Shown: positions 1 to 64,000 of the stretch, piece after piece
How the letters are laid out: every line of letters starts with the position of its first letter
Position numbering within the stretch: the stretch's first letter is position 1
Notes under the pieces: model-generated
Told to the model about the DNA's origin: nothing
What the model saw: the letters and a program-made list of their open reading frames with translations, nothing else
Database searches by the model: none
Position numbers and translations under genes: made by a program
Assembly (NCBI RefSeq): GCF_000025625.1
Contig: NC_013922.1
Coordinates: 3,658,001 to 3,722,000, forward strand
Direction: 5' to 3'
DNA length: 64,000 bases
Origin: Natrialba magadii ATCC 43099
GTDB lineage: Archaea; Halobacteriota; Halobacteria; Halobacteriales; Natrialbaceae

Positions 1-2
1 CG

Positions 3-1007
3 GCGATGGCACTCGGCGTTCCCGACGCAGAGATGGCAGTAACCGCGCTACCGGGCCACCGGCTGGTACTCGATGGCCGGGGCTACGAGGCGATCCGACT
101 CTCGGCGCTGGGCAGCATCCTCGCCGTGCTCGTCGCGATCCCACTGGCAATCCCCGTAACCCGCGCCGTGACGGCGTTCTACCCGACGATTCGGGCACAC
201 CTGCCGCTCGTGTTGGCGATGGTCGTCGTTGCACTCGTCGCCTCCGAGTACACGTGGCGCGCCCGATTTGGTGGGGTGCTCTCCTTCACACTCGCGGCCG
301 CGCTCGGTGTGCTGACGCTCGACCTCTCGCCGGACGCACCACTCGAGGCCGGCGGGATGCTCGCGCCGCTGTTCGCCGGCCTGTTCGGCGCGCCCGTGTT
401 GATCGACGCGGTTTTCGGGTCGGGAATCCCGCCACAGCGCGATGGGACAATCGAACTCCCGCGCTGGCTCGTCGGTGCAACGGCACTCGCCGGCGCGCTT
501 GCGGGCGCGGTCGTCGGCTATATTCCTGGCATTTCGGCCGCGATTGCAGCCGTCGCGGTGCTCGTGCTGGTTCCGGGAAACGCCGGCGACCGCGGCTACA
601 TCGTCGCGACGAGCGGGGTCGATACGGCGAATACGATTTTCGCGCTGTTCGCGCTCGTCGCGATCGGCCAACCCAGAACCGGCGTGATGGTCGCCTTCGA
701 GAACGTGAACGCGCCGCTCGAACTTCCGATCCTGCTCGGTGCCGTGCTCCTCGCGGGCGTCTGCGGCTTCGTCCTCGTGATCGTTGTCGGCGAGCGCTAC
801 CTCGAACTGGTCGGCCGCATGGCGTACTGGAAGATTTCGACCGCCGTCCTGGGACTGTTACTCGTCCTCTCGTACCTGTTCACCGGCCCGCTCGGTATCG
901 TCGTCTTCGTCGTCGCTGCCGCAATCGGCATGGTGCCGGTCCGCCTGCGGGCACGGCGAGTCCACCTGATGGGCGTGCTGATCGGTCCCCTAATTCTCAG
1001 TGGGTGA
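3..1007 (+). CDS. TctA-like tripartite tricarboxylate transporter permease, 5'-truncated
   Basis: C-terminal part of a polytopic membrane protein with about nine or ten hydrophobic segments. The segment GYIPGISAAIAAVAVL followed by a loop reading GDRGYIVATSGVD and a further membrane block resembles the TctA fold of tripartite tricarboxylate transporters, where a conserved G-x-x-P-G loop sits in the membrane. In bacteria TctA works with TctB and a periplasmic binding protein to import carboxylates; no such partners are visible here. The reading frame is open to the window edge and the product (about 333 residues) is shorter than a usual TctA (about 500), so the real start lies upstream. The family call is moderate and the substrate unknown. 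Confidence 0.6.
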   Translation, partial: AMALGVPDAEMAVTALPGHRLVLDGRGYEAIRLSALGSILAVLVAIPLAIPVTRAVTAFYPTIRAHLPLVLAMVVVALVASEYTWRARFGGVLSFTLAAALGVLTLDLSPDAPLEAGGMLAPLFAGLFGAPVLIDAVFGSGIPPQRDGTIELPRWLVGATALAGALAGAVVGYIPGISAAIAAVAVLVLVPGNAGDRGYIVATSGVDTANTIFALFALVAIGQPRTGVMVAFENVNAPLELPILLGAVLLAGVCGFVLVIVVGERYLELVGRMAYWKISTAVLGLLLVLSYLFTGPLGIVVFVVAAAIGMVPVRLRARRVHLMGVLIGPLILSG

Positions 1008-1122
1008 CGCAGCGTGGTGAGGAACCGACACCACAGCGTGGGCCACGAATACGATTCGTAACCGGTGTTGAAGAACAGACATAAATCAGTTAATTTAATC
1101 ATCCAACGTCAGAGTGTGCACT

Positions 1123-1313
1123 ATGCTCAACATTCACCTCTGTCTCGTCGGCATACACATCTCTCTGGTCGGCAGCGTTCTGCTCATCGAATCCGGATAG
1201 CTGGGCACAGTCCTGGCCCGATCTCCTGGCTGATGCTCATCGGTGGATTGGTTCTTACACTCTTTTCAGTCCTCAACCAGTTGTTCCCCGTCCCAACTGG
1301 TAGCGACACGTAG
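1123..1313 (+). pseudogene. possible frameshifted small two-helix membrane protein
   Basis: An ATG at 1123 opens MLNIHLCLVGIHISLVGSVL and continues to a TAG at 1198-1200. In the next frame the sequence goes on as ISWLMLIGGLVLTLFSVLNQ and ends at 1313. Each half looks like one transmembrane helix. Joined by a single frameshift near 1190-1205 they would form one two-helix protein of about 60 residues. This could be a decayed gene, a sequencing error, or two unrelated short ORFs. No homologue is recognised. Confidence 0.3.
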
Positions 1314-1346
1314 CTACTCGTCGCAGTTGGGCAGGTCGCGCAGTGC

Positions 1347-2192
1347 TCAGGTATCACTCGAGTACGCGCGCTGCGCTGCCGTCACAACGGACTCCACCCG
1401 ACTCGAGTCGACCGGGTTCGTGGTTGCACCATCCTCCTTGAGTGCCGTCCCGACGATAGCGCCGTCAGCACCGGCAGCGAAGCAGTTTCCGACCGTGTCT
1501 GCGGTGACGCCGCTGCCGACGAACACCGGTGCCTGAATCTCGTGAGCGGAACGCTCAGCGGCGACGCGCTCGACGTCCTCGAGTGCAGTCTCGTTCCCTG
1601 TCCCACTCCCGGAGACGATCACGCCGTCCGCCTTCCCGCGCTCGACTGTCTCGAGTGCGGCCTGCTCGATGGCCGTCTCGCCGACTGGCGTGGCGTGCTT
1701 GACGTGCACGTCCGCGAGAATCGCCACGTCGGGTGCGATCCGCTCTCGGAGACGGACCGTCTCGTAGGCCCGGCCCTCGAGTACCCCCTGATCAGTCGCG
1801 GCCGTGCCCACGTGGACGTTGGTGCGGATGAAATCGGCGTCGACAGCGGCCGCGATCGAGAGCGCTGCCTCGGCGTCGTTTCTGAGGACGTTGATCCCGA
1901 TCGGCACGTCGACGGCGTCTGCGACGGTGCTGGCGATGGCGGTCATATCGGCGACGACGTGGGCGGGGACGGTCTCGGGGTAGAACGGCGCGTCGCCGAA
2001 GTTCTCGAGCATGATCGCGTCGATGCCACCGAACTCGAGTCGGGTTGCATCCTCGTGCGCCCGCTCGTGGAGAGCGGCGCGGTCGCCGCCGAACTCGGGT
2101 GCGCCGGGAAGCGCAGGGAGGTGAACCATGCCGATGAGCGGCCGCTCGCGGTCGAATCGGTCGAGGAGTGAGTCCTGCTGTGCTGTGGTCAT
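1347..2192 (-). CDS. BtpA/SgcQ family TIM-barrel protein
   Basis: 281 residues. The N-terminus LIGMVHLPALPGAP, the strand DAIMLENFGDAPF, the segment GINVLRNDAEAAL, and the C-terminal phosphate-binding type motif VFVGSGVT...GADGAIVGT are hallmarks of the BtpA family, a (beta/alpha)8 barrel. BtpA in cyanobacteria is needed for photosystem I stability, but archaeal members have no established reaction; SgcQ-type relatives are placed in sugar metabolism. The ATG at 2192 (MTTAQQDS) is preferred over a longer upstream frame because the family motif starts about 16 residues later and the upstream extension looks like translated intergenic DNA. The gene is divergent from the old-yellow-enzyme gene, with 164 bp between starts. 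Confidence 0.8.
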   Translation of the reverse strand: MTTAQQDSLLDRFDRERPLIGMVHLPALPGAPEFGGDRAALHERAHEDATRLEFGGIDAIMLENFGDAPFYPETVPAHVVADMTAIASTVADAVDVPIGINVLRNDAEAALSIAAAVDADFIRTNVHVGTAATDQGVLEGRAYETVRLRERIAPDVAILADVHVKHATPVGETAIEQAALETVERGKADGVIVSGSGTGNETALEDVERVAAERSAHEIQAPVFVGSGVTADTVGNCFAAGADGAIVGTALKEDGATTNPVDSSRVESVVTAAQRAYSSDT

Positions 2193-2356
2193 ACGTTGTG
2201 TGACGGCGAGCGGCGGTAAGTGCGGTTCCATCGCATCGGCCAGGACCGTGTATTTGCAACAGTCCGTTCCACCGTGCGCCATGCCGACGTACTCGTTAGT
2301 CGGCAAGCGCGTCGCCGTCCACGGGCGTTTTTGCTCCGCCGTCACTAGTCCAACCG

Positions 2357-3457
2357 ATGGCAGACACCGACCTGTTCTCGCCGCTCACGCTGCGAGAGCT
2401 CGAAATTCCAAACCGGATCGCCGTCTCGCCGATGTGCCAGTACTCCTGTGACACCGACGGCCTGCCGACCGAGTGGCACCGCGTCCACCTCGGCAGCCGC
2501 GCCGTCGGCGGTGCCGGCATCGTCATGACCGAGGCCACCGCCGTCGAACCGCGCGGGCGGATCACGCCCCACGATTTGGGCATCTGGACCGACGAGCAAG
2601 CGACTGCACTCGAGCCGATCACTGCGTTCATCCGCGAACAGGGCTCGGTGCCGGCGATCCAGTTGGCCCACGCGGGTCACAAGGCGAGCAAGCGAAAGCC
2701 CTGGGAGGGGAACGATCCGATTGCGCCCGAGGAGGGCGGCTGGGAGGTTCTCTCGCCATCGCCCGAGGCGTATCCGCCGTTCGACGGCGAGCGCCCAGAG
2801 ATGCAAGCGGCGACGGTGGATGACATTCAGGACGTTGTCGACGCCTACCGCGCTGCGGCCGAGCGATCGCTTTCGGCCGGCTTCGAAATCGCGGAGGTTC
2901 ACGCGGCCCACGGCTACCTGCTTCACGAATTCCTCTCGCCGGTGACGAATCAACGTGAAGACGATTACGGCGGAAGCTTCGAAGATCGGACGCGGTTCGT
3001 CCGCGAAGTGACGGCAGCCGTTCGTGAGGTCTGGCCCGACGACAAGCCCGTGTTCGTCCGCATTTCGGGCACCGACTGGCTGGACGACGAGCCCGAATCG
3101 TGGGATGTCGAACAGTCTGCACGGCTTGCAGCCGACCTCGCCGAAGTTGGTGCCGACCTGATCGACGTCAGTTCCGGTGGACTCCACCCCGACCAGGACG
3201 CCACAGGGGGCCCGAATTTCCAGGTTCCGCTGGCTGAGCGCGTCGACGAGGGAGGGGATCTCGCTGTGGGTGCTGTGGGGGGCGTTACCGAACCCAAGCA
3301 GGCCGATGCACTCGTGCGAAACGACCGCGCGGACCTCGTGTTGGTCGGCCGTGAGTTCCTGCGCGATCCGTACTTTGGGCTGCGTGCTGCGGACGAACTC
3401 GCGGGTGAGGAGGCCCCAGAAAAGTGGCCGATTCAGTACCGACGAGGAGTTCGGTAA
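2357..3457 (+). CDS. NADH:flavin oxidoreductase, old yellow enzyme family (YqjM-like)
   Basis: 366 residues forming an FMN-binding TIM barrel that reduces activated alkenes with NAD(P)H. Recognisable elements in order: the N-terminal ELEIPNRIAVSPMCQYS with the Cys typical of YqjM-type enzymes, WHRVHLGSRAVGGAG, the substrate/flavin motif HAAHGYLLHEFLSP followed by NQREDDYGGSFEDRTRF, and the phosphate-binding end (VGAVGGVTEP, DLVLVGREFLRDP). The length is normal for the family. The natural substrate cannot be deduced; it stands alone, divergent from the BtpA-like gene. Confidence 0.9.
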   Translation: MADTDLFSPLTLRELEIPNRIAVSPMCQYSCDTDGLPTEWHRVHLGSRAVGGAGIVMTEATAVEPRGRITPHDLGIWTDEQATALEPITAFIREQGSVPAIQLAHAGHKASKRKPWEGNDPIAPEEGGWEVLSPSPEAYPPFDGERPEMQAATVDDIQDVVDAYRAAAERSLSAGFEIAEVHAAHGYLLHEFLSPVTNQREDDYGGSFEDRTRFVREVTAAVREVWPDDKPVFVRISGTDWLDDEPESWDVEQSARLAADLAEVGADLIDVSSGGLHPDQDATGGPNFQVPLAERVDEGGDLAVGAVGGVTEPKQADALVRNDRADLVLVGREFLRDPYFGLRAADELAGEEAPEKWPIQYRRGVR

Positions 3458-3592
3458 ACGACTGGTTCGGCGGGCAGAGAGACAGGGTAATGCGAACTTA
3501 TTCGCGCGAATATGTTCGCCACACTCCCACCTGTTGGGAACAACTACCTGTTTTCAACTCCTGTAAGTGCCAAGCGAAGAGTGACGACAACG

Positions 3593-4078
3593 ATGACCGA
3601 CCGAACCCACACTCGACGAACCGTCCTGCAGGCCGCAGGCGCGACGTCCGTCGTCGCCCTCGCTGCCGGTTGTTTGAGCGACGATGAGGAGGAGAACGGT
3701 GGCGGAAACGGCGGCGGAAACGGTGGCGACGACGACATCGACCCATCGGAGTGGGAAGACGTCGATACGATCGAACTCGACGGCGTGACCGCCGGCTGGG
3801 AAGGCGTTGCTCCCGACATGATCGCAGGCGAGACGAACCCGACAATTGTCCTCTTCGAGGGCCAGGAATACGACTTTACCTGGTACAACGAAGACAGCGG
3901 GACCCACAACATCGAGATCTGGGACGAGGACGAAACGGTCGTCGAGGACTACCAGACCGACGAGGTCAACGATGACGAGCAGACGCTCTCCGGCGTTGTC
4001 GCTTCCGAGGAGATGGCCTACTACCGCTGTGCTCCACACAGCCAGATGCAGGCCCCAATTCAGGTCGAAAGCGAGTGA
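3593..4078 (+). CDS. halocyanin-like blue copper lipoprotein
   Basis: 161 residues. A twin-arginine signal (TRRTVLQAAG) runs into a lipobox ending at Cys27, followed by a Gly/Asn/Asp linker and a single cupredoxin domain. The type I copper ligands are visible: His105 in GTHNIEIW, then Cys146, His149 and Met152 in YYRCAPHSQMQ. Such proteins are membrane-anchored electron carriers on the outer face of the haloarchaeal membrane, serving terminal oxidases or other respiratory complexes. I chose the ATG at 3593 because it places the RR motif at the N-terminus; upstream in-frame codons would put about 27 residues before it. Confidence 0.85.
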   Translation: MTDRTHTRRTVLQAAGATSVVALAAGCLSDDEEENGGGNGGGNGGDDDIDPSEWEDVDTIELDGVTAGWEGVAPDMIAGETNPTIVLFEGQEYDFTWYNEDSGTHNIEIWDEDETVVEDYQTDEVNDDEQTLSGVVASEEMAYYRCAPHSQMQAPIQVESE

Positions 4079-4189
4079 GCAGACGGTTTCGCCAGTCGTC
4101 CACTACTGCCGATGCCGTCCCCCTGGAGTCGTGCTGAGGTCCACAGGGCAGTAACTGCGGTGTGATAGCGACGAGAGCGCGGTTCCATA

Positions 4190-4320
4190 GGCACCCAACA
4201 CTCACATTCACATCACAAACCGCACCACCTGCACTTGCACCCACACCACCTGCACCTGCACCCACACCACCGCACCCACACCCACACCACCGCACCCACC
4301 CAACACTACCCACCCACCCG
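4190..4320. repeat. CA-rich low-complexity tract
   Basis: Between the halocyanin gene and the thioredoxin gene lies a 478-bp stretch with no convincing gene. Its centre is strongly strand-asymmetric: imperfect tandem copies of CACCCACACCAC and CACCTGCAC units run for about 130 bp, almost without G on the plus strand. The rest of the stretch (4321-4490) is unremarkable apart from short repeats such as CACTGCACAGA. Confidence 0.7.
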
Positions 4321-4493
4321 CGCATCTCGCACCCGCTATCCGGCCCTGTGTGCATACCCTGCACCCGCAACACACCTTTCTGCACCGTTTCCAGACCGAC
4401 ACTGCACAGACGGCTCTCACTGCACAGATAGCGCTCTCTTCTGTATAGCCGCTACTCACGCGGTATCGAACACTGACATCGAACACTGACACC

Positions 4494-4537
4494 GAACAAA
4501 CCGTACACACCGTACACACCGTACACACCGTACACCA
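4494..4537. repeat. 9-bp tandem repeat, unit ACCGTACAC, about four copies
   Basis: Four nearly perfect head-to-tail copies of ACCGTACAC end 20 bp before the stop codon of the minus-strand thioredoxin-like gene. The position, just downstream of that gene, makes a role in its promoter impossible; it could affect transcript 3' ends or simply be a slippage product. Confidence 0.75.
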
Positions 4538-4556
4538 CACACCCTCTCGAACACCC

Positions 4557-5147
4557 CTACGTCTCCGCCCACTTGATCGAACAGCCACGCGACGGCTCCC
4601 ACTCGAGTGCAACGTCCTCACCTGCAAGCACTGACTCGATGGCCTCCCGGATGTGGAAGCGAGTCGGCTCCTCGTCAGGGTTGAGGGCGTCGTCGAGACG
4701 GCCCTGGTAGGCGAGGGCGAACTCGTCCGCGCCATCGTCATCCGCAGCCGTTCCGTCGCCGTCTCGCCGAAACAGGAACGGATCCGGTGTACAGGTCGCG
4801 CCGTAGGCCTCGGCGACATCCTGCGATGCATCACGGAGGTAGGCGTCGTACTGGATCGTCCCGTCGTCGACGAGTTCTTGCATTCGCTCGAAGGAATCGT
4901 CTGGATACTCCTCGGCGTCGTTGGGGTTGATCCCGACGACAGCAACGTCGTCGTACTCGGCCGCGAGGTCGTTCAACAGGTCGAACTTTGCCTTCGCGTA
5001 CGGGCAGTGGTTGCACGTAAAGACCAGCAGCAGTGCCTCGTTGTCAGCGAACGACTCGAGTGTGTAGGTTTCGCCGTCGGTGCCCTCGAGTTCGAACGCC
5101 GGTGCCGTGTCACCTGCCGCAAGCTCGGTCTCGGATTCTTTGGCCAT
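4557..5147 (-). CDS. thioredoxin-fold / AhpC-TSA family protein
   Basis: 196 residues, cytosolic. The N-terminus (GDTAPAFELEGTDGETYTL) is the classical start of AhpC/TSA and TlpA-like proteins; the redox site is the CNHCPYA motif with Cys45 and Cys48. The later segment GINPNDAEEYPDDSFERM and the C-terminal TRFHIREAIESVLAG match a widespread redoxin group of thioredoxin family proteins. It is likely a thiol oxidoreductase or peroxidase, substrate unknown. The start at 5147 is preferred; an in-frame ATG 27 bp upstream (5174) would add nine residues. Monocistronic. Confidence 0.8.
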   Translation of the reverse strand: MAKESETELAAGDTAPAFELEGTDGETYTLESFADNEALLLVFTCNHCPYAKAKFDLLNDLAAEYDDVAVVGINPNDAEEYPDDSFERMQELVDDGTIQYDAYLRDASQDVAEAYGATCTPDPFLFRRDGDGTAADDDGADEFALAYQGRLDDALNPDEEPTRFHIREAIESVLAGEDVALEWEPSRGCSIKWAET

Positions 5148-5289
5148 ACGAACCGTTTTGTTGGGTGTCATCATATACCTCCCGCTCGCGTCATCTATTT
5201 TCAGATCCAGAGCACCACGAGAGAAGGATGATCGGCGGACGACTCGATCGTCGTGACAGTTCGACGAGCGAGTGTCACACGACGGCCTA

Positions 5290-5297
5290 CATATTTG
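5290..5297 (+). promoter_or_regulatory. putative TATA box for the gene at 5322
   Basis: CATATTTG lies about 28-31 nt before the ATG at 5322, the spacing expected for a leaderless haloarchaeal transcript. Confidence 0.4.
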
Positions 5298-5321
5298 TAC
5301 CCCCCGGCATATCGATGTGGT

Positions 5322-5975
5322 ATGAAGACGCTCGAGGTCACCGACGAACAGTACGAGTTCATCCAGCGCCTACGCGAAGAAATTTCACGGGACGTCGTCG
5401 GCCGCTACGGCTTCGTCCGCGAGCAGGATGCCCTCCAGTTCCTGATCGACAACATCGACGAGGAGGTCGCAAATGCGATCGATCTCGACGCCGAGTTCTC
5501 CGCGACCGACGACGTGGCAGCCTCCGTCGGCGCGGCGATCGAGGGCGAGAAAGACCCACACGCACTCGAGGAGATTACCTACGACGAAGTCGGCGATGTA
5601 GAGGGCGCGATAGACGAGGCGGCGAGCGATTCGGGCGCTGGATCGAGCCTCGATGAATCAGCGGACGACTCGTCGGACGGAACGGTCGATGAGGAAGTCA
5701 ATGAGGAAGTCGATGCGGATGACAGCGACGGTGGTGAGGCGACCGGCGACAGCGACGGTAGCGATGGCAGCGATGACAGCGACACCACCAGCGGCGAAGC
5801 CGACGATGACGACATGCTCGACGAGATGATGAGTCTCCTCGAAACCCACGACGACAAGTGGGAAGAATCCTCCTCGGCGGACTACCGTTACACCGTCACC
5901 CTCCCTGATGGCTCGACCGAAGACGTCCAGACCAAAGACGACGTGCGCGCGCTGCTGTTCAAAAATTACCGCTAG
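5322..5975 (+). CDS. conserved haloarchaeal hypothetical protein, acidic
   Basis: 217 residues, no recognised catalytic domain. The N-terminal 90 residues look folded and helical (TLEVTDEQYEFIQRLREEI, then a segment GRYGFVREQDALQFLIDN). The middle, roughly residues 105-170, is a disordered Ser/Asp/Glu/Gly stretch with DSDGSDGS-type repeats. The C-terminus is again ordered (MLDEMMSLLETHDDKWEE, then a beta-like YRYTVTLPDGS). The ATG at 5322 is favoured by the TATA-like box 28-31 nt upstream and by the start of the folded region. No function is inferred. Confidence 0.7.
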   Translation: MKTLEVTDEQYEFIQRLREEISRDVVGRYGFVREQDALQFLIDNIDEEVANAIDLDAEFSATDDVAASVGAAIEGEKDPHALEEITYDEVGDVEGAIDEAASDSGAGSSLDESADDSSDGTVDEEVNEEVDADDSDGGEATGDSDGSDGSDDSDTTSGEADDDDMLDEMMSLLETHDDKWEESSSADYRYTVTLPDGSTEDVQTKDDVRALLFKNYR

Positions 5976-6026
5976 CACCCGTCTCTCCCACGCCACCATC
6001 TGTCACGAAAAACAACAAAGAACAAC

Positions 6027-6034
6027 GTTTTTAC
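6027..6034 (+). promoter_or_regulatory. putative TATA box for the Lrp-type regulator
   Basis: GTTTTTAC, 24-31 nt before the ATG at 6058; consistent with a leaderless transcript covering the regulator and the aminotransferase. Confidence 0.4.
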
Positions 6035-6057
6035 ACGCCGTCGCGCTTCGAAGAGAT

Positions 6058-6543
6058 ATGAGCGAACGCGAGGTGCTCGAGTTGCTTCGTGAGAACGCGC
6101 GCTATTCGACGGCCGATATCGCGCGAATGACCGACCTCGACGAGAGCGAGGTCGCCACCGCAATCGACGACCTCGAGGCGGCGGGCGTGGTACAGGGCTA
6201 CCAGGCCGTCGTCGACTGGGACGAACTCGAGGAGGAACGCGTCCGCGCCGAGGTCGAGTTGAACGTCCGACTCGATCGCGAAACCGGTTACGACGATATC
6301 GCAGAGCGCCTCGCCCGATTTCCGGAGGTGACAGCCCTCCGGCTGGTCAGCGGCGACTACGACTTCGATATGGAGGTCGAGGGTGACTCGATCCGCGAAG
6401 TCTCGCAGTTCATCAGCGAGAAGGTCGCACCGGTGCCAGAGATCACACAGACGGTTACCCACTACGTGATGACCTCCTACAAGGAGAACGGCATCGAGTT
6501 CGGTGACGGCGAGGAAGACGACCGCCTCTCGTTTTCACCCTAA
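6058..6543 (+). CDS. Lrp/AsnC family transcriptional regulator
   Basis: 161 residues. Residues 1-50 form the winged HTH (VLELLRENARYSTADIARMT, DLDESEVATAIDDLEAAG), followed by a RAM-type alpha/beta ligand-binding domain (RLARFPEVTALRLVSGDYDF). Lrp-family proteins sense amino acids and regulate their metabolism as oligomers. The gene ends 16 bp before an aminotransferase gene in the same direction, so they are likely co-transcribed, and the regulator may control that enzyme or respond to its substrate. Confidence 0.9.
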   Translation: MSEREVLELLRENARYSTADIARMTDLDESEVATAIDDLEAAGVVQGYQAVVDWDELEEERVRAEVELNVRLDRETGYDDIAERLARFPEVTALRLVSGDYDFDMEVEGDSIREVSQFISEKVAPVPEITQTVTHYVMTSYKENGIEFGDGEEDDRLSFSP

Positions 6544-6559
6544 GAGCGTGATCTGATCG

Positions 6560-7717
6560 ATGCCACTCGACCTCTCAGACCGCGTGCAGACGGTCCCGCC
6601 GTCCGGTATCAGACGCTTCTTCGAAATCGCAGAGGAGCGCGACGACGTCATCTCGCTCGGTGTCGGTGAACCAGACTTCGCGACGCCGTGGGCGGCCCGC
6701 GACGCCGCCATCGCCTCGCTCGAGGTGGGAAAGACCTCCTACACGGCGAACCGAGGAAAGCGCGAACTCCGCGAGCGGATCGCCGACTACGTCGCGGACG
6801 GCTTCGATCTGGAGTACGATCCAGCGGACGAGATCATCGTCACCGCGGGGGCAAGCGAGGCCGTCGACCTGGCCTTCCGCGCGCTCGTCGATCCCGGCGA
6901 CACCGTCGCGATCGCCCAGCCGTCGTACATCTCCTACGAACCCGGTGTGATCTTCGCCGGCGGCGAGGTCTGCTCCGTTCCGACCAGCAAGGCGGACGAG
7001 TTCACACTCACCGTCGAGGCACTCGAGTCAGCCGGCGCAGACGAGGCCGATTTGCTCGTCCTCTGTTACCCCAACAACCCGACCGGCGCGGTGATGAGCG
7101 AGGCCGAACTCGAGCCGATCGCCGAGTTCGCCCGCGAGCACGATCTGACGGTGCTCTCGGACGAGATTTACGCCGAACTGACCTACAATGGGTCACATAC
7201 CTCGATCGCGACACTCGAGGGGATGCGCGAACGGACCATCGTCTTCAACGGTTTCTCGAAGGCCCACGCGATGACCGGACTCCGACTCGGCTACGCGCTC
7301 GGTCCTCCGAAGGCGATCAATGCGATGAACAAGATCCACCAGTACACGATGCTCTCAGCGCCGACGACGGCCCAGCACGCGGCGATCGAGGCGCTCGACT
7401 CGTGCGACGAAGAGGTCCGCGAGATGGTCGCCCAGTACGACCGGCGACGGCAGTTCGTCCTCTCGCGGTTCCGCGAAATCGGGCTGGACGTCTTCGAGGC
7501 CAAGGGGGCGTTCTACTGCTTCCCGGAGGTTCCAGACGGCTGGACCGCAGAGGAGTTTGCGGAGGGTGTGCTCCGTGAGGAAGGCGTCGCGGTTGTCCCC
7601 GGCGACGTCTTCGGCGCGGGCGGCGAGGGTCACCTCCGTGTATCCTACGCGACTGGACTGAACGACCTCCGCGAGGCACTCGACCGGATCGAAACGTTCG
7701 TCGAAGAGCACGTCTGA
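6560..7717 (+). CDS. class I/II PLP-dependent aminotransferase
   Basis: 385 residues, full length for fold-type I aminotransferases of the aspartate/aromatic group. Visible motifs: ISLGVGEPDFATP near the N-terminus, CYPNNPTGAV in the PLP-binding region, SDEIYAELTYNG with the Asp that contacts the PLP nitrogen, and VFNGFSKAHAMTGLRLGY with the Schiff-base lysine (about Lys234); the C-terminal HLRVSYAT carries the Arg that binds the substrate carboxylate. It exchanges amino groups between an amino acid and 2-oxoglutarate; specificity cannot be read. It follows the Lrp-type regulator in a probable operon. Confidence 0.9.
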   Translation: MPLDLSDRVQTVPPSGIRRFFEIAEERDDVISLGVGEPDFATPWAARDAAIASLEVGKTSYTANRGKRELRERIADYVADGFDLEYDPADEIIVTAGASEAVDLAFRALVDPGDTVAIAQPSYISYEPGVIFAGGEVCSVPTSKADEFTLTVEALESAGADEADLLVLCYPNNPTGAVMSEAELEPIAEFAREHDLTVLSDEIYAELTYNGSHTSIATLEGMRERTIVFNGFSKAHAMTGLRLGYALGPPKAINAMNKIHQYTMLSAPTTAQHAAIEALDSCDEEVREMVAQYDRRRQFVLSRFREIGLDVFEAKGAFYCFPEVPDGWTAEEFAEGVLREEGVAVVPGDVFGAGGEGHLRVSYATGLNDLREALDRIETFVEEHV

Positions 7718-7770
7718 GCCGAGACCACAGTTCAGGAACGTTCTTTTCCTCACCCCGACTTTCACCCCGT

Positions 7771-9021
7771 ATGGTCGACTATCGCCCGCTTCGCGACGGC
7801 GAAGCCTTTCACGAGTTCCGGCAGTACGCGTTCGGGCCTTCCACCGGCATCGAACCGTACGATCCGGACGAACACGAGACCCCGCGGGATCGTCGCGGTA
7901 GCCGCCGCGCCATCTACGAGGACGAGTCGGCTACCGACTCGGACGCCCGCAGCATCTGTCGACACTACTGGCTCGAAACACACGTCCGCGGGGATACCCA
8001 CCCGACCGCCGGCCTCGCCTCCGTCGCGACACCGCCCGAATTCCGCCGACAGGGCTACGTCCGCGACCTCCTCGCCCACTCGCTCGACGAATACCGTGAA
8101 CGCGGCTGTCGGTTCTCCGTCCTGTGGTCCTTCTCCTACGGCTTCTACAACACCTACGGCTGGGACACGAGTAACCAACTCGCCCACCACGCCTTCGACC
8201 CCGACCTGCTCTCGTTCGCGAGCGCAGCCATCGACGCGAGTGACGCTACCTACTCGTACCAGCCACTCGAGTCCGACGCGTTCGCGCGACTCCAGTCGGT
8301 CTACGAAACCCACACCGAGCGGTACGCGCTCGCGATCGACCGCGGCGAGTGGTGGTGGCGTCATCGAGTTTTCGAAGGTCACGACGTGGATCCATACGTC
8401 TACGCCGCAGAGCGCGACGGCGACACGGTTGGCTACCTCGTCTACGGCTTCGACAGCCACGGCGACAGCGAACTCGGCGAGCGAACGATGGTCGTCTCCG
8501 AACTGGTGGGCGAGGATCACGAGGCGTTCCTCGCGCTGCTCGCGTTCTGTCATCGTCACGCCTCGCAGGTCGAGGAGGTGGTACTCGAGTTACCCCCTGA
8601 AGCGCCGTTCCGGGAGACGGTTCACGCACCGGACGAGGTCGAGACGACGATCGAGACCGGGCCGATGGTTCGGGTGGTCGACGTTGCGGAGACGCTCTCG
8701 GCGCTGTCCTATTCGCAGGATGTGGAGACAACGTGTTCGCTGTCGGTGACGGATCCGCTTGCCGAGTGGAACAATGGAACGTTCGAGCTCTCGGTTCGGG
8801 ACGGAAGCGCCGTGTGTGAGCGTGTTCGGGACGCAGGCGACGAGCGCGATTCTATTGCCGACGCGTGCCTCGATAGTGCCGCACTCTCCCAGCTCGTTGT
8901 CGGCGCTCGCAGTGCCCGGAAACTTGCGCGAACGAATCGACTCGAGGCGGCAGACGAGGTCGTCTCGGAACTCGCCCGACTCTTTCCGGAGACTGGCGTC
9001 TACTTCGGCGACCACTTCTGA
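7771..9021 (+). CDS. GNAT family N-acetyltransferase, Eis-like
   Basis: 416 residues, the usual length of the Eis group (two GNAT-like domains plus a sterol-carrier-like C-terminal domain). The acetyl-CoA loop is seen as VATPPEFRRQGYVRDLLAHS and the following CRFSVLWSFSYGFYNTYGWD is characteristic of Eis proteins; the C-terminal LSQLVVGARSARKLARTN corresponds to the end of the SCP2-like domain. Bacterial Eis acetylates aminoglycosides or protein lysines; the haloarchaeal substrate is unknown. The ATG at 7771 lies about 15 residues before the first conserved block. Monocistronic. Confidence 0.85.
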   Translation: MVDYRPLRDGEAFHEFRQYAFGPSTGIEPYDPDEHETPRDRRGSRRAIYEDESATDSDARSICRHYWLETHVRGDTHPTAGLASVATPPEFRRQGYVRDLLAHSLDEYRERGCRFSVLWSFSYGFYNTYGWDTSNQLAHHAFDPDLLSFASAAIDASDATYSYQPLESDAFARLQSVYETHTERYALAIDRGEWWWRHRVFEGHDVDPYVYAAERDGDTVGYLVYGFDSHGDSELGERTMVVSELVGEDHEAFLALLAFCHRHASQVEEVVLELPPEAPFRETVHAPDEVETTIETGPMVRVVDVAETLSALSYSQDVETTCSLSVTDPLAEWNNGTFELSVRDGSAVCERVRDAGDERDSIADACLDSAALSQLVVGARSARKLARTNRLEAADEVVSELARLFPETGVYFGDHF

Positions 9022-9185
9022 GACGGGACCAGTTATCGCCGCCGTAACCACGGATGGTCGCGGTTGCAGTCGAGTTGGCACTCGGACCAGAGCGGGATGA
9101 CTGAGCAAGCGCTGGAATCGACAGTAGGAGAGCGTCCAGTACAAGTAAATTTCAGGCATCCAATAGTATTTCCGTATTAACTACG

Positions 9186-10037
9186 ATGGTTCAACCGATG
9201 CGACGGCGAAAATACCTCACTGGGATTTCATCAATTGCGACCGCCGGAATCGCAGGCTGTGCGGGACACACCCCGACGGACGACGATCAGTCAGCACCCG
9301 GCATCGGCGGGCGCAGCGATACTGACATCGATGTCGATATCGTTGCCGAAACGCAGTTCGAGGACGATCTGACGCCGCTTTGCGGAGCCGGCGAACCGCT
9401 CCCAGCGAGCGTCGACGGTGCGAACGCGGCCTTCGTGACCCATCACGAGTTCGTCCACGATCACGAGCGCGGGCACTACGGCGTTCGTGGCCGAATTGAG
9501 CCGGGAGATTCCGAAGAATCCGGAGCTGACGGAGCGCCCAGATTACGCGGAAACGTTCCCAGCGTCCGGGTAACGTTTTCCGACGGTTCGACCGCTTCGG
9601 AGCGCATCTACGGTCTCGAGTCGGACGAATCGTACGCGTTCACGGTTGTAACAGCAGCAGGTGACCTCGACGACATCGAGTCGTACGAGCTCACCGTTCC
9701 CGATGGTGAAACTGCTGACATCGGACACGTCCCGGCGGCATACGCGACAATCGACGACGAGCAGTGGGGACAGATCGGAATCCACGACAGCGACGCCGTC
9801 TACGGCTGCGTCGCATCCGTGAGGAACGACCATAACCGGCCCGTGGAACTGTATCCGCGATACAAGGCGTTTTTCGACGAGGCGACGGTCGCAGCCAGCG
9901 GCACAGCCATCGGGTCGAGCCTCGTTCTCGATCCGAATGAGACGCAGACGGTCTCATTCCCGTACCGACGGTGCAATCCGGGTGCAGTCGTCTCCGTCGA
10001 CACCTGGCTCGAATGGTCGACGATGCTGTATCCGTGA
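9186..10037 (+). CDS. Tat-exported lipoprotein of unknown function
   Basis: 283 residues. The N-terminus MRRRKYLTGISSIATAGIAG followed by Cys is a twin-arginine signal with a lipobox, so the mature protein should be membrane-anchored outside the cell. The body is acidic and beta-rich, with Cys in SDAVYGCVASVRN and YRRCNPGA. The second half (a conserved-looking ETQTVSFPY near the end) is reminiscent of FxLYD-type or other immunoglobulin-like extracellular domains, but I do not assign a family. A second ATG four codons in (9198) would start exactly at MRRRKY and is equally plausible. Confidence 0.7.
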   Translation: MVQPMRRRKYLTGISSIATAGIAGCAGHTPTDDDQSAPGIGGRSDTDIDVDIVAETQFEDDLTPLCGAGEPLPASVDGANAAFVTHHEFVHDHERGHYGVRGRIEPGDSEESGADGAPRLRGNVPSVRVTFSDGSTASERIYGLESDESYAFTVVTAAGDLDDIESYELTVPDGETADIGHVPAAYATIDDEQWGQIGIHDSDAVYGCVASVRNDHNRPVELYPRYKAFFDEATVAASGTAIGSSLVLDPNETQTVSFPYRRCNPGAVVSVDTWLEWSTMLYP

Positions 10038-10190
10038 CTGGCCAGCGCCCGAGGCGTCGCGAGTTGGCCCCAACTCGAGTCCCGCCCCAGCGACACCAAT
10101 GACTCACCGCTCGCCGGTCGCCCGATCCGGTATCGGAGTTCGACGACCTCGCTTTCGCGCGTCGTCGTCTCGAGCCACGAGAGGCCCCGC

Positions 10191-11369
10191 TCAGACCACG
10201 TTCCGCTCCGTGCGCTCGGCGGCCGCTCCATCACCGTCGTCCTGATCGAAACGGGTACTCGAGAGCGACTCGATATCGAGCAGTGAGGGCTCGCCCTCGA
10301 GGGCTAGTTCGGCGACGAGTTGACCGAGTGCGGGCGCGTGTTGGAAGCCGTGTCCGGAGAAGCCAGCGGCCGTAATGAAGCCCGGAATCGTCTCCTCGAC
10401 GATGGCGTTATCGTCGGGCGTGACGGCGTACAGGCCGGCCCAACCACGCTTGATGGCGGATTCGGGGCCGAAGTAGCTGGTCCAGTCGGCAGCAGCCTCG
10501 AGGGCGTCGATCGCCCACTCGAAGTCCATCGAACGGGTGTAGCCATCGGGATCGCGGGCGGGGTCCGTCTCGGCGAAGTGGCCGCCGACGAGTGCGTCGC
10601 CGTTACGCTCTGGACGGAAGTACGACCCTTGATCGAGGTCGATGGTGAGCGGGTCTGTCTCCGGAACCTGTGTCTCCGGCTCGGCAATGGCAATCTGGCG
10701 ACGTTTCGGCGTGATTGGCAAGACGACGTCCGCCATCGCAGCGGCCTCGCGCGCCCACGGGCCAGCGGCGTTGACGACGGCGTCAGCCTCGAGCCGTTCG
10801 TCAGGCGTTTCGACACCTATCACGCGCGGTTCACCGCCCGAGTCGTCACGGAGCACGTCGACGACGGGTGTCTTCGTTCGTACGTCAGCGCCCGCCTCTG
10901 CAGCGGCCTGCGAGTATGCCTGCAGTGCGAGATGGGGGTCGGCGAAGCCGTCGGTCGGCGAGTACGTCGCGGCGACAAATTTGTCTGCGTCGATACCCGG
11001 ACAGTGCTCCTGTGCGTCCTCGGGGTCCAGAATCTCGCTCGGCACGCCGCAGTCGTTCTGCATCGCGACGGTGTCCTCGAAGGCTGCTGCGGTCTCCTCG
11101 CTGCGCGCGAGAAAGAGGTAGCCGTTCTTCCGGTAGTCAATCTCCGTTCCGAAGCGTTCGTCGAACTCGTCCCAGACGCGCATGCTCTCGCGGGAGAGTT
11201 CGACGTTGATCGGCGTCGAGAACTGCGCACGGATACCCCCCGCGGCGCGCTCCGTGCTTCCAGAACCGATTGACCCCTTCTCGCAAACGGTCACGTCAGC
11301 GCCACGCTCTGCCAGTTCGTAGGCACTTGCGAGACCGACGATCCCACCACCGATAACGACGACGTTCAT
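10191..11369 (-). CDS. FAD-dependent amino acid oxidoreductase (DAO / sarcosine oxidase beta family)
   Basis: 392 residues. The N-terminal dinucleotide motif MNVVVIGGGIVGLASAYELA, the following DVTVCEKGSIGSGSTERAAG (ribose and substrate loop) and the C-terminal GFITAAGFSGHGFQHAPALG define a DAO-type flavoprotein related to the sarcosine oxidase beta subunit and proline/glycine dehydrogenases. The family oxidises secondary or D-amino acids. The start at 11369 puts the FAD motif at the N-terminus. It lies 154 bp downstream of a second DAO-family gene in the same direction; an ornithine cyclodeaminase homologue is divergent beyond that. Together these suggest degradation of an amino or imino acid. 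Confidence 0.85.
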   Translation of the reverse strand: MNVVVIGGGIVGLASAYELAERGADVTVCEKGSIGSGSTERAAGGIRAQFSTPINVELSRESMRVWDEFDERFGTEIDYRKNGYLFLARSEETAAAFEDTVAMQNDCGVPSEILDPEDAQEHCPGIDADKFVAATYSPTDGFADPHLALQAYSQAAAEAGADVRTKTPVVDVLRDDSGGEPRVIGVETPDERLEADAVVNAAGPWAREAAAMADVVLPITPKRRQIAIAEPETQVPETDPLTIDLDQGSYFRPERNGDALVGGHFAETDPARDPDGYTRSMDFEWAIDALEAAADWTSYFGPESAIKRGWAGLYAVTPDDNAIVEETIPGFITAAGFSGHGFQHAPALGQLVAELALEGEPSLLDIESLSSTRFDQDDGDGAAAERTERNVV

Positions 11370-11523
11370 GTGGTGTCCAAACACACCACGACGAATAAGG
11401 ATTCGCTCCCCCGGCTGGCACTGCAGGGCGATGAGTCGCCAGCGGACACTGCTCGCCCACCGACGGTGACGCGCTCCGGGCTGGATGAGAAACGCACTCA
11501 TCACGCGCCGGCAGCGAGTCCGG

Positions 11524-12708
11524 TCAGAACCGATCTGGACCGACCTGCTCTCGATGCTCGCTATCCAACCCGCCAGCAACCGCGTCGGCAACGAGGTCGG
11601 CCACCGCCGGCGCGAGCGTGATCCCAAGTCCCGTCAGCCCACAGGCGACGACGAAGCCAGACACGTCCGTCTCGCCGACGATCGGCCGGCCGTCCGGCGT
11701 TACTGTTCGGTAGCCAACCCACTCCTCAGTGATTGTCGCGTCGTCAAACCCCGACACGAGGCTGGCGGTACCGGGTGCACCGTTTCGAAACGAATCGGAA
11801 AGATCGCGCTTGTGTAACTCGAGTACACTCCCCTCAGCGTACCCGGTGTTGAACTCGCCGACGACGGCGCGACGCGGTGCTTTCGAGCCGTTTGCAGCGC
11901 CGGGTCTAACGTAGCGCTTTGACTCGAGGATGGTGAACGGGGTGGCGTTGGAGTTGGAGTTTGTGTTGGACTGGGTGGAATCGGCGCGCTGGGACGCGGC
12001 GGCGGGGCACTCGAGTTCGGCCATCGGGCCGACGGTGTGGGCGAGTGGAAGCGAGACGCCGACCGTGTTGTTCAGCTGTGGTGCCCAGGGGCCGGCGGCG
12101 TTGATGACAGTGTCGGCGTCGATCCGGCCGGTGTCGGTCTCGACAGCACGAACAGTTCCGTTTCGCGTTCGAATAGCAGTGACTTCGACACCGGTTCGAA
12201 CGTCGACACCGGCCTCACGGGCACAGTCTGCGAACCAGGATGCGACGGCGGCCGGATTGCATCGCCTGTCCGCCGTAGTGTGTAGCCCGCCAGCGAACGC
12301 ACCAGGATCTCGACTGTCGTCGAAATTCGACGTGTCAATGCCGTACTCGGCGAGTTCGTCGGGCGTTCGGAACGTGGCATCGACACCGTGGTCGGCGAGC
12401 GTCGCCGCGGAGCGCTCGAGACGTTCAGCGTACGCCGCCGTTTCGGCGAGATAGAGTGTTCCGATCCGTTCAGCCTCGAGGCCACTCTCTTCGAACAGTC
12501 GCTGGTAAGCCGCCCAGGCGCGGTTCCGGAGCGCCACGTCGAACGGTGTCGGCTCGACCGCAGCGCGCATGAGCATTCCCGCAGAGGCAGCCGTCGTGTC
12601 GGTTCCGATCTCGTCGCGCTCGACGAGCGTGACGTCGTGGTCCGTCTGGCCAAGCCGCGCGGCGGTCGCGGTACCGATAATGCCGCCGCCGACGATGACG
12701 AGTTTCAT
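11524..12708 (-). CDS. FAD-dependent amino acid oxidoreductase (DAO family), second copy
   Basis: 394 residues with MKLVIVGGGIIGTATAARLG at the N-terminus, TLVERDEIGTDTTAASAGML as the next flavin/substrate loop, and GFVVACGLTGLGITLAPAVA near the end. It is a glycine oxidase/DadA-like member and only distantly similar to the neighbouring copy, so the pair is not a recent duplication. At about residues 248-258 an Asn/Ser/Thr repeat (SNTNSNSN) interrupts the domain where relatives have a short loop. It is transcribed divergently from the ornithine cyclodeaminase homologue, 132 bp apart. Confidence 0.85.
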   Translation of the reverse strand: MKLVIVGGGIIGTATAARLGQTDHDVTLVERDEIGTDTTAASAGMLMRAAVEPTPFDVALRNRAWAAYQRLFEESGLEAERIGTLYLAETAAYAERLERSAATLADHGVDATFRTPDELAEYGIDTSNFDDSRDPGAFAGGLHTTADRRCNPAAVASWFADCAREAGVDVRTGVEVTAIRTRNGTVRAVETDTGRIDADTVINAAGPWAPQLNNTVGVSLPLAHTVGPMAELECPAAASQRADSTQSNTNSNSNATPFTILESKRYVRPGAANGSKAPRRAVVGEFNTGYAEGSVLELHKRDLSDSFRNGAPGTASLVSGFDDATITEEWVGYRTVTPDGRPIVGETDVSGFVVACGLTGLGITLAPAVADLVADAVAGGLDSEHREQVGPDRF

Positions 12709-12840
12709 GGGGAACTATACCACGGCATTGGTGAAACGCGCTTCTATTCCGGTGAACTCGTCGAGCGTGTGGGCGCGACGGGGTGACCCCATCGGTCCGA
12801 CATACACTGAAGTAGTCACCGAACAATGCACCGGTATACC

Positions 12841-13827
12841 ATGGTTCGTGTTCTCTCTGCCGACGACGTGGAAGCGGTCCTCGAAATCGACGACCTCCTG
12901 CCGGTCATCGCCGAAGCGTTCGAAAAGCAACACGCTGGCGCAGTTGAACGACCCGACCGTCCGCACTACCCGATCGGCACCGGTCTCGACGCCGACGCGC
13001 CCAAGGAGCCAACCGGCACAGGGCTCTGCATGCCCGCCTACATCCACGGCGCGAACTACGCCGCGACGAAACTCGTCGCCGTCTGCGAGGACAACGCCGA
13101 CCGGGACCTGCCGACGGTCACCGCACAGCTCTCGCTAACCGATGCCGAAACCGGTCAGCCCGTTGGCTACCTCTCCGCCAACCGAATTACCAGCGCCCGC
13201 ACCGGCTGTATCGGCGGCCTCGCCGCACGCGAACTCGCCGCCGACGGCCCCATCGACCTCGGCGTCATCGGTGCCGGCACGCAGGCCCGCTGGCAAACCC
13301 GGGCCATTGCCGCCGCAACGGGCGACGCACTCGAGTCCATTCGCGTCTACTCGCCGAGTGAGTCGCGGGTCGCCTGTGCGAACGACCTCGAGGCGGAGTT
13401 GGGCGTTCCCGCGGAACCGGTCTCGAGTCCGCGCGAGGCGGTGTCGGACGCGTCGGTGGTCGTGACGGGGACGACGAGCACGGAGCCAGTGTTCCCGGGT
13501 GACGAACTCGGGCCGGGGACGCTCGTGATCGCCGTTGGGGCGTACACACCGGAGATGCGGGAGTTGGACGACGAGACGGTCGAGAGTGCGGATCGGATCA
13601 TCGGTGACGTACCCGACGAGGCGGCAGCAACAGGTGATCTGCGTGGGCATCCGGATCGGGAAATTGAACCGTTCGGGGCCGTCCTTGCAGGAGAGACTGG
13701 CCGACAGCACGACGACGAGCGACTCGTCATGAAGAGTGTGGGATCGGCGGTGCTCGACGCCGCGAGCGCCGAGATGATCTTCGAACAGGCGGCTTCGGAG
13801 GAGGTTGGGACGACGGTCCCGTTGTAG
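12841..13827 (+). CDS. ornithine cyclodeaminase / mu-crystallin family protein
   Basis: 328 residues. The catalytic Lys region GANYAATKLVAV, the Arg-bearing SANRITSARTGCIGGLAA and the Rossmann motif GVIGAGTQARWQTRAI match the OCD/mu-crystallin family. Members include ornithine cyclodeaminase, alanine dehydrogenase (the Archaeoglobus type), ketimine reductase and delta1-pyrroline-2-carboxylate reductase, so the exact reaction is open. The ATG at 12841 (MVRVLSADDVEAV) matches the usual family start; five extra codons upstream are unlikely. The context with two DAO-type enzymes favours a reductase acting on a cyclic imine or an amino acid catabolic step. Confidence 0.85.
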   Translation: MVRVLSADDVEAVLEIDDLLPVIAEAFEKQHAGAVERPDRPHYPIGTGLDADAPKEPTGTGLCMPAYIHGANYAATKLVAVCEDNADRDLPTVTAQLSLTDAETGQPVGYLSANRITSARTGCIGGLAARELAADGPIDLGVIGAGTQARWQTRAIAAATGDALESIRVYSPSESRVACANDLEAELGVPAEPVSSPREAVSDASVVVTGTTSTEPVFPGDELGPGTLVIAVGAYTPEMRELDDETVESADRIIGDVPDEAAATGDLRGHPDREIEPFGAVLAGETGRQHDDERLVMKSVGSAVLDAASAEMIFEQAASEEVGTTVPL

Positions 13828-14084
13828 ATTGTCTGGTGGCTGACGGCTGATCGGCGCTGAACTGACACTGAACCGACACTGAACCGACACTGATCGAGAT
13901 GCAAACACAGAACCGGGAGGACTCGAAATCATGACAGCAACAACGAGTTCAAACGAATGAACACTCGGCGTACGACGTACCAGACGGTGGTCCGCGGCCG
14001 CGACACTGAAATAGGGGCTTCGATAACTACTGCTAGAGTTGTTGAGAATGGGTAGGACGTGTGTTGATTCCTTGGGAAGGGAAT

Positions 14085-14137
<53 letters not shown>

Positions 14138-14178
14138 AAGTCGGTAGCCACTCTGGAACGGCTGATCAATCAAGGTGA

Positions 14179-16233
14179 GTGGACGTGACACTTCGCTCCG
14201 TTCCGGTCGTCGACCGGATTACGGACGCCTTCTTCGCGCTCGATACGGACTTTCGGTTTACGTACCTCAACGACCGCGCGGAGACGCTTCTCGAGCGCTC
14301 CCGTACGGACCTGATCGGCCGTGTCATGTGGGACGAGTTTCCACAGACCGTCGAAACGCAGTTCCCCGACGGCTTTCACCGTGCAATGGAGAAACAGGTC
14401 TCCGTCTCGTTCGACATCTACCACGCTCGACTCGAGACGTGGTTCGAAACGACGGCCTACCCCTCCGAAGGCGGACTCTCGGTGTACATGCGAGACGTCA
14501 CCGAACGCAAGGAACAGGAGCGCGTGATCGCACAGCATGCCGCCGTTGTAGAGGCCATCTCCGATGCCATCATCACGCTCAATCGCAACCGCGAAATTGT
14601 CTCGGTCAACGAGGCCATGGAGTCGTTCCTCGGCGTCGACCGCACGGAACTGATCGGCGAACACGTCGAAATCGTTCCCGAACTGGCCGAAATCGGCGAC
14701 GAACACGCAGTCGAGATGGGCCGCGCCATCACTGACGTTGACATCGGAACCGCCGACACGCGCCACGTCGAGGTCCCGTTCACCGATGCCCAGGGAACGG
14801 ACCGAATGGGCGAATTCCGTTTCGTCCCAATCGAAGACAACAACGCGACCGTCGCCGGCGTCATGCGCGACATCACCGATCAGTACGAGTACGAACGGAT
14901 CGCTGCCTCACTGCACGAGATTACGCGCTGGCTACTCGAGTCCGACGATCCCGAGGAGATCTGTTCGATTGCGGTCCACGCCGGCAGCGACCTGCTCAAT
15001 CTGCCGATCAGCGGAATCTGGCTGCTGGACGAGGAGCAAGGGTATCTCGACCCTGTCGCCGGAACGGCTGGTGCGTACGAGGAGTTCGGCGGCCTCCCGC
15101 GATTCAACCCGCCACAGGGGCTCATCTGGGATGTCTTCGAGGCTGGCGAAGTCGAACGCTTCGATGACCTGAGTGAAGTCGATGGGCTGTACAACGACGA
15201 GACGCCGTTGCAGTCAGAAGTCATCGCGCCCATCGGTACTCACGGCGTCCTGATGACCGGCTCGCTACAGCCGGATCGATTCGACGAAACTGACGTCGAA
15301 CTGCTCTCGACGCTGGTCGAAAACACCCGGGCGGCGCTCGACCGCGCCGACCGCGAGCAACTCCTGCGCGAGCGCACGAGCGACCTCGAGCGCCAGACCG
15401 AACGCCTCGAAGGAATCGCGGACGTGCTCTCGACAGATCTCAAACGACAGCTCGATGCTGTCGCCGACGCACTCGAGGACGAACGTGCACAGACAGGGGT
15501 TGGGAGCAGTACTGAGGGAGAGGCTACCACTAGCATCAATATCGACACCAAACCCGACACCGACACCGACACCAACACCAACACCAACAGCGGCAACAAC
15601 GACGATGTCTGGGAGTTTCCACTCGCCGAAGACTCCGTCACAACCATGCTCGACCGGACGGAGCGACTCGTCGACGACGTGCGAGAATTCGCCCGGAACG
15701 CGACCGCCGTCGGCCCGCGAAACCGGATCCTTCTCGAGCAGGCAGTCAACACGGCAGCAGCGACATCGCGACTCGACGCAGACGCAGTGAAACTCGAACA
15801 GCCGGCCGTGCTTCGTGCGGACGCCGAACGCTTCACTCGGCTTCTCGAAACCGCGTTCGACGATATTGCTGATCGCATCGACGAACAGGAGACAGCCGCC
15901 TCCAACGAGACCGTCGTCCAAATCGACTTGCTCGGCGTTTCGCCGGACGAACAGTCGACACACGACCAGCAACAGGCGGTTATCGGAACCGAATCGACCG
16001 ACCGATCGCGTGGGTTTGCACTGGTCGACACCGCCGCGTTGGCACCGACCGATCCGGCAGATCGGATCTTCGACACCGAATCAGACCCCACGGAGTCCGA
16101 AACAGTCGATGGACTGGGCCTCGCGCTCGTCCGCGCGATTGCGAACGCACACGATTGGACGCTCTCGATCGACTCTGCCGAGAACGGCACTCGCATCGAG
16201 ATTCAGGACGTAACGACACTCGAACCACTGTAG
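14179..16233 (+). CDS. PAS-PAS-GAF signalling protein with a degenerate histidine-kinase core
   Basis: 684 residues, GTG start. Order: PAS at about 10-112 (FFALDTDFRFTYLNDRAE), PAS at about 120-230 (ISDAIITLNRNREIVSVNEA), GAF at about 240-390 (VHAGSDLLNLPISGIWLLDE), then a region aligning to a haloarchaeal HisKA-HATPase. The phosphoacceptor motif that normally reads S-H-D-L is S-T-D-L here (Thr419), the N-box asparagines are replaced (Thr558, Asp562), and the G1 glycines are lost (VDTAALAP in place of a D-x-G-P-G-I-P type motif); only the G2 motif GLGLALVRAIANAH remains. A (DT)n(NT)n tract sits at about 459-471. It should bind signals but probably not phosphorylate. It faces the HalX regulator tail to tail. 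Confidence 0.8.
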   Translation: MDVTLRSVPVVDRITDAFFALDTDFRFTYLNDRAETLLERSRTDLIGRVMWDEFPQTVETQFPDGFHRAMEKQVSVSFDIYHARLETWFETTAYPSEGGLSVYMRDVTERKEQERVIAQHAAVVEAISDAIITLNRNREIVSVNEAMESFLGVDRTELIGEHVEIVPELAEIGDEHAVEMGRAITDVDIGTADTRHVEVPFTDAQGTDRMGEFRFVPIEDNNATVAGVMRDITDQYEYERIAASLHEITRWLLESDDPEEICSIAVHAGSDLLNLPISGIWLLDEEQGYLDPVAGTAGAYEEFGGLPRFNPPQGLIWDVFEAGEVERFDDLSEVDGLYNDETPLQSEVIAPIGTHGVLMTGSLQPDRFDETDVELLSTLVENTRAALDRADREQLLRERTSDLERQTERLEGIADVLSTDLKRQLDAVADALEDERAQTGVGSSTEGEATTSINIDTKPDTDTDTNTNTNSGNNDDVWEFPLAEDSVTTMLDRTERLVDDVREFARNATAVGPRNRILLEQAVNTAAATSRLDADAVKLEQPAVLRADAERFTRLLETAFDDIADRIDEQETAASNETVVQIDLLGVSPDEQSTHDQQQAVIGTESTDRSRGFALVDTAALAPTDPADRIFDTESDPTESETVDGLGLALVRAIANAHDWTLSIDSAENGTRIEIQDVTTLEPL

Positions 16234-16291
16234 TTGGCTTCTCGTTTTGACCCGCAGCGTCGACAGTACCAGAAACAGCGGAAAGAGCAGA

Positions 16292-17041
16292 CTAGGTGTC
16301 GGTCGGCTCCGCAGCTTCGCTCGACCGATCATCGGTCACCGATCCGTCGTCACCACTATCCTCAGTCATCACTTCGTCACCAACATTGCCCTCAGTCGTC
16401 GTTCCATCATCAACACCGCCCTCAGTCGTCGTTCCATCACCAACATCTCCCCCAGTCGCTGCGTTCAACTCCCGAGACAGCGCCCCATCATCGTCCGCCT
16501 CGAGTTCGTTCGCTTCGATCGCATCCGCAACCACGTCCGACAGCTGCACCCGTGACCCCGCCAGTCGATCCTCGAGCCTCGCATACTCCTCGCTCTCGAC
16601 GAGTTCTGCGGTCGCTTTCTCGGTATCGAGTAACGCCTTCTTCTCTGCGAGCGTACAGAACTCACGAAGCTCCTCGTCGTACGTTGTCCGAACCTCGAGT
16701 CGCTCGACTGCCTGCAACAACTCGTCCTTCGACACCGGCTTGACGAGATAATCGTCGAATCCCATGTCGACAATATCGAAATCCGGCTCGACCGCAGTCA
16801 CCATCGCAACACGACAGTCCACCTCGCGCTCGCCGATCGTCTCCAGCACGGCATCACCCGAGAGTTCGGGCATCCGCCGATCGAGCAACACGACATCGAC
16901 CGACTCGTCGATCAACTCGAGTGCCTCGGAGCCGTTCGAGGCCGTCTTCGTGTCGTACTCGTCGCCGAGCCAGACGGTGTAGAGATTTGCAAGATCGGGT
17001 TCATCCTCAACGATCAGAATGGTCGGGGTGTCGGTAGCCAT
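16292..17041 (-). CDS. HalX-type response regulator
   Basis: 249 residues. The receiver domain is intact: acidic pocket in LIVEDEPDL, phosphoacceptor Asp54 in VVLLDRRMPELSG and Lys101 in DYLVKPVSK. It is followed by the HalX helical domain (LREFCTLAEKKALLDTEK), an output module known almost only from haloarchaea and of unknown biochemical action. The last 60 residues are a repetitive acidic tail with two 10-residue copies built on TTTEG. Convergent with the PAS-PAS-GAF gene, 58 bp apart, which makes that protein a likely partner even though its kinase core looks inactive. Confidence 0.9.
   Translation of the reverse strand: MATDTPTILIVEDEPDLANLYTVWLGDEYDTKTASNGSEALELIDESVDVVLLDRRMPELSGDAVLETIGEREVDCRVAMVTAVEPDFDIVDMGFDDYLVKPVSKDELLQAVERLEVRTTYDEELREFCTLAEKKALLDTEKATAELVESEEYARLEDRLAGSRVQLSDVVADAIEANELEADDDGALSRELNAATGGDVGDGTTTEGGVDDGTTTEGNVGDEVMTEDSGDDGSVTDDRSSEAAEPTDT
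16388..16447. repeat. 30-bp direct repeat inside the HalX gene, two copies
   Basis: Two adjacent 30-bp units starting GCCCTCAGTCGTCGTTCCAT differ at two positions (near their ends). They encode the duplicated ten-residue block in the acidic tail of the response regulator, so copy-number change would keep the reading frame. Confidence 0.8.
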
Positions 17042-17194
17042 GAAGCGAAATCCTCCAATGTGTCGTCAGGGAACGACAGGGTTCGTCATGGCAGTTGAAC
17101 TGAGAATATATCAACATACCGGGAGCAGATTCGAGTCAGGACAGGAATCGGCGACACGGTCCGATCGCAGCGACACACGACGCTGCGTGTCGCC

Positions 17195-19411
17195 TTACGC
17201 GAGTTCGTCCTCGATCGTCGCGCGCAGGTCGCGAATCTCGGTTGCATCGGTCGTGATCGTCTCGTCCCCGACGGTCAGCGAGAGCGTGCCGTCGTCAGTG
17301 GTCGAACCGAGGGAGACGACCGGCGCAACGTCGTCGAACGCGTCGCGGACGGCCTCGGGCGAGTCGGTCTGGATCAGTGCACGTCCGGGCTGTTCGTGGA
17401 ACAGCGCACCCGCAAGATCGCTCACGTCGGGAACCGAGACATCGAGACCCGCGTCGTCGGAGACCATTTCCGCGAGCGCAACCACGAGGCCACCGTGGCT
17501 CACGTCGTGTACTGCGAGCGTCGTCTCGTCGTCCGCGACAGACGCGAGCGTGCCGACCAGGTCAGCCGCTTGCTCGTCCGACGGGAGTGCGGGGAACTGA
17601 TCGCTGCCGTCAAACTGTGCGAGATACTCCGACCCACCGAGTGCGAACTCGTCCGACTCGAGTGCGAGGTCGCCGACGAGGAGGAGTTCACTGTCACCCT
17701 CCGCTGTGGGTTGGACCTCGAGCGGTGGCGCCTCGTAGCCTGTCTTCGTACCGACCATCGCGAGCGTCGGCGTCGGCGGGATCGGGCCGGCAACGGAGTC
17801 GTTGTACAGCGAGACGTTGCCGCCGACGACGGGTGTCGAGAGCGTCTCGCACATATCCGCGAGGCCGTCGACGATTCCCGTGAAGCCGCCGTAGACGTCC
17901 GGCTTCTCCGGGTTGCCACCGTTGAGGCAGTCGACTGCCGCGAGGGGTGTCGCGCCCTTGGCCGCGATGTTCGTCGCGTTCTCGAGTGCGATCGCGCGCG
18001 CACCGTCGTACGGTGCGGTGGTCGTCCAGTTCGGGGCCGCGCCGGAGGAGATGGCGAGTCCGGTGTTGGCCTCTCGAACGGCGATAATAGCTGCGTCGTC
18101 GCCCGGCCCAACACTCGTCCGCACGCCGACTTCGTGGTCGTACTGGCGGTAGACCCAGCGTTTGGACGCGGTGTTCGGGCTGGAGACGACCGCATCGAAG
18201 GCCGCAGAAAGGTCGGCGTCCGGCAGATCCGTGTCGGGTTCCGCAGGTTCCTCGCTGGGCAGGTCGTTCATCGGCGCGCCCTCACCCAGGAAGTACGCGT
18301 CGACGTCGACGACGGTCTCGCCCTCGAAGGTGCAGGTGTAGTTTTCCTCGGTGACTTCGCCGATGACCGAGCAGCCCAGATCGAAGCGGGCTGCGATTTC
18401 TGCGACGCGGTCGACGTTCTCGGGGTCGACCTCGTAGCACATCCGCTCCTGGGATTCCGCGAGCAGAATCTCGAGTGCCGACATATTCGGCTCACGCTGG
18501 TGGACGCGTTCCAGTTCGATCGCTGCGCCGAGGCCGCCCTTGGCGACGAGTTCGCTAGAGGCACCACCCAGTCCAGCGGCCCCGAGGTCGCGGGCGGACT
18601 CGATCAGGCCTTCGTCGACAAGTTGCTCGTTGGCCTCGATGAGCAACTTCTCGGCGTAGGGGTCGCCGACCTGGACGGCGGGTCGGTCTTCAGTTTCGGC
18701 GTCCTCGGCCAGGTCCTCGCTGGCGAAGCTCGCGCCGCCGAGACCGTCACGACCGGTCGCGTTCCCGACGAGGACGAGTTTGTTGCCGGGCTCCTGGGCT
18801 TCGGCAGTGACGAGTCGCTCCTCGTTCGTCAGGCCGACACAGGCGACGTTCACCAGCGGGTTGCCCTCGTAATCGGGGTGGAAGTCGACGCTGCCTGCGA
18901 CCGTCGGAACGCCGATACAGTTGCCGTAGTGGCTAATTCCTTCCACGACGCCCTCGAACAGGTACTTCGAGTGTTCGCGGTCGAACTCGCCGAAGTACAG
19001 CGAGTCCGCGAGTGCGATGGGGTAGGCACCCATCGAGAGGGTGTCCCGGACGATGCCGCCGACGCCGGTTGCAGCGCCGTCGAACGGGTCGACGTAGGAG
19101 GGGTGGTTGTGGCTCTCGATCCCCATCGTGATGTACGTCTGTGAGTCGTCTCCGTTCGTGTCCGCGTTCGTGTCTGCGTCCACGTCCGTCCCCTCGTCTT
19201 CGCTCTCGGGCAACGCGACGACTGCCGCGTCGTCGCCTGGCCCGATGACGACCTGTTCGCCTTCGCTCTCGAACGCCGACAGCAACGGTCTCGAGGAGCG
19301 GTACGCGCAGTGTTCGCTCCAGAGGTTCTCGAACAGCGCCGCCTCCGCCGGGGTCGGCTCTCGACCCAGTTCCTCGACGACGAGTTCGTGATCCGAATCG
19401 GCAAGGCTCAT
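17195..19411 (-). CDS. purL: phosphoribosylformylglycinamidine synthase subunit II
   Basis: 738 residues, normal for stand-alone PurL. It converts FGAR to FGAM with ATP and ammonia delivered by PurQ with PurS, the fourth step of purine synthesis. Motifs: [15 protein letters not shown] near the N-terminus, GPGDDAAVV twice (nucleotide/formate sites of the two AIRS-like halves), [14 protein letters not shown], and [14 protein letters not shown]. An Asp/Thr/Asn insertion ([12 protein letters not shown]) at about residues 75-88 separates two conserved blocks. purS and purQ are not in the window. Confidence 0.95.
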
Positions 19412-19546
19412 TCATCTAGGTGATGAAAGTGAGGGTGTAAAGGGGTTTCTATAACCACGTTCGTGTATACACGTCCAGCGAGAAGTCACACTCAAGACGG
19501 GTCCTGGACCGAGGCGCTTTTGATCAATCGCCGTGAATAGAGAGGC

Positions 19547-20233
19547 GTGCTGTCGGTCGAACTCCACGCTCACTCGGCGCTCTCATACGACGGCCGTGAC
19601 CCGGTCGAACTCATCTTAGAACAGGCCGACGCCGTCGGACTCGACGCCATCGCCGTGACGGACCACGACGAGATCGACGCGAGTCTCGAGGCCGCCGAGC
19701 GCGCGCCCGACTACGGACTGATCGGCATCCCCGCCATGGAAATCTCGAGCAAAGCCGGCCACATCCTCGGCTTTGGACTCGAGGAAGCCGTCCCGCCCGG
19801 ACTCTCCTACGAAACGACGCTCCAGGAGATCCGCGACCAGGGCGGTCTCGCCGTGATCCCCCACCCTTTCCAGGAATCACGCCACGGTGTCATGGCTCGT
19901 ATTTCACGCGAGGAACTCGCGATGGGTGACGCCATCGAGGTCTACAACTCCCGGCTGCTGACCGGCCGCGCCAACCGTCAGGCTGAACGGTACGCTGAAG
20001 CTCGAAACCTCCCGATGACCGCGGGCAGCGACGCCCACATCAGCGAGATGGTCGGGCAGGCCGTCACCCGCGTCGACGCCGACGAACGCTCCGCCGACGC
20101 CATCCTGCAGGCGATCCGGGAGGGTCGAACTACCGTCGAAGGCAAACGAACACCCTGGCACATCAGCTTCCGCCAGGCCGCCGGCGGCGTCTCGCGGCGG
20201 GTTCGAAACGGTGTCATGGGGATCTTTCAATGA
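19547..20233 (+). CDS. PHP-domain metal-dependent phosphoesterase
   Basis: 228 residues, GTG start. PHP motifs are in order: VELHAHSALSYDG (metal-binding H-x-H), AVTDHDEI (D-H), the Glu of IPAMEISS with the following H of KAGHILGFG, AVIPHPFQESRHG, and the C-terminal AGSDAHISEMVGQ (D-x-H). These trinuclear-metal hydrolases cleave phosphoesters such as 3',5'-nucleoside bisphosphate or histidinol phosphate; the substrate is unknown here. Its stop overlaps the ATG of the asparagine-synthase-like gene (ATGA), so the two are translationally coupled. Confidence 0.85.
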   Translation: MLSVELHAHSALSYDGRDPVELILEQADAVGLDAIAVTDHDEIDASLEAAERAPDYGLIGIPAMEISSKAGHILGFGLEEAVPPGLSYETTLQEIRDQGGLAVIPHPFQESRHGVMARISREELAMGDAIEVYNSRLLTGRANRQAERYAEARNLPMTAGSDAHISEMVGQAVTRVDADERSADAILQAIREGRTTVEGKRTPWHISFRQAAGGVSRRVRNGVMGIFQ

Positions 20234-21399
20234 CACGAGACGAGTCTGTGTCCTCAGCCGCCCCCGTATCACCACCCCCACTCCGCGGAACCGACCTCGA
20301 CACAGTCCGGGCCGCACTCGAGTCCCGCGAGCCACTGCCCGGCACGCCCGGCTTCGCTGGTGTCGTCGAAATTGACGGCCAGGATCACCTCGTTCGCGAC
20401 GTTCTGGGCCGCGTGCCACTGTTCGTCGAACGCGATCAGCCTCCGACCCCGAACCCAACACCGGCCGACGCGTGGGCGTACACCCCCGAAGAACTCGACG
20501 CACCACTCCCGTTTCCCGCTGGTGCCGTCGCCACCCCTGACGACAGCGCACCGCAACAGCGGTGGACACTCCCCGAGCCCGACCCGATCGAGGACTCCGA
20601 CACAGCGCGGGCTGTACTCGAGTCCGCCATCGAGACGGCGACGACCGAGGCCGCTGCAACTGACGCAGAGATCGCGGTTGCCTTCTCGGGTGGCGTCGAC
20701 TCCGCGCTCGTCGCCGAACTCCTCGACGCGCCGCTGTACGTCGTCGGCTTCCCGGACAGCCACGACGTCGAGGCAGCCCGCAGTGCCGCCGCAGCGATGG
20801 GCCGCGAACTAACCGTGGTCGAACTCGAGCCGGCCGACCTCGAGCGCGCCGTTCCCGAAATCGCGCGCGCGACCGGGCGCACGAACGCGATGGATATTCA
20901 GATCGCGCTGCCGCTGTACCTGGTCGGCGAACGCGTCGCCGCCGACGGGTTCGACGCGCTCGCGGTTGGACAGGGTGCGGACGAACTGTTCGGCGGCTAC
21001 GAGAAGGTAGTCCGACTCGACCACCGCGTCGAGGCCGAGACGACCCGTGGAGCCGTCCGCGAGCAGATTCGAAGCCTTCCCGAGCAGCTCCCACGGGACG
21101 TACGCGCCATCGAAGCTGCCGGCCTCGAGCCGGTCGCGCCGCTGTTACACGATGACGTTGTTAGTGCGGCGCTTCGGCTACCCGACGACCTGCTCGCCGA
21201 CGAGGAGACGCGAAAACGCGGCTTCCGGCAAGTCGCGGCCGAGCACCTGCCGGAGACAGTCGCGATGCGGGACAAAAAGGCCGTGCAGTACGGCAGTCTC
21301 GTCGCGCGCGAACTCGACCGGCTGGCCCGCCAGGCGGGCTACAAGCGCCGGATGGACGACCACGTGACGAAGTACGTGGAATCGCTACTCGAGAACTAA
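20230..21399 (+). CDS. asparagine-synthase-like protein without a functional glutaminase nucleophile
   Basis: 389 residues. The C-terminal half carries the ATP-pyrophosphatase loop VAFSGGVDSALV (Ser about 153), the DIQIALPLYLVGERVA and GQGADELFGGYEKV motifs of asparagine synthase B and the late RDKKAVQYGS. The N-terminal 130 residues vaguely follow the glutaminase half (HLVRDVLGRVPLFVE) but the catalytic Cys that must follow the initiator Met is absent, and the domain is short. It therefore probably uses ammonia or makes a different amide or adenylate-activated product. Translationally coupled to the PHP phosphoesterase. Confidence 0.8.
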   Translation: MTRDESVSSAAPVSPPPLRGTDLDTVRAALESREPLPGTPGFAGVVEIDGQDHLVRDVLGRVPLFVERDQPPTPNPTPADAWAYTPEELDAPLPFPAGAVATPDDSAPQQRWTLPEPDPIEDSDTARAVLESAIETATTEAAATDAEIAVAFSGGVDSALVAELLDAPLYVVGFPDSHDVEAARSAAAAMGRELTVVELEPADLERAVPEIARATGRTNAMDIQIALPLYLVGERVAADGFDALAVGQGADELFGGYEKVVRLDHRVEAETTRGAVREQIRSLPEQLPRDVRAIEAAGLEPVAPLLHDDVVSAALRLPDDLLADEETRKRGFRQVAAEHLPETVAMRDKKAVQYGSLVARELDRLARQAGYKRRMDDHVTKYVESLLEN

Positions 21400-21401
21400 C
21401 C

Positions 21402-21740
21402 TCAGGACGGCAACGGACACAGACTCGCCGTAAAGACCACCGTCTCGTCGGTCTCGTTTTTCGCTCCGTGGGCGACACCCCGCTCGTGGAGCACAGTTCC
21501 CGGCGCGTCGATCTGTTCGTGCTCGCCGTCCTGAATCACCGTCACCGTCCCCTCGAGAACGTGGAAGAAGTTCGTGCTGTCGCCGTGTTCGTGTGCCTCG
21601 AGTTCTGCGCCGGGGCCGAGCGCGAACGCCTTCACCAGCACGTCGTCGGTGACGACGAGTTCGGTGGACTCGAGTTCCCCTTCGCCTGGATCGAGCGCTG
21701 CCAGTGCGTCGTCGTAGCGATCGAGTGATTCCGTAGCCAT
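21402..21740 (-). CDS. small cupin-domain protein
   Basis: 112 residues, a single conserved beta barrel. The two cupin motifs are visible: AHEHGDSTNFFHVLEGTVTV (H-x-H and Glu metal ligands) and PGTVLHERGVAHGAKN (second-motif His). Function unknown; such proteins are metal-dependent enzymes or sensors. The ATG at 21740 is preferred over a frame opening 14 codons upstream. Its stop is 3 bp from that of the convergent asparagine-synthase-like gene. Confidence 0.85.
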   Translation of the reverse strand: MATESLDRYDDALAALDPGEGELESTELVVTDDVLVKAFALGPGAELEAHEHGDSTNFFHVLEGTVTVIQDGEHEQIDAPGTVLHERGVAHGAKNETDETVVFTASLCPLPS

Positions 21741-21817
21741 AGCTATCTGGTAGCTGATTCGTACTGTGAGCAAATAAAACAAGACGACGGCCTGGCCCTG
21801 CCGGCAGCGCCAGTACG

Positions 21818-22909
21818 TCAGTCCTCGAGTTCCGTCGGCAACTTGTCGGCTGGGTCGTCGGACGTGTTCGCGTCGACAGTTCGGCGGTTCGTCTCGCCGA
21901 TTCGGTCTGCGATGTTGGCGACGACCTCTTCGACGGCCTCCTGTACCGGGCTGTCGTCGTCCTTGACGAGTGCGCCCTCGCTTCCCTCTGCACCGAAGTC
22001 AGGGTGGATCGGAATCTGGCCGATCATCGGCACGTCGTACTTGTCGACGATGGACTCCGCGCCGTCGGTGCCGAACAGGCCGTGCTGGTCGTCACAGCTT
22101 GGACAGACGAACGAGCTCATGTTCTCGACGACGCCCAGCACCGGCGTGTCGTGCTTGTTGAACATCTGGATGCCCTTACGGGTGTCCTCGAGTGCCATCT
22201 CCTGTGGTGTCGTGACGACGACGGAGCCCGTGACGGGCATCGACTGCAGCAGGTTCAGCGTCGCGTCACCGGTGCCCGGCGGCAGGTCGACGATGAGGTA
22301 GTCCAGACGGCCCCACTCGACGCCCTCCAGGAATTTCAGCATGAACTTGTTGACCATCGGACCGCGGAGAATCGCCGGGTCGTCTTCCTCTTCCATCATG
22401 AAGCCCATACTGATGACGCGGACGCCGTCAGACCGGGGCGGAACGATGTCTTCGCTCGGCGTCACGCCGGGTTCGCTCTCGACCGGCAGAATCTTCGGGA
22501 TGTTCGGCCCGTGAATGTCGGCGTCGAGCAACCCGACCATCGCGCCACGCTTCTCGAGTCCGGCTGCGAGGTTCGCGGCGACCGTCGTCTTCCCGACACC
22601 GCCCTTCCCGGAGGCAACGGCGATGACGTTACGAACGCGGGGCAGGACCTCGTCGTCGAAGCCGTGTTCCGCGCCAGCGTGCGCGCGCAGGTCGGCCTCG
22701 AGTCCGGCTTCGTCACAGACCTCTCGAATGCGGTTGCCAAGCTCCATCTCGGAGGGTGCGTACGGCGTGTTAAACGCGAGCGAGATGCGAGCGGTTTCGT
22801 CTTCGATGGTGACGTCGTTGACGAGTCCGAGCGAGATGATGTCCTCGCCGATGTCTGGGTCCTCGATCCCCTCGAGCTTGATCTTGAGTTCGTGTTCTGT
22901 AATGCTCAT
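21818..22909 (-). CDS. Mrp/NBP35 family P-loop ATPase with DUF59 domain (Fe-S carrier)
   Basis: 363 residues. An N-terminal MIP18/DUF59 domain (about 1-80; EGIEDPDIGEDIISLGLVND) precedes the deviant Walker A motif VASGKGGVGKTTVAANLA, GLLDADIHGPNIPKIL, and DYLIVDLPPGTGD. The Cys pair in FVCPSCDDQHGLF is the bridging-cluster CxxC of Mrp/Nbp35 dimers. The protein is expected to assemble and deliver [4Fe-4S] clusters in the cytosol. A TATA-like box lies about 20 nt upstream of the ATG and a 33-bp repeat pair lies beyond it. Confidence 0.92.
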   Translation of the reverse strand: MSITEHELKIKLEGIEDPDIGEDIISLGLVNDVTIEDETARISLAFNTPYAPSEMELGNRIREVCDEAGLEADLRAHAGAEHGFDDEVLPRVRNVIAVASGKGGVGKTTVAANLAAGLEKRGAMVGLLDADIHGPNIPKILPVESEPGVTPSEDIVPPRSDGVRVISMGFMMEEEDDPAILRGPMVNKFMLKFLEGVEWGRLDYLIVDLPPGTGDATLNLLQSMPVTGSVVVTTPQEMALEDTRKGIQMFNKHDTPVLGVVENMSSFVCPSCDDQHGLFGTDGAESIVDKYDVPMIGQIPIHPDFGAEGSEGALVKDDDSPVQEAVEEVVANIADRIGETNRRTVDANTSDDPADKLPTELED

Positions 22910-22927
22910 ACTGAGTCTGTGTGTTAC

Positions 22928-22934
22928 CTATAGT
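22928..22934 (-). promoter_or_regulatory. putative TATA box of the Mrp gene
   Basis: On the minus strand ACTATAG is preceded by the purine/C-rich CAACCG typical of a BRE and lies 19-25 nt before the ATG at 22909. Confidence 0.35.
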
Positions 22935-22984
22935 ACGGTTGCGAAGCGGGATACGTGTGATGGTTCGCCTGTAAAAGGTGCGTG

Positions 22985-23050
22985 CAGCAAGTGCCCCTGT
23001 GGACGGTGCATATAGTACAGCAAGTGTCCCTGTGGACGTCGCGTATATGA
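22985..23050. repeat. 33-bp direct repeat, two copies, upstream of the Mrp gene
   Basis: CAGCAAGTGYCCCTGTGGAC occurs at 22985 and again at 23018 with one difference; the 21-bp cores are followed by diverged halves that both contain GCRTATA. The pair lies 75-140 bp upstream of the Mrp start in a 323-bp intergenic stretch that otherwise shows no gene. It may be a regulatory duplication. Confidence 0.6.
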
Positions 23051-23232
23051 CGTGCCGCTTGACTGTAACTAGCAGCAAACTGATCGTCGAACCCCGCTCC
23101 CGCTGGAACGGGTGGAACCGCAGTGACCCACAAAGACAGCGGTCTCGCTGTCAGCTGTGGTGTCGTCAAGAAATGGTGTGTCTCAGATGCCGGTCGTGAG
23201 TTGTGTGAACCGGACCGGCACTCGAGTGGTCC

Positions 23233-23541
23233 TTACGGACCAGGTCCCGCGAATGGTTCCGGCAGGCCGCCGTAGAAGACGACGCCGATGATGATGGTCA
23301 GGATGAACATCCCGATCCACATCTGGGCCGTGATCCCGACGAGGTAGGAGACGCCGAGCAGGCCAGTTTTGGTATCGCGGGGTTGACCGATGAACCAGGC
23401 GGCGACCATCACGTAGACGGGGACGAGGATGACCCCGAAGATGAGGTAGGTCCCGATGTTCGGGAAGCCCGTCACACCCTCGGTCCCCTCGTAGCCGTGG
23501 TAGAGGATGAACGAGAGCGCAGTGGTGAGCGCTGGAATCAT
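23233..23541 (-). CDS. small membrane subunit of the Fe-S/NrfD complex, hypothetical
   Basis: 102 residues with three predicted transmembrane helices (ALTTALSFILYH; IGTYLIFGVILVPVYVMVAAWF; GITAQMWIGMFILTIIIGVVF). No known domain. It overlaps the NrfD-like gene by 4 bp (ATGA), so it is almost certainly the third subunit or an assembly factor of the same membrane complex. Confidence 0.75.
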   Translation of the reverse strand: MIPALTTALSFILYHGYEGTEGVTGFPNIGTYLIFGVILVPVYVMVAAWFIGQPRDTKTGLLGVSYLVGITAQMWIGMFILTIIIGVVFYGGLPEPFAGPGP

Positions 23542-24947
23542 GCTTCAACCTCCGGTTGCTCTGCACTTTCCTCTACCGGTTCGTGTTCGTGATCGTGACC
23601 GTGGTCCCCACGAAGGTGTTCGACCGCGTGGAGCTCGACCACGGGGACGACCTTCGACAGCACGAGGAAGAACAGCGTCACCATACCGATCGTTCCGGCG
23701 ATCGACAGCAGTTCGATCACGCTGGGGAAGTATTCTCCCGGTGAGCCGTCGTAGATGCTGAACGATGGGTACCAGAAGCCAGAGAGGACGAAGTACGTCT
23801 TCTCGACCAGCGTCGCGGTCAGCACGAGCAGGCCAGCGGCGATCGCGCGGCCCTTACTGAACAGCGCCGGGCGGATCGTCTGTGCGAAGATGTACACCAG
23901 CACGCCGAGCACCATCAGCATCGGGACGACGTACATCGGGTGCGAGAGCTTCGACGCAGTTGCGTCTGCGTGGTCCGTCGTCGGGTGGAAGCTGCCCGTG
24001 GCGAGCTGCTGGAGCTGCAGCCAGAGGAACAGCAGGCAGAAGAACCCGAGCCACAGGAGTAGCCCGCGGAAGATGTCGTCAGTGATGATGTGGTCCCAGT
24101 CGTACGCGCGACGGAAGGCGTAGGACAGCAGGATCACGCCACTGATAGCCGACGTGAGTGCGATCGTCAGGAACTGTGGTCCCTGAATGCCACCGAACCA
24201 GCTTGGGTAGTTCGGAAGGACGGCGAACAGCCACGGAATGACACCGCCGTGAAGCAGGAGCGGTGCCATGATGATGATCGCGAGTGCGACCCACCAGACC
24301 ATCCGGTCGATGACCTTGTCTTCGGCCTTGGTGTAGCCGAGGGTCAGCACGTTGTAGACTGGTGCGAGAAGGTCTGGAAGCTGTTTTCCGCCCACATTGG
24401 GCGCGAACGACGGCAGCTGATCACGCAGTCGCACGATGTCGTACCGGAGCGTGAGTCCGAGGTACGTCGCCGTCAGGACGAAGTAGGCCGTAATGACAGT
24501 CACGTCCCACACCAGTGGCGAGTTGTTGACCGTAATATGGTAGTGACCGATGACACTCGTGACCATGCGGTCCGGGCGGCCCATGTGCACTATAATGTAG
24601 AATCCTGCCGCAGAGAGGCCGGCGAGCGTCAGCATTTCTGCGAGGCGGGCAACCGGCATGTATCGATCCATGCCGAGCAGTCGGACCGCAGCGGAGAGGA
24701 TGATGCCGCCGTGTGCGATCCCGACCCACCAGATGAACGCGCCGATGTACAGTCCCCAGGTGACACCGCCGCCGGTCCCCCAGTCGGAGAGTCCGGTAAC
24801 GGCCATCCCCTGATCGAGCTGGTACAGCCACCCGACGAGGAACGCGCCGAGGGCCAGTGCCGAGATGACGAACAGGATCACGTACTTCTTCGTGAACGTG
24901 TGCATCGGCCGCAGGATGTCTTCCTCGGATGGCGTCTTGGTGCTCAT
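23538..24947 (-). CDS. nrfD: NrfD/PsrC-type membrane quinone oxidoreductase subunit
   Basis: 469 residues with about ten transmembrane helices. The start IHAGG-type region here reads VWGLYIGAFIWWVGIAHGG in sense (the exact text is TWGLYIGAFIWWVGIAHGGI), matching the PsrC/ActC fold that exchanges electrons between a membrane Fe-S subunit and (mena)quinone. The C-terminal tail is rich in His, Asp and Glu (DHGHDHEHEP). It overlaps the Fe-S gene upstream and the small membrane gene downstream by 4 bp each, so the three are translationally coupled. Larger and more tightly folded than simple NrfD, it resembles the alternative complex III/polysulfide reductase type. Confidence 0.88.
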   Translation of the reverse strand: MSTKTPSEEDILRPMHTFTKKYVILFVISALALGAFLVGWLYQLDQGMAVTGLSDWGTGGGVTWGLYIGAFIWWVGIAHGGIILSAAVRLLGMDRYMPVARLAEMLTLAGLSAAGFYIIVHMGRPDRMVTSVIGHYHITVNNSPLVWDVTVITAYFVLTATYLGLTLRYDIVRLRDQLPSFAPNVGGKQLPDLLAPVYNVLTLGYTKAEDKVIDRMVWWVALAIIIMAPLLLHGGVIPWLFAVLPNYPSWFGGIQGPQFLTIALTSAISGVILLSYAFRRAYDWDHIITDDIFRGLLLWLGFFCLLFLWLQLQQLATGSFHPTTDHADATASKLSHPMYVVPMLMVLGVLVYIFAQTIRPALFSKGRAIAAGLLVLTATLVEKTYFVLSGFWYPSFSIYDGSPGEYFPSVIELLSIAGTIGMVTLFFLVLSKVVPVVELHAVEHLRGDHGHDHEHEPVEESAEQPEVEA

Positions 24948-26602
24948 AGGGACACCCCAGCGTCACCGGCCGTCATCTCGTCGAGGACCTCCTTGCGGTT
25001 GTCAACGAGGCTGACTTCGGAGCCGTCTGCACGCTCGAAGTCGACATCCTCGTAGGCAACTGGTCCGTCGATCTGCTCTGCCTGCGGACCTGGCTCGTTG
25101 CCGAGGTAGATGATGTTCGGGTTAGTACCCATGTTCTCGAGCAGTTGGAAGTTCGAGTCCGGTTCTCCGGCATCGTTCACGAGGACGGTCTGTGCCGCGC
25201 TCTCGTCTGGACCGTCGAACTCCTCGTCCTCGTCCGGTTCGTCGGCGAGGTCGAGCCCAACGAGGACCTCCTCGCTGTCGAGGTCGAGGCCGTGTGCTTC
25301 GAGTGCATCGAAGGCTTCGACGATGTTCTGCTCGTATTCAGTGTGGCTGGCGTCGCCCTCACCGAAGTCGTCAGTGACGATTTCGATCGCCTTCATGATC
25401 TGGAGCGTCTCCTGATCGAGGTCTTCGGACGCTTCCAGAACGGACTCCAGGTCGTCGTCCGCACCGTCGAGGTCGTCCTCGAGTGCGGCCGGCGATGGAA
25501 CGCTCGTGTTGATGTCGGCAAGTGCGCGACCACGGGCCGGATTGTCGGCGTAGGCCTGTGGGTCGCTGCTATCGTCGAACATGTTTCCGAACTGAATCGC
25601 GTCCGGCGGACAGGATTCCTCGCAGGCGGTCGTCGCCACTCTGTCCTCGCCCATGGCACCGTCCTGGCGAGTCGGACACATCGTACACTTGCTCATGACG
25701 CCACGCGGTGCACGACTGTCGACCCAACGACCGCGCTGGTCGGTCATGTGGTCGTGTGGCATGTCGTCGTCGTGATCGTGGTCGCCCATCATTTCCTGGG
25801 CCTGTTCCTCGATGTCTTCCGTGGTGATGTCCGGTTCGTCCCACTGGAAGTAGTTGACACCGTACGGACAGGCAACCTGACAGTATCGGCAGCCGATACA
25901 GACGTCGTAGTCGGTCAGGACGAGGCCGTCGTTGTCACGGGTGTGACGCGCGGTCGTCGGACAGACCTTCTCACACGGTGCGTCGGTACAGTGTTGGCAC
26001 GGTCGAACGAGTCGGTTGCGACTCGTGTCGACGCCGTTGTCCTCGTAGTCGAGGACGTACATCCAGTTGACACCGCGGTCCAGGTTGTTTTCTTCTGCAC
26101 AGGCCTCGACACAGGAGAGACAGCCGTCACAGCGTTCGAGGTCGATCGCCATGCCCCACTGAACATCCTGCTCAGTGTTGTCGCCTTCCTGGGCGGCGGC
26201 AGCGACGTTCGGCTCGCTCTCGCTGCCACCTTCCGAGGCACCGAAGGCACCGAGACCGACGAAGGCGGCACCGGCACCCATCTTCTTCATCATGCCGCGG
26301 CGACTCTCTTCGCCGTCGCTGTCGACATTTTTCAGCATCTCGGCGAAGCCGCCAGCGTTCTTCTTGGCCTCTTCGTAGGCCTCCTCGGTTGGACGGTCGT
26401 CGACGCCGAACTCCTCCATCACGTCGTCGTGATACTTCTCGTGGAAGTCGGCTTCGGAGAGTTCGCCCTTCGTGACGCGCATGGCGTCTTCGGCCATCTG
26501 CATACCGAGGTCGCTGTCGTACTCGGTATCGTCGAGCATCGTCTCGAGTTCATTCTCCCACTCTTGACCGAGCGGATGGAACGATTCATCTTCCGTACTC
26601 AT
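24944..26602 (-). CDS. multi-cluster 4Fe-4S ferredoxin subunit with haloarchaeal N-terminal domain
   Basis: 552 residues. Residues 1-95 form a helical domain that haloarchaeal proteins of this kind carry; a Tat-like SRRGMMKKMG begins at about 100, unusually far in. Cluster-binding Cys groups follow: CDGCLSCVEAC, CQHCTDAPCEKVCP, CIGCRYCQVACP and CTMCPT with a later CEESCP, enough for four clusters as in DmsB/PsrB. A His/Asp insertion (DHDHDDDMPHDHM) lies between the third and fourth groups. The acidic C-terminal 200 residues have no recognised fold. It should pass electrons between the NrfD-like subunit and an unseen partner. No molybdopterin subunit is adjacent. Confidence 0.88.
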   Translation of the reverse strand: MSTEDESFHPLGQEWENELETMLDDTEYDSDLGMQMAEDAMRVTKGELSEADFHEKYHDDVMEEFGVDDRPTEEAYEEAKKNAGGFAEMLKNVDSDGEESRRGMMKKMGAGAAFVGLGAFGASEGGSESEPNVAAAAQEGDNTEQDVQWGMAIDLERCDGCLSCVEACAEENNLDRGVNWMYVLDYEDNGVDTSRNRLVRPCQHCTDAPCEKVCPTTARHTRDNDGLVLTDYDVCIGCRYCQVACPYGVNYFQWDEPDITTEDIEEQAQEMMGDHDHDDDMPHDHMTDQRGRWVDSRAPRGVMSKCTMCPTRQDGAMGEDRVATTACEESCPPDAIQFGNMFDDSSDPQAYADNPARGRALADINTSVPSPAALEDDLDGADDDLESVLEASEDLDQETLQIMKAIEIVTDDFGEGDASHTEYEQNIVEAFDALEAHGLDLDSEEVLVGLDLADEPDEDEEFDGPDESAAQTVLVNDAGEPDSNFQLLENMGTNPNIIYLGNEPGPQAEQIDGPVAYEDVDFERADGSEVSLVDNRKEVLDEMTAGDAGVSL

Positions 26603-26731
26603 CGAGTTAGAACACCTCTTGACATGCGGATCCAGTCACAACGTGAGTACGCAACGGCACCCACTTGAATACGTTCATTTGCGGTTCCTCTAGACCGCAC
26701 TCACAACTAGAGGTCGAAGAAAGACGCAGTC

Positions 26732-26752
26732 GATTTCCACACGGTGGGAATG
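26732..26752. promoter_or_regulatory. putative operator, 21-nt dyad, before the Fe-S/NrfD operon
   Basis: An imperfect dyad, TTTCC at the left and GGGAATG at the right with 21 nt overall, about 130 bp upstream of the Fe-S gene start. It shares the right arm GTGGGAATG and overall spacing with the dyad at 27520-27540 before the regulator gene. Confidence 0.5.
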
Positions 26753-26794
26753 GGTGCGAACAAGTTCGCCCCTATAACAGAGGGCGAGTAAACA

Positions 26795-27469
26795 TTAGCT
26801 ACGAGCGAGTTGCTCCTCGAGTGCTGTCTCGGAATCAGCATCGGGAACGCGGTCGACGAACCGCTTGATAATCGCTTCCTCAGCCCGGTGAAGCGTCTCG
26901 CTACACGTCGATTTGGCAATACCCAGATGCTCTGCGAGTTCGGTCAGAGAGCTTCGGCGCGGCGTATCGTAGTAGCCCTGTTCGACTGCAGCAACGAGGA
27001 CCTCGTACTGGCGATCCGAGAGCAGTTGGCTCTCGTGTAACTGTTCCGTGACGGTTTCGATGCGATACTGCAGCCCAAGCCGTTCGAACTGCGCTGCAAG
27101 TTCGCCCAGCCGCTCCCGCGAGCCGGTCACCTCGACCGTCGCGGTTCCGTCCTGGATCATGACCGGAAGCTCGATCGGCATGCCGGCGTCTCGCGAGGAG
27201 AACAACAGCAACGGCTTCGTCGTCTCGAAGTGCACCGTCGCCTCGCCGTCGGTTCGCTGTGTGAGGGTCACCTCCGTCAGCTGGGGATGGTCTTCCATCG
27301 TCTCGAGGACCTGCTCGACGTTCGACCCGGTGATCTGGACCAGCGCGAAGCCGGTGTCTGCACCGGGAACCGCAGCGAGCACCCGGAACGTTGCGTCCGG
27401 GTTCGACGTCGATACCTGTTGAATCCAGACGTGGTCGGGCAGCGTGATTGTGAGGGTCGCCTGCGCCAT
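26795..27469 (-). CDS. bacterio-opsin-activator type HTH regulator (HTH10 family)
   Basis: 224 residues. An N-terminal regulatory domain of about 155 residues is followed by the HTH10 domain: LSDRQYEVLVAAVEQGYYDT, then SLTELAEHLGIAKSTCSETL and an RAEEAIIKRF recognition end. This architecture is that of Bat/DmsR-type regulators which control haloarchaeal bacterio-opsin and DMSO reductase genes. It lies immediately upstream of, and in the same direction as, the Fe-S/NrfD operon (192 bp apart), and dyads of the same shape precede both, so it most likely controls that operon and itself. Confidence 0.87.
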   Translation of the reverse strand: MAQATLTITLPDHVWIQQVSTSNPDATFRVLAAVPGADTGFALVQITGSNVEQVLETMEDHPQLTEVTLTQRTDGEATVHFETTKPLLLFSSRDAGMPIELPVMIQDGTATVEVTGSRERLGELAAQFERLGLQYRIETVTEQLHESQLLSDRQYEVLVAAVEQGYYDTPRRSSLTELAEHLGIAKSTCSETLHRAEEAIIKRFVDRVPDADSETALEEQLARS

Positions 27470-27519
27470 GGCAATCGTTCACTCGACAGTTCGGACCGGA
27501 CACACAATAGACTCAATCC

Positions 27520-27540
27520 CATTCCTACCGCGTGGGAATG
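27520..27540. promoter_or_regulatory. putative operator, 21-nt dyad, before the HTH10 gene
   Basis: A perfect inverted repeat: CATTCC and GGAATG arms around a 9-nt centre. It ends 51 bp before the regulator start, in front of its gene, and resembles the dyad at 26732-26752. Confidence 0.5.
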
Positions 27541-27599
27541 ACCGAGACGGCTGTTCGAGAGTGCCCCATAGTGCCAACACAGGTTTCGAATGGGCGCGG

Positions 27600-28526
27600 T
27601 CACCGCGGGAAGTGTGTCAGTAACTCCTCGGTGACCACCGCTGACTTCTCGTGTTGGACCCAATGGCTCGCCCCCGAAACCTGCACAAAACGCCGGTTTT
27701 CACACCGTGCGGCACTTTTGCGCGCGAGTTCGCTGACGAGCGCAAAATCACCATCGCCCCAGATGAGAAGCGTTGGCGTCTCCAGTAGGGGCTCGTCGGC
27801 GGTCGACCCCGACTGGAGTCGAACTGGTGGGTACCGGCCACTCGCTCGATACCAGTTGAGCATCCCCGTGAGTGCACCCTGCTGGTCCCAGGCGCGACGG
27901 TACAGCGAGAGCGCTGCCGGCGAAAAGGTACCTGACGGTGCGGTTCCGGTCATCGCCCGCTCGAGTCGGGTGTAGTCGCCCGCACCAAGCAGCCGTTCGG
28001 GAAGCCAGGGGAGCTGGAACGTGTACGCATACCAGCTTCGCACCACTTGCTCGAGATTCGAGCGAAGAACACGCTGAAACACCGTTGGATGCGGCGCGTT
28101 GATAACCGCCAGCCGGTCGACCACGTCGGGATAGCGGGTGGCGAGATCCCACGCGACGATGCCGCCCCAATCGTGACCGACGATATGTGCGCGTTCTCGG
28201 CCCTCCGCATCGATCAGGTCGACGATATCCCGCGTCAGGTATCGCAGTCGGTACGAACCGACGCCATCCGGCTTCTCACTGCGGTTGTAGCCGCGCTGAT
28301 CCGGCACGACGACGCGGTAGCCGGCCTCGATCAGCGGCTCGAGTTGGTGTCGCCAACCGTACCAGAACTCGGGAAACCCGTGAAGCAAGACGACCAGTGG
28401 CCCTGACTCGTCGCCGCCGGTAACCACGTGGAGACGAACATTCGAAAGCTCGCGAGTACTCGAGTCCACCGCGATAGCTGGGAGCGCCGATGCGCCGGGA
28501 CCGGGCGTCATCTCAGCGGCTGTCAT
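27600..28526 (-). CDS. alpha/beta hydrolase, epoxide hydrolase/haloalkane dehalogenase type
   Basis: 308 residues. The oxyanion HGxP motif is HGFPEFWYGWRHQL, the nucleophile elbow GHDWGGIVAW carries Asp rather than Ser, and the late GASHWVQHE supplies the catalytic His; this combination is that of epoxide hydrolases. WGDGDFAL is the usual acid-bearing strand. The native substrate is unknown. The first ATG was kept, though the folded part begins about 25 residues later. Confidence 0.85.
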   Translation of the reverse strand: MTAAEMTPGPGASALPAIAVDSSTRELSNVRLHVVTGGDESGPLVVLLHGFPEFWYGWRHQLEPLIEAGYRVVVPDQRGYNRSEKPDGVGSYRLRYLTRDIVDLIDAEGRERAHIVGHDWGGIVAWDLATRYPDVVDRLAVINAPHPTVFQRVLRSNLEQVVRSWYAYTFQLPWLPERLLGAGDYTRLERAMTGTAPSGTFSPAALSLYRRAWDQQGALTGMLNWYRASGRYPPVRLQSGSTADEPLLETPTLLIWGDGDFALVSELARKSAARCENRRFVQVSGASHWVQHEKSAVVTEELLTHFPR

Positions 28527-28598
28527 TGGTGGGCCTTCCAGACGAACGGGTGTAAATGCGACCCGTGTGGACTTGCAGTCAACGCAGCACGTGAGACA

Positions 28599-28754
28599 CT
28601 ACGTCCAGACGCGCAAACACTCACTCGAGCAGAAGTGCAGATCGATCTTCTCCCCGTCGGTGCCGGCGTCGTGGGTCGTCAGCGTGTACGCGATAGTCGA
28701 CGTCTGGCAGTTATCGCACTCGAGTGCGTTCTCGCGCTCGGGCACAGCAGTCAT
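28599..28754 (-). CDS. small zinc-finger protein
   Basis: 51 residues. CDNC at 13-16 and the CSSEC ending (Cys42 and Cys46) make one four-Cys zinc site, with a beta hairpin between. Small zinc-ribbon proteins like this are common in haloarchaea and of unknown function. The start at 28754 (MTAVPEREN) leaves little upstream; a longer frame has no support. Confidence 0.65.
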   Translation of the reverse strand: MTAVPERENALECDNCQTSTIAYTLTTHDAGTDGEKIDLHFCSSECLRVWT

Positions 28755-28889
28755 ACCTGGCCCGACTGGACAAACAGGCTTGAGTATGCACTCATTAGTC
28801 CGCGTTCTCGGATCCGTGAATCGTCCGGCCACAGCGACGGCCTGCAGTAAATCCCGTATTGAACGGAACGCAGTTGCCGGTCTCGTGTA

Positions 28890-29939
28890 CTACGCCGGCG
28901 CACCGCCCTCAGCCTCGAGCAGTTCGTGATACCGGTTGCGGATCGTCACTTCGGAGATGCTCGCGACCTCGCTGACGTCGTTCTGGGTCACCTTCTCGTT
29001 CGTGAGGAGTGCGCCGGCATACACCGCCGCCGCTGCGAGCCCGACCGGCGACTTGCCGCTGTGGATGCCCGATTCCTTGGCCGTCTCGAGGAGCTGTCGC
29101 GCGCGGCGTTCGGTCTCGTCGGAGAGGTCGAGATCGCTGGCAAAGCGCGGGACGTAGCTCACCGGGTCCGCCGGCTGCACTTCGAGGCCGAGCTCACGGA
29201 TCACGTACCGATACGTGCGCGCGATTTCGTCTTTCTCGACGCGGCTGACGCCCGCGATTTCGTCGAGACTGCGCGGCGTGCCGGCCTGTCGAGCCGACGC
29301 GTACAGCGAGGCGGTCGAAACACCCTCGATGGACCGACCTGGGAGCAGGTCCTCCTCGAGTGCCCGTCGGTAGATGACGCTCGCGGTCTCGCGGACGTTG
29401 TCCGGGAGGCCGAGCGCGCTTGCCATGCGGTCGATTTCGCCGAGTGCCTGCTTCAGGTTTCGTTCCTTTGAGTCACGAGTGCGGAAGCGCTCGTTCCAGG
29501 TTCGAAGCCGTTGCATCTTCTGGCGCTGGCGACTCGAGAGCGACCGGCCGTAGGCGTCTTTGTCCTGCCAGCCGATGTTGGTCGAGAGCCCCTGGTCGTG
29601 CATCATGTTGGTCGTCGGGGCACCGACGCGGCTCTTTTCGTCCTTTTCGGCGGCGTCGAACGCGCGCCACTCGGGGCCGCGGTCGATTTCGCCTTCCTGG
29701 ACGACGAGGCCGCAGTCCGCACAGACGGTTTCGGCGTGTTCTGTGTCGGACATGAGGCGGCCGTCACACTCTGGGCACTGTTCGTGTTCCTGTGTTTGCT
29801 CTTGTTCTTGTTCTCGTTCTCGTTCTCGCTCTCGCTCTCGTGATCGTGCTCGTCCGTGCTCGTCCGTCCGCTCGCTGGACTCCGCCCGCTCAGTCGTGCG
29901 TCGCTCGTCACTGTGCGTTCGAATACTGGAGTCAGTCAT
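28890..29939 (-). CDS. tfb: transcription initiation factor IIB
   Basis: 349 residues. The zinc ribbon uses Cys55, Cys58, Cys73 and Cys76; next is the B-finger (PEWRAFD, with GAPTTNMMHDQGLSTNIGW), then two cyclin-like repeats (RNLKQALGEIDRMASALGLP and ARQLLETAKESGIHSGK). TFB bridges TBP-bound promoters and RNA polymerase. Haloarchaea carry several paralogues; this one has an N-terminal extension of about 50 residues with (RE)n and (EQ)n runs encoded by a hexanucleotide repeat. The ATG at 29939 was chosen because upstream codons extend only the unordered extension. Confidence 0.92.
   Translation of the reverse strand: MTDSSIRTHSDERRTTERAESSERTDEHGRARSREREREREREQEQEQTQEHEQCPECDGRLMSDTEHAETVCADCGLVVQEGEIDRGPEWRAFDAAEKDEKSRVGAPTTNMMHDQGLSTNIGWQDKDAYGRSLSSRQRQKMQRLRTWNERFRTRDSKERNLKQALGEIDRMASALGLPDNVRETASVIYRRALEEDLLPGRSIEGVSTASLYASARQAGTPRSLDEIAGVSRVEKDEIARTYRYVIRELGLEVQPADPVSYVPRFASDLDLSDETERRARQLLETAKESGIHSGKSPVGLAAAAVYAGALLTNEKVTQNDVSEVASISEVTIRNRYHELLEAEGGAPA
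29790..29850. repeat. hexanucleotide-like repeats inside the tfb 5' region
   Basis: Tandem GTTCTC/GCTCTC and CTTGTT units encode alternating Arg-Glu and Glu-Gln in the N-terminal extension of TFB, ahead of its zinc ribbon. Confidence 0.7.
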
Positions 29940-30007
29940 TGGTGGTGATACCGATCGAACCGTCGCTGAAAACGCCCTGTCAGTCACAGTATAACGCGCT
30001 GTCCTGA

Positions 30008-30013
30008 CTTAAA
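30008..30013 (-). promoter_or_regulatory. possible TATA box of tfb
   Basis: TTTAAG on the minus strand, about 70 nt before the tfb ATG, the best TATA candidate in the 314-bp divergent region between tfb and gatC. The remainder of that region shows no gene. Confidence 0.25.
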
Positions 30014-30253
30014 CACTGTGATCGTACGAATATTTGAACGCGTGCCTACGAAAGTAACCACTGCTTCAGCTCGCCGTTTCGTACGGATCGGTGGCGCGTT
30101 TCACCAGTAATCGCTTCGACGAGTCAGCAGTTGCCAGTAGAACGACAACAGACCGTCTCAGTCGGTTTGTCCCACGCGCTGAGCCACCACCACACATCTG
30201 CCGGCTGTCGTCGTATCGAAACGCTTACTCCCAACAGGGCGATTCGAACACGT

Positions 30254-30532
30254 ATGAGCGACGACGCCGTCAATCCCGAGGCAGTCCGCCACGTTGCGGA
30301 GTTGGCCCGCGTCGACCTCGACGACGAGGAGGTCGACGCGTTCACCGGCCAGTTCGCGGACATACTCGAGTACTTCGAAACCTTAGACGAAGTGCCGGAG
30401 GTCGAGCGCGAGGCCGAACTCACGAACGTGATGCGTCCCGACGAGGAACGCGGCTCGCTGGACCGGGAGGAAGCACTTCGCAACGCGCCGGAAACCGAGG
30501 ACGGCTACTTCAAGGGGCCAAACGTCTCCTGA
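30254..30532 (+). CDS. gatC: Asp-tRNA(Asn)/Glu-tRNA(Gln) amidotransferase subunit C
   Basis: 92 residues, family length. HVAELARVDLDDEEVDAF and the C-terminal LRNAPETEDGYFKGPNV are the conserved ends of GatC, which holds GatA and GatB together in the enzyme that makes Gln-tRNA(Gln) or Asn-tRNA(Asn) by transamidation. The gene is 12 bp before gatA. gatB is not in the window, the common haloarchaeal arrangement. Confidence 0.93.
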   Translation: MSDDAVNPEAVRHVAELARVDLDDEEVDAFTGQFADILEYFETLDEVPEVEREAELTNVMRPDEERGSLDREEALRNAPETEDGYFKGPNVS

Positions 30533-30544
30533 GTCTGATTCCAC

Positions 30545-31843
30545 ATGGCTGACAACATATTCATTTCGGACGAGCGAATCGAGGGCGACAGCGATGCGGA
30601 TGGGCCGCTCGCGGGCCGCACGGTCGCCGTCAAGGACAACATCTCGACGAAGGGCGTCGCAACGACCTGCGGGTCGGCGATGCTCGAAGACTACGTGCCG
30701 CCCTACGACGCGACGGTGATCTCGCGGCTCAAAGCGGCGGGCGCAACGATCGTCGGCAAGGCCAACATGGACGAGTTCGGTATGGGTTCGACCACCGAAA
30801 CCTCGGCGTTCGGCCCAACGGACAACCCCGCTGCACCGGGCCACGTCCCAGGTGGCTCCTCCGGTGGCTCGGCCGCTGCCGTCGCCGCCGGCAAGGCTGA
30901 CCTCGCGCTCGGCTCGGACACGGGCGGCTCGATCCGCTGTCCGGCCGCCTTCTGTGGCGTCGTCGGCATCAAGCCAACCTACGGCCTCGTCTCGCGCTAC
31001 GGACTGGTCGCCTACGGCAACAGCCTCGAACAGATCGGCCCGTTCGGCGAGACCGTCGAGGATGCGGCCGCGTTGCTCGATGTCATCGCCGGCAGCGACG
31101 AACGCGATGCAACCACTCGGGACGAAGGAGACAACACGAACTACACCGACGCCGCAACCGGCGACGTCGACGGCCTCACGATCGGTGTCCCAACCGAACT
31201 CCTCGAGGGAGCCGACGAGGACGTCGTCGACACCTTCTGGGACGCCATCGCCGACCTCGAAGACCAGGGCGCGGAGTACCACGAGGTCTCCCTGCCGTCC
31301 GTCGAGCACGCCGTCGAGGCCTACTACGTGATCGCGATGTCCGAAGCCTCCTCGAATCTCGCCCGGTTCGACGGCGTCCGCTACGGTCCCGAGACCGAGG
31401 GCGAAGGCGATGGCGATTCCGGGGGCAACTGGAACGAAACCTTCTCCCAGGTCCGCAAGGACGGCTTCGGCGACGAGGTCAAGCGCCGCATTCTCCTCGG
31501 CACCTACGCACTCTCTGCAGGCTACCACGACAAGTACTACAAGAAAGCTCAGGACGCCCGCGCCTGGGTCAAGCAGGACTTCGACGAGGCACTCTCGGAA
31601 GCCGACGTGCTCGCCTCGCCGACGATGCCAGTCACGCCGTTCGAGCAGGGTGAGAGTCTCGAAGACCCGCTCCAGATGTACCTCGCGGACGCCAACACCG
31701 TCCCCGTGAACCTTGCAGATCTGCCCGCAATCTCGGTCCCGGCCGGCGAGAGCGACGCCGACGGCCTCCCCGTCGGCCTCCAGCTGGTTGGCCCCGCCTT
31801 CGGCGAGGAACGGCTGATTCGTGCGGCAAGTGCACTCGAGTAA
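30545..31843 (+). CDS. gatA: Asp-tRNA(Asn)/Glu-tRNA(Gln) amidotransferase subunit A
   Basis: 432 residues. GatA releases ammonia from glutamine for tRNA transamidation. The Ser-cisSer-Lys amidase triad is visible: Lys in VAVKDNISTKG, GGSSGGSAAAVAAG, and the nucleophile loop GSDTGGSIRCPAAFCG. An acidic insertion (ETEGEGDGDSGGN) lies at about 285-300. Co-transcribed with gatC. Confidence 0.95.
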   Translation: MADNIFISDERIEGDSDADGPLAGRTVAVKDNISTKGVATTCGSAMLEDYVPPYDATVISRLKAAGATIVGKANMDEFGMGSTTETSAFGPTDNPAAPGHVPGGSSGGSAAAVAAGKADLALGSDTGGSIRCPAAFCGVVGIKPTYGLVSRYGLVAYGNSLEQIGPFGETVEDAAALLDVIAGSDERDATTRDEGDNTNYTDAATGDVDGLTIGVPTELLEGADEDVVDTFWDAIADLEDQGAEYHEVSLPSVEHAVEAYYVIAMSEASSNLARFDGVRYGPETEGEGDGDSGGNWNETFSQVRKDGFGDEVKRRILLGTYALSAGYHDKYYKKAQDARAWVKQDFDEALSEADVLASPTMPVTPFEQGESLEDPLQMYLADANTVPVNLADLPAISVPAGESDADGLPVGLQLVGPAFGEERLIRAASALE

Positions 31844-31980
31844 CGTCCAATTCCAACCCGGGTGTAGTCTACTTAGTTTGTGTCTCGGCCCCCCGATGGA
31901 TCGGTAGCGACGACGACAAAATCTGTCTCACATCCTATTCCTGCCCTGAAACCAGTCGTTGAACCGATCATTGGTCTGTA

Positions 31981-31987
31981 TACTTAA
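31981..31987 (+). promoter_or_regulatory. putative TATA box for the gene at 32013
   Basis: TACTTAA, 26-32 nt before the ATG; consistent with a leaderless transcript. Confidence 0.4.
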
Positions 31988-32012
31988 GCTCACAGCTGCT
32001 GACGGACGTGCT

Positions 32013-32363
32013 ATGATTGGTGTTGGTTCGACGCAGGTCGTCGTCGCGTGCTTTGCGGGGACGATGATCGTCGTGAGTGCAATCGGGCTGTTAGAGCGGG
32101 CGTTCTCACTGGGTTCGGTTGCCGAGCGCTACGGGCCGGCGATCGTCGTCGCCGGCTGGGTACTGCTCGGAACGCTCGGAGTGGCGATGGCCGGACAGTT
32201 GCTGGCCGGCGAGACCGTCTCGGTCACCGTGGCGTTTACCGGGTTTGTGGCGACGCTCGCCTGGGTGTTCGTCGAACAGAGCGTGACGCAGTCGTCTGAG
32301 CAGCGGACGACGCCGCTCGGGCGCTGGCTACTGTCACGGCTCTCTGGACGTTCGAACGAGTGA
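32013..32363 (+). CDS. hypothetical membrane protein
   Basis: 116 residues with three hydrophobic helices (VVVACFAGTMIVVSAIGLL; YGPAIVVAGWVLLGTLGVAM; VSVTVAFTGFVATLAWVFVE) and a short charged tail. No family recognised. The start is supported by the TATA box 26-32 nt upstream. It stands alone; the next gene is convergent. Confidence 0.65.
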   Translation: MIGVGSTQVVVACFAGTMIVVSAIGLLERAFSLGSVAERYGPAIVVAGWVLLGTLGVAMAGQLLAGETVSVTVAFTGFVATLAWVFVEQSVTQSSEQRTTPLGRWLLSRLSGRSNE

Positions 32364-32420
32364 GAAATCGGGCAGCTGCTTGCTGTGTTCGTCTGCGGTT
32401 CGGTTGCTGTTTCCCGCTCG

Positions 32421-32780
32421 CTACTCCTCGTAGGCGAGGTTCATAATCCACTGCGAGAAGGCGTCACTGTTCGGATCGACCTCCTCCTCACCGATGAACG
32501 GCGAGAGCATGTCGCCAGCCATCAGCAGCGTAAAGTCCAGATCGCGTGCAGTCGGCGTGATGTAGTAGGTGTTGTGTCCGTTGTACACCGTATCCTCGCG
32601 GTTGACGAGGTCGTACTCGACGAGCGACTCGACGATCCGACTCCCCTTGCGCGAGGAGACGTCGAGTTCCTTCCAGAAATCGCTCTGATGGATGCCGCCG
32701 GTCTCACGAACGAGTTCGAGACCGGCTCGTTCGTCCTCCGTGAGCTCCGATTCGGCCGCGGAGACGCTCACGGCGACCAC
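32421..32780 (-). CDS. small winged-helix DNA-binding protein
   Basis: 119 residues, GTG start. TEDERAGLELVRETGGIHQS with DFWKELDVSSRKGSRIVESL is a winged HTH; the wing is NREDTVYNGHNTYYITPTAR. Proteins like this are widespread haloarchaeal regulators of unknown target. The C-terminal 40 residues have no assignment. The upstream in-frame ATG-like sequence is in a different frame, so the GTG is the best start. Confidence 0.7.
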   Translation of the reverse strand: MVAVSVSAAESELTEDERAGLELVRETGGIHQSDFWKELDVSSRKGSRIVESLVEYDLVNREDTVYNGHNTYYITPTARDLDFTLLMAGDMLSPFIGEEEVDPNSDAFSQWIMNLAYEE

Positions 32781-32874
32781 CTCTCCGTGCTCATACTCGT
32801 CGCGACAGCCAGGTGTGCGTCCATGTGCGTATGAGAGGCAGGGAGCCGCTTAAATGTGCCCTTCGACGCCAGTG

Positions 32875-33777
32875 TCATTCGTTTCGACGAGTCCATTCTT
32901 CGAACGTGAACTCGGCACCGGTCGCGGATTCGGTCGGCCCGTCGGAGTCTGACTTGGGGGTGAACGTAAACTCGGACGCAGACCCGGAGTTGGAGTCCGA
33001 GTCGGCGTCGAACTGAGATGCGAGCGTAACCGGCTGAAACGCCGTCTCGCAGGGTTGACCGGGCGCGAACCAGTAGGTCGTGCCGGCAAGTCCGTCCATC
33101 TCGTCAGCATCCGCACCGAGCGCAAGTAGCGAGGACGACCGCGTGCCGTAGCCGTCGCCGTGGACGCAGACACCGAACTCGTGGTCACCGAGAACGTCGC
33201 CAGCGCGTGCGAGCCAGTCGGGAGCGGATTCGTCCGTCTCGGCCGCGAGTTCGGCGCGAACCGCTCGCGCGTTCTCGGCCTGTGCGCTCGCAACGTCGGT
33301 CCGGAACGACGGCAAATCCACGTCGTCGTCGACCGCGACGTTGACCACGACGTGAACGCCAGGGTCGAACTCCGTCACCGAGAGCTTGCCATCCCACTGG
33401 TAGCAGACCGCGTCGTCCGCGTCCGCAACCACGAGCGAGAAGCCATCGTACTCGTCAGCAGCCGTCGCGTCCTCGATGACCGCGGCAGCCTCGGCAACCG
33501 AAGGGGACTCGAGTACGTCCGCAACGAGCAACCCCCGCGAACGGTCACCGGCGAGGTCGGCGTCGGTCCACTTGTTCGTAATGCCGGCGAAGAGGCCGTG
33601 CTCGTTGAAGCCGATCCAGGTGCCGCCCGCTTCGGTGTCCTGCGGGGCGGCGACGAGTGGGTGCTCGCTGTAGATGGCGGGAGGATGTGAATCGCGGTCA
33701 GCGGCTTCGTCCCTGTTCGCGGCGACGACGACGGGTGCGTCGTCGAAGATCTGCCAGGCGAGCGTCAGTGTACACAC
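32875..33777 (-). CDS. NRDE family protein (TANGO2 homologue)
   Basis: 300 residues, GTG start (the second codon is Cys, as the family requires). The signature VVAANRDEAADR gives the family its name; WIGFNEHGLFAGITNKW and DGDGYGTRSSSLLALG follow. NRDE/TANGO2 proteins occur in all domains; human TANGO2 is linked to lipid or haem handling, but no biochemistry is settled. A Ser/Asp/Glu repeat (DSDSNSGSAS, from about 265) precedes the final FEEWTRRNE. The Cys after the start suggests an Ntn-hydrolase-type processing. Confidence 0.85.
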   Translation of the reverse strand: MCTLTLAWQIFDDAPVVVAANRDEAADRDSHPPAIYSEHPLVAAPQDTEAGGTWIGFNEHGLFAGITNKWTDADLAGDRSRGLLVADVLESPSVAEAAAVIEDATAADEYDGFSLVVADADDAVCYQWDGKLSVTEFDPGVHVVVNVAVDDDVDLPSFRTDVASAQAENARAVRAELAAETDESAPDWLARAGDVLGDHEFGVCVHGDGYGTRSSSLLALGADADEMDGLAGTTYWFAPGQPCETAFQPVTLASQFDADSDSNSGSASEFTFTPKSDSDGPTESATGAEFTFEEWTRRNE

Positions 33778-33869
33778 GGCCCATGATAGGGGTCTAATCG
33801 ACTTAAGTGGCTGTCCGTCGCTGGCGCTCGTAGTCGCGGATGGACAGACAACACAGTCGCGTGAACCCG

Positions 33870-34025
33870 CTACTCGACCGATTTCGCCCGGTTCTGGAAG
33901 TCGCCGCCGCACTCTTCACACTCTCCTGGATTCGTCTCAGCTTCGACTATTCGGCCGCACTGCAGACACTCGTATTCCGACGTTATTTCCGAGGTGTCGT
34001 CTTCGACATCTTGCCCGTGTGGCAT
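33870..34025 (-). CDS. small rubrerythrin-like zinc-ribbon protein
   Basis: 51 residues, too short for most ORF callers. The fold is one ribbon: CLQCGRIVEAETNPGECEEC with two Cys pairs, ending CGGDFQNRAKSVE. This is the rubredoxin-like C-terminal type domain found as a stand-alone small protein in many haloarchaea. No function is known. Confidence 0.7.
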   Translation of the reverse strand: MPHGQDVEDDTSEITSEYECLQCGRIVEAETNPGECEECGGDFQNRAKSVE

Positions 34026-34128
34026 ACAGTGGCATTTGAGCTCAGGGCATAAATATTGACTGCGAGCTATCTACTCTGCCATCTCACAACGGCGGCCCCC
34101 GCCACCGGTTTGCGTACGGCTCCCGAAA

Positions 34129-35814
34129 TCACTGGGATGTCGTCACGTCGACACCGACCGCGAGCAACCGCTCGCGGGCCGCTTCCCGATCGACCGTTCC
34201 CGAGTGGGTTCGCGGGAGTTCCTCGACCACGCCGATCGTCTTCGGACACTTGAATCCTGCCAGGTTGTCGGTGCAGTGAGCGCGGAGGGACTCGAGTATC
34301 TCCGCGTCAGAGTCCAAATCAGGACCCAATTCCGACCCGCTCGTGTCTGCAGGGACGACCAGCGCGCTCACACGCTCGCCCCAGTCCGGGTCTTCGAGGC
34401 CGACGACGGCGGCTGCCTCGACGGCTGGCTGGGCGCACAAGACATCGATCACTTCGCCGGGGTCGACGTTCTCGCCGCCGGTGACGATGCGGTCGCTGCG
34501 CCGGTTGAGAATCCACAGTCGGCCCGCCTCGTCCCGGTAGCCCACGTCGCCGGTCCGAAGGCCGCGGTCGCAGAACGCGTCTGCTGTGCGCGTCTCGTCG
34601 AGGTAGCCTGGCGTCACCGTCGGGCCGGAGACGACGGTTTCGCCCGCCTCGCCCGCTGGAACCGGTTCGCCGTCCACATCCACGATCGACACGTCGGTGA
34701 CGACGAGCGGTTGGCCGACCGTCCCCTCGTGAGCGGCGGCCTGCGCCGGCGTCGCGGTCGTAATCTGGGAGGCCGTCTCTGTCATGCCGTAGGTCGGGTA
34801 GGCCGGCACACCAGCTTCACGACAGCGCGCCAGGAAGTCCGTCGAGGCGGGTGCCCCGCCCAGAAGAACGAATCGGAGCGAGTCGGTCGGCTCCCAGCCA
34901 GCATCGAGCAGGCGCTTGCACATCGTGGGGACCAGTGAAACACCCGAAATATCGTACTCGTCCAGCACGCAAGCCGTCTCGCGTTCGTCGAACGTTCGCT
35001 GGATCACCGCAGTCGTTCCGTACAGCGTCGACCGGATGACCGGCGCAACGCCGCCCATGTGATACATTGGGAGACAGCAGAGCCACCGATCCGAGGGCGC
35101 GACGCCCAGTCGGAACGCAGAGGCCGTCGCGCTCGCAACGAGGTTGCCGACCGTCACCTGGACGATCTTTGGTTCGCCAGAGGTCCCCGACGTAAACATG
35201 AGCAGTTGCACGTGGTCGGACTCGAGTGCGACTGGTTCGATGGACGGAGTGGTGTCGGTTGCTGCGTCTGGAGTGGCAGTTGTCTTGGTTGGGCCAGTCG
35301 TGTTGGTTGGCCCGGCTGATTCCGGTCCGTCACTCTCCCAGTCGACGACCGACGATAGCGCCGACACGTCGGTCGCCTCAGTCGTCGGCTCGTCGACGGA
35401 GTAGGTGGGCAGCCGCTTGGCGTTCGCCTTGGTCCCGAGGTCCACCGCGGTCGATTCGGTATCGGCCTCACAGACCAGCGCGTCGACGTCGAGTCGATCG
35501 ATCTTTACAGCTAACTCGTCGGTCGTCTCTCGGACGTTCAGCGGCGCGACGGTCACGCCGAGGCGCATCGCCGCAAAAAAGAGCGTCGCGAAGGCGGGAC
35601 GGGTGTCCATCAGGATCCCGAGACGGCCGCCGCGGTCGACGACGGAGTCGGACTCGAGTGCTGCTGCAATCCGATCGACCCGATGATCGAACTCGGCGTA
35701 GGTCCACTCGGTGTCGGTATCGGTGTCGACGTCGATCAGTGCCGGCTGCTGGGGCGTCGCGGCCGCACGATGTGAGAGCAGATCCCGCGTCGGCCACTCG
35801 TGTGTACCGATCAT
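34129..35814 (-). CDS. menE: o-succinylbenzoate-CoA ligase
   Basis: 561 residues, an AMP-forming acyl-CoA synthetase. The phosphate loop is LLMFTSGTSGEPK, followed by YPTYGMTETASQIT, TGDVGYRDEAGRLW and the C-terminal CPKTIGVVEELPRTHSGTVD. MenE makes o-succinylbenzoyl-CoA in menaquinone synthesis; identity is secured by its position directly after menC. A Thr/Pro-rich loop (about 195-210) is inserted. The ATG at 35814 overlaps the menC stop (ATGA); a codon three earlier is less likely. Confidence 0.9.
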   Translation of the reverse strand: MIGTHEWPTRDLLSHRAAATPQQPALIDVDTDTDTEWTYAEFDHRVDRIAAALESDSVVDRGGRLGILMDTRPAFATLFFAAMRLGVTVAPLNVRETTDELAVKIDRLDVDALVCEADTESTAVDLGTKANAKRLPTYSVDEPTTEATDVSALSSVVDWESDGPESAGPTNTTGPTKTTATPDAATDTTPSIEPVALESDHVQLLMFTSGTSGEPKIVQVTVGNLVASATASAFRLGVAPSDRWLCCLPMYHMGGVAPVIRSTLYGTTAVIQRTFDERETACVLDEYDISGVSLVPTMCKRLLDAGWEPTDSLRFVLLGGAPASTDFLARCREAGVPAYPTYGMTETASQITTATPAQAAAHEGTVGQPLVVTDVSIVDVDGEPVPAGEAGETVVSGPTVTPGYLDETRTADAFCDRGLRTGDVGYRDEAGRLWILNRRSDRIVTGGENVDPGEVIDVLCAQPAVEAAAVVGLEDPDWGERVSALVVPADTSGSELGPDLDSDAEILESLRAHCTDNLAGFKCPKTIGVVEELPRTHSGTVDREAARERLLAVGVDVTTSQ

Positions 35815-36902
35815 TCGTGCCACACCCCCTTGATGCCGAGCCCCTTTGCCTGCGGGACGACGGCAGCGCCGTTCTCGAGCAGGACTGGATCGCGTCCCAG
35901 ATCATCGGCGAGTAGATCACCCGTCGCGAGACCGCACGCAGGCAGGTTCGGGGTGGCTGCAGCGAGGTGGACGGCACCGGTTCGGGCGACGACGCCGTCG
36001 ATAGTCGTCGTCACAAGCGGTCTGACTCCGAGTTCCGTCACCCAGGCGGCAATCTTGCGCGCGATGTCGATTCCGCCGAGCGCCATCGGCTTCAGGACGA
36101 GGATATCGGCGGCCTGTGCCTCACAAATCGCGTCGACGCCGTGCTCGAGTAGTCCCTCGTCGATCGCGATGGAGAGGTCGCCTGTCGCGCGCTCGCGAAG
36201 ATCGGCGTGGCCCTCGAGTGCCCCCGCCGGAAGCGGTTGTTCGACGATCGACACGCCGAGTTCGTCGTCGACGAAGGCGTCGATCGCCTGCGCAGCCTCG
36301 TCGAAGGTCCAGGTACCGTTCGCGTCGACGCGTAACTCGACTTCGGGGCCGACGACCTCGCGGGTTCGCCGGACGCGTTCGATGTCCGCCGAAACAGGAC
36401 GGCGACCGACTTTGAGTTTACAGCAGTCAAACCCGCGCTGGACGGCGTTTGCAGTCCGGTGTGCCGTCTCCCTGGGATCGCCGTCACCGACCGTCGCGTT
36501 CACAGGCACGCGACCGACCATCGGTCCCTGCCCGACGTAGCGATACAGCGGCGTCGCCTCGTCTGTCGCTCGACAGTCCGTGATCGCGAGCGAAACACCG
36601 TGTCTGGCCGCCGCAGCACCCGCGGCTGTTTCGAGTGCATCCTCCAGATTCCCGCCATCGCGGAGTTCCCGACTGGCGCGTTCGAGGGCGTCCTCACAAT
36701 CCGCAATCGGCTCCGTCCAGCCGGAAAGCGGCGTCGCCTCGCCGTAGCCAACCGTTGTGTCGTCGCCCGCTCGGTCCGCAAGTCGGAGCAGAAATCCCTC
36801 CCGCACATCGATCGAGCCCGACGCCGTCTCCAGTGGCTCTCTGAGCGGGAGCGAAAATCGTCGGTACTCGAGTTCGAACCGTGGGGCGTCGCCACCGGAC
36901 AC
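35811..36902 (-). CDS. menC: o-succinylbenzoate synthase
   Basis: 363 residues of the enolase superfamily. The catalytic Lys motif KLKVG, metal ligands in RVDANGTW, VEQPLPAG and AIDEGL, and the second Lys in LVLKPMALGG are all present. It dehydrates SHCHC to o-succinylbenzoate in the menaquinone pathway. Its start abuts the menA stop (36903), and its stop overlaps menE, giving a menA-menC-menE operon order on the minus strand. Confidence 0.92.
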   Translation of the reverse strand: MSGGDAPRFELEYRRFSLPLREPLETASGSIDVREGFLLRLADRAGDDTTVGYGEATPLSGWTEPIADCEDALERASRELRDGGNLEDALETAAGAAAARHGVSLAITDCRATDEATPLYRYVGQGPMVGRVPVNATVGDGDPRETAHRTANAVQRGFDCCKLKVGRRPVSADIERVRRTREVVGPEVELRVDANGTWTFDEAAQAIDAFVDDELGVSIVEQPLPAGALEGHADLRERATGDLSIAIDEGLLEHGVDAICEAQAADILVLKPMALGGIDIARKIAAWVTELGVRPLVTTTIDGVVARTGAVHLAAATPNLPACGLATGDLLADDLGRDPVLLENGAAVVPQAKGLGIKGVWHE

Positions 36903-37841
36903 TTAGATCACCATCCCTGCGGCGAACAGTGCCGCGTACAGTGCGAGCAGTTTGCCGGTTGCCTCGAGCGCTGGGTTGAGTGCCTCGCCGTCGGTTCTGG
37001 TCCAGATCGTCCGTGCGGTGATGACGGCATAGGGAATCGTGGCGAGCGGGAGCAGGACGCTCACGGCGAAGCCCTCGCCGAGCCAGAGCCAGACGGGGAC
37101 GAGGTACGCGAGCGCGAGCATGGCAGTGTACTCGATGCGACTTCCGCGATACCCGAGGCGGACAGCGAGCGTTCGTTTGCCGGTCTCGGCGTCGGTCTCG
37201 AGGTCGCGGACGTTGTTGACGATGATGATCGCCGTCGAGAGCGCGGCGATCGGGAGACTGGCGAGAAACGCTCCCCAGGTAATCGTGCCGGCGGGAACCG
37301 TCGTGATGAACGACTCGACCGCTGCGGCGGCCTGCACGTAGTAGGTGCCGACGACGGCGACGATGCCGAAGAAGACGAACACGAAGAGATCACCGAGGCC
37401 GTGGTAGCCGAGCGGGTAGGGGCCGCCGGTGTAGGCCCAGCCACAGAAGACGCTCACGAGGCCGATGACGAGAATCGGGAGACCGCCGATATAGACGAGA
37501 TAGGTGCCAGAGAGAATTGCCAGGGCGAACGTGACGGCGGTCGCGAGTTTGACCTGTTCAGGGGGGATGATTCCTGCCTGCGTGACGCGGGTGAATCCCT
37601 CGCGGTCGTCGGTGTCTGCGCCCTTGATCGCGTCGTAATAGTCGTTCGCAAAGTTCGTCCCGATCTGGATCAATGCGGCACCGACGAACGCCATCAGCGC
37701 CGGCCCGGGTGCGAAGACGCCGTCGTGGATCGCGAGTCCCACGGCGACGATGATCGGGGCTGCGGCCGCGGGCAAGGTCTGGGGGCGGGCGGCCAACAGC
37801 CACGCCTTCGTCCGCGACATATCGACCTCGGCCGTACTCAT
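36903..37841 (-). CDS. menA: 1,4-dihydroxy-2-naphthoate polyprenyltransferase
   Basis: 312 residues, a UbiA-family integral membrane enzyme with about eight helices. Asp-rich motif one is NFANDYYDAIKGADTDD and motif two NNVRDLETDAETGKRT, both needed to bind the Mg-prenyl diphosphate. It attaches the prenyl chain to dihydroxynaphthoate, giving demethylmenaquinone. First gene of the menA-menC-menE operon. Confidence 0.92.
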   Translation of the reverse strand: MSTAEVDMSRTKAWLLAARPQTLPAAAAPIIVAVGLAIHDGVFAPGPALMAFVGAALIQIGTNFANDYYDAIKGADTDDREGFTRVTQAGIIPPEQVKLATAVTFALAILSGTYLVYIGGLPILVIGLVSVFCGWAYTGGPYPLGYHGLGDLFVFVFFGIVAVVGTYYVQAAAAVESFITTVPAGTITWGAFLASLPIAALSTAIIIVNNVRDLETDAETGKRTLAVRLGYRGSRIEYTAMLALAYLVPVWLWLGEGFAVSVLLPLATIPYAVITARTIWTRTDGEALNPALEATGKLLALYAALFAAGMVI

Positions 37842-37947
37842 ACGTCGAGTGTCCGACTCGAAACAGTGTCAACGTTGGCATTGCAGCCGACCGCGTGGGG
37901 AAGCCACATACCGCGATTCTCGGCCGTGACACTGCTCAATACGTCAG

Positions 37948-38700
37948 CTACCGCCAGTCGCGGCGTCTCACAACTGCCGCAAGCGCGAGCGCAGCCAGCA
38001 TGCCAAGTGCAGCAATACCCGTGAAGCCGGGAACGCCGTCTGCGCCACTCGCACCTGCCGCAGCCGAGCCATCGATCTGCACGTGCGCGTCACGATCAAA
38101 GGTCCCCTGCGGGTAGTCACTAATGAGAATTGCCTCCGAGTCGGTGATCTCGACCGTCTCGTTGCCACTCGGTGCATCCGACGCAACCTCGAACGTAATC
38201 GTCGCCATCGGCTCCGTTGTTTTCGCACCGTCACCAGACGGCTCGCGCTCCTGTTCGAGTGTTACCGTCCCCGCGTCCTCGTCGATCTCCTCGGACTCGT
38301 GTATCTCGACATCTGGGTCCCCATCAGCCAGCATCCGCTCGTGCACGATATCCGTGACTGTGAAGATATCGGCGTTGTACTCGAGTGTCGCTGCCAATTC
38401 GTCGACACCGTCGCCGACCAGATCTCCGTGGGTGTGCGCGACGAGTTCGAGTTCGAGCGTGTCGCCGGCGTCGGCTTCGGTGTCCTCCGGATTGAACCAG
38501 AAGCTGGCGATGTTGTCACCGGCACCGACGGGTGCGGGGACGAACGCGACGGCGACGAGCGCGAGACAGCACGCGGCGATGAGGGTGGCAACGCGGAGCC
38601 TGTGCCGTCCGCCGTCGCCGTCGCCGTCGCCGTCACCTTCACCTTCACCTTCACCTTCACACTCACTGTCAGTCGCCGACTCTGGGCGTGGTGTCGTCAT
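37948..38700 (-). CDS. cohesin-like surface protein with PGF-CTERM anchor
   Basis: 250 residues. After an N-terminal repeat (EGEGEGEGDGDGDG, residues 14-30) and a helix there is an extracellular beta domain resembling cohesins (SFWFNPEDTEADAGDTLEL, ATLEYNADIFTVTDI, ATITFEVASDAPSGN) and a C-terminal PGFTGIAALGMLAALALAAV followed by Arg residues, which is the PGF-CTERM archaeosortase signal. The protein should end lipid-anchored at the cell surface. It overlaps the upstream iron-type lipoprotein gene by 4 bp (ATGA). Confidence 0.75.
   Translation of the reverse strand: MTTPRPESATDSECEGEGEGEGDGDGDGDGGRHRLRVATLIAACCLALVAVAFVPAPVGAGDNIASFWFNPEDTEADAGDTLELELVAHTHGDLVGDGVDELAATLEYNADIFTVTDIVHERMLADGDPDVEIHESEEIDEDAGTVTLEQEREPSGDGAKTTEPMATITFEVASDAPSGNETVEITDSEAILISDYPQGTFDRDAHVQIDGSAAAGASGADGVPGFTGIAALGMLAALALAAVVRRRDWR
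38611..38668. repeat. hexanucleotide repeats at the 5' end of the PGF-CTERM gene
   Basis: Four GCCGTC units followed by four ACCTTC units encode the (DG)n and (EG)n runs ahead of the signal helix. Unit gain or loss keeps the frame. Confidence 0.8.
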
Positions 38701-40181
38701 TGCTCGGGAACGGTGAACTCGACCGAGGGCATCTCGAGGAAGGCTGTGTCGTACCCCTGGTGGCGCGCGACCTGTGGTGGTGAGTCGATCGTGACCGTCA
38801 CTGAATCGCCGGCTTCGATCTGTGCGTCGTCGACCACCAATCCGTAGTGGATGCCGTACTCGCTATCGAGGGTTTCCGTGAGCCCTGCGTCAGGGCCGAC
38901 GACCGTGTCGCCGTCGCGCTCGACGGTGACGCTGAGCGCGGCGTCGGCGAGCGGGACACGGTTGTACGGCGTTCGTGGGGAGACGAGGAGGTACTGGCCG
39001 GTGGCAGCGTTACCGTCGCCGTCGCCGTCGTCAGCGAGCCGTTCCGCGTCCGCGGATCCGTCCTCGAAGAGTGCTGCGAGGATCGCTGCATCGTCGCTTC
39101 GTGGGAGCGAGTCGTGGTCGGTTGGAACGCCGGCGGAACCGGACTCGTCGTCAGCAGTAGCGAGGATCGTACCGTCGTACTCCTCGATCTGGGGGAGAGC
39201 GGAGTAGGGGACGTGTGCGTGGTCGCCGTGGCCGTTGTGGTCGTTCTCACTGTCGTGATCGTGTTCATCTCCGTGGTCGTGTTCGTGTTCTCCGTCGTCG
39301 TGGCTGTCGTGGTCGCCGTGTTCGTGGCCGTCGTCGTGTTCATCCTCGTGGTCGTGACCGTCGTCGTGGTCGTCGTGGTCATCGTGATCACCATGCTCGC
39401 CGTGATCACCGTGATCCATCGGCTCCAGTGCACCACGGTCTCCCCACTCAGATTCGTCGAGGTACTGGACGCCGCCGATCACCTCGTGGCGGAACTCGTC
39501 GTCGTACTCGAACTCGAAGGTCGCGCTCACGCGCTCGTCGAGTCGGCCCACGAGGTCGCCGGTCTTTCGCACCGAAAGCGGCGGAACCGTCACCTCGACG
39601 GTGTATGTCCCGTCTTCGGGAAGGGTGACGTTGTCGCCAAAGTGAAAGCCCATCTCCTGGGAGATCATCGACCACGGCGAGACCGGCGACCCAACCTGCT
39701 CGTCGCCGTCGTAGACACGAATTTGGACGCCGTCGTCGACTGGCAGCACAGTTCCCGTCTGCTGGTCCCAGAGCGTGAACATCATGTGGACGCCACGGCC
39801 GTCGTCCGGACTCTCGCGTTCGACGGCGTCCTCCCCGCTGCCAGCGATGGTCCAGAAATCGTGCGGATACGAGAGCATCGGGCCGAGCATCATGTCGCCG
39901 GCTTCGACCGGATCGAGCATCCGCATGGCCTCGCGGTGGGTCGGGAGGTAGACCGCGTTCGGCGGGTCCTCCACCTCGATCGTGGGTCGCCCGTCGCCGT
40001 AGTCCTCGCCGGCACCGTTCTCGTCGCCGTTTTCGGCGTCCGGATCGTCTTCGTCTTCCTCATCGTCGTCACCGCTGAGACAGCCGGCGAGTGCGAGCAC
40101 CCCCGTCGCTGCGCCCGTTTTGGCGATGAGCGTCCTGCGGTCGATCTCCATCTCGTCTGTGATCGGCGTAATGTCCTGCAT
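38697..40181 (-). CDS. His-rich P19/Tp34-like iron-binding lipoprotein (DUF7350 type)
   Basis: 494 residues. Tat signal (IDRRTLIAKTG) with lipobox Cys34; then a domain with YLPTHREAMRMLDPVEAGDM and GRGVHMMFTLWDQQTG that resembles P19/Tp34 periplasmic iron-transport proteins, and a further beta domain after the linker. Residues 257-323 hold a chelator-like tract with 22 His among 67 residues, mostly HGDH and HDDH steps. It should bind Fe or Cu outside the membrane. The alternative start at 40148 would still include the RR motif. Between a DyP-like lipoprotein gene upstream and a PGF-CTERM protein gene that it overlaps. Confidence 0.8.
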   Translation of the reverse strand: MQDITPITDEMEIDRRTLIAKTGAATGVLALAGCLSGDDDEEDEDDPDAENGDENGAGEDYGDGRPTIEVEDPPNAVYLPTHREAMRMLDPVEAGDMMLGPMLSYPHDFWTIAGSGEDAVERESPDDGRGVHMMFTLWDQQTGTVLPVDDGVQIRVYDGDEQVGSPVSPWSMISQEMGFHFGDNVTLPEDGTYTVEVTVPPLSVRKTGDLVGRLDERVSATFEFEYDDEFRHEVIGGVQYLDESEWGDRGALEPMDHGDHGEHGDHDDHDDHDDGHDHEDEHDDGHEHGDHDSHDDGEHEHDHGDEHDHDSENDHNGHGDHAHVPYSALPQIEEYDGTILATADDESGSAGVPTDHDSLPRSDDAAILAALFEDGSADAERLADDGDGDGNAATGQYLLVSPRTPYNRVPLADAALSVTVERDGDTVVGPDAGLTETLDSEYGIHYGLVVDDAQIEAGDSVTVTIDSPPQVARHQGYDTAFLEMPSVEFTVPEQ

Positions 40182-40248
40182 GGTGTATCTGTCGTGTTTG
40201 CTGGTTTGATTGTGGTTCTCGTTTCGCGTCAGTGGGTGATGGAACGTT

Positions 40249-41571
40249 TCAGGCGTCCGGATTCGCTACCGGCAGCGCGCGCAACTCCCGCGGCGGGAGC
40301 AGGTAGTTCCCCCGCCGGTTGACGAAGATGTAGTGGAGGATCCCGTTGTTCGCCGAGGGCACGTCAAGATCCGCGCCCGTCATCGCCTCCCGTACCCGGA
40401 CGAAGTCTTCAACCTCGTGCTGGAGCGAGACGAAGTGCAGCCCCGGCCGGTCGCCGTCGATCGTGTTGAAATCGCGGCGCAAGAGCCGCGGTTCCCCATC
40501 TTCGCGCCCTCGTGCTGCCTTCTGAGCGTGACCGACGACACCCTCCTGCCTGGCGTCGGCAGCCGTCGCCTCGATCCGCTCGTCGCTCAGTCCGCTGTCG
40601 GTTCCCAGTTCCTCTCCCACCTCACCGACGAGTTCCGCCGCGGCGTGTTCCGGGCTGAACATCTTCGAGACGCGCTGGTAGTGGTTCTCCTGCTCGAACC
40701 AGACTTCGAGCTGGATGTCCATCGAGGAAACGTGCTGTGTCGTCCCATCGGTAAACGGCCCGGAATCGATGGTCACGCGGCCTTCGCTCGCCTGCGTGCG
40801 GTCGAATCCTGAACGAAAGCCCATGAAAAACGGCGCGTCCTCGGGGACCGCGTCAGGGACGTTGGAGACGTCCGTGTGCTCCGCCGGCAGCCCCTCACCG
40901 ACAAACCCAGTTCGGCGGTTCTCATCGACGCGCTCGAAGACGTCCGCGAGGTCGGACTCGAGTACGACGCCGTTGCGTTCAGGCTCCTCCTGCTCACCGA
41001 ACAGTCCCTCCTCGACTTCGAGGACGACCTCGGGGCGGTCGCTCGCGAGGTGGAGCAAGGCGTCGAACTCGTCGAAGGCGGGGTCCTCGCGGGACGTGAG
41101 CGCCTCTGGTTCGGGGAGGTCGACTGTCTCGGGGAGGTCCGCGTCGAATCGCTCGAAGTACGCCGGCGTGTAGCCGAGCGTAAACAGCAGTCCGTCGGTG
41201 CTCCACTCGTAGGCGCGTTCGAGCGTTCTGAGGGTTGATTCGGTGATGTCGCGGGCATCTGCGGTTGGTTCTCCGTCGGCAGTCGCACGCTCAGTCAGCG
41301 CCAGTGGGAGCAAGACGTGGTGTGCCGGGGGGCTGACGTTCCCGTCGTCGTCGCGCGGTGCGAACTCGTTCCAGGCGTGCTGGCGAGCGGGCAGCGAGTC
41401 GGGGTCGTCGGTTCCCGGTGGGACGTCGCTTCCGTCGTCGTTCTCGTCTCCGTCGCTACTCGCGTCGAGACATGCACTGAGTGCGGTCGCGCCGCCAACG
41501 GCGACGAGCGCGCGGGCGTACTCCCGGCGGGAGAGCGTGGACCGATCGGGGAGCGTCACTAGTCTCACCAC
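40249..41571 (-). CDS. DyP-peroxidase-like Tat lipoprotein (EfeB-type, DUF7405)
   Basis: 440 residues. A twin-arginine lipoprotein signal (SRREYARALVAVGG, Cys34) is followed by a ferredoxin-like alpha/beta body. GLHFVSLQHEVEDFVRVREA near the end and FTDGTTQHVSSMDI in the middle resemble DyP-type haem peroxidases such as EfeB, which extract iron from haem. The canonical GxxDG acid motif is not clearly present, so peroxidase activity is uncertain. First gene of an operon with the His-rich lipoprotein (67 bp gap). Confidence 0.7.
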   Translation of the reverse strand: MVRLVTLPDRSTLSRREYARALVAVGGATALSACLDASSDGDENDDGSDVPPGTDDPDSLPARQHAWNEFAPRDDDGNVSPPAHHVLLPLALTERATADGEPTADARDITESTLRTLERAYEWSTDGLLFTLGYTPAYFERFDADLPETVDLPEPEALTSREDPAFDEFDALLHLASDRPEVVLEVEEGLFGEQEEPERNGVVLESDLADVFERVDENRRTGFVGEGLPAEHTDVSNVPDAVPEDAPFFMGFRSGFDRTQASEGRVTIDSGPFTDGTTQHVSSMDIQLEVWFEQENHYQRVSKMFSPEHAAAELVGEVGEELGTDSGLSDERIEATAADARQEGVVGHAQKAARGREDGEPRLLRRDFNTIDGDRPGLHFVSLQHEVEDFVRVREAMTGADLDVPSANNGILHYIFVNRRGNYLLPPRELRALPVANPDA

Positions 41572-41774
41572 GGGACCGGATGGTCCAAAGCGTTACTCTT
41601 CGCGACGAGTCTACCGTTATCGTCGACAGAACGTGTTCGGCTCTCAGCCGAATTCCGTCCAGGAGTTCGACCGACCAGCACCATTTCGACGGTGGACTCG
41701 AGTACCCACGGCTCGTCGTTTGCGGCAAGCATTGCGAGCGGCGGACGAGAAGTCACCAGCGCCGGGTCACCTGG

Positions 41775-42677
41775 TCAGTAGTGCCACGGATAGTCGTCGA
41801 ATTCAGGATCACGTCCCTCGACGAACGCGTCGCGGCCCTCTTTCGCCTCGTCGGTCATGTAGCCAAGCCGGGTCGCCTCCCCGGCGAACACCTGCTGGCC
41901 GATCATCCCGTCGTCGGTCATATTGAACGCGTACTTCAGCATCCGCATCGCCGTCGGGCTCTTCGCGTTGATCCGCTCGCCCCACTCCAGCGCGGTCTCC
42001 TCGAGTTCGTCGTGGGGGACGGCTTCGTTGACCATGCCCATCTCGGCTGCTTCCTCGGCGCTGTAGGTCTTCCCGAGGAAGAACACCTCGCGGGCTTTCT
42101 TCTGGCCGATCTGCTTGGCGAGGTAGGCCGAGCCGAAGCCGGCGTCGTAGCTCGCCACGTCGGGGTCGGTCTGGAGGAACTTCGCGTGCTCTTCACTGGC
42201 GAGCGTCATGTCACAGACGACGTGCAGCGAGTGACCGCCGCCGACGGCCCAGCCGGGGACGACGCAGACGACGACCTTCGGAATGTGGCGGATGAGGCGC
42301 TGGACTTCGAGAATGTGGAGTCGACCCTGCTCGGATGCGCGGGCTGTCTCGCTCTCCTCGTCCTCGCCGGTGTACTGGTAGCCGTCGTCGCCGCGGACCG
42401 TCTGGTCGCCGCCAGAACAGAACGCCCAGCCGCCGTCCTTCGAGGAGGGGCCGTTGCCGGTGAGCAGGATACAACCCACGTCGGTCTGGCGCTTTGCGTG
42501 ATCCAGCGCGTCGTACAGTTCGTCGACCGTCCCCGGGCGGAAGGCGTTTCGAACGTCGGGGCGGTCGAACGCGATGCGAACCGTCCCGGAGTCGACCGCG
42601 CGGTGATATGTGAGATCGCGAAAGTCGAACTCGTCGACCGGCTCCCACCGGTCTGCGTCGAAGCATTCCGAAACCAT
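41775..42677 (-). CDS. menB: 1,4-dihydroxy-2-naphthoyl-CoA synthase
   Basis: 300 residues, crotonase fold. The oxyanion motifs FCSGGDQTVRG and VVPGWAVGGGHSLHVVCDMT and the MenB-specific SYDAGFGSAYLAKQIG are visible. It cyclises o-succinylbenzoyl-CoA to DHNA-CoA. It is separated from the menA-menC-menE genes by the iron-type operon and from menD-menF by an AT-rich island. Confidence 0.94.
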   Translation of the reverse strand: MVSECFDADRWEPVDEFDFRDLTYHRAVDSGTVRIAFDRPDVRNAFRPGTVDELYDALDHAKRQTDVGCILLTGNGPSSKDGGWAFCSGGDQTVRGDDGYQYTGEDEESETARASEQGRLHILEVQRLIRHIPKVVVCVVPGWAVGGGHSLHVVCDMTLASEEHAKFLQTDPDVASYDAGFGSAYLAKQIGQKKAREVFFLGKTYSAEEAAEMGMVNEAVPHDELEETALEWGERINAKSPTAMRMLKYAFNMTDDGMIGQQVFAGEATRLGYMTDEAKEGRDAFVEGRDPEFDDYPWHY

Positions 42678-42874
42678 TGGCCGACTGTCGGGGGCGAATC
42701 CTGATATAGGTTCTCGTCGCCGCTAACTACGACGAGTTCACTAGCTTTCGTTCATTTCATTAGATCATAATGGTTCTGCACGGTTCCTAACTCATATCGC
42801 ACCCTTTGCGAGAGAGGCCTGAATGGTAGTACTACATCCCTGACGCCACGTATTGACAAGTAGGTACACGTCAT

Positions 42875-42888
42875 AACATATATATCCC
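42875..42888 (+). promoter_or_regulatory. putative TATA box of the antitoxin/PIN operon
   Basis: AACATATATATCCC, centred about 28 nt before the ATG at 42909, the clearest TATA element in the island. Confidence 0.5.
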
Positions 42889-42908
42889 TCCCCGTCGAAC
42901 GTCAATGT

Positions 42909-43235
42909 ATGAGCGGATCAAGCTACGACAAGACGATTCAGTTCCGTGCCGGAGCCGAAAAAGAGGCCGCGGAACTCCTCGATGAGATCCACATCGGTGG
43001 CGTCAACGTGAGCGAACTCGCCCGCGTCGGCCTGGTCGAAATGCTCCGACAGTCATTAGATGAACAAGACAAGATTGCGGTGTACGAACGATACAGTCGT
43101 GGTGAGATTGGTGAGGACGTGGCCCGTGTCCTTCTCGGTGAGAAACTCGATAGGATGGAAGAAGAGAAAGCGTCGTTCGAGGCGGCTATGGAACGAGACA
43201 CGTCTGAATTCTTGACGGGCAGCGATGGCGAGTGA
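42909..43235 (+). CDS. putative antitoxin
   Basis: 108 residues. NVSELARVGLVEMLRQSLD and YERYSRGEIGEDVARVLLG resemble the DNA-binding and regulator segments of VapB/UPF0175-type antitoxins. It overlaps the start of the PIN-domain gene by 11 bp, the classic arrangement of a type II toxin-antitoxin pair, where the antitoxin also represses the operon. The frame was fixed by the strong TATA box upstream. Confidence 0.6.
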   Translation: MSGSSYDKTIQFRAGAEKEAAELLDEIHIGGVNVSELARVGLVEMLRQSLDEQDKIAVYERYSRGEIGEDVARVLLGEKLDRMEEEKASFEAAMERDTSEFLTGSDGE

Positions 43236-43839
43236 AGCTCGCTATCCGATACTGGCTGATACGAGTTCCTTGATCGCGGTTGCGAACACCACTCAGTGGG
43301 AACGACTGAAAGACGCGATCCATCTTACAACGACGAACGTCTGCAAGCACGAACTTCAAAACCACGTCAGCTCGAACAAATACCCGCCTGAGGGCAGCCG
43401 TGAACACTACTTGAAACGAGGAAGCCAACGTGTTGTTGAACATCTAGACGAGGATTCGTCGCCATGGTCGTGCGTCACTGTCGTTCCCCGCCCGCATGGA
43501 CCAGATGCAGGCGAGCAATCGCTCAAGCAGGAACTTTCTGAACACGGTTCATCGTATCTGATCGTATCGATTCTTGACTCAGCTGCGAGACGGTCAATTC
43601 GGCGTCTCATCGATGACAACGGGTACGACATTGACGTTGTGGGACCACCGTATCTCCTCTACATCCTGCTTGACAACGACCTCATCGAAAAGCCTGAATT
43701 CTGCGAGGCAACCGTGAGGATGATTCAAACGGAAGGGTGGACTGGGTACGAGGTTGTGAAGAACGCGTGGAGCAGTATTCCCGTTAATTGTTCTGAAATC
43801 CTTGACGGCGAATATGATGACGCCCTTCCACCGAAATAA
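43225..43839 (+). CDS. PIN-domain protein, putative toxin
   Basis: 204 residues, somewhat long for VapC. The acidic PIN residues are traceable: Asp12 in ILADTSSLIAVA, Glu43 in CKHELQNH, Glu97 in DAGEQSLKQEL and Asp118 in SILDSAARRSIRRL. PIN domains are Mg-dependent RNases; VapC toxins cut tRNA or rRNA. The late addition EKPEFCEATVRMIQTEGW is unassigned. The pairing with the overlapping antitoxin is the main evidence for a toxin role. Confidence 0.65.
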   Translation: MASEARYPILADTSSLIAVANTTQWERLKDAIHLTTTNVCKHELQNHVSSNKYPPEGSREHYLKRGSQRVVEHLDEDSSPWSCVTVVPRPHGPDAGEQSLKQELSEHGSSYLIVSILDSAARRSIRRLIDDNGYDIDVVGPPYLLYILLDNDLIEKPEFCEATVRMIQTEGWTGYEVVKNAWSSIPVNCSEILDGEYDDALPPK

Positions 43840-43960
43840 TCTGGCTTATACTGTCAATCTGATCAGTACAGGTGAAGCACACCTTATTCAGCACGAATAT
43901 ATTTCCCGCAAAGAGGGAAACAGGTTTGTCTCTGCAGAATGAATTTGTGAACGAACAAAT

Positions 43961-44428
43961 ATGACCCCGCTCAGCAGATTCCGTAAGAACATAAATTACG
44001 GACAGTTTCGCACAGCAGTCCTCCTCGGAATCGCTTCGATTCCATTTACTTTCGGGATTAATTGGGTACTCACGCCTGACCCGGTTTCAGCAACACCATT
44101 GTTCATTGCCTCCATAATTTCAGGGTATCTATACCAGTCTCATTCAATCAAAGGAACCCATGTAGGCGTTGTAACCGGTCTAACTGGGGGTATTCCGATT
44201 GTCCTCTGGCAGAGTGGAGCAACAGTCGTTGACTGGTGGGGACATTCAACCCTCGTGGATGCTGTCGGAGACTCTTGGCTGATGGCTATTTCCTCAGTTG
44301 GAGCGGGTGTGGCCACCTTTGGTCTTCTGACGATTGTCATGGTGGTAATTGGAGTGATTGGTGGATTCATTGGTGAATGGATGAACAATCGCATTGACCG
44401 AACGCACACGCTCAGGTCAGAAGCATAA
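43961..44428 (+). CDS. DUF5518-like membrane protein
   Basis: 155 residues with four predicted transmembrane helices (VLLGIASIPFTFGINWVL; TPLFIASIISGYLYQS; HVGVVTGLTGGIPIVL; FGLLTIVMVVIGVIGGFIGE). The Gly-rich helix arrangement, with GYLYQS after the second helix, is like DUF5518 haloarchaeal proteins of unknown function. It lies 121 bp after the PIN gene. Its codon use is less GC-rich than the core genes, like its island neighbours. Confidence 0.6.
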   Translation: MTPLSRFRKNINYGQFRTAVLLGIASIPFTFGINWVLTPDPVSATPLFIASIISGYLYQSHSIKGTHVGVVTGLTGGIPIVLWQSGATVVDWWGHSTLVDAVGDSWLMAISSVGAGVATFGLLTIVMVVIGVIGGFIGEWMNNRIDRTHTLRSEA

Positions 44429-44553
44429 TCGTTTCTGAGGGAGTCATAATCTACCTACGTATTGATTCCATCTACGCCTACAGAGAATCAGGTGGTAAGT
44501 AGGCACACGCAGTTACCGTTCAGTACAGATGAAGAACTCAGCAGCAGGCCCAG

Positions 44554-44661
44554 TTAAAATATACTGAAAGCATCCAATATCCTATCAATATATTTGTCAT
44601 ACTTCCCTTCTTTCTCCTCCTCTTCGCCGAGCGGTTTTGTATCCTTCCTGTCACCAGTCAT
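44554..44661 (-). CDS. possible small protein of 35 residues
   Basis: An ATG at 44661 opens MTGDRKDTKPLGEEEEKEGK and runs 35 codons to a TAA. It is acidic and helical in outline (KYDKYIDRILDAFSIF). A TTTATCT-like element lies just upstream. There is no homology support, and the surrounding 350-bp stretch has no other gene, so this is only a candidate. Confidence 0.3.
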   Translation of the reverse strand: MTGDRKDTKPLGEEEEKEGKYDKYIDRILDAFSIF

Positions 44662-44779
44662 AGATAAACGGTTGATATGAACAGAAATTAACCTTCTGGT
44701 CATAATAGACGTTCACTTTGCAGCCGTAGTGATCTGCGGTCTCAAGAAACAATATCTCGAAATGAAGTCACTCGGAGAG

Positions 44780-45259
44780 TTACTCCTTAGTGAAGAACTC
44801 ATCATCATAATCTCGATCAGAGTCTTCACCCGAGAAGTCCGTCACATCTTCACCGAACGGATCAACGTACGGATCACTGTCACTGCGTCTCGCTAACTCC
44901 TCTTTCGTCTCCTCACCCTCAATCCACTCCACCAGCTCTTGCTTCCCATCCTCAACTTGTGCCTGCATATCAAGCATTGTTCGATACGCGTGGACGATGT
45001 CTAATCGCTCCATTTTTGCTATTACATACTGCCCACGCTCTGTAATCCGATACTGGTTCTTCACCGATGTCTCCCGGTCGTCGATTTCCGGAGTAATCAG
45101 TCCGAGGTCCTTCGCTTCCCCGATCCGCTTCGACAACGTTGACGAACTAATCTGTAATCGCTCGTTCAGATGTTTGAACCGCTTGGAATCACCCTTCAGC
45201 ACCACGAGGAGACCAATCCCGCCACGCAACTCAAAGAACTCCCTAAGCGTGTCTGCCAT
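44780..45259 (-). CDS. winged-helix transcriptional regulator (HxlR/MarR-like)
   Basis: 159 residues. FFELRGGIGLLVVLKGDSKR opens the domain, FKHLNERLQISSSTLSKRIG is the HTH and KNQYRITERGQYVIAKMERL is the wing. The last 45 residues are acidic. It is divergent from the IS4-type transposase gene, and the 219 bp between them contain three palindromes that could be its binding sites. Confidence 0.75.
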   Translation of the reverse strand: MADTLREFFELRGGIGLLVVLKGDSKRFKHLNERLQISSSTLSKRIGEAKDLGLITPEIDDRETSVKNQYRITERGQYVIAKMERLDIVHAYRTMLDMQAQVEDGKQELVEWIEGEETKEELARRSDSDPYVDPFGEDVTDFSGEDSDRDYDDEFFTKE

Positions 45260-45337
45260 GTCTCACACGCTATACCCTGTTGGCATCCGTAGTCAAACTT
45301 TCTTCTACTCTGAACTCCACTTCGTTCCAAAATAGAG

Positions 45338-45365
45338 TTCGATTTGGAATAATTCGGAAATCGAA
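45338..45365. promoter_or_regulatory. 28-nt dyad between the regulator and the transposase
   Basis: TTCGATTT and AAATCGAA arms flank GGAATAATTCGG, which itself carries a second, central dyad GAAT-A-ATTC. The nested symmetry and the divergent promoter position suggest an operator. Confidence 0.45.
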
Positions 45366-45416
45366 TTGTCCTGTACGCGTATCGCGTTTAACCACCCGTA
45401 GCGTAGGATAAGGCAG

Positions 45417-45428
45417 GTTTCCGGAAAC
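45417..45428. promoter_or_regulatory. 12-nt palindrome GTTTCCGGAAAC
   Basis: Perfect palindrome in the same divergent region, 51 nt before the transposase ATG; possible operator or transposase binding site. Confidence 0.35.
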
Positions 45429-45445
45429 AACACCCCGAACCTTAC

Positions 45446-45460
45446 ACTTCGATTCGAAGT
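45446..45460. promoter_or_regulatory. 15-nt palindrome ACTTCGATTCGAAGT
   Basis: Perfect dyad around a central T, 20 nt before the transposase ATG. It shares the TTCGA core with the dyad at 45338-45365, which suggests one protein could bind both. Confidence 0.4.
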
Positions 45461-45478
45461 AAAATCACCTACCAATCT

Positions 45479-47542
45479 ATGACGGCCACTCCCAACACGA
45501 AACAAACGGTCCTTGACTCCTTACGTGAGTCTCACCGGGAGTGGCCATACTCGGAAGCCTACGACACGGTCAACGGAGACCCATGGCCGCTCGCGTGGGA
45601 TGCCGCCGCATTCATCGAAGAATGGTTCGCACACCCAGAACACAACGACGTAGAAGAAGCGATCTGTTACGTCGAACTCTCCCCGTCGAAATTCGGGTAT
45701 GACGTGGCTGACTGGCATTTCAAACAGCCACCAGCATCGCTGCTAAAAGCACACCTGCTCCGTATCGTCAAAGGATGGGGCGGCGAGACTGCCCTTCACG
45801 ACTATCTTGACGATAACCCAGAGCTGGTTGCTGAACTTGGATTTGAGGATGGGCTCGCATCGAAAACCACGCTCTGGCGGGTATGGAATGAAGATCGTCT
45901 CTCAGACGAGCACAAACAGGTTGTGCGGACTATCGGGCAGGTGCTGGTTGATGTCGCACGCGAACACGACGTGCCAGCACCGGACGAAGTCTTCCATCCT
46001 GATACGAGCGTTGACACACCTGACGGTATCGAACAGGATGATTCAACAGTTCGGGACCGGACGATTGCGAAAACACGGGAGATCTGGCAACAGGCCAAGC
46101 CGATAGTGACGGAGAACTATGAACTTCCGCGTGGGAAGAACACAGAGGTTCACGACAACGCATTCCTCGAAGCGCACGCGTTCATCGGTTCACGAGAGGA
46201 AATGTACGCGGAGAACGGTACGTGGAACTTCGCGGCAGAAACAACCCGTAACCGCGTTCAGACGGGCAGTACTCATCGCCACCATTTACAGAAAATCGGG
46301 CCGGATGCCGCTCGGAAGATGCACCGTGACACGACACGTGAGTTGATCGAGCGGGCTCGCCGTGACTCGGAACTCGTTGACGGTGTCCTCGTGAGCATTG
46401 ACATCACGAAGTCGAATCCGTATCGGACGAAACGGAAAATCGAGTCTGACGAGGACGGGAACGTGACGAACACGTGGTTGCTCGGGTACAAGAACGATGG
46501 TGAAGACGAGTCTACGGAGTTCTACTTTCAGTGGGCGAGCATCCAAATTGTCGGATTAGATATTCCACTCGTATTGGATGCGATTCCCGTGCATCGCGGG
46601 CTCTCACGTGTCGCTATCGTTGACCAGCTCTTGGAGACTGCGACCGACATGGTTGATATTGAGTTGGTGATGATGGATCGGGAGTTTGCCCACGACCCGG
46701 TGAAAGAGGTCTGTGAGGATCACGGTGTGTGGTATTTGAATCCGGGGAAAATGCATTCGAGTGAGCGGGCGACGTGTACGCGTCTTCGCCGTCAAGAGAA
46801 ACTCGTCCATATCGAGAGTGATGAGGCCAGCACCGCTGACGGTGATGAGGGCACAACGCTTGATGACTTCACCGCCGAGGAGACAACCGACGATGATGAG
46901 GGTGGACGGAAGCGTGTGTATGTGCCAGCAATGAATGCTGAGCGGACGAATGACACGATAGAGGACGATGAGGATTCTGTAGATGACGAAGCAGGTGAGG
47001 AGTCAGGCGAAGAGGATGTGCTTCGTCAGGAGTTACTCCGCGATTTCGCAGAAGCGACTGATGCGGATACGGAAGATGTGGGGCAGATGTTCGGTGACGT
47101 GATTGATGAGGTGCGTGAAGAGGAAGAAGAGCAGGAGCTGCCGGGAAGTAAGGAAGACAAGGAGTTGTATATGCTGTTTGAGACGAATCACCCTGATCTC
47201 GAACTTCCGGGCGATACAGGTGAGGACGGTGACGAGATGTCCGAGTTGGAGAAGGCGCATATGGCGGCGCGGGTGATCAGAAAATACAAGCATCGGTGGG
47301 GGATTGAGAACGGATTCAAGCAGATCAAGAGCTTCCGTGTCCGTACCACGTCGATGGACCACGAGTACCGGTTCTTCAATTTCCTGTACGCGTGTACGAT
47401 GTACAATGTGTGGCGACTCACCGATCTACTGGTGAAGTTGGAGCTACGGGCTGAGTCCGAGTTCCGATATGAACCACTTGTGACAGCGGATCTGTTCCTG
47501 ACGATTGCGAAGGATTACGTCGGATTAGATCCCCCCGACTGA
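45479..47542 (+). mobile_element. large IS4-type DDE transposase gene
   Basis: 687 residues. The catalytic triad reads Asp308 in VSIDITKSNPYRT, Asp400 in VMMDREFAHD and Glu610, with the IS4-family signature Y-x2-R-x3-E-x6-K satisfied by Tyr603, Arg606, Glu610 and Lys617 in YKHRWGIENGFKQIK. About 100 residues (roughly 446-560) between Asp400 and Glu610 form a very acidic insertion, making the protein much longer than ordinary IS4 transposases (about 400-480). I found no terminal inverted repeats on either side, so it may be a lone or domesticated transposase. The 334 bp after it hold no gene. Confidence 0.8.
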
Positions 47543-47876
47543 CGTTTTCGGTTCCGGGTATTCCCCTTCGTTAGTGGCGACACTACTGTGTAGTCGCTAT
47601 TTTCCGGGTTTTCTTCTCAGACCTACCGACTGGCAGCGGGAATCAGTCCACCAGACATAATTTCAGAAAATTGCTGGTGTTAGAATATTGCTGTATTGGG
47701 CGTTTTGCTCTCTGTCTTGTGAAATTGCCCAACGTCAGAACTACGATTCTATATACCACTATTTGATTTATCGGACTGGAATCGGACAGCACTGAACAGC
47801 CACTAACCACCAGACAGTTCATATCAGTAATACTTACCAGCCAGTATACTGTGCCTCCGATAGGCTACTGGAACCG

Positions 47877-48884
47877 ATGGGTGAGACGTACTACGACGTG
47901 CTCGGTGTCGAGCCAACCGCCACGCAGGACGAACTCGAGTCCGCCTACCGCGAGCGCGTCCTCGAGACCCATCCGGATCACAACGACGCCCCCAACGCGA
48001 CCGAGCAGTTCCAGCGCGTCTCAACTGCACGCGAGGTGCTGACCGACGAGGCCGAACGAGCGAGGTACGACCGTCTCGGGCACGAAGCCTACGTCCAGGC
48101 AGAGAATGGCGGACCAACGGCGCAGGCGGGGTACTCGAGTACGGGTGCCACTGCAACCACAGAAAAACAAACGCGACGGGAGACGAATCGCGGTCGCCGA
48201 GCGGGGCAGCGGCGGACTCGTGACTGGTCGTTCGAGGAGATTCGCCAGGAGGCAGAACGGGAACGGGCGCGGTCGCAGTCTGGGTCGCGGTCCAGTTCCC
48301 GCTCTGGTTCCGGTTCCAGTTCCCGCTCCCGGACCCGTTCTCGATCCCAGACCCAGCGGACGAAACACACCCAGCGCACCAGACAGACACAACAGCACGC
48401 CTACACCCGGACCAGCACAGACACAACGAACACTGAATCCGGGTCAACTGCATCCGCAGATCAGACAGACAGCACAGCCGACAACACCACCAGCGACGAC
48501 TTCCAGTACGCCGTCCACGACTGGAACGACGAGGTGGAACTCGAGTGGCAGGGACGAGCGCTCGACCACCAGACCATGGTCGGACTCGCCTGCATCTGGC
48601 TGCTCTACCCGGTGTTCATCTACGCGAGCCTGACACCGGTGTTTCCCACGAGCGCCAATGCGGTCGTCGCCGTCTGTACCCTCGGACTCGTCGCCTATCT
48701 GTTGACACTACCCCGAATCGCTGCCGGTATCTTCGGTTCGTGGAGCCTGCTCGTCCCGGTTGGGCTTCTCACGATCGAGGCGATTCCGGTCTCCCTGCTG
48801 TCGATCTACGGCTTTCTCGCGCTCGCGGGCGTCTGGGTGCCGTTTGGCTATGCACTCGCGGTTTGGTGGGTGCTACGGCCCTGA
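47877..48884 (+). CDS. J-domain membrane protein
   Basis: 335 residues. Residues 1-65 form a DnaJ domain (YYDVLGVEPTATQDELESAY) with the HPD motif in ETHPDHNDAP. A Ser/Arg/Gln-rich low-complexity linker (about 120-200, SRSSSRSGSGSS type) leads to four C-terminal transmembrane helices (from MVGLACIWLLYPVFIYAS). The J domain would recruit an Hsp70 to the membrane. A TATA-like TTCATATCAG stretch is seen about 50 nt upstream. Convergent with menD. Confidence 0.8.
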   Translation: MGETYYDVLGVEPTATQDELESAYRERVLETHPDHNDAPNATEQFQRVSTAREVLTDEAERARYDRLGHEAYVQAENGGPTAQAGYSSTGATATTEKQTRRETNRGRRAGQRRTRDWSFEEIRQEAERERARSQSGSRSSSRSGSGSSSRSRTRSRSQTQRTKHTQRTRQTQQHAYTRTSTDTTNTESGSTASADQTDSTADNTTSDDFQYAVHDWNDEVELEWQGRALDHQTMVGLACIWLLYPVFIYASLTPVFPTSANAVVAVCTLGLVAYLLTLPRIAAGIFGSWSLLVPVGLLTIEAIPVSLLSIYGFLALAGVWVPFGYALAVWWVLRP

Positions 48885-48914
48885 CTCTGCACGCCAGAAA
48901 TCCAAAAACCACCG

Positions 48915-50725
48915 CTAATTGTCATCTGCAGCGACCGCCGTCCGAACTGCCTCGTCTAGTTCCTCGCGCCGCCGGTGGCTCGCCGCCGAGTCGAACTTGA
49001 CCGAAAGCACCTGCGTTCCCTCACTCGCGAGCGACTGCCGGTATGCACCCTCAAATTCTGTCGGGCCCACGTGTTGAAATTCGAGTTCGTACAGTTCTGC
49101 GAGCGCGTCGAACTCGAGTCCGTGGGGCGTCTTGAACTGCGACGTAAACGGCGGATCGAACGCCTCGACAGGGAGTTTGTGGAAGATTCCGCCACCATCG
49201 TTGTCCAACAAGACGATGGTCGCGTCGACGCCGCAGCGCTCGAGTGCCAGCAGGCCGTTCGAATCGTGGTAAAACGCGAGGTCGCCGGTGACGAGCACGA
49301 GCGGGTCGTCGGTCGCGCTGCCGGCTCCGAGCGCCGAACTCGTGATGCCGTCGATGCCGCTCGCGCCGCGGTTCGCGAGCACGGTGAGATCGGCCTGCCG
49401 TGGGCGACCGAACCGGTCGCCGTCCCGGATCGGCATGCTGTTCGAGACGAAAATCGTCGCCGGGTCCGGAGCCGCCTCGAAGACGGAGGCCAAGATTGCG
49501 CCCTCGAACGGGGTGGACTCGAGTACCTCGTCGGTGCGTGCGTCGTCGCAGTGCGTCCAGTGGGTGTGTTCGGCCTCGGCGAAGCGGGTTCGCCAGCCGC
49601 TGTCCGAATCGGTGTCTGCGAGTTCGTCGGCCAACGTCTCGAAAACCGCACCCGGTTCGGCAGCGACCAGATCCGTCGCGGTAAACGTCGCCTCGCGCCA
49701 CGCACCAACGGGATCTATCAGGAACTGCCGCGGGTCGGCGTCGCGGAGGAAGTGACGCAGTCGTTTCGAGGTGGGTGAGGCACCGAATCTGAGGACGGCA
49801 TCGGGTTCGGGCAGTGTATCGATATAGCCGTCGTAGCCGCCGTAGATGGTCTGTGTGTCCGAAGTGGAGCGGTCAGCGTCGACGTGCGAACCAAACCGAA
49901 GATTCGAGAGTGGATCCGCAAGCACCGGCGCGCCGACCGCATCCGCAACGGCGACGATGTCGGCAGAATTTAGCTGGGACGGCGACAGCGTCACCGGATC
50001 CGCAGGCCCTGCGACAATGAGCGGGCGCGCGGCCGACTCGAGTACCGCCCGAATCGAATCGACATCGGTGGCGTCGACCGACCCCGTCTCCGGCTCTCGC
50101 GTTTCGACGAACGCACCGTCGCGCCCCCCTCCGGCCAGCGTCTCAGAGAACTCAGCTGGAACGGACTCGAGTCCGTCAGTCTCAATCGGCTCGAGTGGCT
50201 TCCGGAAGGGGCAGTTGAGGTGGACGGGGCCGGGCTCGGAGACGGTCGTTTCCAGAAGCGCCCGTGCGGCAGTCGTCCGGAGGCTGCGAACGGTACGCTC
50301 GCTCGCTTCGGGGACCGGAAGTTCGGCGTGCCAGCGGACGGCGTCGCCGTAGAGGTCGAGCTGGTCGACGGTCTGGTTGGCCCCGCTATCGCGCAGTTCC
50401 GGCGGGCGGTCGGCCGTGAGCACGAGCATCGGGACGCGGGCCTGGTCGGCCTCGATGACGGCGGGATGGAAGTTCGCCGCCGCCGTGCCCGAGGTACAGA
50501 CAAGCGCCGTTGGCTCGCCGGTTCGGCGCGCGCGTCCGAGTGCGAAGAAGGCCGCCGAGCGTTCGTCTAAGTGTGAGAAAACCTCGATTTCCGGATGCTC
50601 GGCGAACGCAATTGTCAGCGGCGTCGATCGGCTCCCTGGCGCGAGACAGACCGCCTCGAGCCCGCTCGCTGCGAGTTCGTCTACGAGGATGCGACCCCAG
50701 AGCGTCGCGCGATTCGGTGCGCTCG

Positions 50726-50729
<4 letters not shown>
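48915..50729 (-). CDS. menD: SEPHCHC synthase
   Basis: 604 residues, a ThDP enzyme that joins isochorismate and 2-oxoglutarate in the first committed menaquinone step. Conserved elements: LAPGSRSTPLTIAF and CTSGTAAANFHPAVIEA in the Pyr domain, and GDLAFYHDSNGL with LLDNDGGGIFHKLP in the ThDP/Mg-binding part. It overlaps menF by 4 bp (ATGA). Confidence 0.93.
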
Positions 50730-52390
<1,661 letters not shown>

Positions 52391-52422
52391 CGAGCACAGT
52401 TCAGGACCGACGCGCCTTCAGC

Positions 52423-53121
52423 CTAACTATATCGCTCCTCTTGCCACGGGTTCGCCGTCTCGGAGTACCCCCGACGTTCCCAGTAGCCGAGTTCGGGTTC
52501 GGTGAGAAACTCGACCCCGTCGACCCACTTTGCACCCTTGTACGCGTACTTGTGCGGGGTGACGACCCGGAGCGGACCGCCGTGGTCTGCGGGGAGGTCC
52601 TCGCCGTCGTAGGCCCACGCGAAGAGGACTTCTTCGCGCATGCAGTCCTCGAGTGGCAGGTCGGTCGTGTAGTTATCGAGCGCGGAGAACAGGACGTGGA
52701 CAGCGTCGTCGTCGACACCAGCCAGGTCAGCGAGAGCAGGGAACGGAACGCCGGTGAACTCGCAGTCAAACTTGCTCCAGCCGGTGACACAGTGGAAGTC
52801 CTGTCGCTGGGTTTCACTCGGTAGGTCACGAAATTCGTCCCACGACAGCGAGAGTTCGGTCTCGACGGCACCGGTGACGGTGAACTCCCAGGTATCGGGG
52901 TCCCAGTCAGGTGTTCCACTTTTCGACAGTACGGGGAAGGCAGTCGTTTCGCGCTGGCCGGCAGGGAGTCGGTTGTCGCCAAATTCGTGGTAGAGGTCGG
53001 TTACGTCTCGGACGGACGTGTTGGCGTCGCCGTCAGCGTCGCCAGTCTCGGCCGCGCTTTCGGCGTCCGTACTGCTGGTCTCGCCTGCAGCGTCTGTCGT
53101 CTCGGTCGACTCCGTGGTCAT
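52423..53121 (-). CDS. small molybdopterin-dependent oxidoreductase, sulfite-oxidase-like
   Basis: 232 residues. The Mo-ligating Cys is in FHCVTGWSKFDCEF, as in sulfite oxidase and YedY, and HGGPLRVVTPHKYAYKGAKWV is the usual domain end. The first 40 residues are acidic and unordered, and no signal peptide is visible, so the enzyme looks cytosolic. The substrate is unknown. The start at 53121 (MTTESTETT) is preferred. Confidence 0.88.
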   Translation of the reverse strand: MTTESTETTDAAGETSSTDAESAAETGDADGDANTSVRDVTDLYHEFGDNRLPAGQRETTAFPVLSKSGTPDWDPDTWEFTVTGAVETELSLSWDEFRDLPSETQRQDFHCVTGWSKFDCEFTGVPFPALADLAGVDDDAVHVLFSALDNYTTDLPLEDCMREEVLFAWAYDGEDLPADHGGPLRVVTPHKYAYKGAKWVDGVEFLTEPELGYWERRGYSETANPWQEERYS

Positions 53122-53395
53122 GGCTGAGTCTTCGTGGCGAGCTACGTAGGTGTGACGCCACGCCGACACCGCATCGCAGTGTCAGTTCGCGTTCCGGAGT
53201 TGACCGAAAGCGTGACGACACCACAACCGATGTGTTATGAGATTTCGTAGCACAATATGACGAGTGAAAATAGAAATTACCCAGCAGGGAGCGTGGTCGA
53301 AACGATCTGAAACGGCGCACGGTGCAGACAAGTCGGAGCCTTCCGTCCGAAACCCTCGTCACCACTTAGTACAGTCTCGTCGAGACACTATCTGT

Positions 53396-53695
53396 ATGGC
53401 GAGCAAACAACAGCTGACAGAACGGGAGGTTTCCGGACAGGCAGCAGGAGAAGTCGGTGAACAGGCAATGGGTCCCGCGGTCCTCGCGGCAGCGGCATCC
53501 GTCGGTCTCGCATGGTACTACTTCTTCCTTCGCGGGGACCGCGAGCGCGGATTGTTCGTCGGTCTCTGGCCGCCAACGATCCTCGCGTTCGCAAGCTACT
53601 TCAACCAGCGGAAGATGCGCCAGCAACTCGACAGCATTACGCAGCCCGGTACCACGATCAAGAACGCCCTCGATTCGATGATGGGCAACCGGTAA
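53396..53695 (+). CDS. hypothetical protein with one membrane helix
   Basis: 99 residues; the hydrophobic stretch MGPAVLAAAASVGLAWYYFF and a second LFVGLWPPTILAFASYF give one or two membrane helices, followed by a helical charged tail (NQRKMRQQLDSI). No family recognised. The ATG at 53396 is the first after a likely promoter region. Confidence 0.6.
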   Translation: MASKQQLTEREVSGQAAGEVGEQAMGPAVLAAAASVGLAWYYFFLRGDRERGLFVGLWPPTILAFASYFNQRKMRQQLDSITQPGTTIKNALDSMMGNR

Positions 53696-53910
53696 ACTCG
53701 GTACTCGTTGCCACCCATTCGAAACGACGGTCGACTCCCGACATACTCACGGTGTTCGACCACCCGTCGATCCTTCTTTCGACCCGCTGTGTCTCTGTGA
53801 CGACAGGAGCGGAGCGTAACTGGACTCCAACCAGTCGGAAACGATTGTTGTTTCGGTTGCTGCGGAGTCCCCGTCAAACCTAAATACCCCCTCACCGAAA
53901 GCCGAATCAG

Positions 53911-54135
53911 ATGCCGAAAGTAGAGATCACAATCCCCGAACACCTCGAGATGCAGATCGCCCAGATGGTTGAACGCGGCGAGTTCGTCAACCGCGAGGAG
54001 GCAATCGAGGACCTCCTCTCGACGGGCATCAAAGCCTACAAGACAAGCGGGCCGATGGACGAAGAGGAAGCAGCCGGCGGTACCGGCCTCGAAGACGACG
54101 GAATGATGGGACACGACGACGAGTACGTCTTCTGA
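53911..54135 (+). CDS. ribbon-helix-helix protein (DUF7120-like)
   Basis: 74 residues. KVEITIPEHLEMQIAQMVER followed by VNREEAIEDLLSTGIKAY is a CopG-type ribbon-helix-helix, with an acidic tail ending HDDEYVF. Small RHH proteins in haloarchaea are DNA-binding regulators of unknown target. Stands alone. Confidence 0.8.
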   Translation: MPKVEITIPEHLEMQIAQMVERGEFVNREEAIEDLLSTGIKAYKTSGPMDEEEAAGGTGLEDDGMMGHDDEYVF

Positions 54136-54197
54136 TTTCGCTGTAGTTTCGCTGTAGTCGTCGACGTGACGTGACACAGGTACATCTACGGTCCGCC

Positions 54198-54250
54198 GAC
54201 TGAGACTGAGACTGAGACTGAGACTGAGACTGAGACCGATACTGAGACTG
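54198..54250. repeat. hexanucleotide repeat (GACTGA)n, about seven copies
   Basis: A clean tandem run of GACTGA with one variant unit lies in the 241-bp gap between the RHH gene and a minus-strand membrane gene. It is intergenic. Confidence 0.85.
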
Positions 54251-54376
54251 TACTGTCGCTGTTGCTATCGTTGCCACTGCAACAGTACGTACTCCCGCAA
54301 TCTTACTACGGACTGCCAGCTGAACGCGACCAGACGGGGCCGTACACCAGCGAGCAGTCGCTTCGAGAACCGCCAG

Positions 54377-54574
54377 TCACAGCCCCATCGCAACCAGCGG
54401 AATCCCGAACGAGATCGCGACGCCGACGATCGTGACAAGAAAGCCAATCCCAACCGAGCGCGAGGAGTAGTCGCTCATCGGCGCAGTCGTCCGGTCGGCG
54501 GCGAGGTCGTGTCCGACGTCTGCGGCCGAGTCGTGGTCTGCGGCGGGCTCCGTGTCGTCCGTGTCGTCTGCCAT
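54377..54574 (-). CDS. small membrane protein (DUF7550-like)
   Basis: 65 residues, an acidic N-terminus and one helix at the C-terminus (SVGIGFLVTIVGVAISFGIP). Family assignment to a haloarchaeal small DUF is by resemblance only. The ATG at 54574 is preferred over a frame opening upstream. Confidence 0.55.
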   Translation of the reverse strand: MADDTDDTEPAADHDSAADVGHDLAADRTTAPMSDYSSRSVGIGFLVTIVGVAISFGIPLVAMGL

Positions 54575-54784
54575 ACCTGCGCGTTCCCGCCTCAGTTCCT
54601 TAAAGACAGCTATCGGGCACGACTCTGGCTCGGCCCGCACTCGAGTCGGTCTTGGTCCTGTTCGACTCTGTTCGCTGCTATTCGATTCTGTTACACTCTG
54701 GCCACACCCAAACCGAACACGATCGCGTTGCCCGATCCAGTCTCCTTTACTACGCTGGGTTCAAAGGCTCGAGCAAGACCAGCA

Positions 54785-55600
54785 ATGACACTGACAAAGC
54801 GAATTATCCCGTGCATCGACGTCGACCTCGATGACGACGGGAATCCGGCGGTCTACACCGGCGTCCACTTCGAGGACCTGCAATATACCGGCGATCCCGT
54901 CGAAATGGCCAAGGCGTACAATGAGTCGGGAGCCGACGAGTTCGTCTTCCTCGACATCACCGCCTCCGCAGAGGGGCGCGAAACCATGCTCGACGTCGTC
55001 AAGCAGGTCGCAGACGAGGTATTCATCCCGCTCACCGTCGGCGGCGGCATCCGAACCACCGAGGACATCAAAGAAACCCTTCGCGCCGGCGCGGACAAGG
55101 TCTCGATCACGACGGGTGCACTCGAGCGACCCGAACTCATCAACGAGGGTGCGCGCGCGTTCGGCAGCCAATGCATCGTGATCAGCGTCGACGCCAAGCG
55201 TCGCTTCGACGAGGATGGCGAACACTACGTCGAGATCGACGGCGAGTCCTGCTGGTTCGAGTGTACGAAGAAGGGGGGCCGCGAGGGCACTGGAATCGAC
55301 GTGATCGAGTGGGCCAAGGAGGCCGAATCCCGTGGCGCTGGCGAACTGTTCGTCAACTCGATCGACAAGGACGGCACGAAAGATGGCTACGACCTGCCGT
55401 TGACCGAGGCAGTCTGTGAGGCCGTCGACACGCCAGTGATCGCCTCATCCGGCTGTGGGAGCCCCGAAGACATGTACGACGTGTTCACGGAAGCTGGCGC
55501 GGACGCCGGTCTCGCAGCGTCCATCTTCCACTTCGACGAGTACTCGATCGAGGAGACGAAAGCGTACCTCGACGACCACGACGTGCCGGTTCGGTACTGA
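54785..55600 (+). CDS. hisF: imidazole glycerol phosphate synthase subunit HisF
   Basis: 271 residues, TIM barrel. Asp in [13 protein letters not shown] and in [12 protein letters not shown] are the two catalytic acids; [26 protein letters not shown] and [13 protein letters not shown] form the phosphate sites. With HisH it makes imidazole glycerol phosphate and AICAR in histidine synthesis. hisH is not adjacent. The start at 54785 ([10 protein letters not shown]) is the family start; upstream codons are not conserved. Confidence 0.95.
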
Positions 55601-55633
55601 CGGCCAGCGCCACCCCCGCTCGCGTTCAATACG

Positions 55634-55640
55634 CTTATAT
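55634..55640 (+). promoter_or_regulatory. putative TATA box for the double zinc-ribbon gene
   Basis: CTTATAT, 25-31 nt before the GTG at 55665; consistent with a leaderless transcript. Confidence 0.45.
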
Positions 55641-55664
55641 CACCGCAGTCCTGCCCTCTTACCA

Positions 55665-56510
55665 GTGAAGTGGCGGTGCACCTGGTGTGGGAAACCACAC
55701 GCCGAGAACGACCCTCCCTGTGACAGTTGCGGACACAACACCTTCGAAGAGGCAGTTGTCCGGCAGGACGAGGCGGTCCAGAGCGACCAGTCGACCATCC
55801 AAACCGTCGACACCGGCACCACCTACATCTGGGTCTGTTCGAACTGCGGTCGCCAGCACGTCAAGAACAACCCGCCCTGTGCCCGCTGTGGCGAACACGA
55901 CCTGGAGAAAACCGAACAAAACTACGACGAACTCGAGAACGAACTCCAGACGCCGAGCTGGTTCGAGGTCGCCAAACCGTACCTCCCGGTGTTCGCTATC
56001 ATCGGTATCGTCCTCCTGCTGTTTGGGACCGGTATTATCTCACCGTCGATCATCCCCGGAATCGGGTCGCCGACACCACCGGAGGCACCCGGAAACAGCA
56101 CAGAGGCCGCCGGAATCGACCTCGACGCCGTCGAGTCGCAGGTCGTCGACCAGCTCGCAGTCGAGCGTGCGGATGGGAGTCCGACCACCGACGACGCGCT
56201 CATGGCGTATGCGACCTACCACAACCGCGTCTACATCGAGGACGAGTACGGCGACGGCAGCCACAGCGCTGAACATCCAAACGAGTTCGACGTCAGTTGT
56301 CAGACCGACCTCGTCAGTACGCCGCTGTCACCGTTCGAAGACGACATCAACGACTACGCCGACGCAGGAGAGGAGCAGCTCGTGGCAGACGTGACCGAGG
56401 TGCTGGTCGAACTCGAGTCGGTGACAGAGGAGTACGACGTGGCGTCCGACGGCTTCGACCTTCACGTCGCGCCCGACGGGACGATTTACGTCTTCTACGC
56501 GGCGTGTTAG
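55665..56510 (+). CDS. double zinc-ribbon membrane protein
   Basis: 281 residues, GTG start. Two zinc ribbons (CTWCGKPHAENDPPCDSCG and CSNCGRQHVKNNPPCARCG) precede a membrane helix (YLPVFAIIGIVLLLFGTGII) and an outer domain (VESQVVDQLAVERADG, ALMAYATYHNRVYIEDEYG) that has the look of a CAP/SCP-type fold but lacks firm motifs. The topology puts the ribbons in the cytosol. Function unknown. Confidence 0.7.
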   Translation: MKWRCTWCGKPHAENDPPCDSCGHNTFEEAVVRQDEAVQSDQSTIQTVDTGTTYIWVCSNCGRQHVKNNPPCARCGEHDLEKTEQNYDELENELQTPSWFEVAKPYLPVFAIIGIVLLLFGTGIISPSIIPGIGSPTPPEAPGNSTEAAGIDLDAVESQVVDQLAVERADGSPTTDDALMAYATYHNRVYIEDEYGDGSHSAEHPNEFDVSCQTDLVSTPLSPFEDDINDYADAGEEQLVADVTEVLVELESVTEEYDVASDGFDLHVAPDGTIYVFYAAC

Positions 56511-56645
56511 CCCAGCTGTGAGAGAGCAGCGCTCGCAGTTGGAAACGGAGCGGAGCCGGTAAGACAAGGAGTTGTCTGCAGACTCGCGACCTGCAGACTC
56601 GCAGACACACAAAAGCGAGAACGGGATCCAGATCTGTCCGAGCGG

Positions 56646-56930
56646 TTATGCGGCCGCTTCGAACGCCTCGCGGAACGCAACTGCTTTCTCGCGCACGTCG
56701 ACTGCCGCCTCCTCGAGTGCGTCGAGTGGTTCGACGCCGTTTTCGGTCTTGATCGTCAGGATCGGCTCGGTCTGTCCACCCGACTGCTCGGGGTTCACGT
56801 CGTACGTTGCTGCGCTGATGTCGTCGTGTTCGAGCAGCGTACCCTTGAGTACGTTCATGAAGGTGTGATCCTCGCCGGCGATTTCGATCGAGAGTTCGTT
56901 CTCGCTGCTCTCGGTGACCCGCAGTTCCAT
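56646..56930 (-). CDS. rpoL: DNA-directed RNA polymerase subunit L (Rpo11)
   Basis: 94 residues, family length. [20 protein letters not shown] followed by [20 protein letters not shown] is the Rpo11/RPB11 dimerisation domain that pairs with Rpo3 in RNA polymerase assembly. Convergent with the double zinc-ribbon gene. Confidence 0.93.
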
Positions 56931-57127
56931 GCCACGTCATCCGTTCGTCGGGCGCTTGTACCTTTCGAAGCCGTGTCGGTTCCAGCCGCGAGCCGTCGAT
57001 TCGAGTAGCCCGTTCCGGGAAATCACAGCGATCAACGGCAAAAAACGAGCGTGGGTGATCGGGTGCTCGTGACTGTGCTCATCGAACGCGTTCGCCGGTG
57101 CGCAGCGCGGGTGCACAGCGCGGTCTC

Positions 57128-57586
57128 TCAGGCCTGCGTCCGAGCGCGTTCGGGTGCCTCGGCACTGCTGTTCGCGTAGGCGCTGTAGGCTGTCAGGCCG
57201 GCGACGACGAGACCGGCGATCATGGTACTCGTCGCGAGGTCGGTGCTTCCCATCTCGATCGCGAACGGCGAGACGAGTGCCCAGAGGCCGAGCAGGACGG
57301 CGAGTGAGGCGACGCTGACGTTCGCGAGGCGATCCTTTGTGAGCCGGTAGAAGTTGTACCCGGCGAACAGGAAGATCGCCGTTCCGACGAGCGTGTTGTT
57401 CCAGATCGCTGCCTCCGTGGACTCGATGAGAAACGGCGAGGCGACAAGCCACAGGCCGACGAGCGCGGCGAGCGCGCTCACCCACTGTATGACGTCCGTG
57501 TTGATCACATCTCGGTCGGACCGGGACGCGCTACGGTCAGTGCCGCTGGCATCAGTGTCTGATCGGTCGTCTGGTGTTGTGCTCAT
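57128..57586 (-). CDS. SPW repeat protein
   Basis: 152 residues. Two SPW-type membrane repeats (VSALAALVGLWLVASPFLIE and LAVLLGLWALVSPFAIEMG) give four helices after an unordered N-terminus of 30 residues. Members of this family occur in bacteria and archaea with unknown role. Confidence 0.8.
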   Translation of the reverse strand: MSTTPDDRSDTDASGTDRSASRSDRDVINTDVIQWVSALAALVGLWLVASPFLIESTEAAIWNNTLVGTAIFLFAGYNFYRLTKDRLANVSVASLAVLLGLWALVSPFAIEMGSTDLATSTMIAGLVVAGLTAYSAYANSSAEAPERARTQA

Positions 57587-57741
57587 GACTCACACGGGTT
57601 ATCCGACTAGCGAGTAAAACGGCAGTGCCTGCGCCTGTCGGGGCAGGTCCCGGACCAGACGCTGGTGGAACGAGCGCTCGAGGACGGGAGACAAAAGACG
57701 GGAGACTGCGCCGCCGTGCGTGTCGATAGCGACAGAAATCC

Positions 57742-57747
57742 CTATAC
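57742..57747 (+). promoter_or_regulatory. putative TATA box of the rhomboid gene
   Basis: CTATAC, 24-29 nt before the ATG at 57771. Confidence 0.4.
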
Positions 57748-57770
57748 GCCCGCGGGCGAACCAGTCGCAC

Positions 57771-59786
57771 ATGCGCCCGGTTACCGCCCTCTTTGCGGTC
57801 ATTATCGTCGCGGTGCTTGCGCTCTCGGTAGTCGTAGTGAGCCGTCTGCACCGATCGGGCACGCACTGGCACGACGTTGCACAGCAACGGCTGCTCTTTG
57901 GCGTTCCGTGGGGTTCGCTCGTCGTCATCGCCATCGTCGTGGCCGTCTACCTGTTCGTTCAGGACGGAATCACGAACCTCACGGAACCCGTGACGATTCC
58001 GTACCGGGCCTGGTCATACTTCACCCCGCTCGGCATCGCAACGGCCTCGTTCTCCCACGCCAGTCTGGGTCACCTCACCGGCAACCTCGCCGGTGCGGCT
58101 GTCGCCGCACCAATCGCGGAGTACGCGTGGGGTCACTTCCCCGGTCGTGACCGAGCAGACAACACTCACTCACACGATGGCGAGCGAGGTGGCGTCCGCT
58201 CCCAACTCGAGTCGCTCCGGACCACGCCCTGGATTCGGGCGTTCGTCCTCTTCCCGCTCGCGGTGGTCGTCCTCAGCTTCGTCACGAGTCTGTTCGGACT
58301 CGGGCCGGTCATCGGCTTCTCGAGTATCATCTTCGCGTTCGCCGGCTTCGCTATCGTCCACTATCCGATTGCGACGTTGATCGCAACGGTCGCCGTCCAG
58401 AGTGCACTCTTGACGGTTTCACGGGCGCTGCAGGACGCGGTGAGCGTCTACGTCGCGACACCGAGTCCGGCGTCGGCACCCTCCTGGGCGGGCATTGCGA
58501 TTCAGGGGCACGCACTCGGGTTCTTCATCGGGCTGGTGCTTGGCCTGCTGGTCCTCAAGCGCCGAAACGAGCGGCCGAACCCGTTTCACCTCTGGCTCGC
58601 CGTACTCCTCTATGCCTTCTCGAAGGGACTGTGGCAGATCTACTGGTTCGGTGAGGGGAACACCTATCTGCTCTTCCGGGGACCCGGCGTCGCCATCGTC
58701 GTCATCCTCGCACTCGTCATCACGCTCGCGAGCGCCGCCCCTGACCGACCGGTTCCGAAACGACCAGTTCGGAGGCTCTTCCGGCGGCTAACCGGCGCTG
58801 ATAGCCGGAAGGGCCGGCCACCCTCCGAATCGAGTTCCGTCGGCAACGAAGGGCCAGACGCGAGCCATCACTCACGAACCGAGCGGGTACTCGAGTTGTC
58901 TGGGGTTGGAGGCGGAGGCGAAAGCGAGAGCAAAGTCGAAGTCGAAGACGAAGACGAGCCTGTATCACCATCGTCGGACGTGTCGGGTGACAGCCTCGAT
59001 CGGATTCGGGAACTGTCAATCGGCGCGACGCCAAACAGCGGAGAGGAGTCACACACGCAGACACCAGCAGAAACGACAGCGTCGAGGATGACCCAGCGCG
59101 GCGTCGCGTTTCTGGCCGTCGCACTCGTGCTCGCCGTGCTCGCTGGGATGGCGATTCCCGTCAATCTGGCAGTTGTCGAGTCCGCGAGCGACGGGACGGC
59201 TCCTGGTGCAATCGAGGTCGACGACTACGTCATCGAGTACGACGAGAACGCGTCGAACCAGCTCGTCTCGGGGATCGGACTCGACGTGGCGATCGACGAC
59301 GCGGGGCTTGCGGGCAGCGGCGTCATCGTCTCGAACGAACGCCACAGTATCTGGCTGGAGGCGGTGACGAAAGAGCAACTCGAGGCGACTGGGTACGAGA
59401 CGGTAATCGTGGGTGAACCCGGCTGGCGAGAGACGGTCCACGTCGAGCGAACGGGCTGGGAGCCGGTCGGCGGCGAAAGTGTCTATCAGGTCTGGCTGTG
59501 GCTCGACGGTGACGAGGAGAACCGCCAGTTAGCCCACGAGTCCGAGGAGTCGATCGCGGAGGCGATTATCAACGACCGGACGGTAACGCTTGGGTCCGAT
59601 GACGGTGAGTTCGTCCTCGAAGTCGAAGAGATCGAGACAGAGACGACGAGCACGACGGCCGTGCCAGACGAGAACGGGTCGGTCGAAGCCGGTGGTGTGG
59701 TCTTCGAGCGAACGGAGGACACGCTCGTAGCCTCGTCGGACGGAACCGAGGTCGTGATCGCGACGATGGAAGACCACGAGTACTGA
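57771..59786 (+). CDS. rhomboid family intramembrane serine protease, long form
   Basis: 671 residues. The catalytic Ser is about Ser184 in GFSSIIFAFAGF and the His about His247 in GHALGFFIGLVLG; the loop motif HLTGNLAGAA carries His101 and Asn105. After the six-helix core (about 1-300) comes a charged cytosolic linker with an (ES)(VE)(DE) run at about 380-395, a further helix near 450-475 and an outer domain with TVEL-type beta strands. Rhomboids cut transmembrane helices; the extra domain may choose substrates. The ATG at 57771 begins the first helix. Confidence 0.87.
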   Translation: MRPVTALFAVIIVAVLALSVVVVSRLHRSGTHWHDVAQQRLLFGVPWGSLVVIAIVVAVYLFVQDGITNLTEPVTIPYRAWSYFTPLGIATASFSHASLGHLTGNLAGAAVAAPIAEYAWGHFPGRDRADNTHSHDGERGGVRSQLESLRTTPWIRAFVLFPLAVVVLSFVTSLFGLGPVIGFSSIIFAFAGFAIVHYPIATLIATVAVQSALLTVSRALQDAVSVYVATPSPASAPSWAGIAIQGHALGFFIGLVLGLLVLKRRNERPNPFHLWLAVLLYAFSKGLWQIYWFGEGNTYLLFRGPGVAIVVILALVITLASAAPDRPVPKRPVRRLFRRLTGADSRKGRPPSESSSVGNEGPDASHHSRTERVLELSGVGGGGESESKVEVEDEDEPVSPSSDVSGDSLDRIRELSIGATPNSGEESHTQTPAETTASRMTQRGVAFLAVALVLAVLAGMAIPVNLAVVESASDGTAPGAIEVDDYVIEYDENASNQLVSGIGLDVAIDDAGLAGSGVIVSNERHSIWLEAVTKEQLEATGYETVIVGEPGWRETVHVERTGWEPVGGESVYQVWLWLDGDEENRQLAHESEESIAEAIINDRTVTLGSDDGEFVLEVEEIETETTSTTAVPDENGSVEAGGVVFERTEDTLVASSDGTEVVIATMEDHEY

Positions 59787-60044
59787 CCGACTGGAAGCCA
59801 CGTTTCGGTCACGGAATCGAGTGCAACCTGCACTCGTGTTCCGGACTCGCTGAGACTCTGTTTTGTTGAACACTCGGTGCAGCGGAACACTCGCCCGTAC
59901 GTTGACGTTTCACGCTGTTGCGAGCGCCTACACTGTTCGTTTGCGAGCGGTAACTGGCACAACGAGGCCGAATACGGCGATAGGTGAGTGGTATCGATCG
60001 GGGACGGGATGGCAGGGAACCTGACGAATCCGCCACACCGTTAA

Positions 60045-60058
60045 CCGCCACGTGGCGG
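60045..60058. promoter_or_regulatory. 14-bp perfect palindrome CCGCCACGTGGCGG upstream of the ABC operon
   Basis: The palindrome lies 66 bp before the ATPase ATG, in a 337-bp stretch without a gene, and is a good operator candidate for the ABC/FtsX operon. Confidence 0.4.
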
Positions 60059-60123
60059 CTGGAAGCCGGACAGAAACAATGGCCGGGTGAGCCGTCTTCT
60101 CGACCGAGTTGAGCGCTGCACAG

Positions 60124-60888
60124 ATGATTCATCGCGTACTGGGAACCCTGGCGTCGTCGGCGTCACAGGCTGCGGACGACCACCGGACACCGCCCGCTGT
60201 CCGACTCGCAGACGTCACACACGAGTACGGGACGGGCGGGAGCCGGTTTCGATCGGGTGACCGGCGAACCGTCACCGCGCTCCGGAACGTCTCGGTCGAC
60301 ATCCAGCCCGGCGAAATCGTCGGCCTCGAGGGACCGAGCGGCAGCGGCAAGTCGACGATTCTCCACCTCGTCGCCGGGCTGCTCGTGCCGACCAGCGGCA
60401 GCGTCGAACTCCACGGCACGGAGCTCTCTGCGCTCTCGAACCGAAAGCGAACGCGCGTCCGCCGCCAGCACGTCGGGATCGTCTTCCAGCACTTTCACCT
60501 GCTTCCCTCGCTCTCCGCGCGAGCGAACGTCGCACTGCCGCTCGTCCAGACCGGCGTCTCGAAACGCAAGCGCCGACGACGCGCCACGGAACTGCTAGAG
60601 CGAGTCGGTCTCGGCGACCGAACGACACACCTCCCCAGCGAACTCAGCGGCGGCGAGTGCCAGCGCGTCGCCATCGCCCGCTCGCTCGCGACCGACCCCG
60701 ACGTCGTCATCGCCGACGAACCCACCGGCGAACTCGACACCGCGACCGGCGAGACCGTACTCGAGTTACTGACCGATATTGGGCGCGAGCGGGCGGTCGT
60801 CCTCGCCTCGCACGACGAGGCGACGCTCGCGGTTGCAGATCGTGTGCTCACGCTGCGGGACGGACGGGTGGTTTCGGATGGCGGATAG
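60124..60888 (+). CDS. ABC transporter ATPase, LolD/MacB type
   Basis: 254 residues. Walker A is GPSGSGKSTILHLV, the signature is LSGGECQRVAIARS and Walker B DVVIADEPTGELD, followed by a switch His in ASHDE. It powers the two FtsX-like permeases downstream; MacB-type transporters act mechanically on outer substrates. An in-frame TTG at 60109 would add five residues. Confidence 0.9.
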   Translation: MIHRVLGTLASSASQAADDHRTPPAVRLADVTHEYGTGGSRFRSGDRRTVTALRNVSVDIQPGEIVGLEGPSGSGKSTILHLVAGLLVPTSGSVELHGTELSALSNRKRTRVRRQHVGIVFQHFHLLPSLSARANVALPLVQTGVSKRKRRRRATELLERVGLGDRTTHLPSELSGGECQRVAIARSLATDPDVVIADEPTGELDTATGETVLELLTDIGRERAVVLASHDEATLAVADRVLTLRDGRVVSDGG

Positions 60889-62233
60889 TCGTGGGCCCTC
60901 GGATGAGCGGCGTAAAAACGGTGAGCACGGGGACGAAGACGAGGGGGACCCAGTAACCGAAGCGTTCGACGCGCGCGAGACAAGCCGAACGCGCTGGGTC
61001 GGCCTCCTCAGGCTCTCGATCGCCAGACTGTGGCGACGAGCGACGAAAACGACCTCGGGGCGAATCATCGCGACGATCGCCGCCGTCGCGATGACCGTCG
61101 CGTTGCTCGTGCTCGTAACCGGCATCGCGCTCGCGCTCGCCGACGGCGGCACGACGAGCGAAAACGATGCCACCGCCCAGATCGTACCCGAGTCGGCGGA
61201 CCTCCTCGCCTCCGTCAACGGCGTCGAAGGGGCCCGACTCGGTGAGACGAACGAACGCGCGGCGACCATCCGCGACGAACCTGGCGTCGACCACTCGAGT
61301 CCGGTTCTCATCGAACCGGTCCGACTCGAGCACGACGGCGGCGAGGACAGCCCCCAGACCGTCCTCCTCGTCGGCGTTGTCCCAGACGACGAGTCCCGAA
61401 CCGTCGCCGGCCTCTCGACTGCGGCACTCGAGTCGGGTGACCCACACTACGCGGACGGCTCCTACACCGGGCCACAACGCGGCGAGGTCGTCCTCTCGAG
61501 TGCCGCGGCCGACCGCCTCGATGCAACCCAGGACGACGACCTCGCCGTCTCGAGTTCGCAGTTCGAGGCGATGGACGTCGAGAGTCCGGCGATAACGGTC
61601 ACGGCTGTCGAGGAATCCGACGGCGAGAGTGGTGACGAGGACACCCCGGTCGCGCTCGTCCACCTGAGCGAACTCCAGACGTTCGCGGGTGCGAGTGAGG
61701 GCGAACTCGCAGACCAGGTTCTCGTCTGGGGCGAGGACGACGCTGCGACGGCCGCCGCGAACGGGGCCTATCCCGACGAAACCGTCGACGCGCCCGACAC
61801 CACCCATCCGTCGCTCCTGTTCGACGACGGACTGGCGTTCGTCACCAGCGCCCTCGCGCTGCTCGTCGGCGTCACCATCTGCGCCGCCTTCGTCGCGACG
61901 ACCGCCGGCATGACCGTCAACGAAGACCGGCGTATGCTCGCCGTACTCGAGTCCGTCGGCTTCCCGACCCATAGTCGCCTCGCGGTCGTTGCGATTTCGA
62001 CGCAGGTGTTGACGCTGTGCGGGGCGGTGCTTGGCGGCGTGCTCGGGATTCTGGCGATCCACGGAGTCAACGGCGTCGCGAGTGCGGGCGGCGCGCCGGG
62101 TGCTGTTGCGCAGGCGCATCCGCTGTTCGTCCCCTACGCCGTCGTCATCGCGTTCGTCGCCGGACTGGTCGCGATCCCGTACCCACTCGTCGTCGCGGCC
62201 CGGACGTCGGTGCTCGCGGAGGTGAGTCGCTGA
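60878..62233 (+). CDS. FtsX-like ABC permease
   Basis: 451 residues; the ATG at 60878 overlaps the ATPase end by 11 bp. One helix near the N-terminus (ATIAAVAMTVALLVLVTGIA), a large extracytoplasmic domain (about 90-310) and three C-terminal helices (from LLVGVTICAAFVATTAGM) make the MacB/FtsX topology. Confidence 0.85.
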   Translation: MADSRGPSDERRKNGEHGDEDEGDPVTEAFDARETSRTRWVGLLRLSIARLWRRATKTTSGRIIATIAAVAMTVALLVLVTGIALALADGGTTSENDATAQIVPESADLLASVNGVEGARLGETNERAATIRDEPGVDHSSPVLIEPVRLEHDGGEDSPQTVLLVGVVPDDESRTVAGLSTAALESGDPHYADGSYTGPQRGEVVLSSAAADRLDATQDDDLAVSSSQFEAMDVESPAITVTAVEESDGESGDEDTPVALVHLSELQTFAGASEGELADQVLVWGEDDAATAAANGAYPDETVDAPDTTHPSLLFDDGLAFVTSALALLVGVTICAAFVATTAGMTVNEDRRMLAVLESVGFPTHSRLAVVAISTQVLTLCGAVLGGVLGILAIHGVNGVASAGGAPGAVAQAHPLFVPYAVVIAFVAGLVAIPYPLVVAARTSVLAEVSR

Positions 62234-63465
62234 TGGGGCTGTTCTCGCCGTTCGTCCGAACGCGGGCCGTCATCGGTATCGCGCTTGCACAGCTGCGGCG
62301 GTCACCTGGGAGAACCGTCCTCGCCGTTCTTGCGGTCACCCTCTCGGTGCTCGCGATTACCCTGCTTGCGAGTCTCGGCGTCGGCGTCGTCGAGGTCGGC
62401 GAAACCGGCCTGGACAACGCCGACCGGGACATCTGGGTCTCCAGCGATCCAGTCGATCCGTCCGCGGACGGGGCCGAGAATCCGATCCCCGACGCACACG
62501 GTACGTCGGCCGCGCTCACTGAACGCGACGACATCAGTTCGGCCGCGCCGCTTGCGATGCACCAGGTGTACGTCGGGACAGAGCCGGACCAACTCGAGCG
62601 CACCACCGCTGTCGGCGTCCAGGAGACACACGACGGCTTCGACTTCGAGGCTGGCTCAGGGTTCGATCGCGCCGAACTGCCGGACGAAGGCGAACGACCG
62701 ACAGATCCCCAGACTGCCGAAATCGTCCTCGATCCGCAGGTTGCAGACGACGCCGGCGCAGACGTTGGCGACACGGTCTACGTCGGGACGAGTCGCCAGA
62801 CCGCGCCGGAGTACGAGTTCACCGTGGTCGGCATCGCGTCCTACTACTCGCAGTTCCTCGGGACGCCCGCGGCGACGGTGCCGCTGCCGGACCTGCAGAT
62901 CGTTGCCGGAACGACTGGAACGGACCGCGCGACGTTCATCACCGCCGACGTAGCGGACGGGGCCGATCAGGAAGCCGTCCGCGATGACCTGGCGACCGAG
63001 TACCCCGAGTACGACGTGCGAACCAGCGACGAACAGATCGAAGCGATGGTCGCCGAACAGCCGCTCGTCCTCGCAAGCGGGATGACGCTGGTCGGCCTGG
63101 CCGTCGTCGGCGGCTCGGTGCTCACCATCAACCTGTTCGCGCTCATGGTCACCCAGCAGCGTCGCGAACTCGCCGCGCTTCGGGCCATCGGACTCTCTCG
63201 CGGACTGCTCTCGGGGATGATCGCCGTCCAGGGACTCGTCATCGGACTGCTCGGCGGCATCGTCGGCGTCGCGGCGACGCCGCTGCTCGCGGACGGACTG
63301 AACCGCGTCGCGCTCTCACTCGTCGGCTTCGAAAATCTACTTCGAACGCCCGTCGAGGTCTACGTCGCCGGCTTCGCGCTCGCGCTCAGCGTCGGCACCG
63401 TCGTCGCCGGCATCACCGGCTGGCGCGTCGGGCGCACGCTGAAGCTCGAACATCTCGAACAATAG
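62233..63465 (+). CDS. FtsX-like ABC permease, second subunit
   Basis: 410 residues. RAVIGIALAQLRRSPGRTVL introduces the first helix; the outer domain and the last three helices (from VVGGSVLTINLFALMVTQQR with RRELAALRAIGLSRGLLSG) are typical FtsX elements. Its ATG uses the last base of the previous stop codon. The pair most likely forms a heterodimer with the ATPase upstream; no binding lipoprotein follows. Confidence 0.87.
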   Translation: MGLFSPFVRTRAVIGIALAQLRRSPGRTVLAVLAVTLSVLAITLLASLGVGVVEVGETGLDNADRDIWVSSDPVDPSADGAENPIPDAHGTSAALTERDDISSAAPLAMHQVYVGTEPDQLERTTAVGVQETHDGFDFEAGSGFDRAELPDEGERPTDPQTAEIVLDPQVADDAGADVGDTVYVGTSRQTAPEYEFTVVGIASYYSQFLGTPAATVPLPDLQIVAGTTGTDRATFITADVADGADQEAVRDDLATEYPEYDVRTSDEQIEAMVAEQPLVLASGMTLVGLAVVGGSVLTINLFALMVTQQRRELAALRAIGLSRGLLSGMIAVQGLVIGLLGGIVGVAATPLLADGLNRVALSLVGFENLLRTPVEVYVAGFALALSVGTVVAGITGWRVGRTLKLEHLEQ

Positions 63466-63525
63466 CACCTCGAACAAGAACACCTCGAACAGTAAGTACC
63501 GTCCAGCCAGCGCGGTAGAGACCGC

Positions 63526-64000
63526 CTACTCCCACTCGACCCGAAAGACCTCCGCCGCGAGCTCCTCGCTTTCTGCGGTATGGAACTCGAAGCGGCGTTC
63601 GATCGGGAATGCTGCCCGAAACGCGTGGGTTACCGTCCCACCCTCGTCGGCCGCGTAGGATTCGACGAACTCCTGGCTCCCTTCGTTGTGAATCGTGTAG
63701 GAAACGGACGCGAGCGAGCGAGCCGTCTCGAGAAACTCCCGATCTGCGTGGCGATTACCGCGCTGTGCGCCGAACGGCGGGTTCGAGAGCACGGTTGCGG
63801 ATTGTGAGGAGCGAGCTGATGAGAACGAGAACGGAAGCGGCTGTCGCGAGACGTCAGCTCGAATCCAGTCCGTCTGTGAGGCCACCCCGACACGCGCCGC
63901 GTTCTCCCGGGCGAGCGCGAGTGCGTCGGAATCGAGGTCAACGCCGAGAACCTGCCCGGCACCGGCGAGTGCCGCGGCAGTTGCCAGCATCCCGGTTCCG
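63526..64000 (-). CDS. METTL5-type RNA methyltransferase, 5'-truncated
   Basis: C-terminal 158 residues. The SAM motif I is cut by the window edge but its end is readable (GTGMLATAAALAGAGQVLGV then DLD), and the catalytic NPPFGAQRGNRHADREFL is the adenine-N6 methyltransferase motif. METTL5-like enzymes methylate rRNA adenines. The frame is open to base 64000. Confidence 0.85.
   Translation of the reverse strand, partial: GTGMLATAAALAGAGQVLGVDLDSDALALARENAARVGVASQTDWIRADVSRQPLPFSFSSARSSQSATVLSNPPFGAQRGNRHADREFLETARSLASVSYTIHNEGSQEFVESYAADEGGTVTHAFRAAFPIERRFEFHTAESEELAAEVFRVEWE

Follow-up and report, generated by a model that had tools for sequence, protein, structure and literature searches.

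Regulator and Fe-S/NrfD operon of Natrialba magadii

The window analyzed here is a stretch of 64,000 nucleotides from the chromosome of Natrialba magadii ATCC 43099 (contig C1, positions 3,658,001-3,722,000). It contains a regulator gene followed by an operon for an Fe-S protein, an NrfD-family membrane subunit and a small protein, with the following features (positions of the window):

23233..23541, minus strand: gene for a 102-aa protein, conserved at the operon end
23538..24947, minus strand: gene for an NrfD-family membrane subunit (PF03916; closest solved relatives are alternative-complex-III-type chains)
24944..26602, minus strand: gene for an Fe-S protein (Ferredoxin_N and 4Fe-4S domains; ActB/PsrB-type iron-sulfur part), ATG at 26602
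26607..26678, minus strand: upstream ORF of 23 codons in the leader of the operon, ending 4 nt before the Fe-S ATG
26732-26752 (core 26734-26750): operon dyad GATTTCCACACGGTGGGAATG, 129 nt before the Fe-S ATG
26757-26768: CGAACAAGTTCG, partner element of the operon dyad, at a centre distance of 20.5 bp
26795..27469, minus strand: gene for an HTH_10/BAT-domain regulator, from profile matches and orthologues, ATG at 27469
27520-27540 (core 27522-27538), read on the plus strand: perfect dyad CATTCCTACCGCGTGGGAATG, that is CATTCC-N9-GGAATG, 50 nt before the regulator ATG

The regulator scores 70.1 bits against PF04967 (HTH_10; cut-off 23.1), which places it in that group, and 27.2 bits against the BAT domain (cut-off 25.8). 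Both domains are shared with the Bat/DmsR/NarO group, from which the protein differs in that the domain search returned no PAS or GAF match and its sequence holds a single cysteine; NarO carries a cysteine motif. Ferredoxin_N and 4Fe-4S are the only domains of the Fe-S protein, and the 102-aa protein matched no family in the domain search. The order regulator, Fe-S protein, NrfD subunit, small protein, mrp is conserved across Natrialbaceae.

A reading made from the sequence alone had reported a perfect dyad ahead of the regulator gene and a relative of it ahead of the operon. Both are confirmed at the positions listed above, and both start with CATTCCCAC on the coding strand. The genome search that this reading had proposed returned the exact CATTCC-N9-GGAATG pattern once in 4,443,643 bases, before the regulator gene. 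As to its worry that the dyad might occur at random frequency, the exact pattern is thus unique, but the loose pattern (at most 3 mismatches) stands at chance level within the window, with 15 matches found, 17.4 expected and no enrichment. We therefore rejected loose matches as stand-alone evidence. Single-sequence statistics give the operon dyad no support; as a putative operator, it is supported by its orthologues and not by the window.

Conservation of the dyad

We defined the dyad core as TTYYCR-N5-YRRRAA and scored sites with at least 11 of 12 letters unless stated otherwise. Among the matches listed, 111 regulator orthologue loci were analyzed, 88 of them linked to the Fe-S gene and 23 unlinked; a truncated copy in genome G024 and a second copy in G085 were left out. 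The Fe-S start was unusable at three linked loci (two shortened stretches and one match starting at residue 4), leaving 85 Fe-S promoters.

The dyad precedes 77 of the 88 linked regulator genes and all 85 linked Fe-S genes, against Markov backgrounds of 0.015 and 0.024 per promoter, respectively, in counts taken over related genomes and uncorrected for kinship. Its position is near-constant in both sets, and the objection that it might be missing upstream of orthologous operons fails. The same dyad occurs in a recurrent third target, the quinol-type NO reductase qNOR (PF22085 and COX1; PDB 3ayf, E 3e-177), where 35 of 36 promoters carry it; this set excludes the distant loci L123, L127, L129, L131 and L134 and the other variants L133-L146.

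Positions 6 and 12 of the dyad covary: 48 of 59 distinct sites are complementary against 36.3 expected, a value reached by 1 of 2000 permutations, as assessed in the regulator set, the Fe-S and qNOR sets being too invariant at these positions. Such covariation is as would be expected of a palindrome read by a dimer. These conserved sites give the regulator gene and the operon a common operator, and the two are very probably co-regulated.

A partner element at fixed spacing

Directly next to the operon dyad lies a second element, CGAAC-N2-GTTCG (in general form CGAA-N4-TTCG), which the earlier reading overlooked. It is exact in 66 of the 85 linked Fe-S promoters and matches at least 7 of 8 letters in 83 of them, as it does in 81 of the 88 linked regulator promoters and in all 36 qNOR promoters. 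Seven further qNOR genes, from genomes that lack the orthologue, were counted apart: the dyad occurs in 2/7 of their promoters and CGAA (at least 7/8) in 7/7. Wherever the CGAA copy is exact, its centre lies 20.5 bp from that of the dyad, in 66/66 Fe-S and 31/31 qNOR promoters. This spacing is close to two helical turns, so two dimers bound to the composite would lie on one face of the helix.

The order of the two elements is reversed in regulator promoters, with a centre distance of 18.5-20.5 bp, and extra CGAA copies lie mostly 21-27 bp to the other side of the dyad. In the N. magadii group, the regulator gene is preceded by the perfect dyad with no CGAA. HTH_10 regulator genes, including most unlinked ones, often have a CGAA-type element over their start codon (for example, at L010-L013). 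In most Fe-S promoters (for example, L024 and L034), CGAA follows a TATA-like box at 8-10 bp, so that CGAA and the dyad would coincide with the start site of the operon or follow it. In regulator promoters, by contrast, the TATA-like box comes after the dyad.

Most orthologous promoters have CGAACATATTCG-type elements, which fit a published motif, CGAAYATDKTYG; work on NarO by Hattori et al. in 2016 is said, in papers that cite it, to be linked to this motif. The operon copy in the window, CGAACAAGTTCG, retains CGAA-N4-TTCG and lacks the inner AT of CGAAYATDKTYG, while the copy before a cupredoxin-like gene described below, CGAATATGTTCG, is a full match. In the accessible text of Miralles-Robledillo et al. 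(2023, PMC10062603), CGAAYATDKTYG is the motif of haloarchaeal denitrification promoters, reported in 83 promoter regions of Haloferax mediterranei, and point mutations in it significantly lowered the activity of the nor and nos promoters; the binder is called unknown there and undisclosed in Miralles-Robledillo et al. (2024, PMC11218638). The locus can thus no longer be said to provide the first operator for this regulator group, as had been suggested, since the motif had already been published and mutagenized. The published system is the same as the CGAA half of the composite, with shared targets among nor, nos, nir, halocyanin and multicopper oxidase genes. However, it is presented as one semi-palindrome, and the accessible text of both papers makes no mention of a second dyad at fixed spacing. 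Neither did a search of the open-access literature, within its accessible text, return a description of the second dyad or of the Fe-S/NrfD complex in this role.

Genes downstream of the composite element

We detected the composite in 52 of the 125 family genomes and 90 of the 391 class genomes, with no occurrence of the reversed-pattern control in either search; outside the family, 22 of 290 genomes have it. Among 18 outside-family sites examined, 14 precede a multicopper oxidase (8), a qNOR (2), a NirK, an Fe-S/cupredoxin pair, a radical SAM gene or a halocyanin-like gene, and the remaining 4 have no assigned target. NosZ is a fourth target, in one family genome. While locus L241 has the composite before a real NirK, outside-family targets of the L236 type were considered as NirK and rejected: they are two-domain multicopper oxidases that score at most 78 bits against TIGR02376 (cut-off 296) and are distinct from the annotated NirK on the same plasmid. 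In genome G315, the composite lies between divergent Fe-S and cupredoxin genes, next to the regulator, and another composite precedes narG (NarG was identified by eye). An intergenic region between the halocyanin and qNOR genes of Halorussus halophilus (L284, 8949-9097) shows one CGAA with a dyad on either side.

In the window, a third site, with both halves of the composite and likewise overlooked by the earlier reading, lies far from the operon:

3493-3504: second CGAA copy CGAACTTATTCG, immediately ahead of the next element
3507..3518: CGAATATGTTCG, CGAA half of the third composite
3524..3540: CTCCCACCTGTTGGGAA, core of the dyad half of the third composite; the cupredoxin-like gene follows after 52 nt
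3593..4078, plus strand: gene for a cupredoxin-like (halocyanin-like) lipoprotein, target of the third composite

The N. magadii cupredoxin-like protein has 45% identity over 95 aa to that of G315 and no Pfam match. An AlphaFold2 model of its fold, made with no alignment, was discarded at a mean pLDDT of 41. A search of the N. magadii genome returned no qNOR.

We suggest that the composite marks a regulon for nitrogen-oxide electron transfer in haloarchaea, which in N. magadii would comprise the Fe-S/NrfD operon, the cupredoxin-like gene and the regulator gene (through the dyad only); elsewhere it would include qNOR, NosZ, NirK, halocyanin and multicopper oxidase genes. This would provide specific, testable rules for the regulation of haloarchaeal denitrification, in which a known motif is paired with a second dyad two turns away.

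Two candidate regulators for the two half-sites

The sequence-only reading had one Bat/DmsR-type protein act on both dyads. The shared, conserved operator and the co-regulation that it implied are borne out, but the dyad as that protein's own site is not. Promoters of the unlinked regulator orthologues have the dyad in only 3 of 23 cases and CGAA (at least 7/8) in 23 of 23. Those of homologues at 45% identity, several of which lie directly beside qNOR, have the dyad in 0 of 12 and CGAA in 12 of 12. Yet the recognition helix A-K-S-T-C-S-E-T-L-H-R-A-E is near-identical across these HTH_10 groups, with changes of L to I in one linked protein, A to I in one unlinked protein, C to A in four homologues and E to S in one homologue (the comparison used 86 linked and 25 unlinked sequences, two shortened stretches being later counted as linked). 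That the HTH_10 protein reads both dyads is doubtful on these sequence comparisons.

The dyad instead accompanies another type of regulator. In multicopper-oxidase promoters, of which 13 of 31 records were examined, the dyad (at least 10/12) occurs in 12/13 and an exact CGAA in 4/13. A winged-helix gene lies divergent from the multicopper oxidase, at less than 300 bp, in 14 of the 31 plasmid records, and its product matches HTH_20 above the cut-off, a domain shared with small HTH_20/ArsR-like haloarchaeal regulators. Halobaculum and some Halorussus have a dyad with no CGAA between the multicopper oxidase and the divergent winged-helix gene; Halomarina has one between nirK and halocyanin. HTH_10 and winged-helix genes are adjacent in Halomarina BND7, Halomarina PSR21, G002, G005 and Haloferax larsenii; the order in BND7 is nirK, DUF2249, HTH_10, winged helix, hypothetical, cbb3-type oxidase subunit I (taken as qNOR). 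In N. magadii, a winged-helix relative at 54% identity falls within one of the 13 dyad loci of the genome, which together represent 0.9% of its sequence. There (L065, G000:C1 ~1,687,000-1,688,200), the winged-helix gene and a multicopper-oxidase-like gene, truncated after ~151 codons, are convergent, and a dyad lies 45 bp upstream of the latter.

Starting from the two elements, their spacing and conservation, their target genes and the repeated linkage of two regulator genes, we consider it probable that the operator has two parts, with the HTH_10 protein on CGAA-N4-TTCG and a small HTH_20-type winged-helix regulator on the dyad. This division is likely because the dyad tracks the winged-helix gene and CGAA tracks the HTH_10 gene, CGAA being the element common to the HTH_10 genes' own promoters. 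CGAA would act in activation, judging from the published promoter mutants, and the signal sensed would be low oxygen and/or nitrogen oxides. Each half of the composite would thus have a named candidate, where published work, in its accessible text, calls the regulator unknown. For the winged-helix subfamily, a search of the accessible open-access literature returned no operator or function.

Other assignments should be weighed against this one. The HTH_10 regulator could still bind both dyads, combining autoregulation with control of the operon and leaving CGAA to a global oxygen regulator. Gene order, the dyad common to both promoters and the perfect dyad without CGAA before the N. magadii-group regulator speak for it. 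Indeed, the dyad-only promoter in N. magadii counts against the two-protein assignment, since direct autoregulation through the dyad would look alike. The dyad regulon also seems narrower than that of CGAA, with its 83 Hfx. mediterranei promoter regions (PMC10062603, accessible text). We nevertheless find this rather unlikely: regulators with nearly the same recognition helix have dyad-free promoters, and the dyad without CGAA adjoins a winged-helix gene rather than an HTH_10 gene. Moreover, the HTH_10 promoters of Haloferax larsenii, Halobellus, Halorussus halophilus and Halomarina contain CGAA, exactly or at 7/8, but lack a clear dyad, the only match in Haloferax being a loose one that overlaps CGAA. 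As the winged-helix family has paralogues, the dyad binder may also be another of its members, or some third regulator with no linkage to these loci. Several relatives exist, the best one in N. magadii lying ~2 Mb from the window, with no evident dyad in its own promoter, and a Natronococcus relative has neither an exact CGAA nor an exact dyad within 3.5 kb. An unlinked binder nevertheless appears improbable, given that one winged-helix subfamily is repeatedly linked to dyad-bearing promoters. A dyad TTTTCA-N5-TGAGAA was also seen in N. magadii ~140 bp upstream of a winged-helix paralogue at 34% identity (L057, G000:C1:719363).

That the dyad is a chance pattern, a piece of core promoter or an RNA hairpin of the operon leader is least plausible by far. 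Loose matches are unenriched within the window, and the TATA-like box upstream of CGAA in most operon loci could put the dyad close to the start site or within the leader. However, conservation already argues against chance, regulator promoters have the same dyad upstream of their TATA-like box, and the covariation of positions 6 and 12 (48/59 vs 36.3 expected) and the empty reversed-pattern control (0/391) point the same way. An Rfam search gave no match, and a known RNA element in the operon leader was rejected.

A candidate for the missing complex III

The accessible text of the N. magadii genome paper reports that bc1 genes are absent and that quinone-to-halocyanin electron transfer 'remains unresolved' (PMC3403918), and that of a 2021 review describes the same gap for about one-third of haloarchaea (PMC8305020). 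We found no petB (PF13631) in N. magadii, and petB is present in 24 of 125 family genomes. Among the matches listed, the linked operon occurs in 88 family genomes, of which one (G119) is petB-positive, while 23 of the other 37 are. In a class sample of 282 genomes, an Fe-S homologue (E<=1e-50) was found in 64/67 petB-negative vs 31/215 petB-positive genomes among the matches listed, and outside the family in 9/12 vs 22/198; these counts are inflated by common descent, and the search lumps paralogues. Three petB-negative genomes (G129, G195 and G286) have no Fe-S homologue among the matches listed. Three outside genera (g44, g63 and g68) repeat the anticorrelation.

At E<=0.001, the NrfD subunit has only four PDB sequence relatives, all of them chain C (6btm, 6f0k, 6lod and 8k9e); the matches of the Fe-S protein include chain B of these four entries. 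Entry 6btm is labeled alternative complex III, which we take the other three to be as well. With bacterial alternative complex III (ActABCDEF), the operon shares the NrfD-type ActC/ActF part through its PF03916 subunit. However, ActB combines molybdopterin-like and Fe-S domains, and the Fe-S protein of the operon matches PDB entries over the Fe-S part only. The bacterial complex has two NrfD subunits and the cytochrome c subunits ActA/ActE, whereas N. magadii has one NrfD, no cytochrome c subunit and the 102-aa protein instead, as judged on the conserved cluster (Fe-S, NrfD, small protein, mrp).

On these sequence relationships and the anticorrelation with petB, the Fe-S/NrfD cluster is a candidate for the menaquinol-to-halocyanin step and offers a concrete gene cluster for the stated open question. 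The complex would be a minimal alternative-complex-III-like menaquinol:halocyanin (cupredoxin) oxidoreductase of two to three subunits in bc1-less haloarchaea. Such a role would contradict the accessible text of PMC6176080, in which natronoarchaea are said to lack complex III and alternative homologues, and quinol oxidases are proposed instead; the latter are a fair alternative.

A second Fe-S paralogue of N. magadii (G000:C1:469506-470330, plus strand, 65%) lies outside the window, and most family genomes have two Fe-S matches among the matches listed. In its 300 upstream bases, neither operator element was found (best 6/8 for CGAA and 9/12 for the dyad). We tentatively combine these observations as follows, while holding the whole to be less secure than the two-part operator itself. 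The Fe-S/NrfD complex may be the missing complex III; the window copy would be under the control of the two-part nitrogen-oxide operator, and the paralogue at G000:C1:469506 would serve aerobic respiration. The HTH_10 and winged-helix proteins would then read the operator halves as an AND gate.

The leader of the operon

The short upstream ORF of N. magadii has counterparts in other leaders: 79 of the 85 contain an ORF of 20-30 codons whose stop codon lies a few bases at most from the Fe-S start and which overlaps a GGAGGTG-type ribosome site. We rejected it as a conserved peptide. Frame and C-terminus vary between lineages, so that conservation may be at the nucleotide level.
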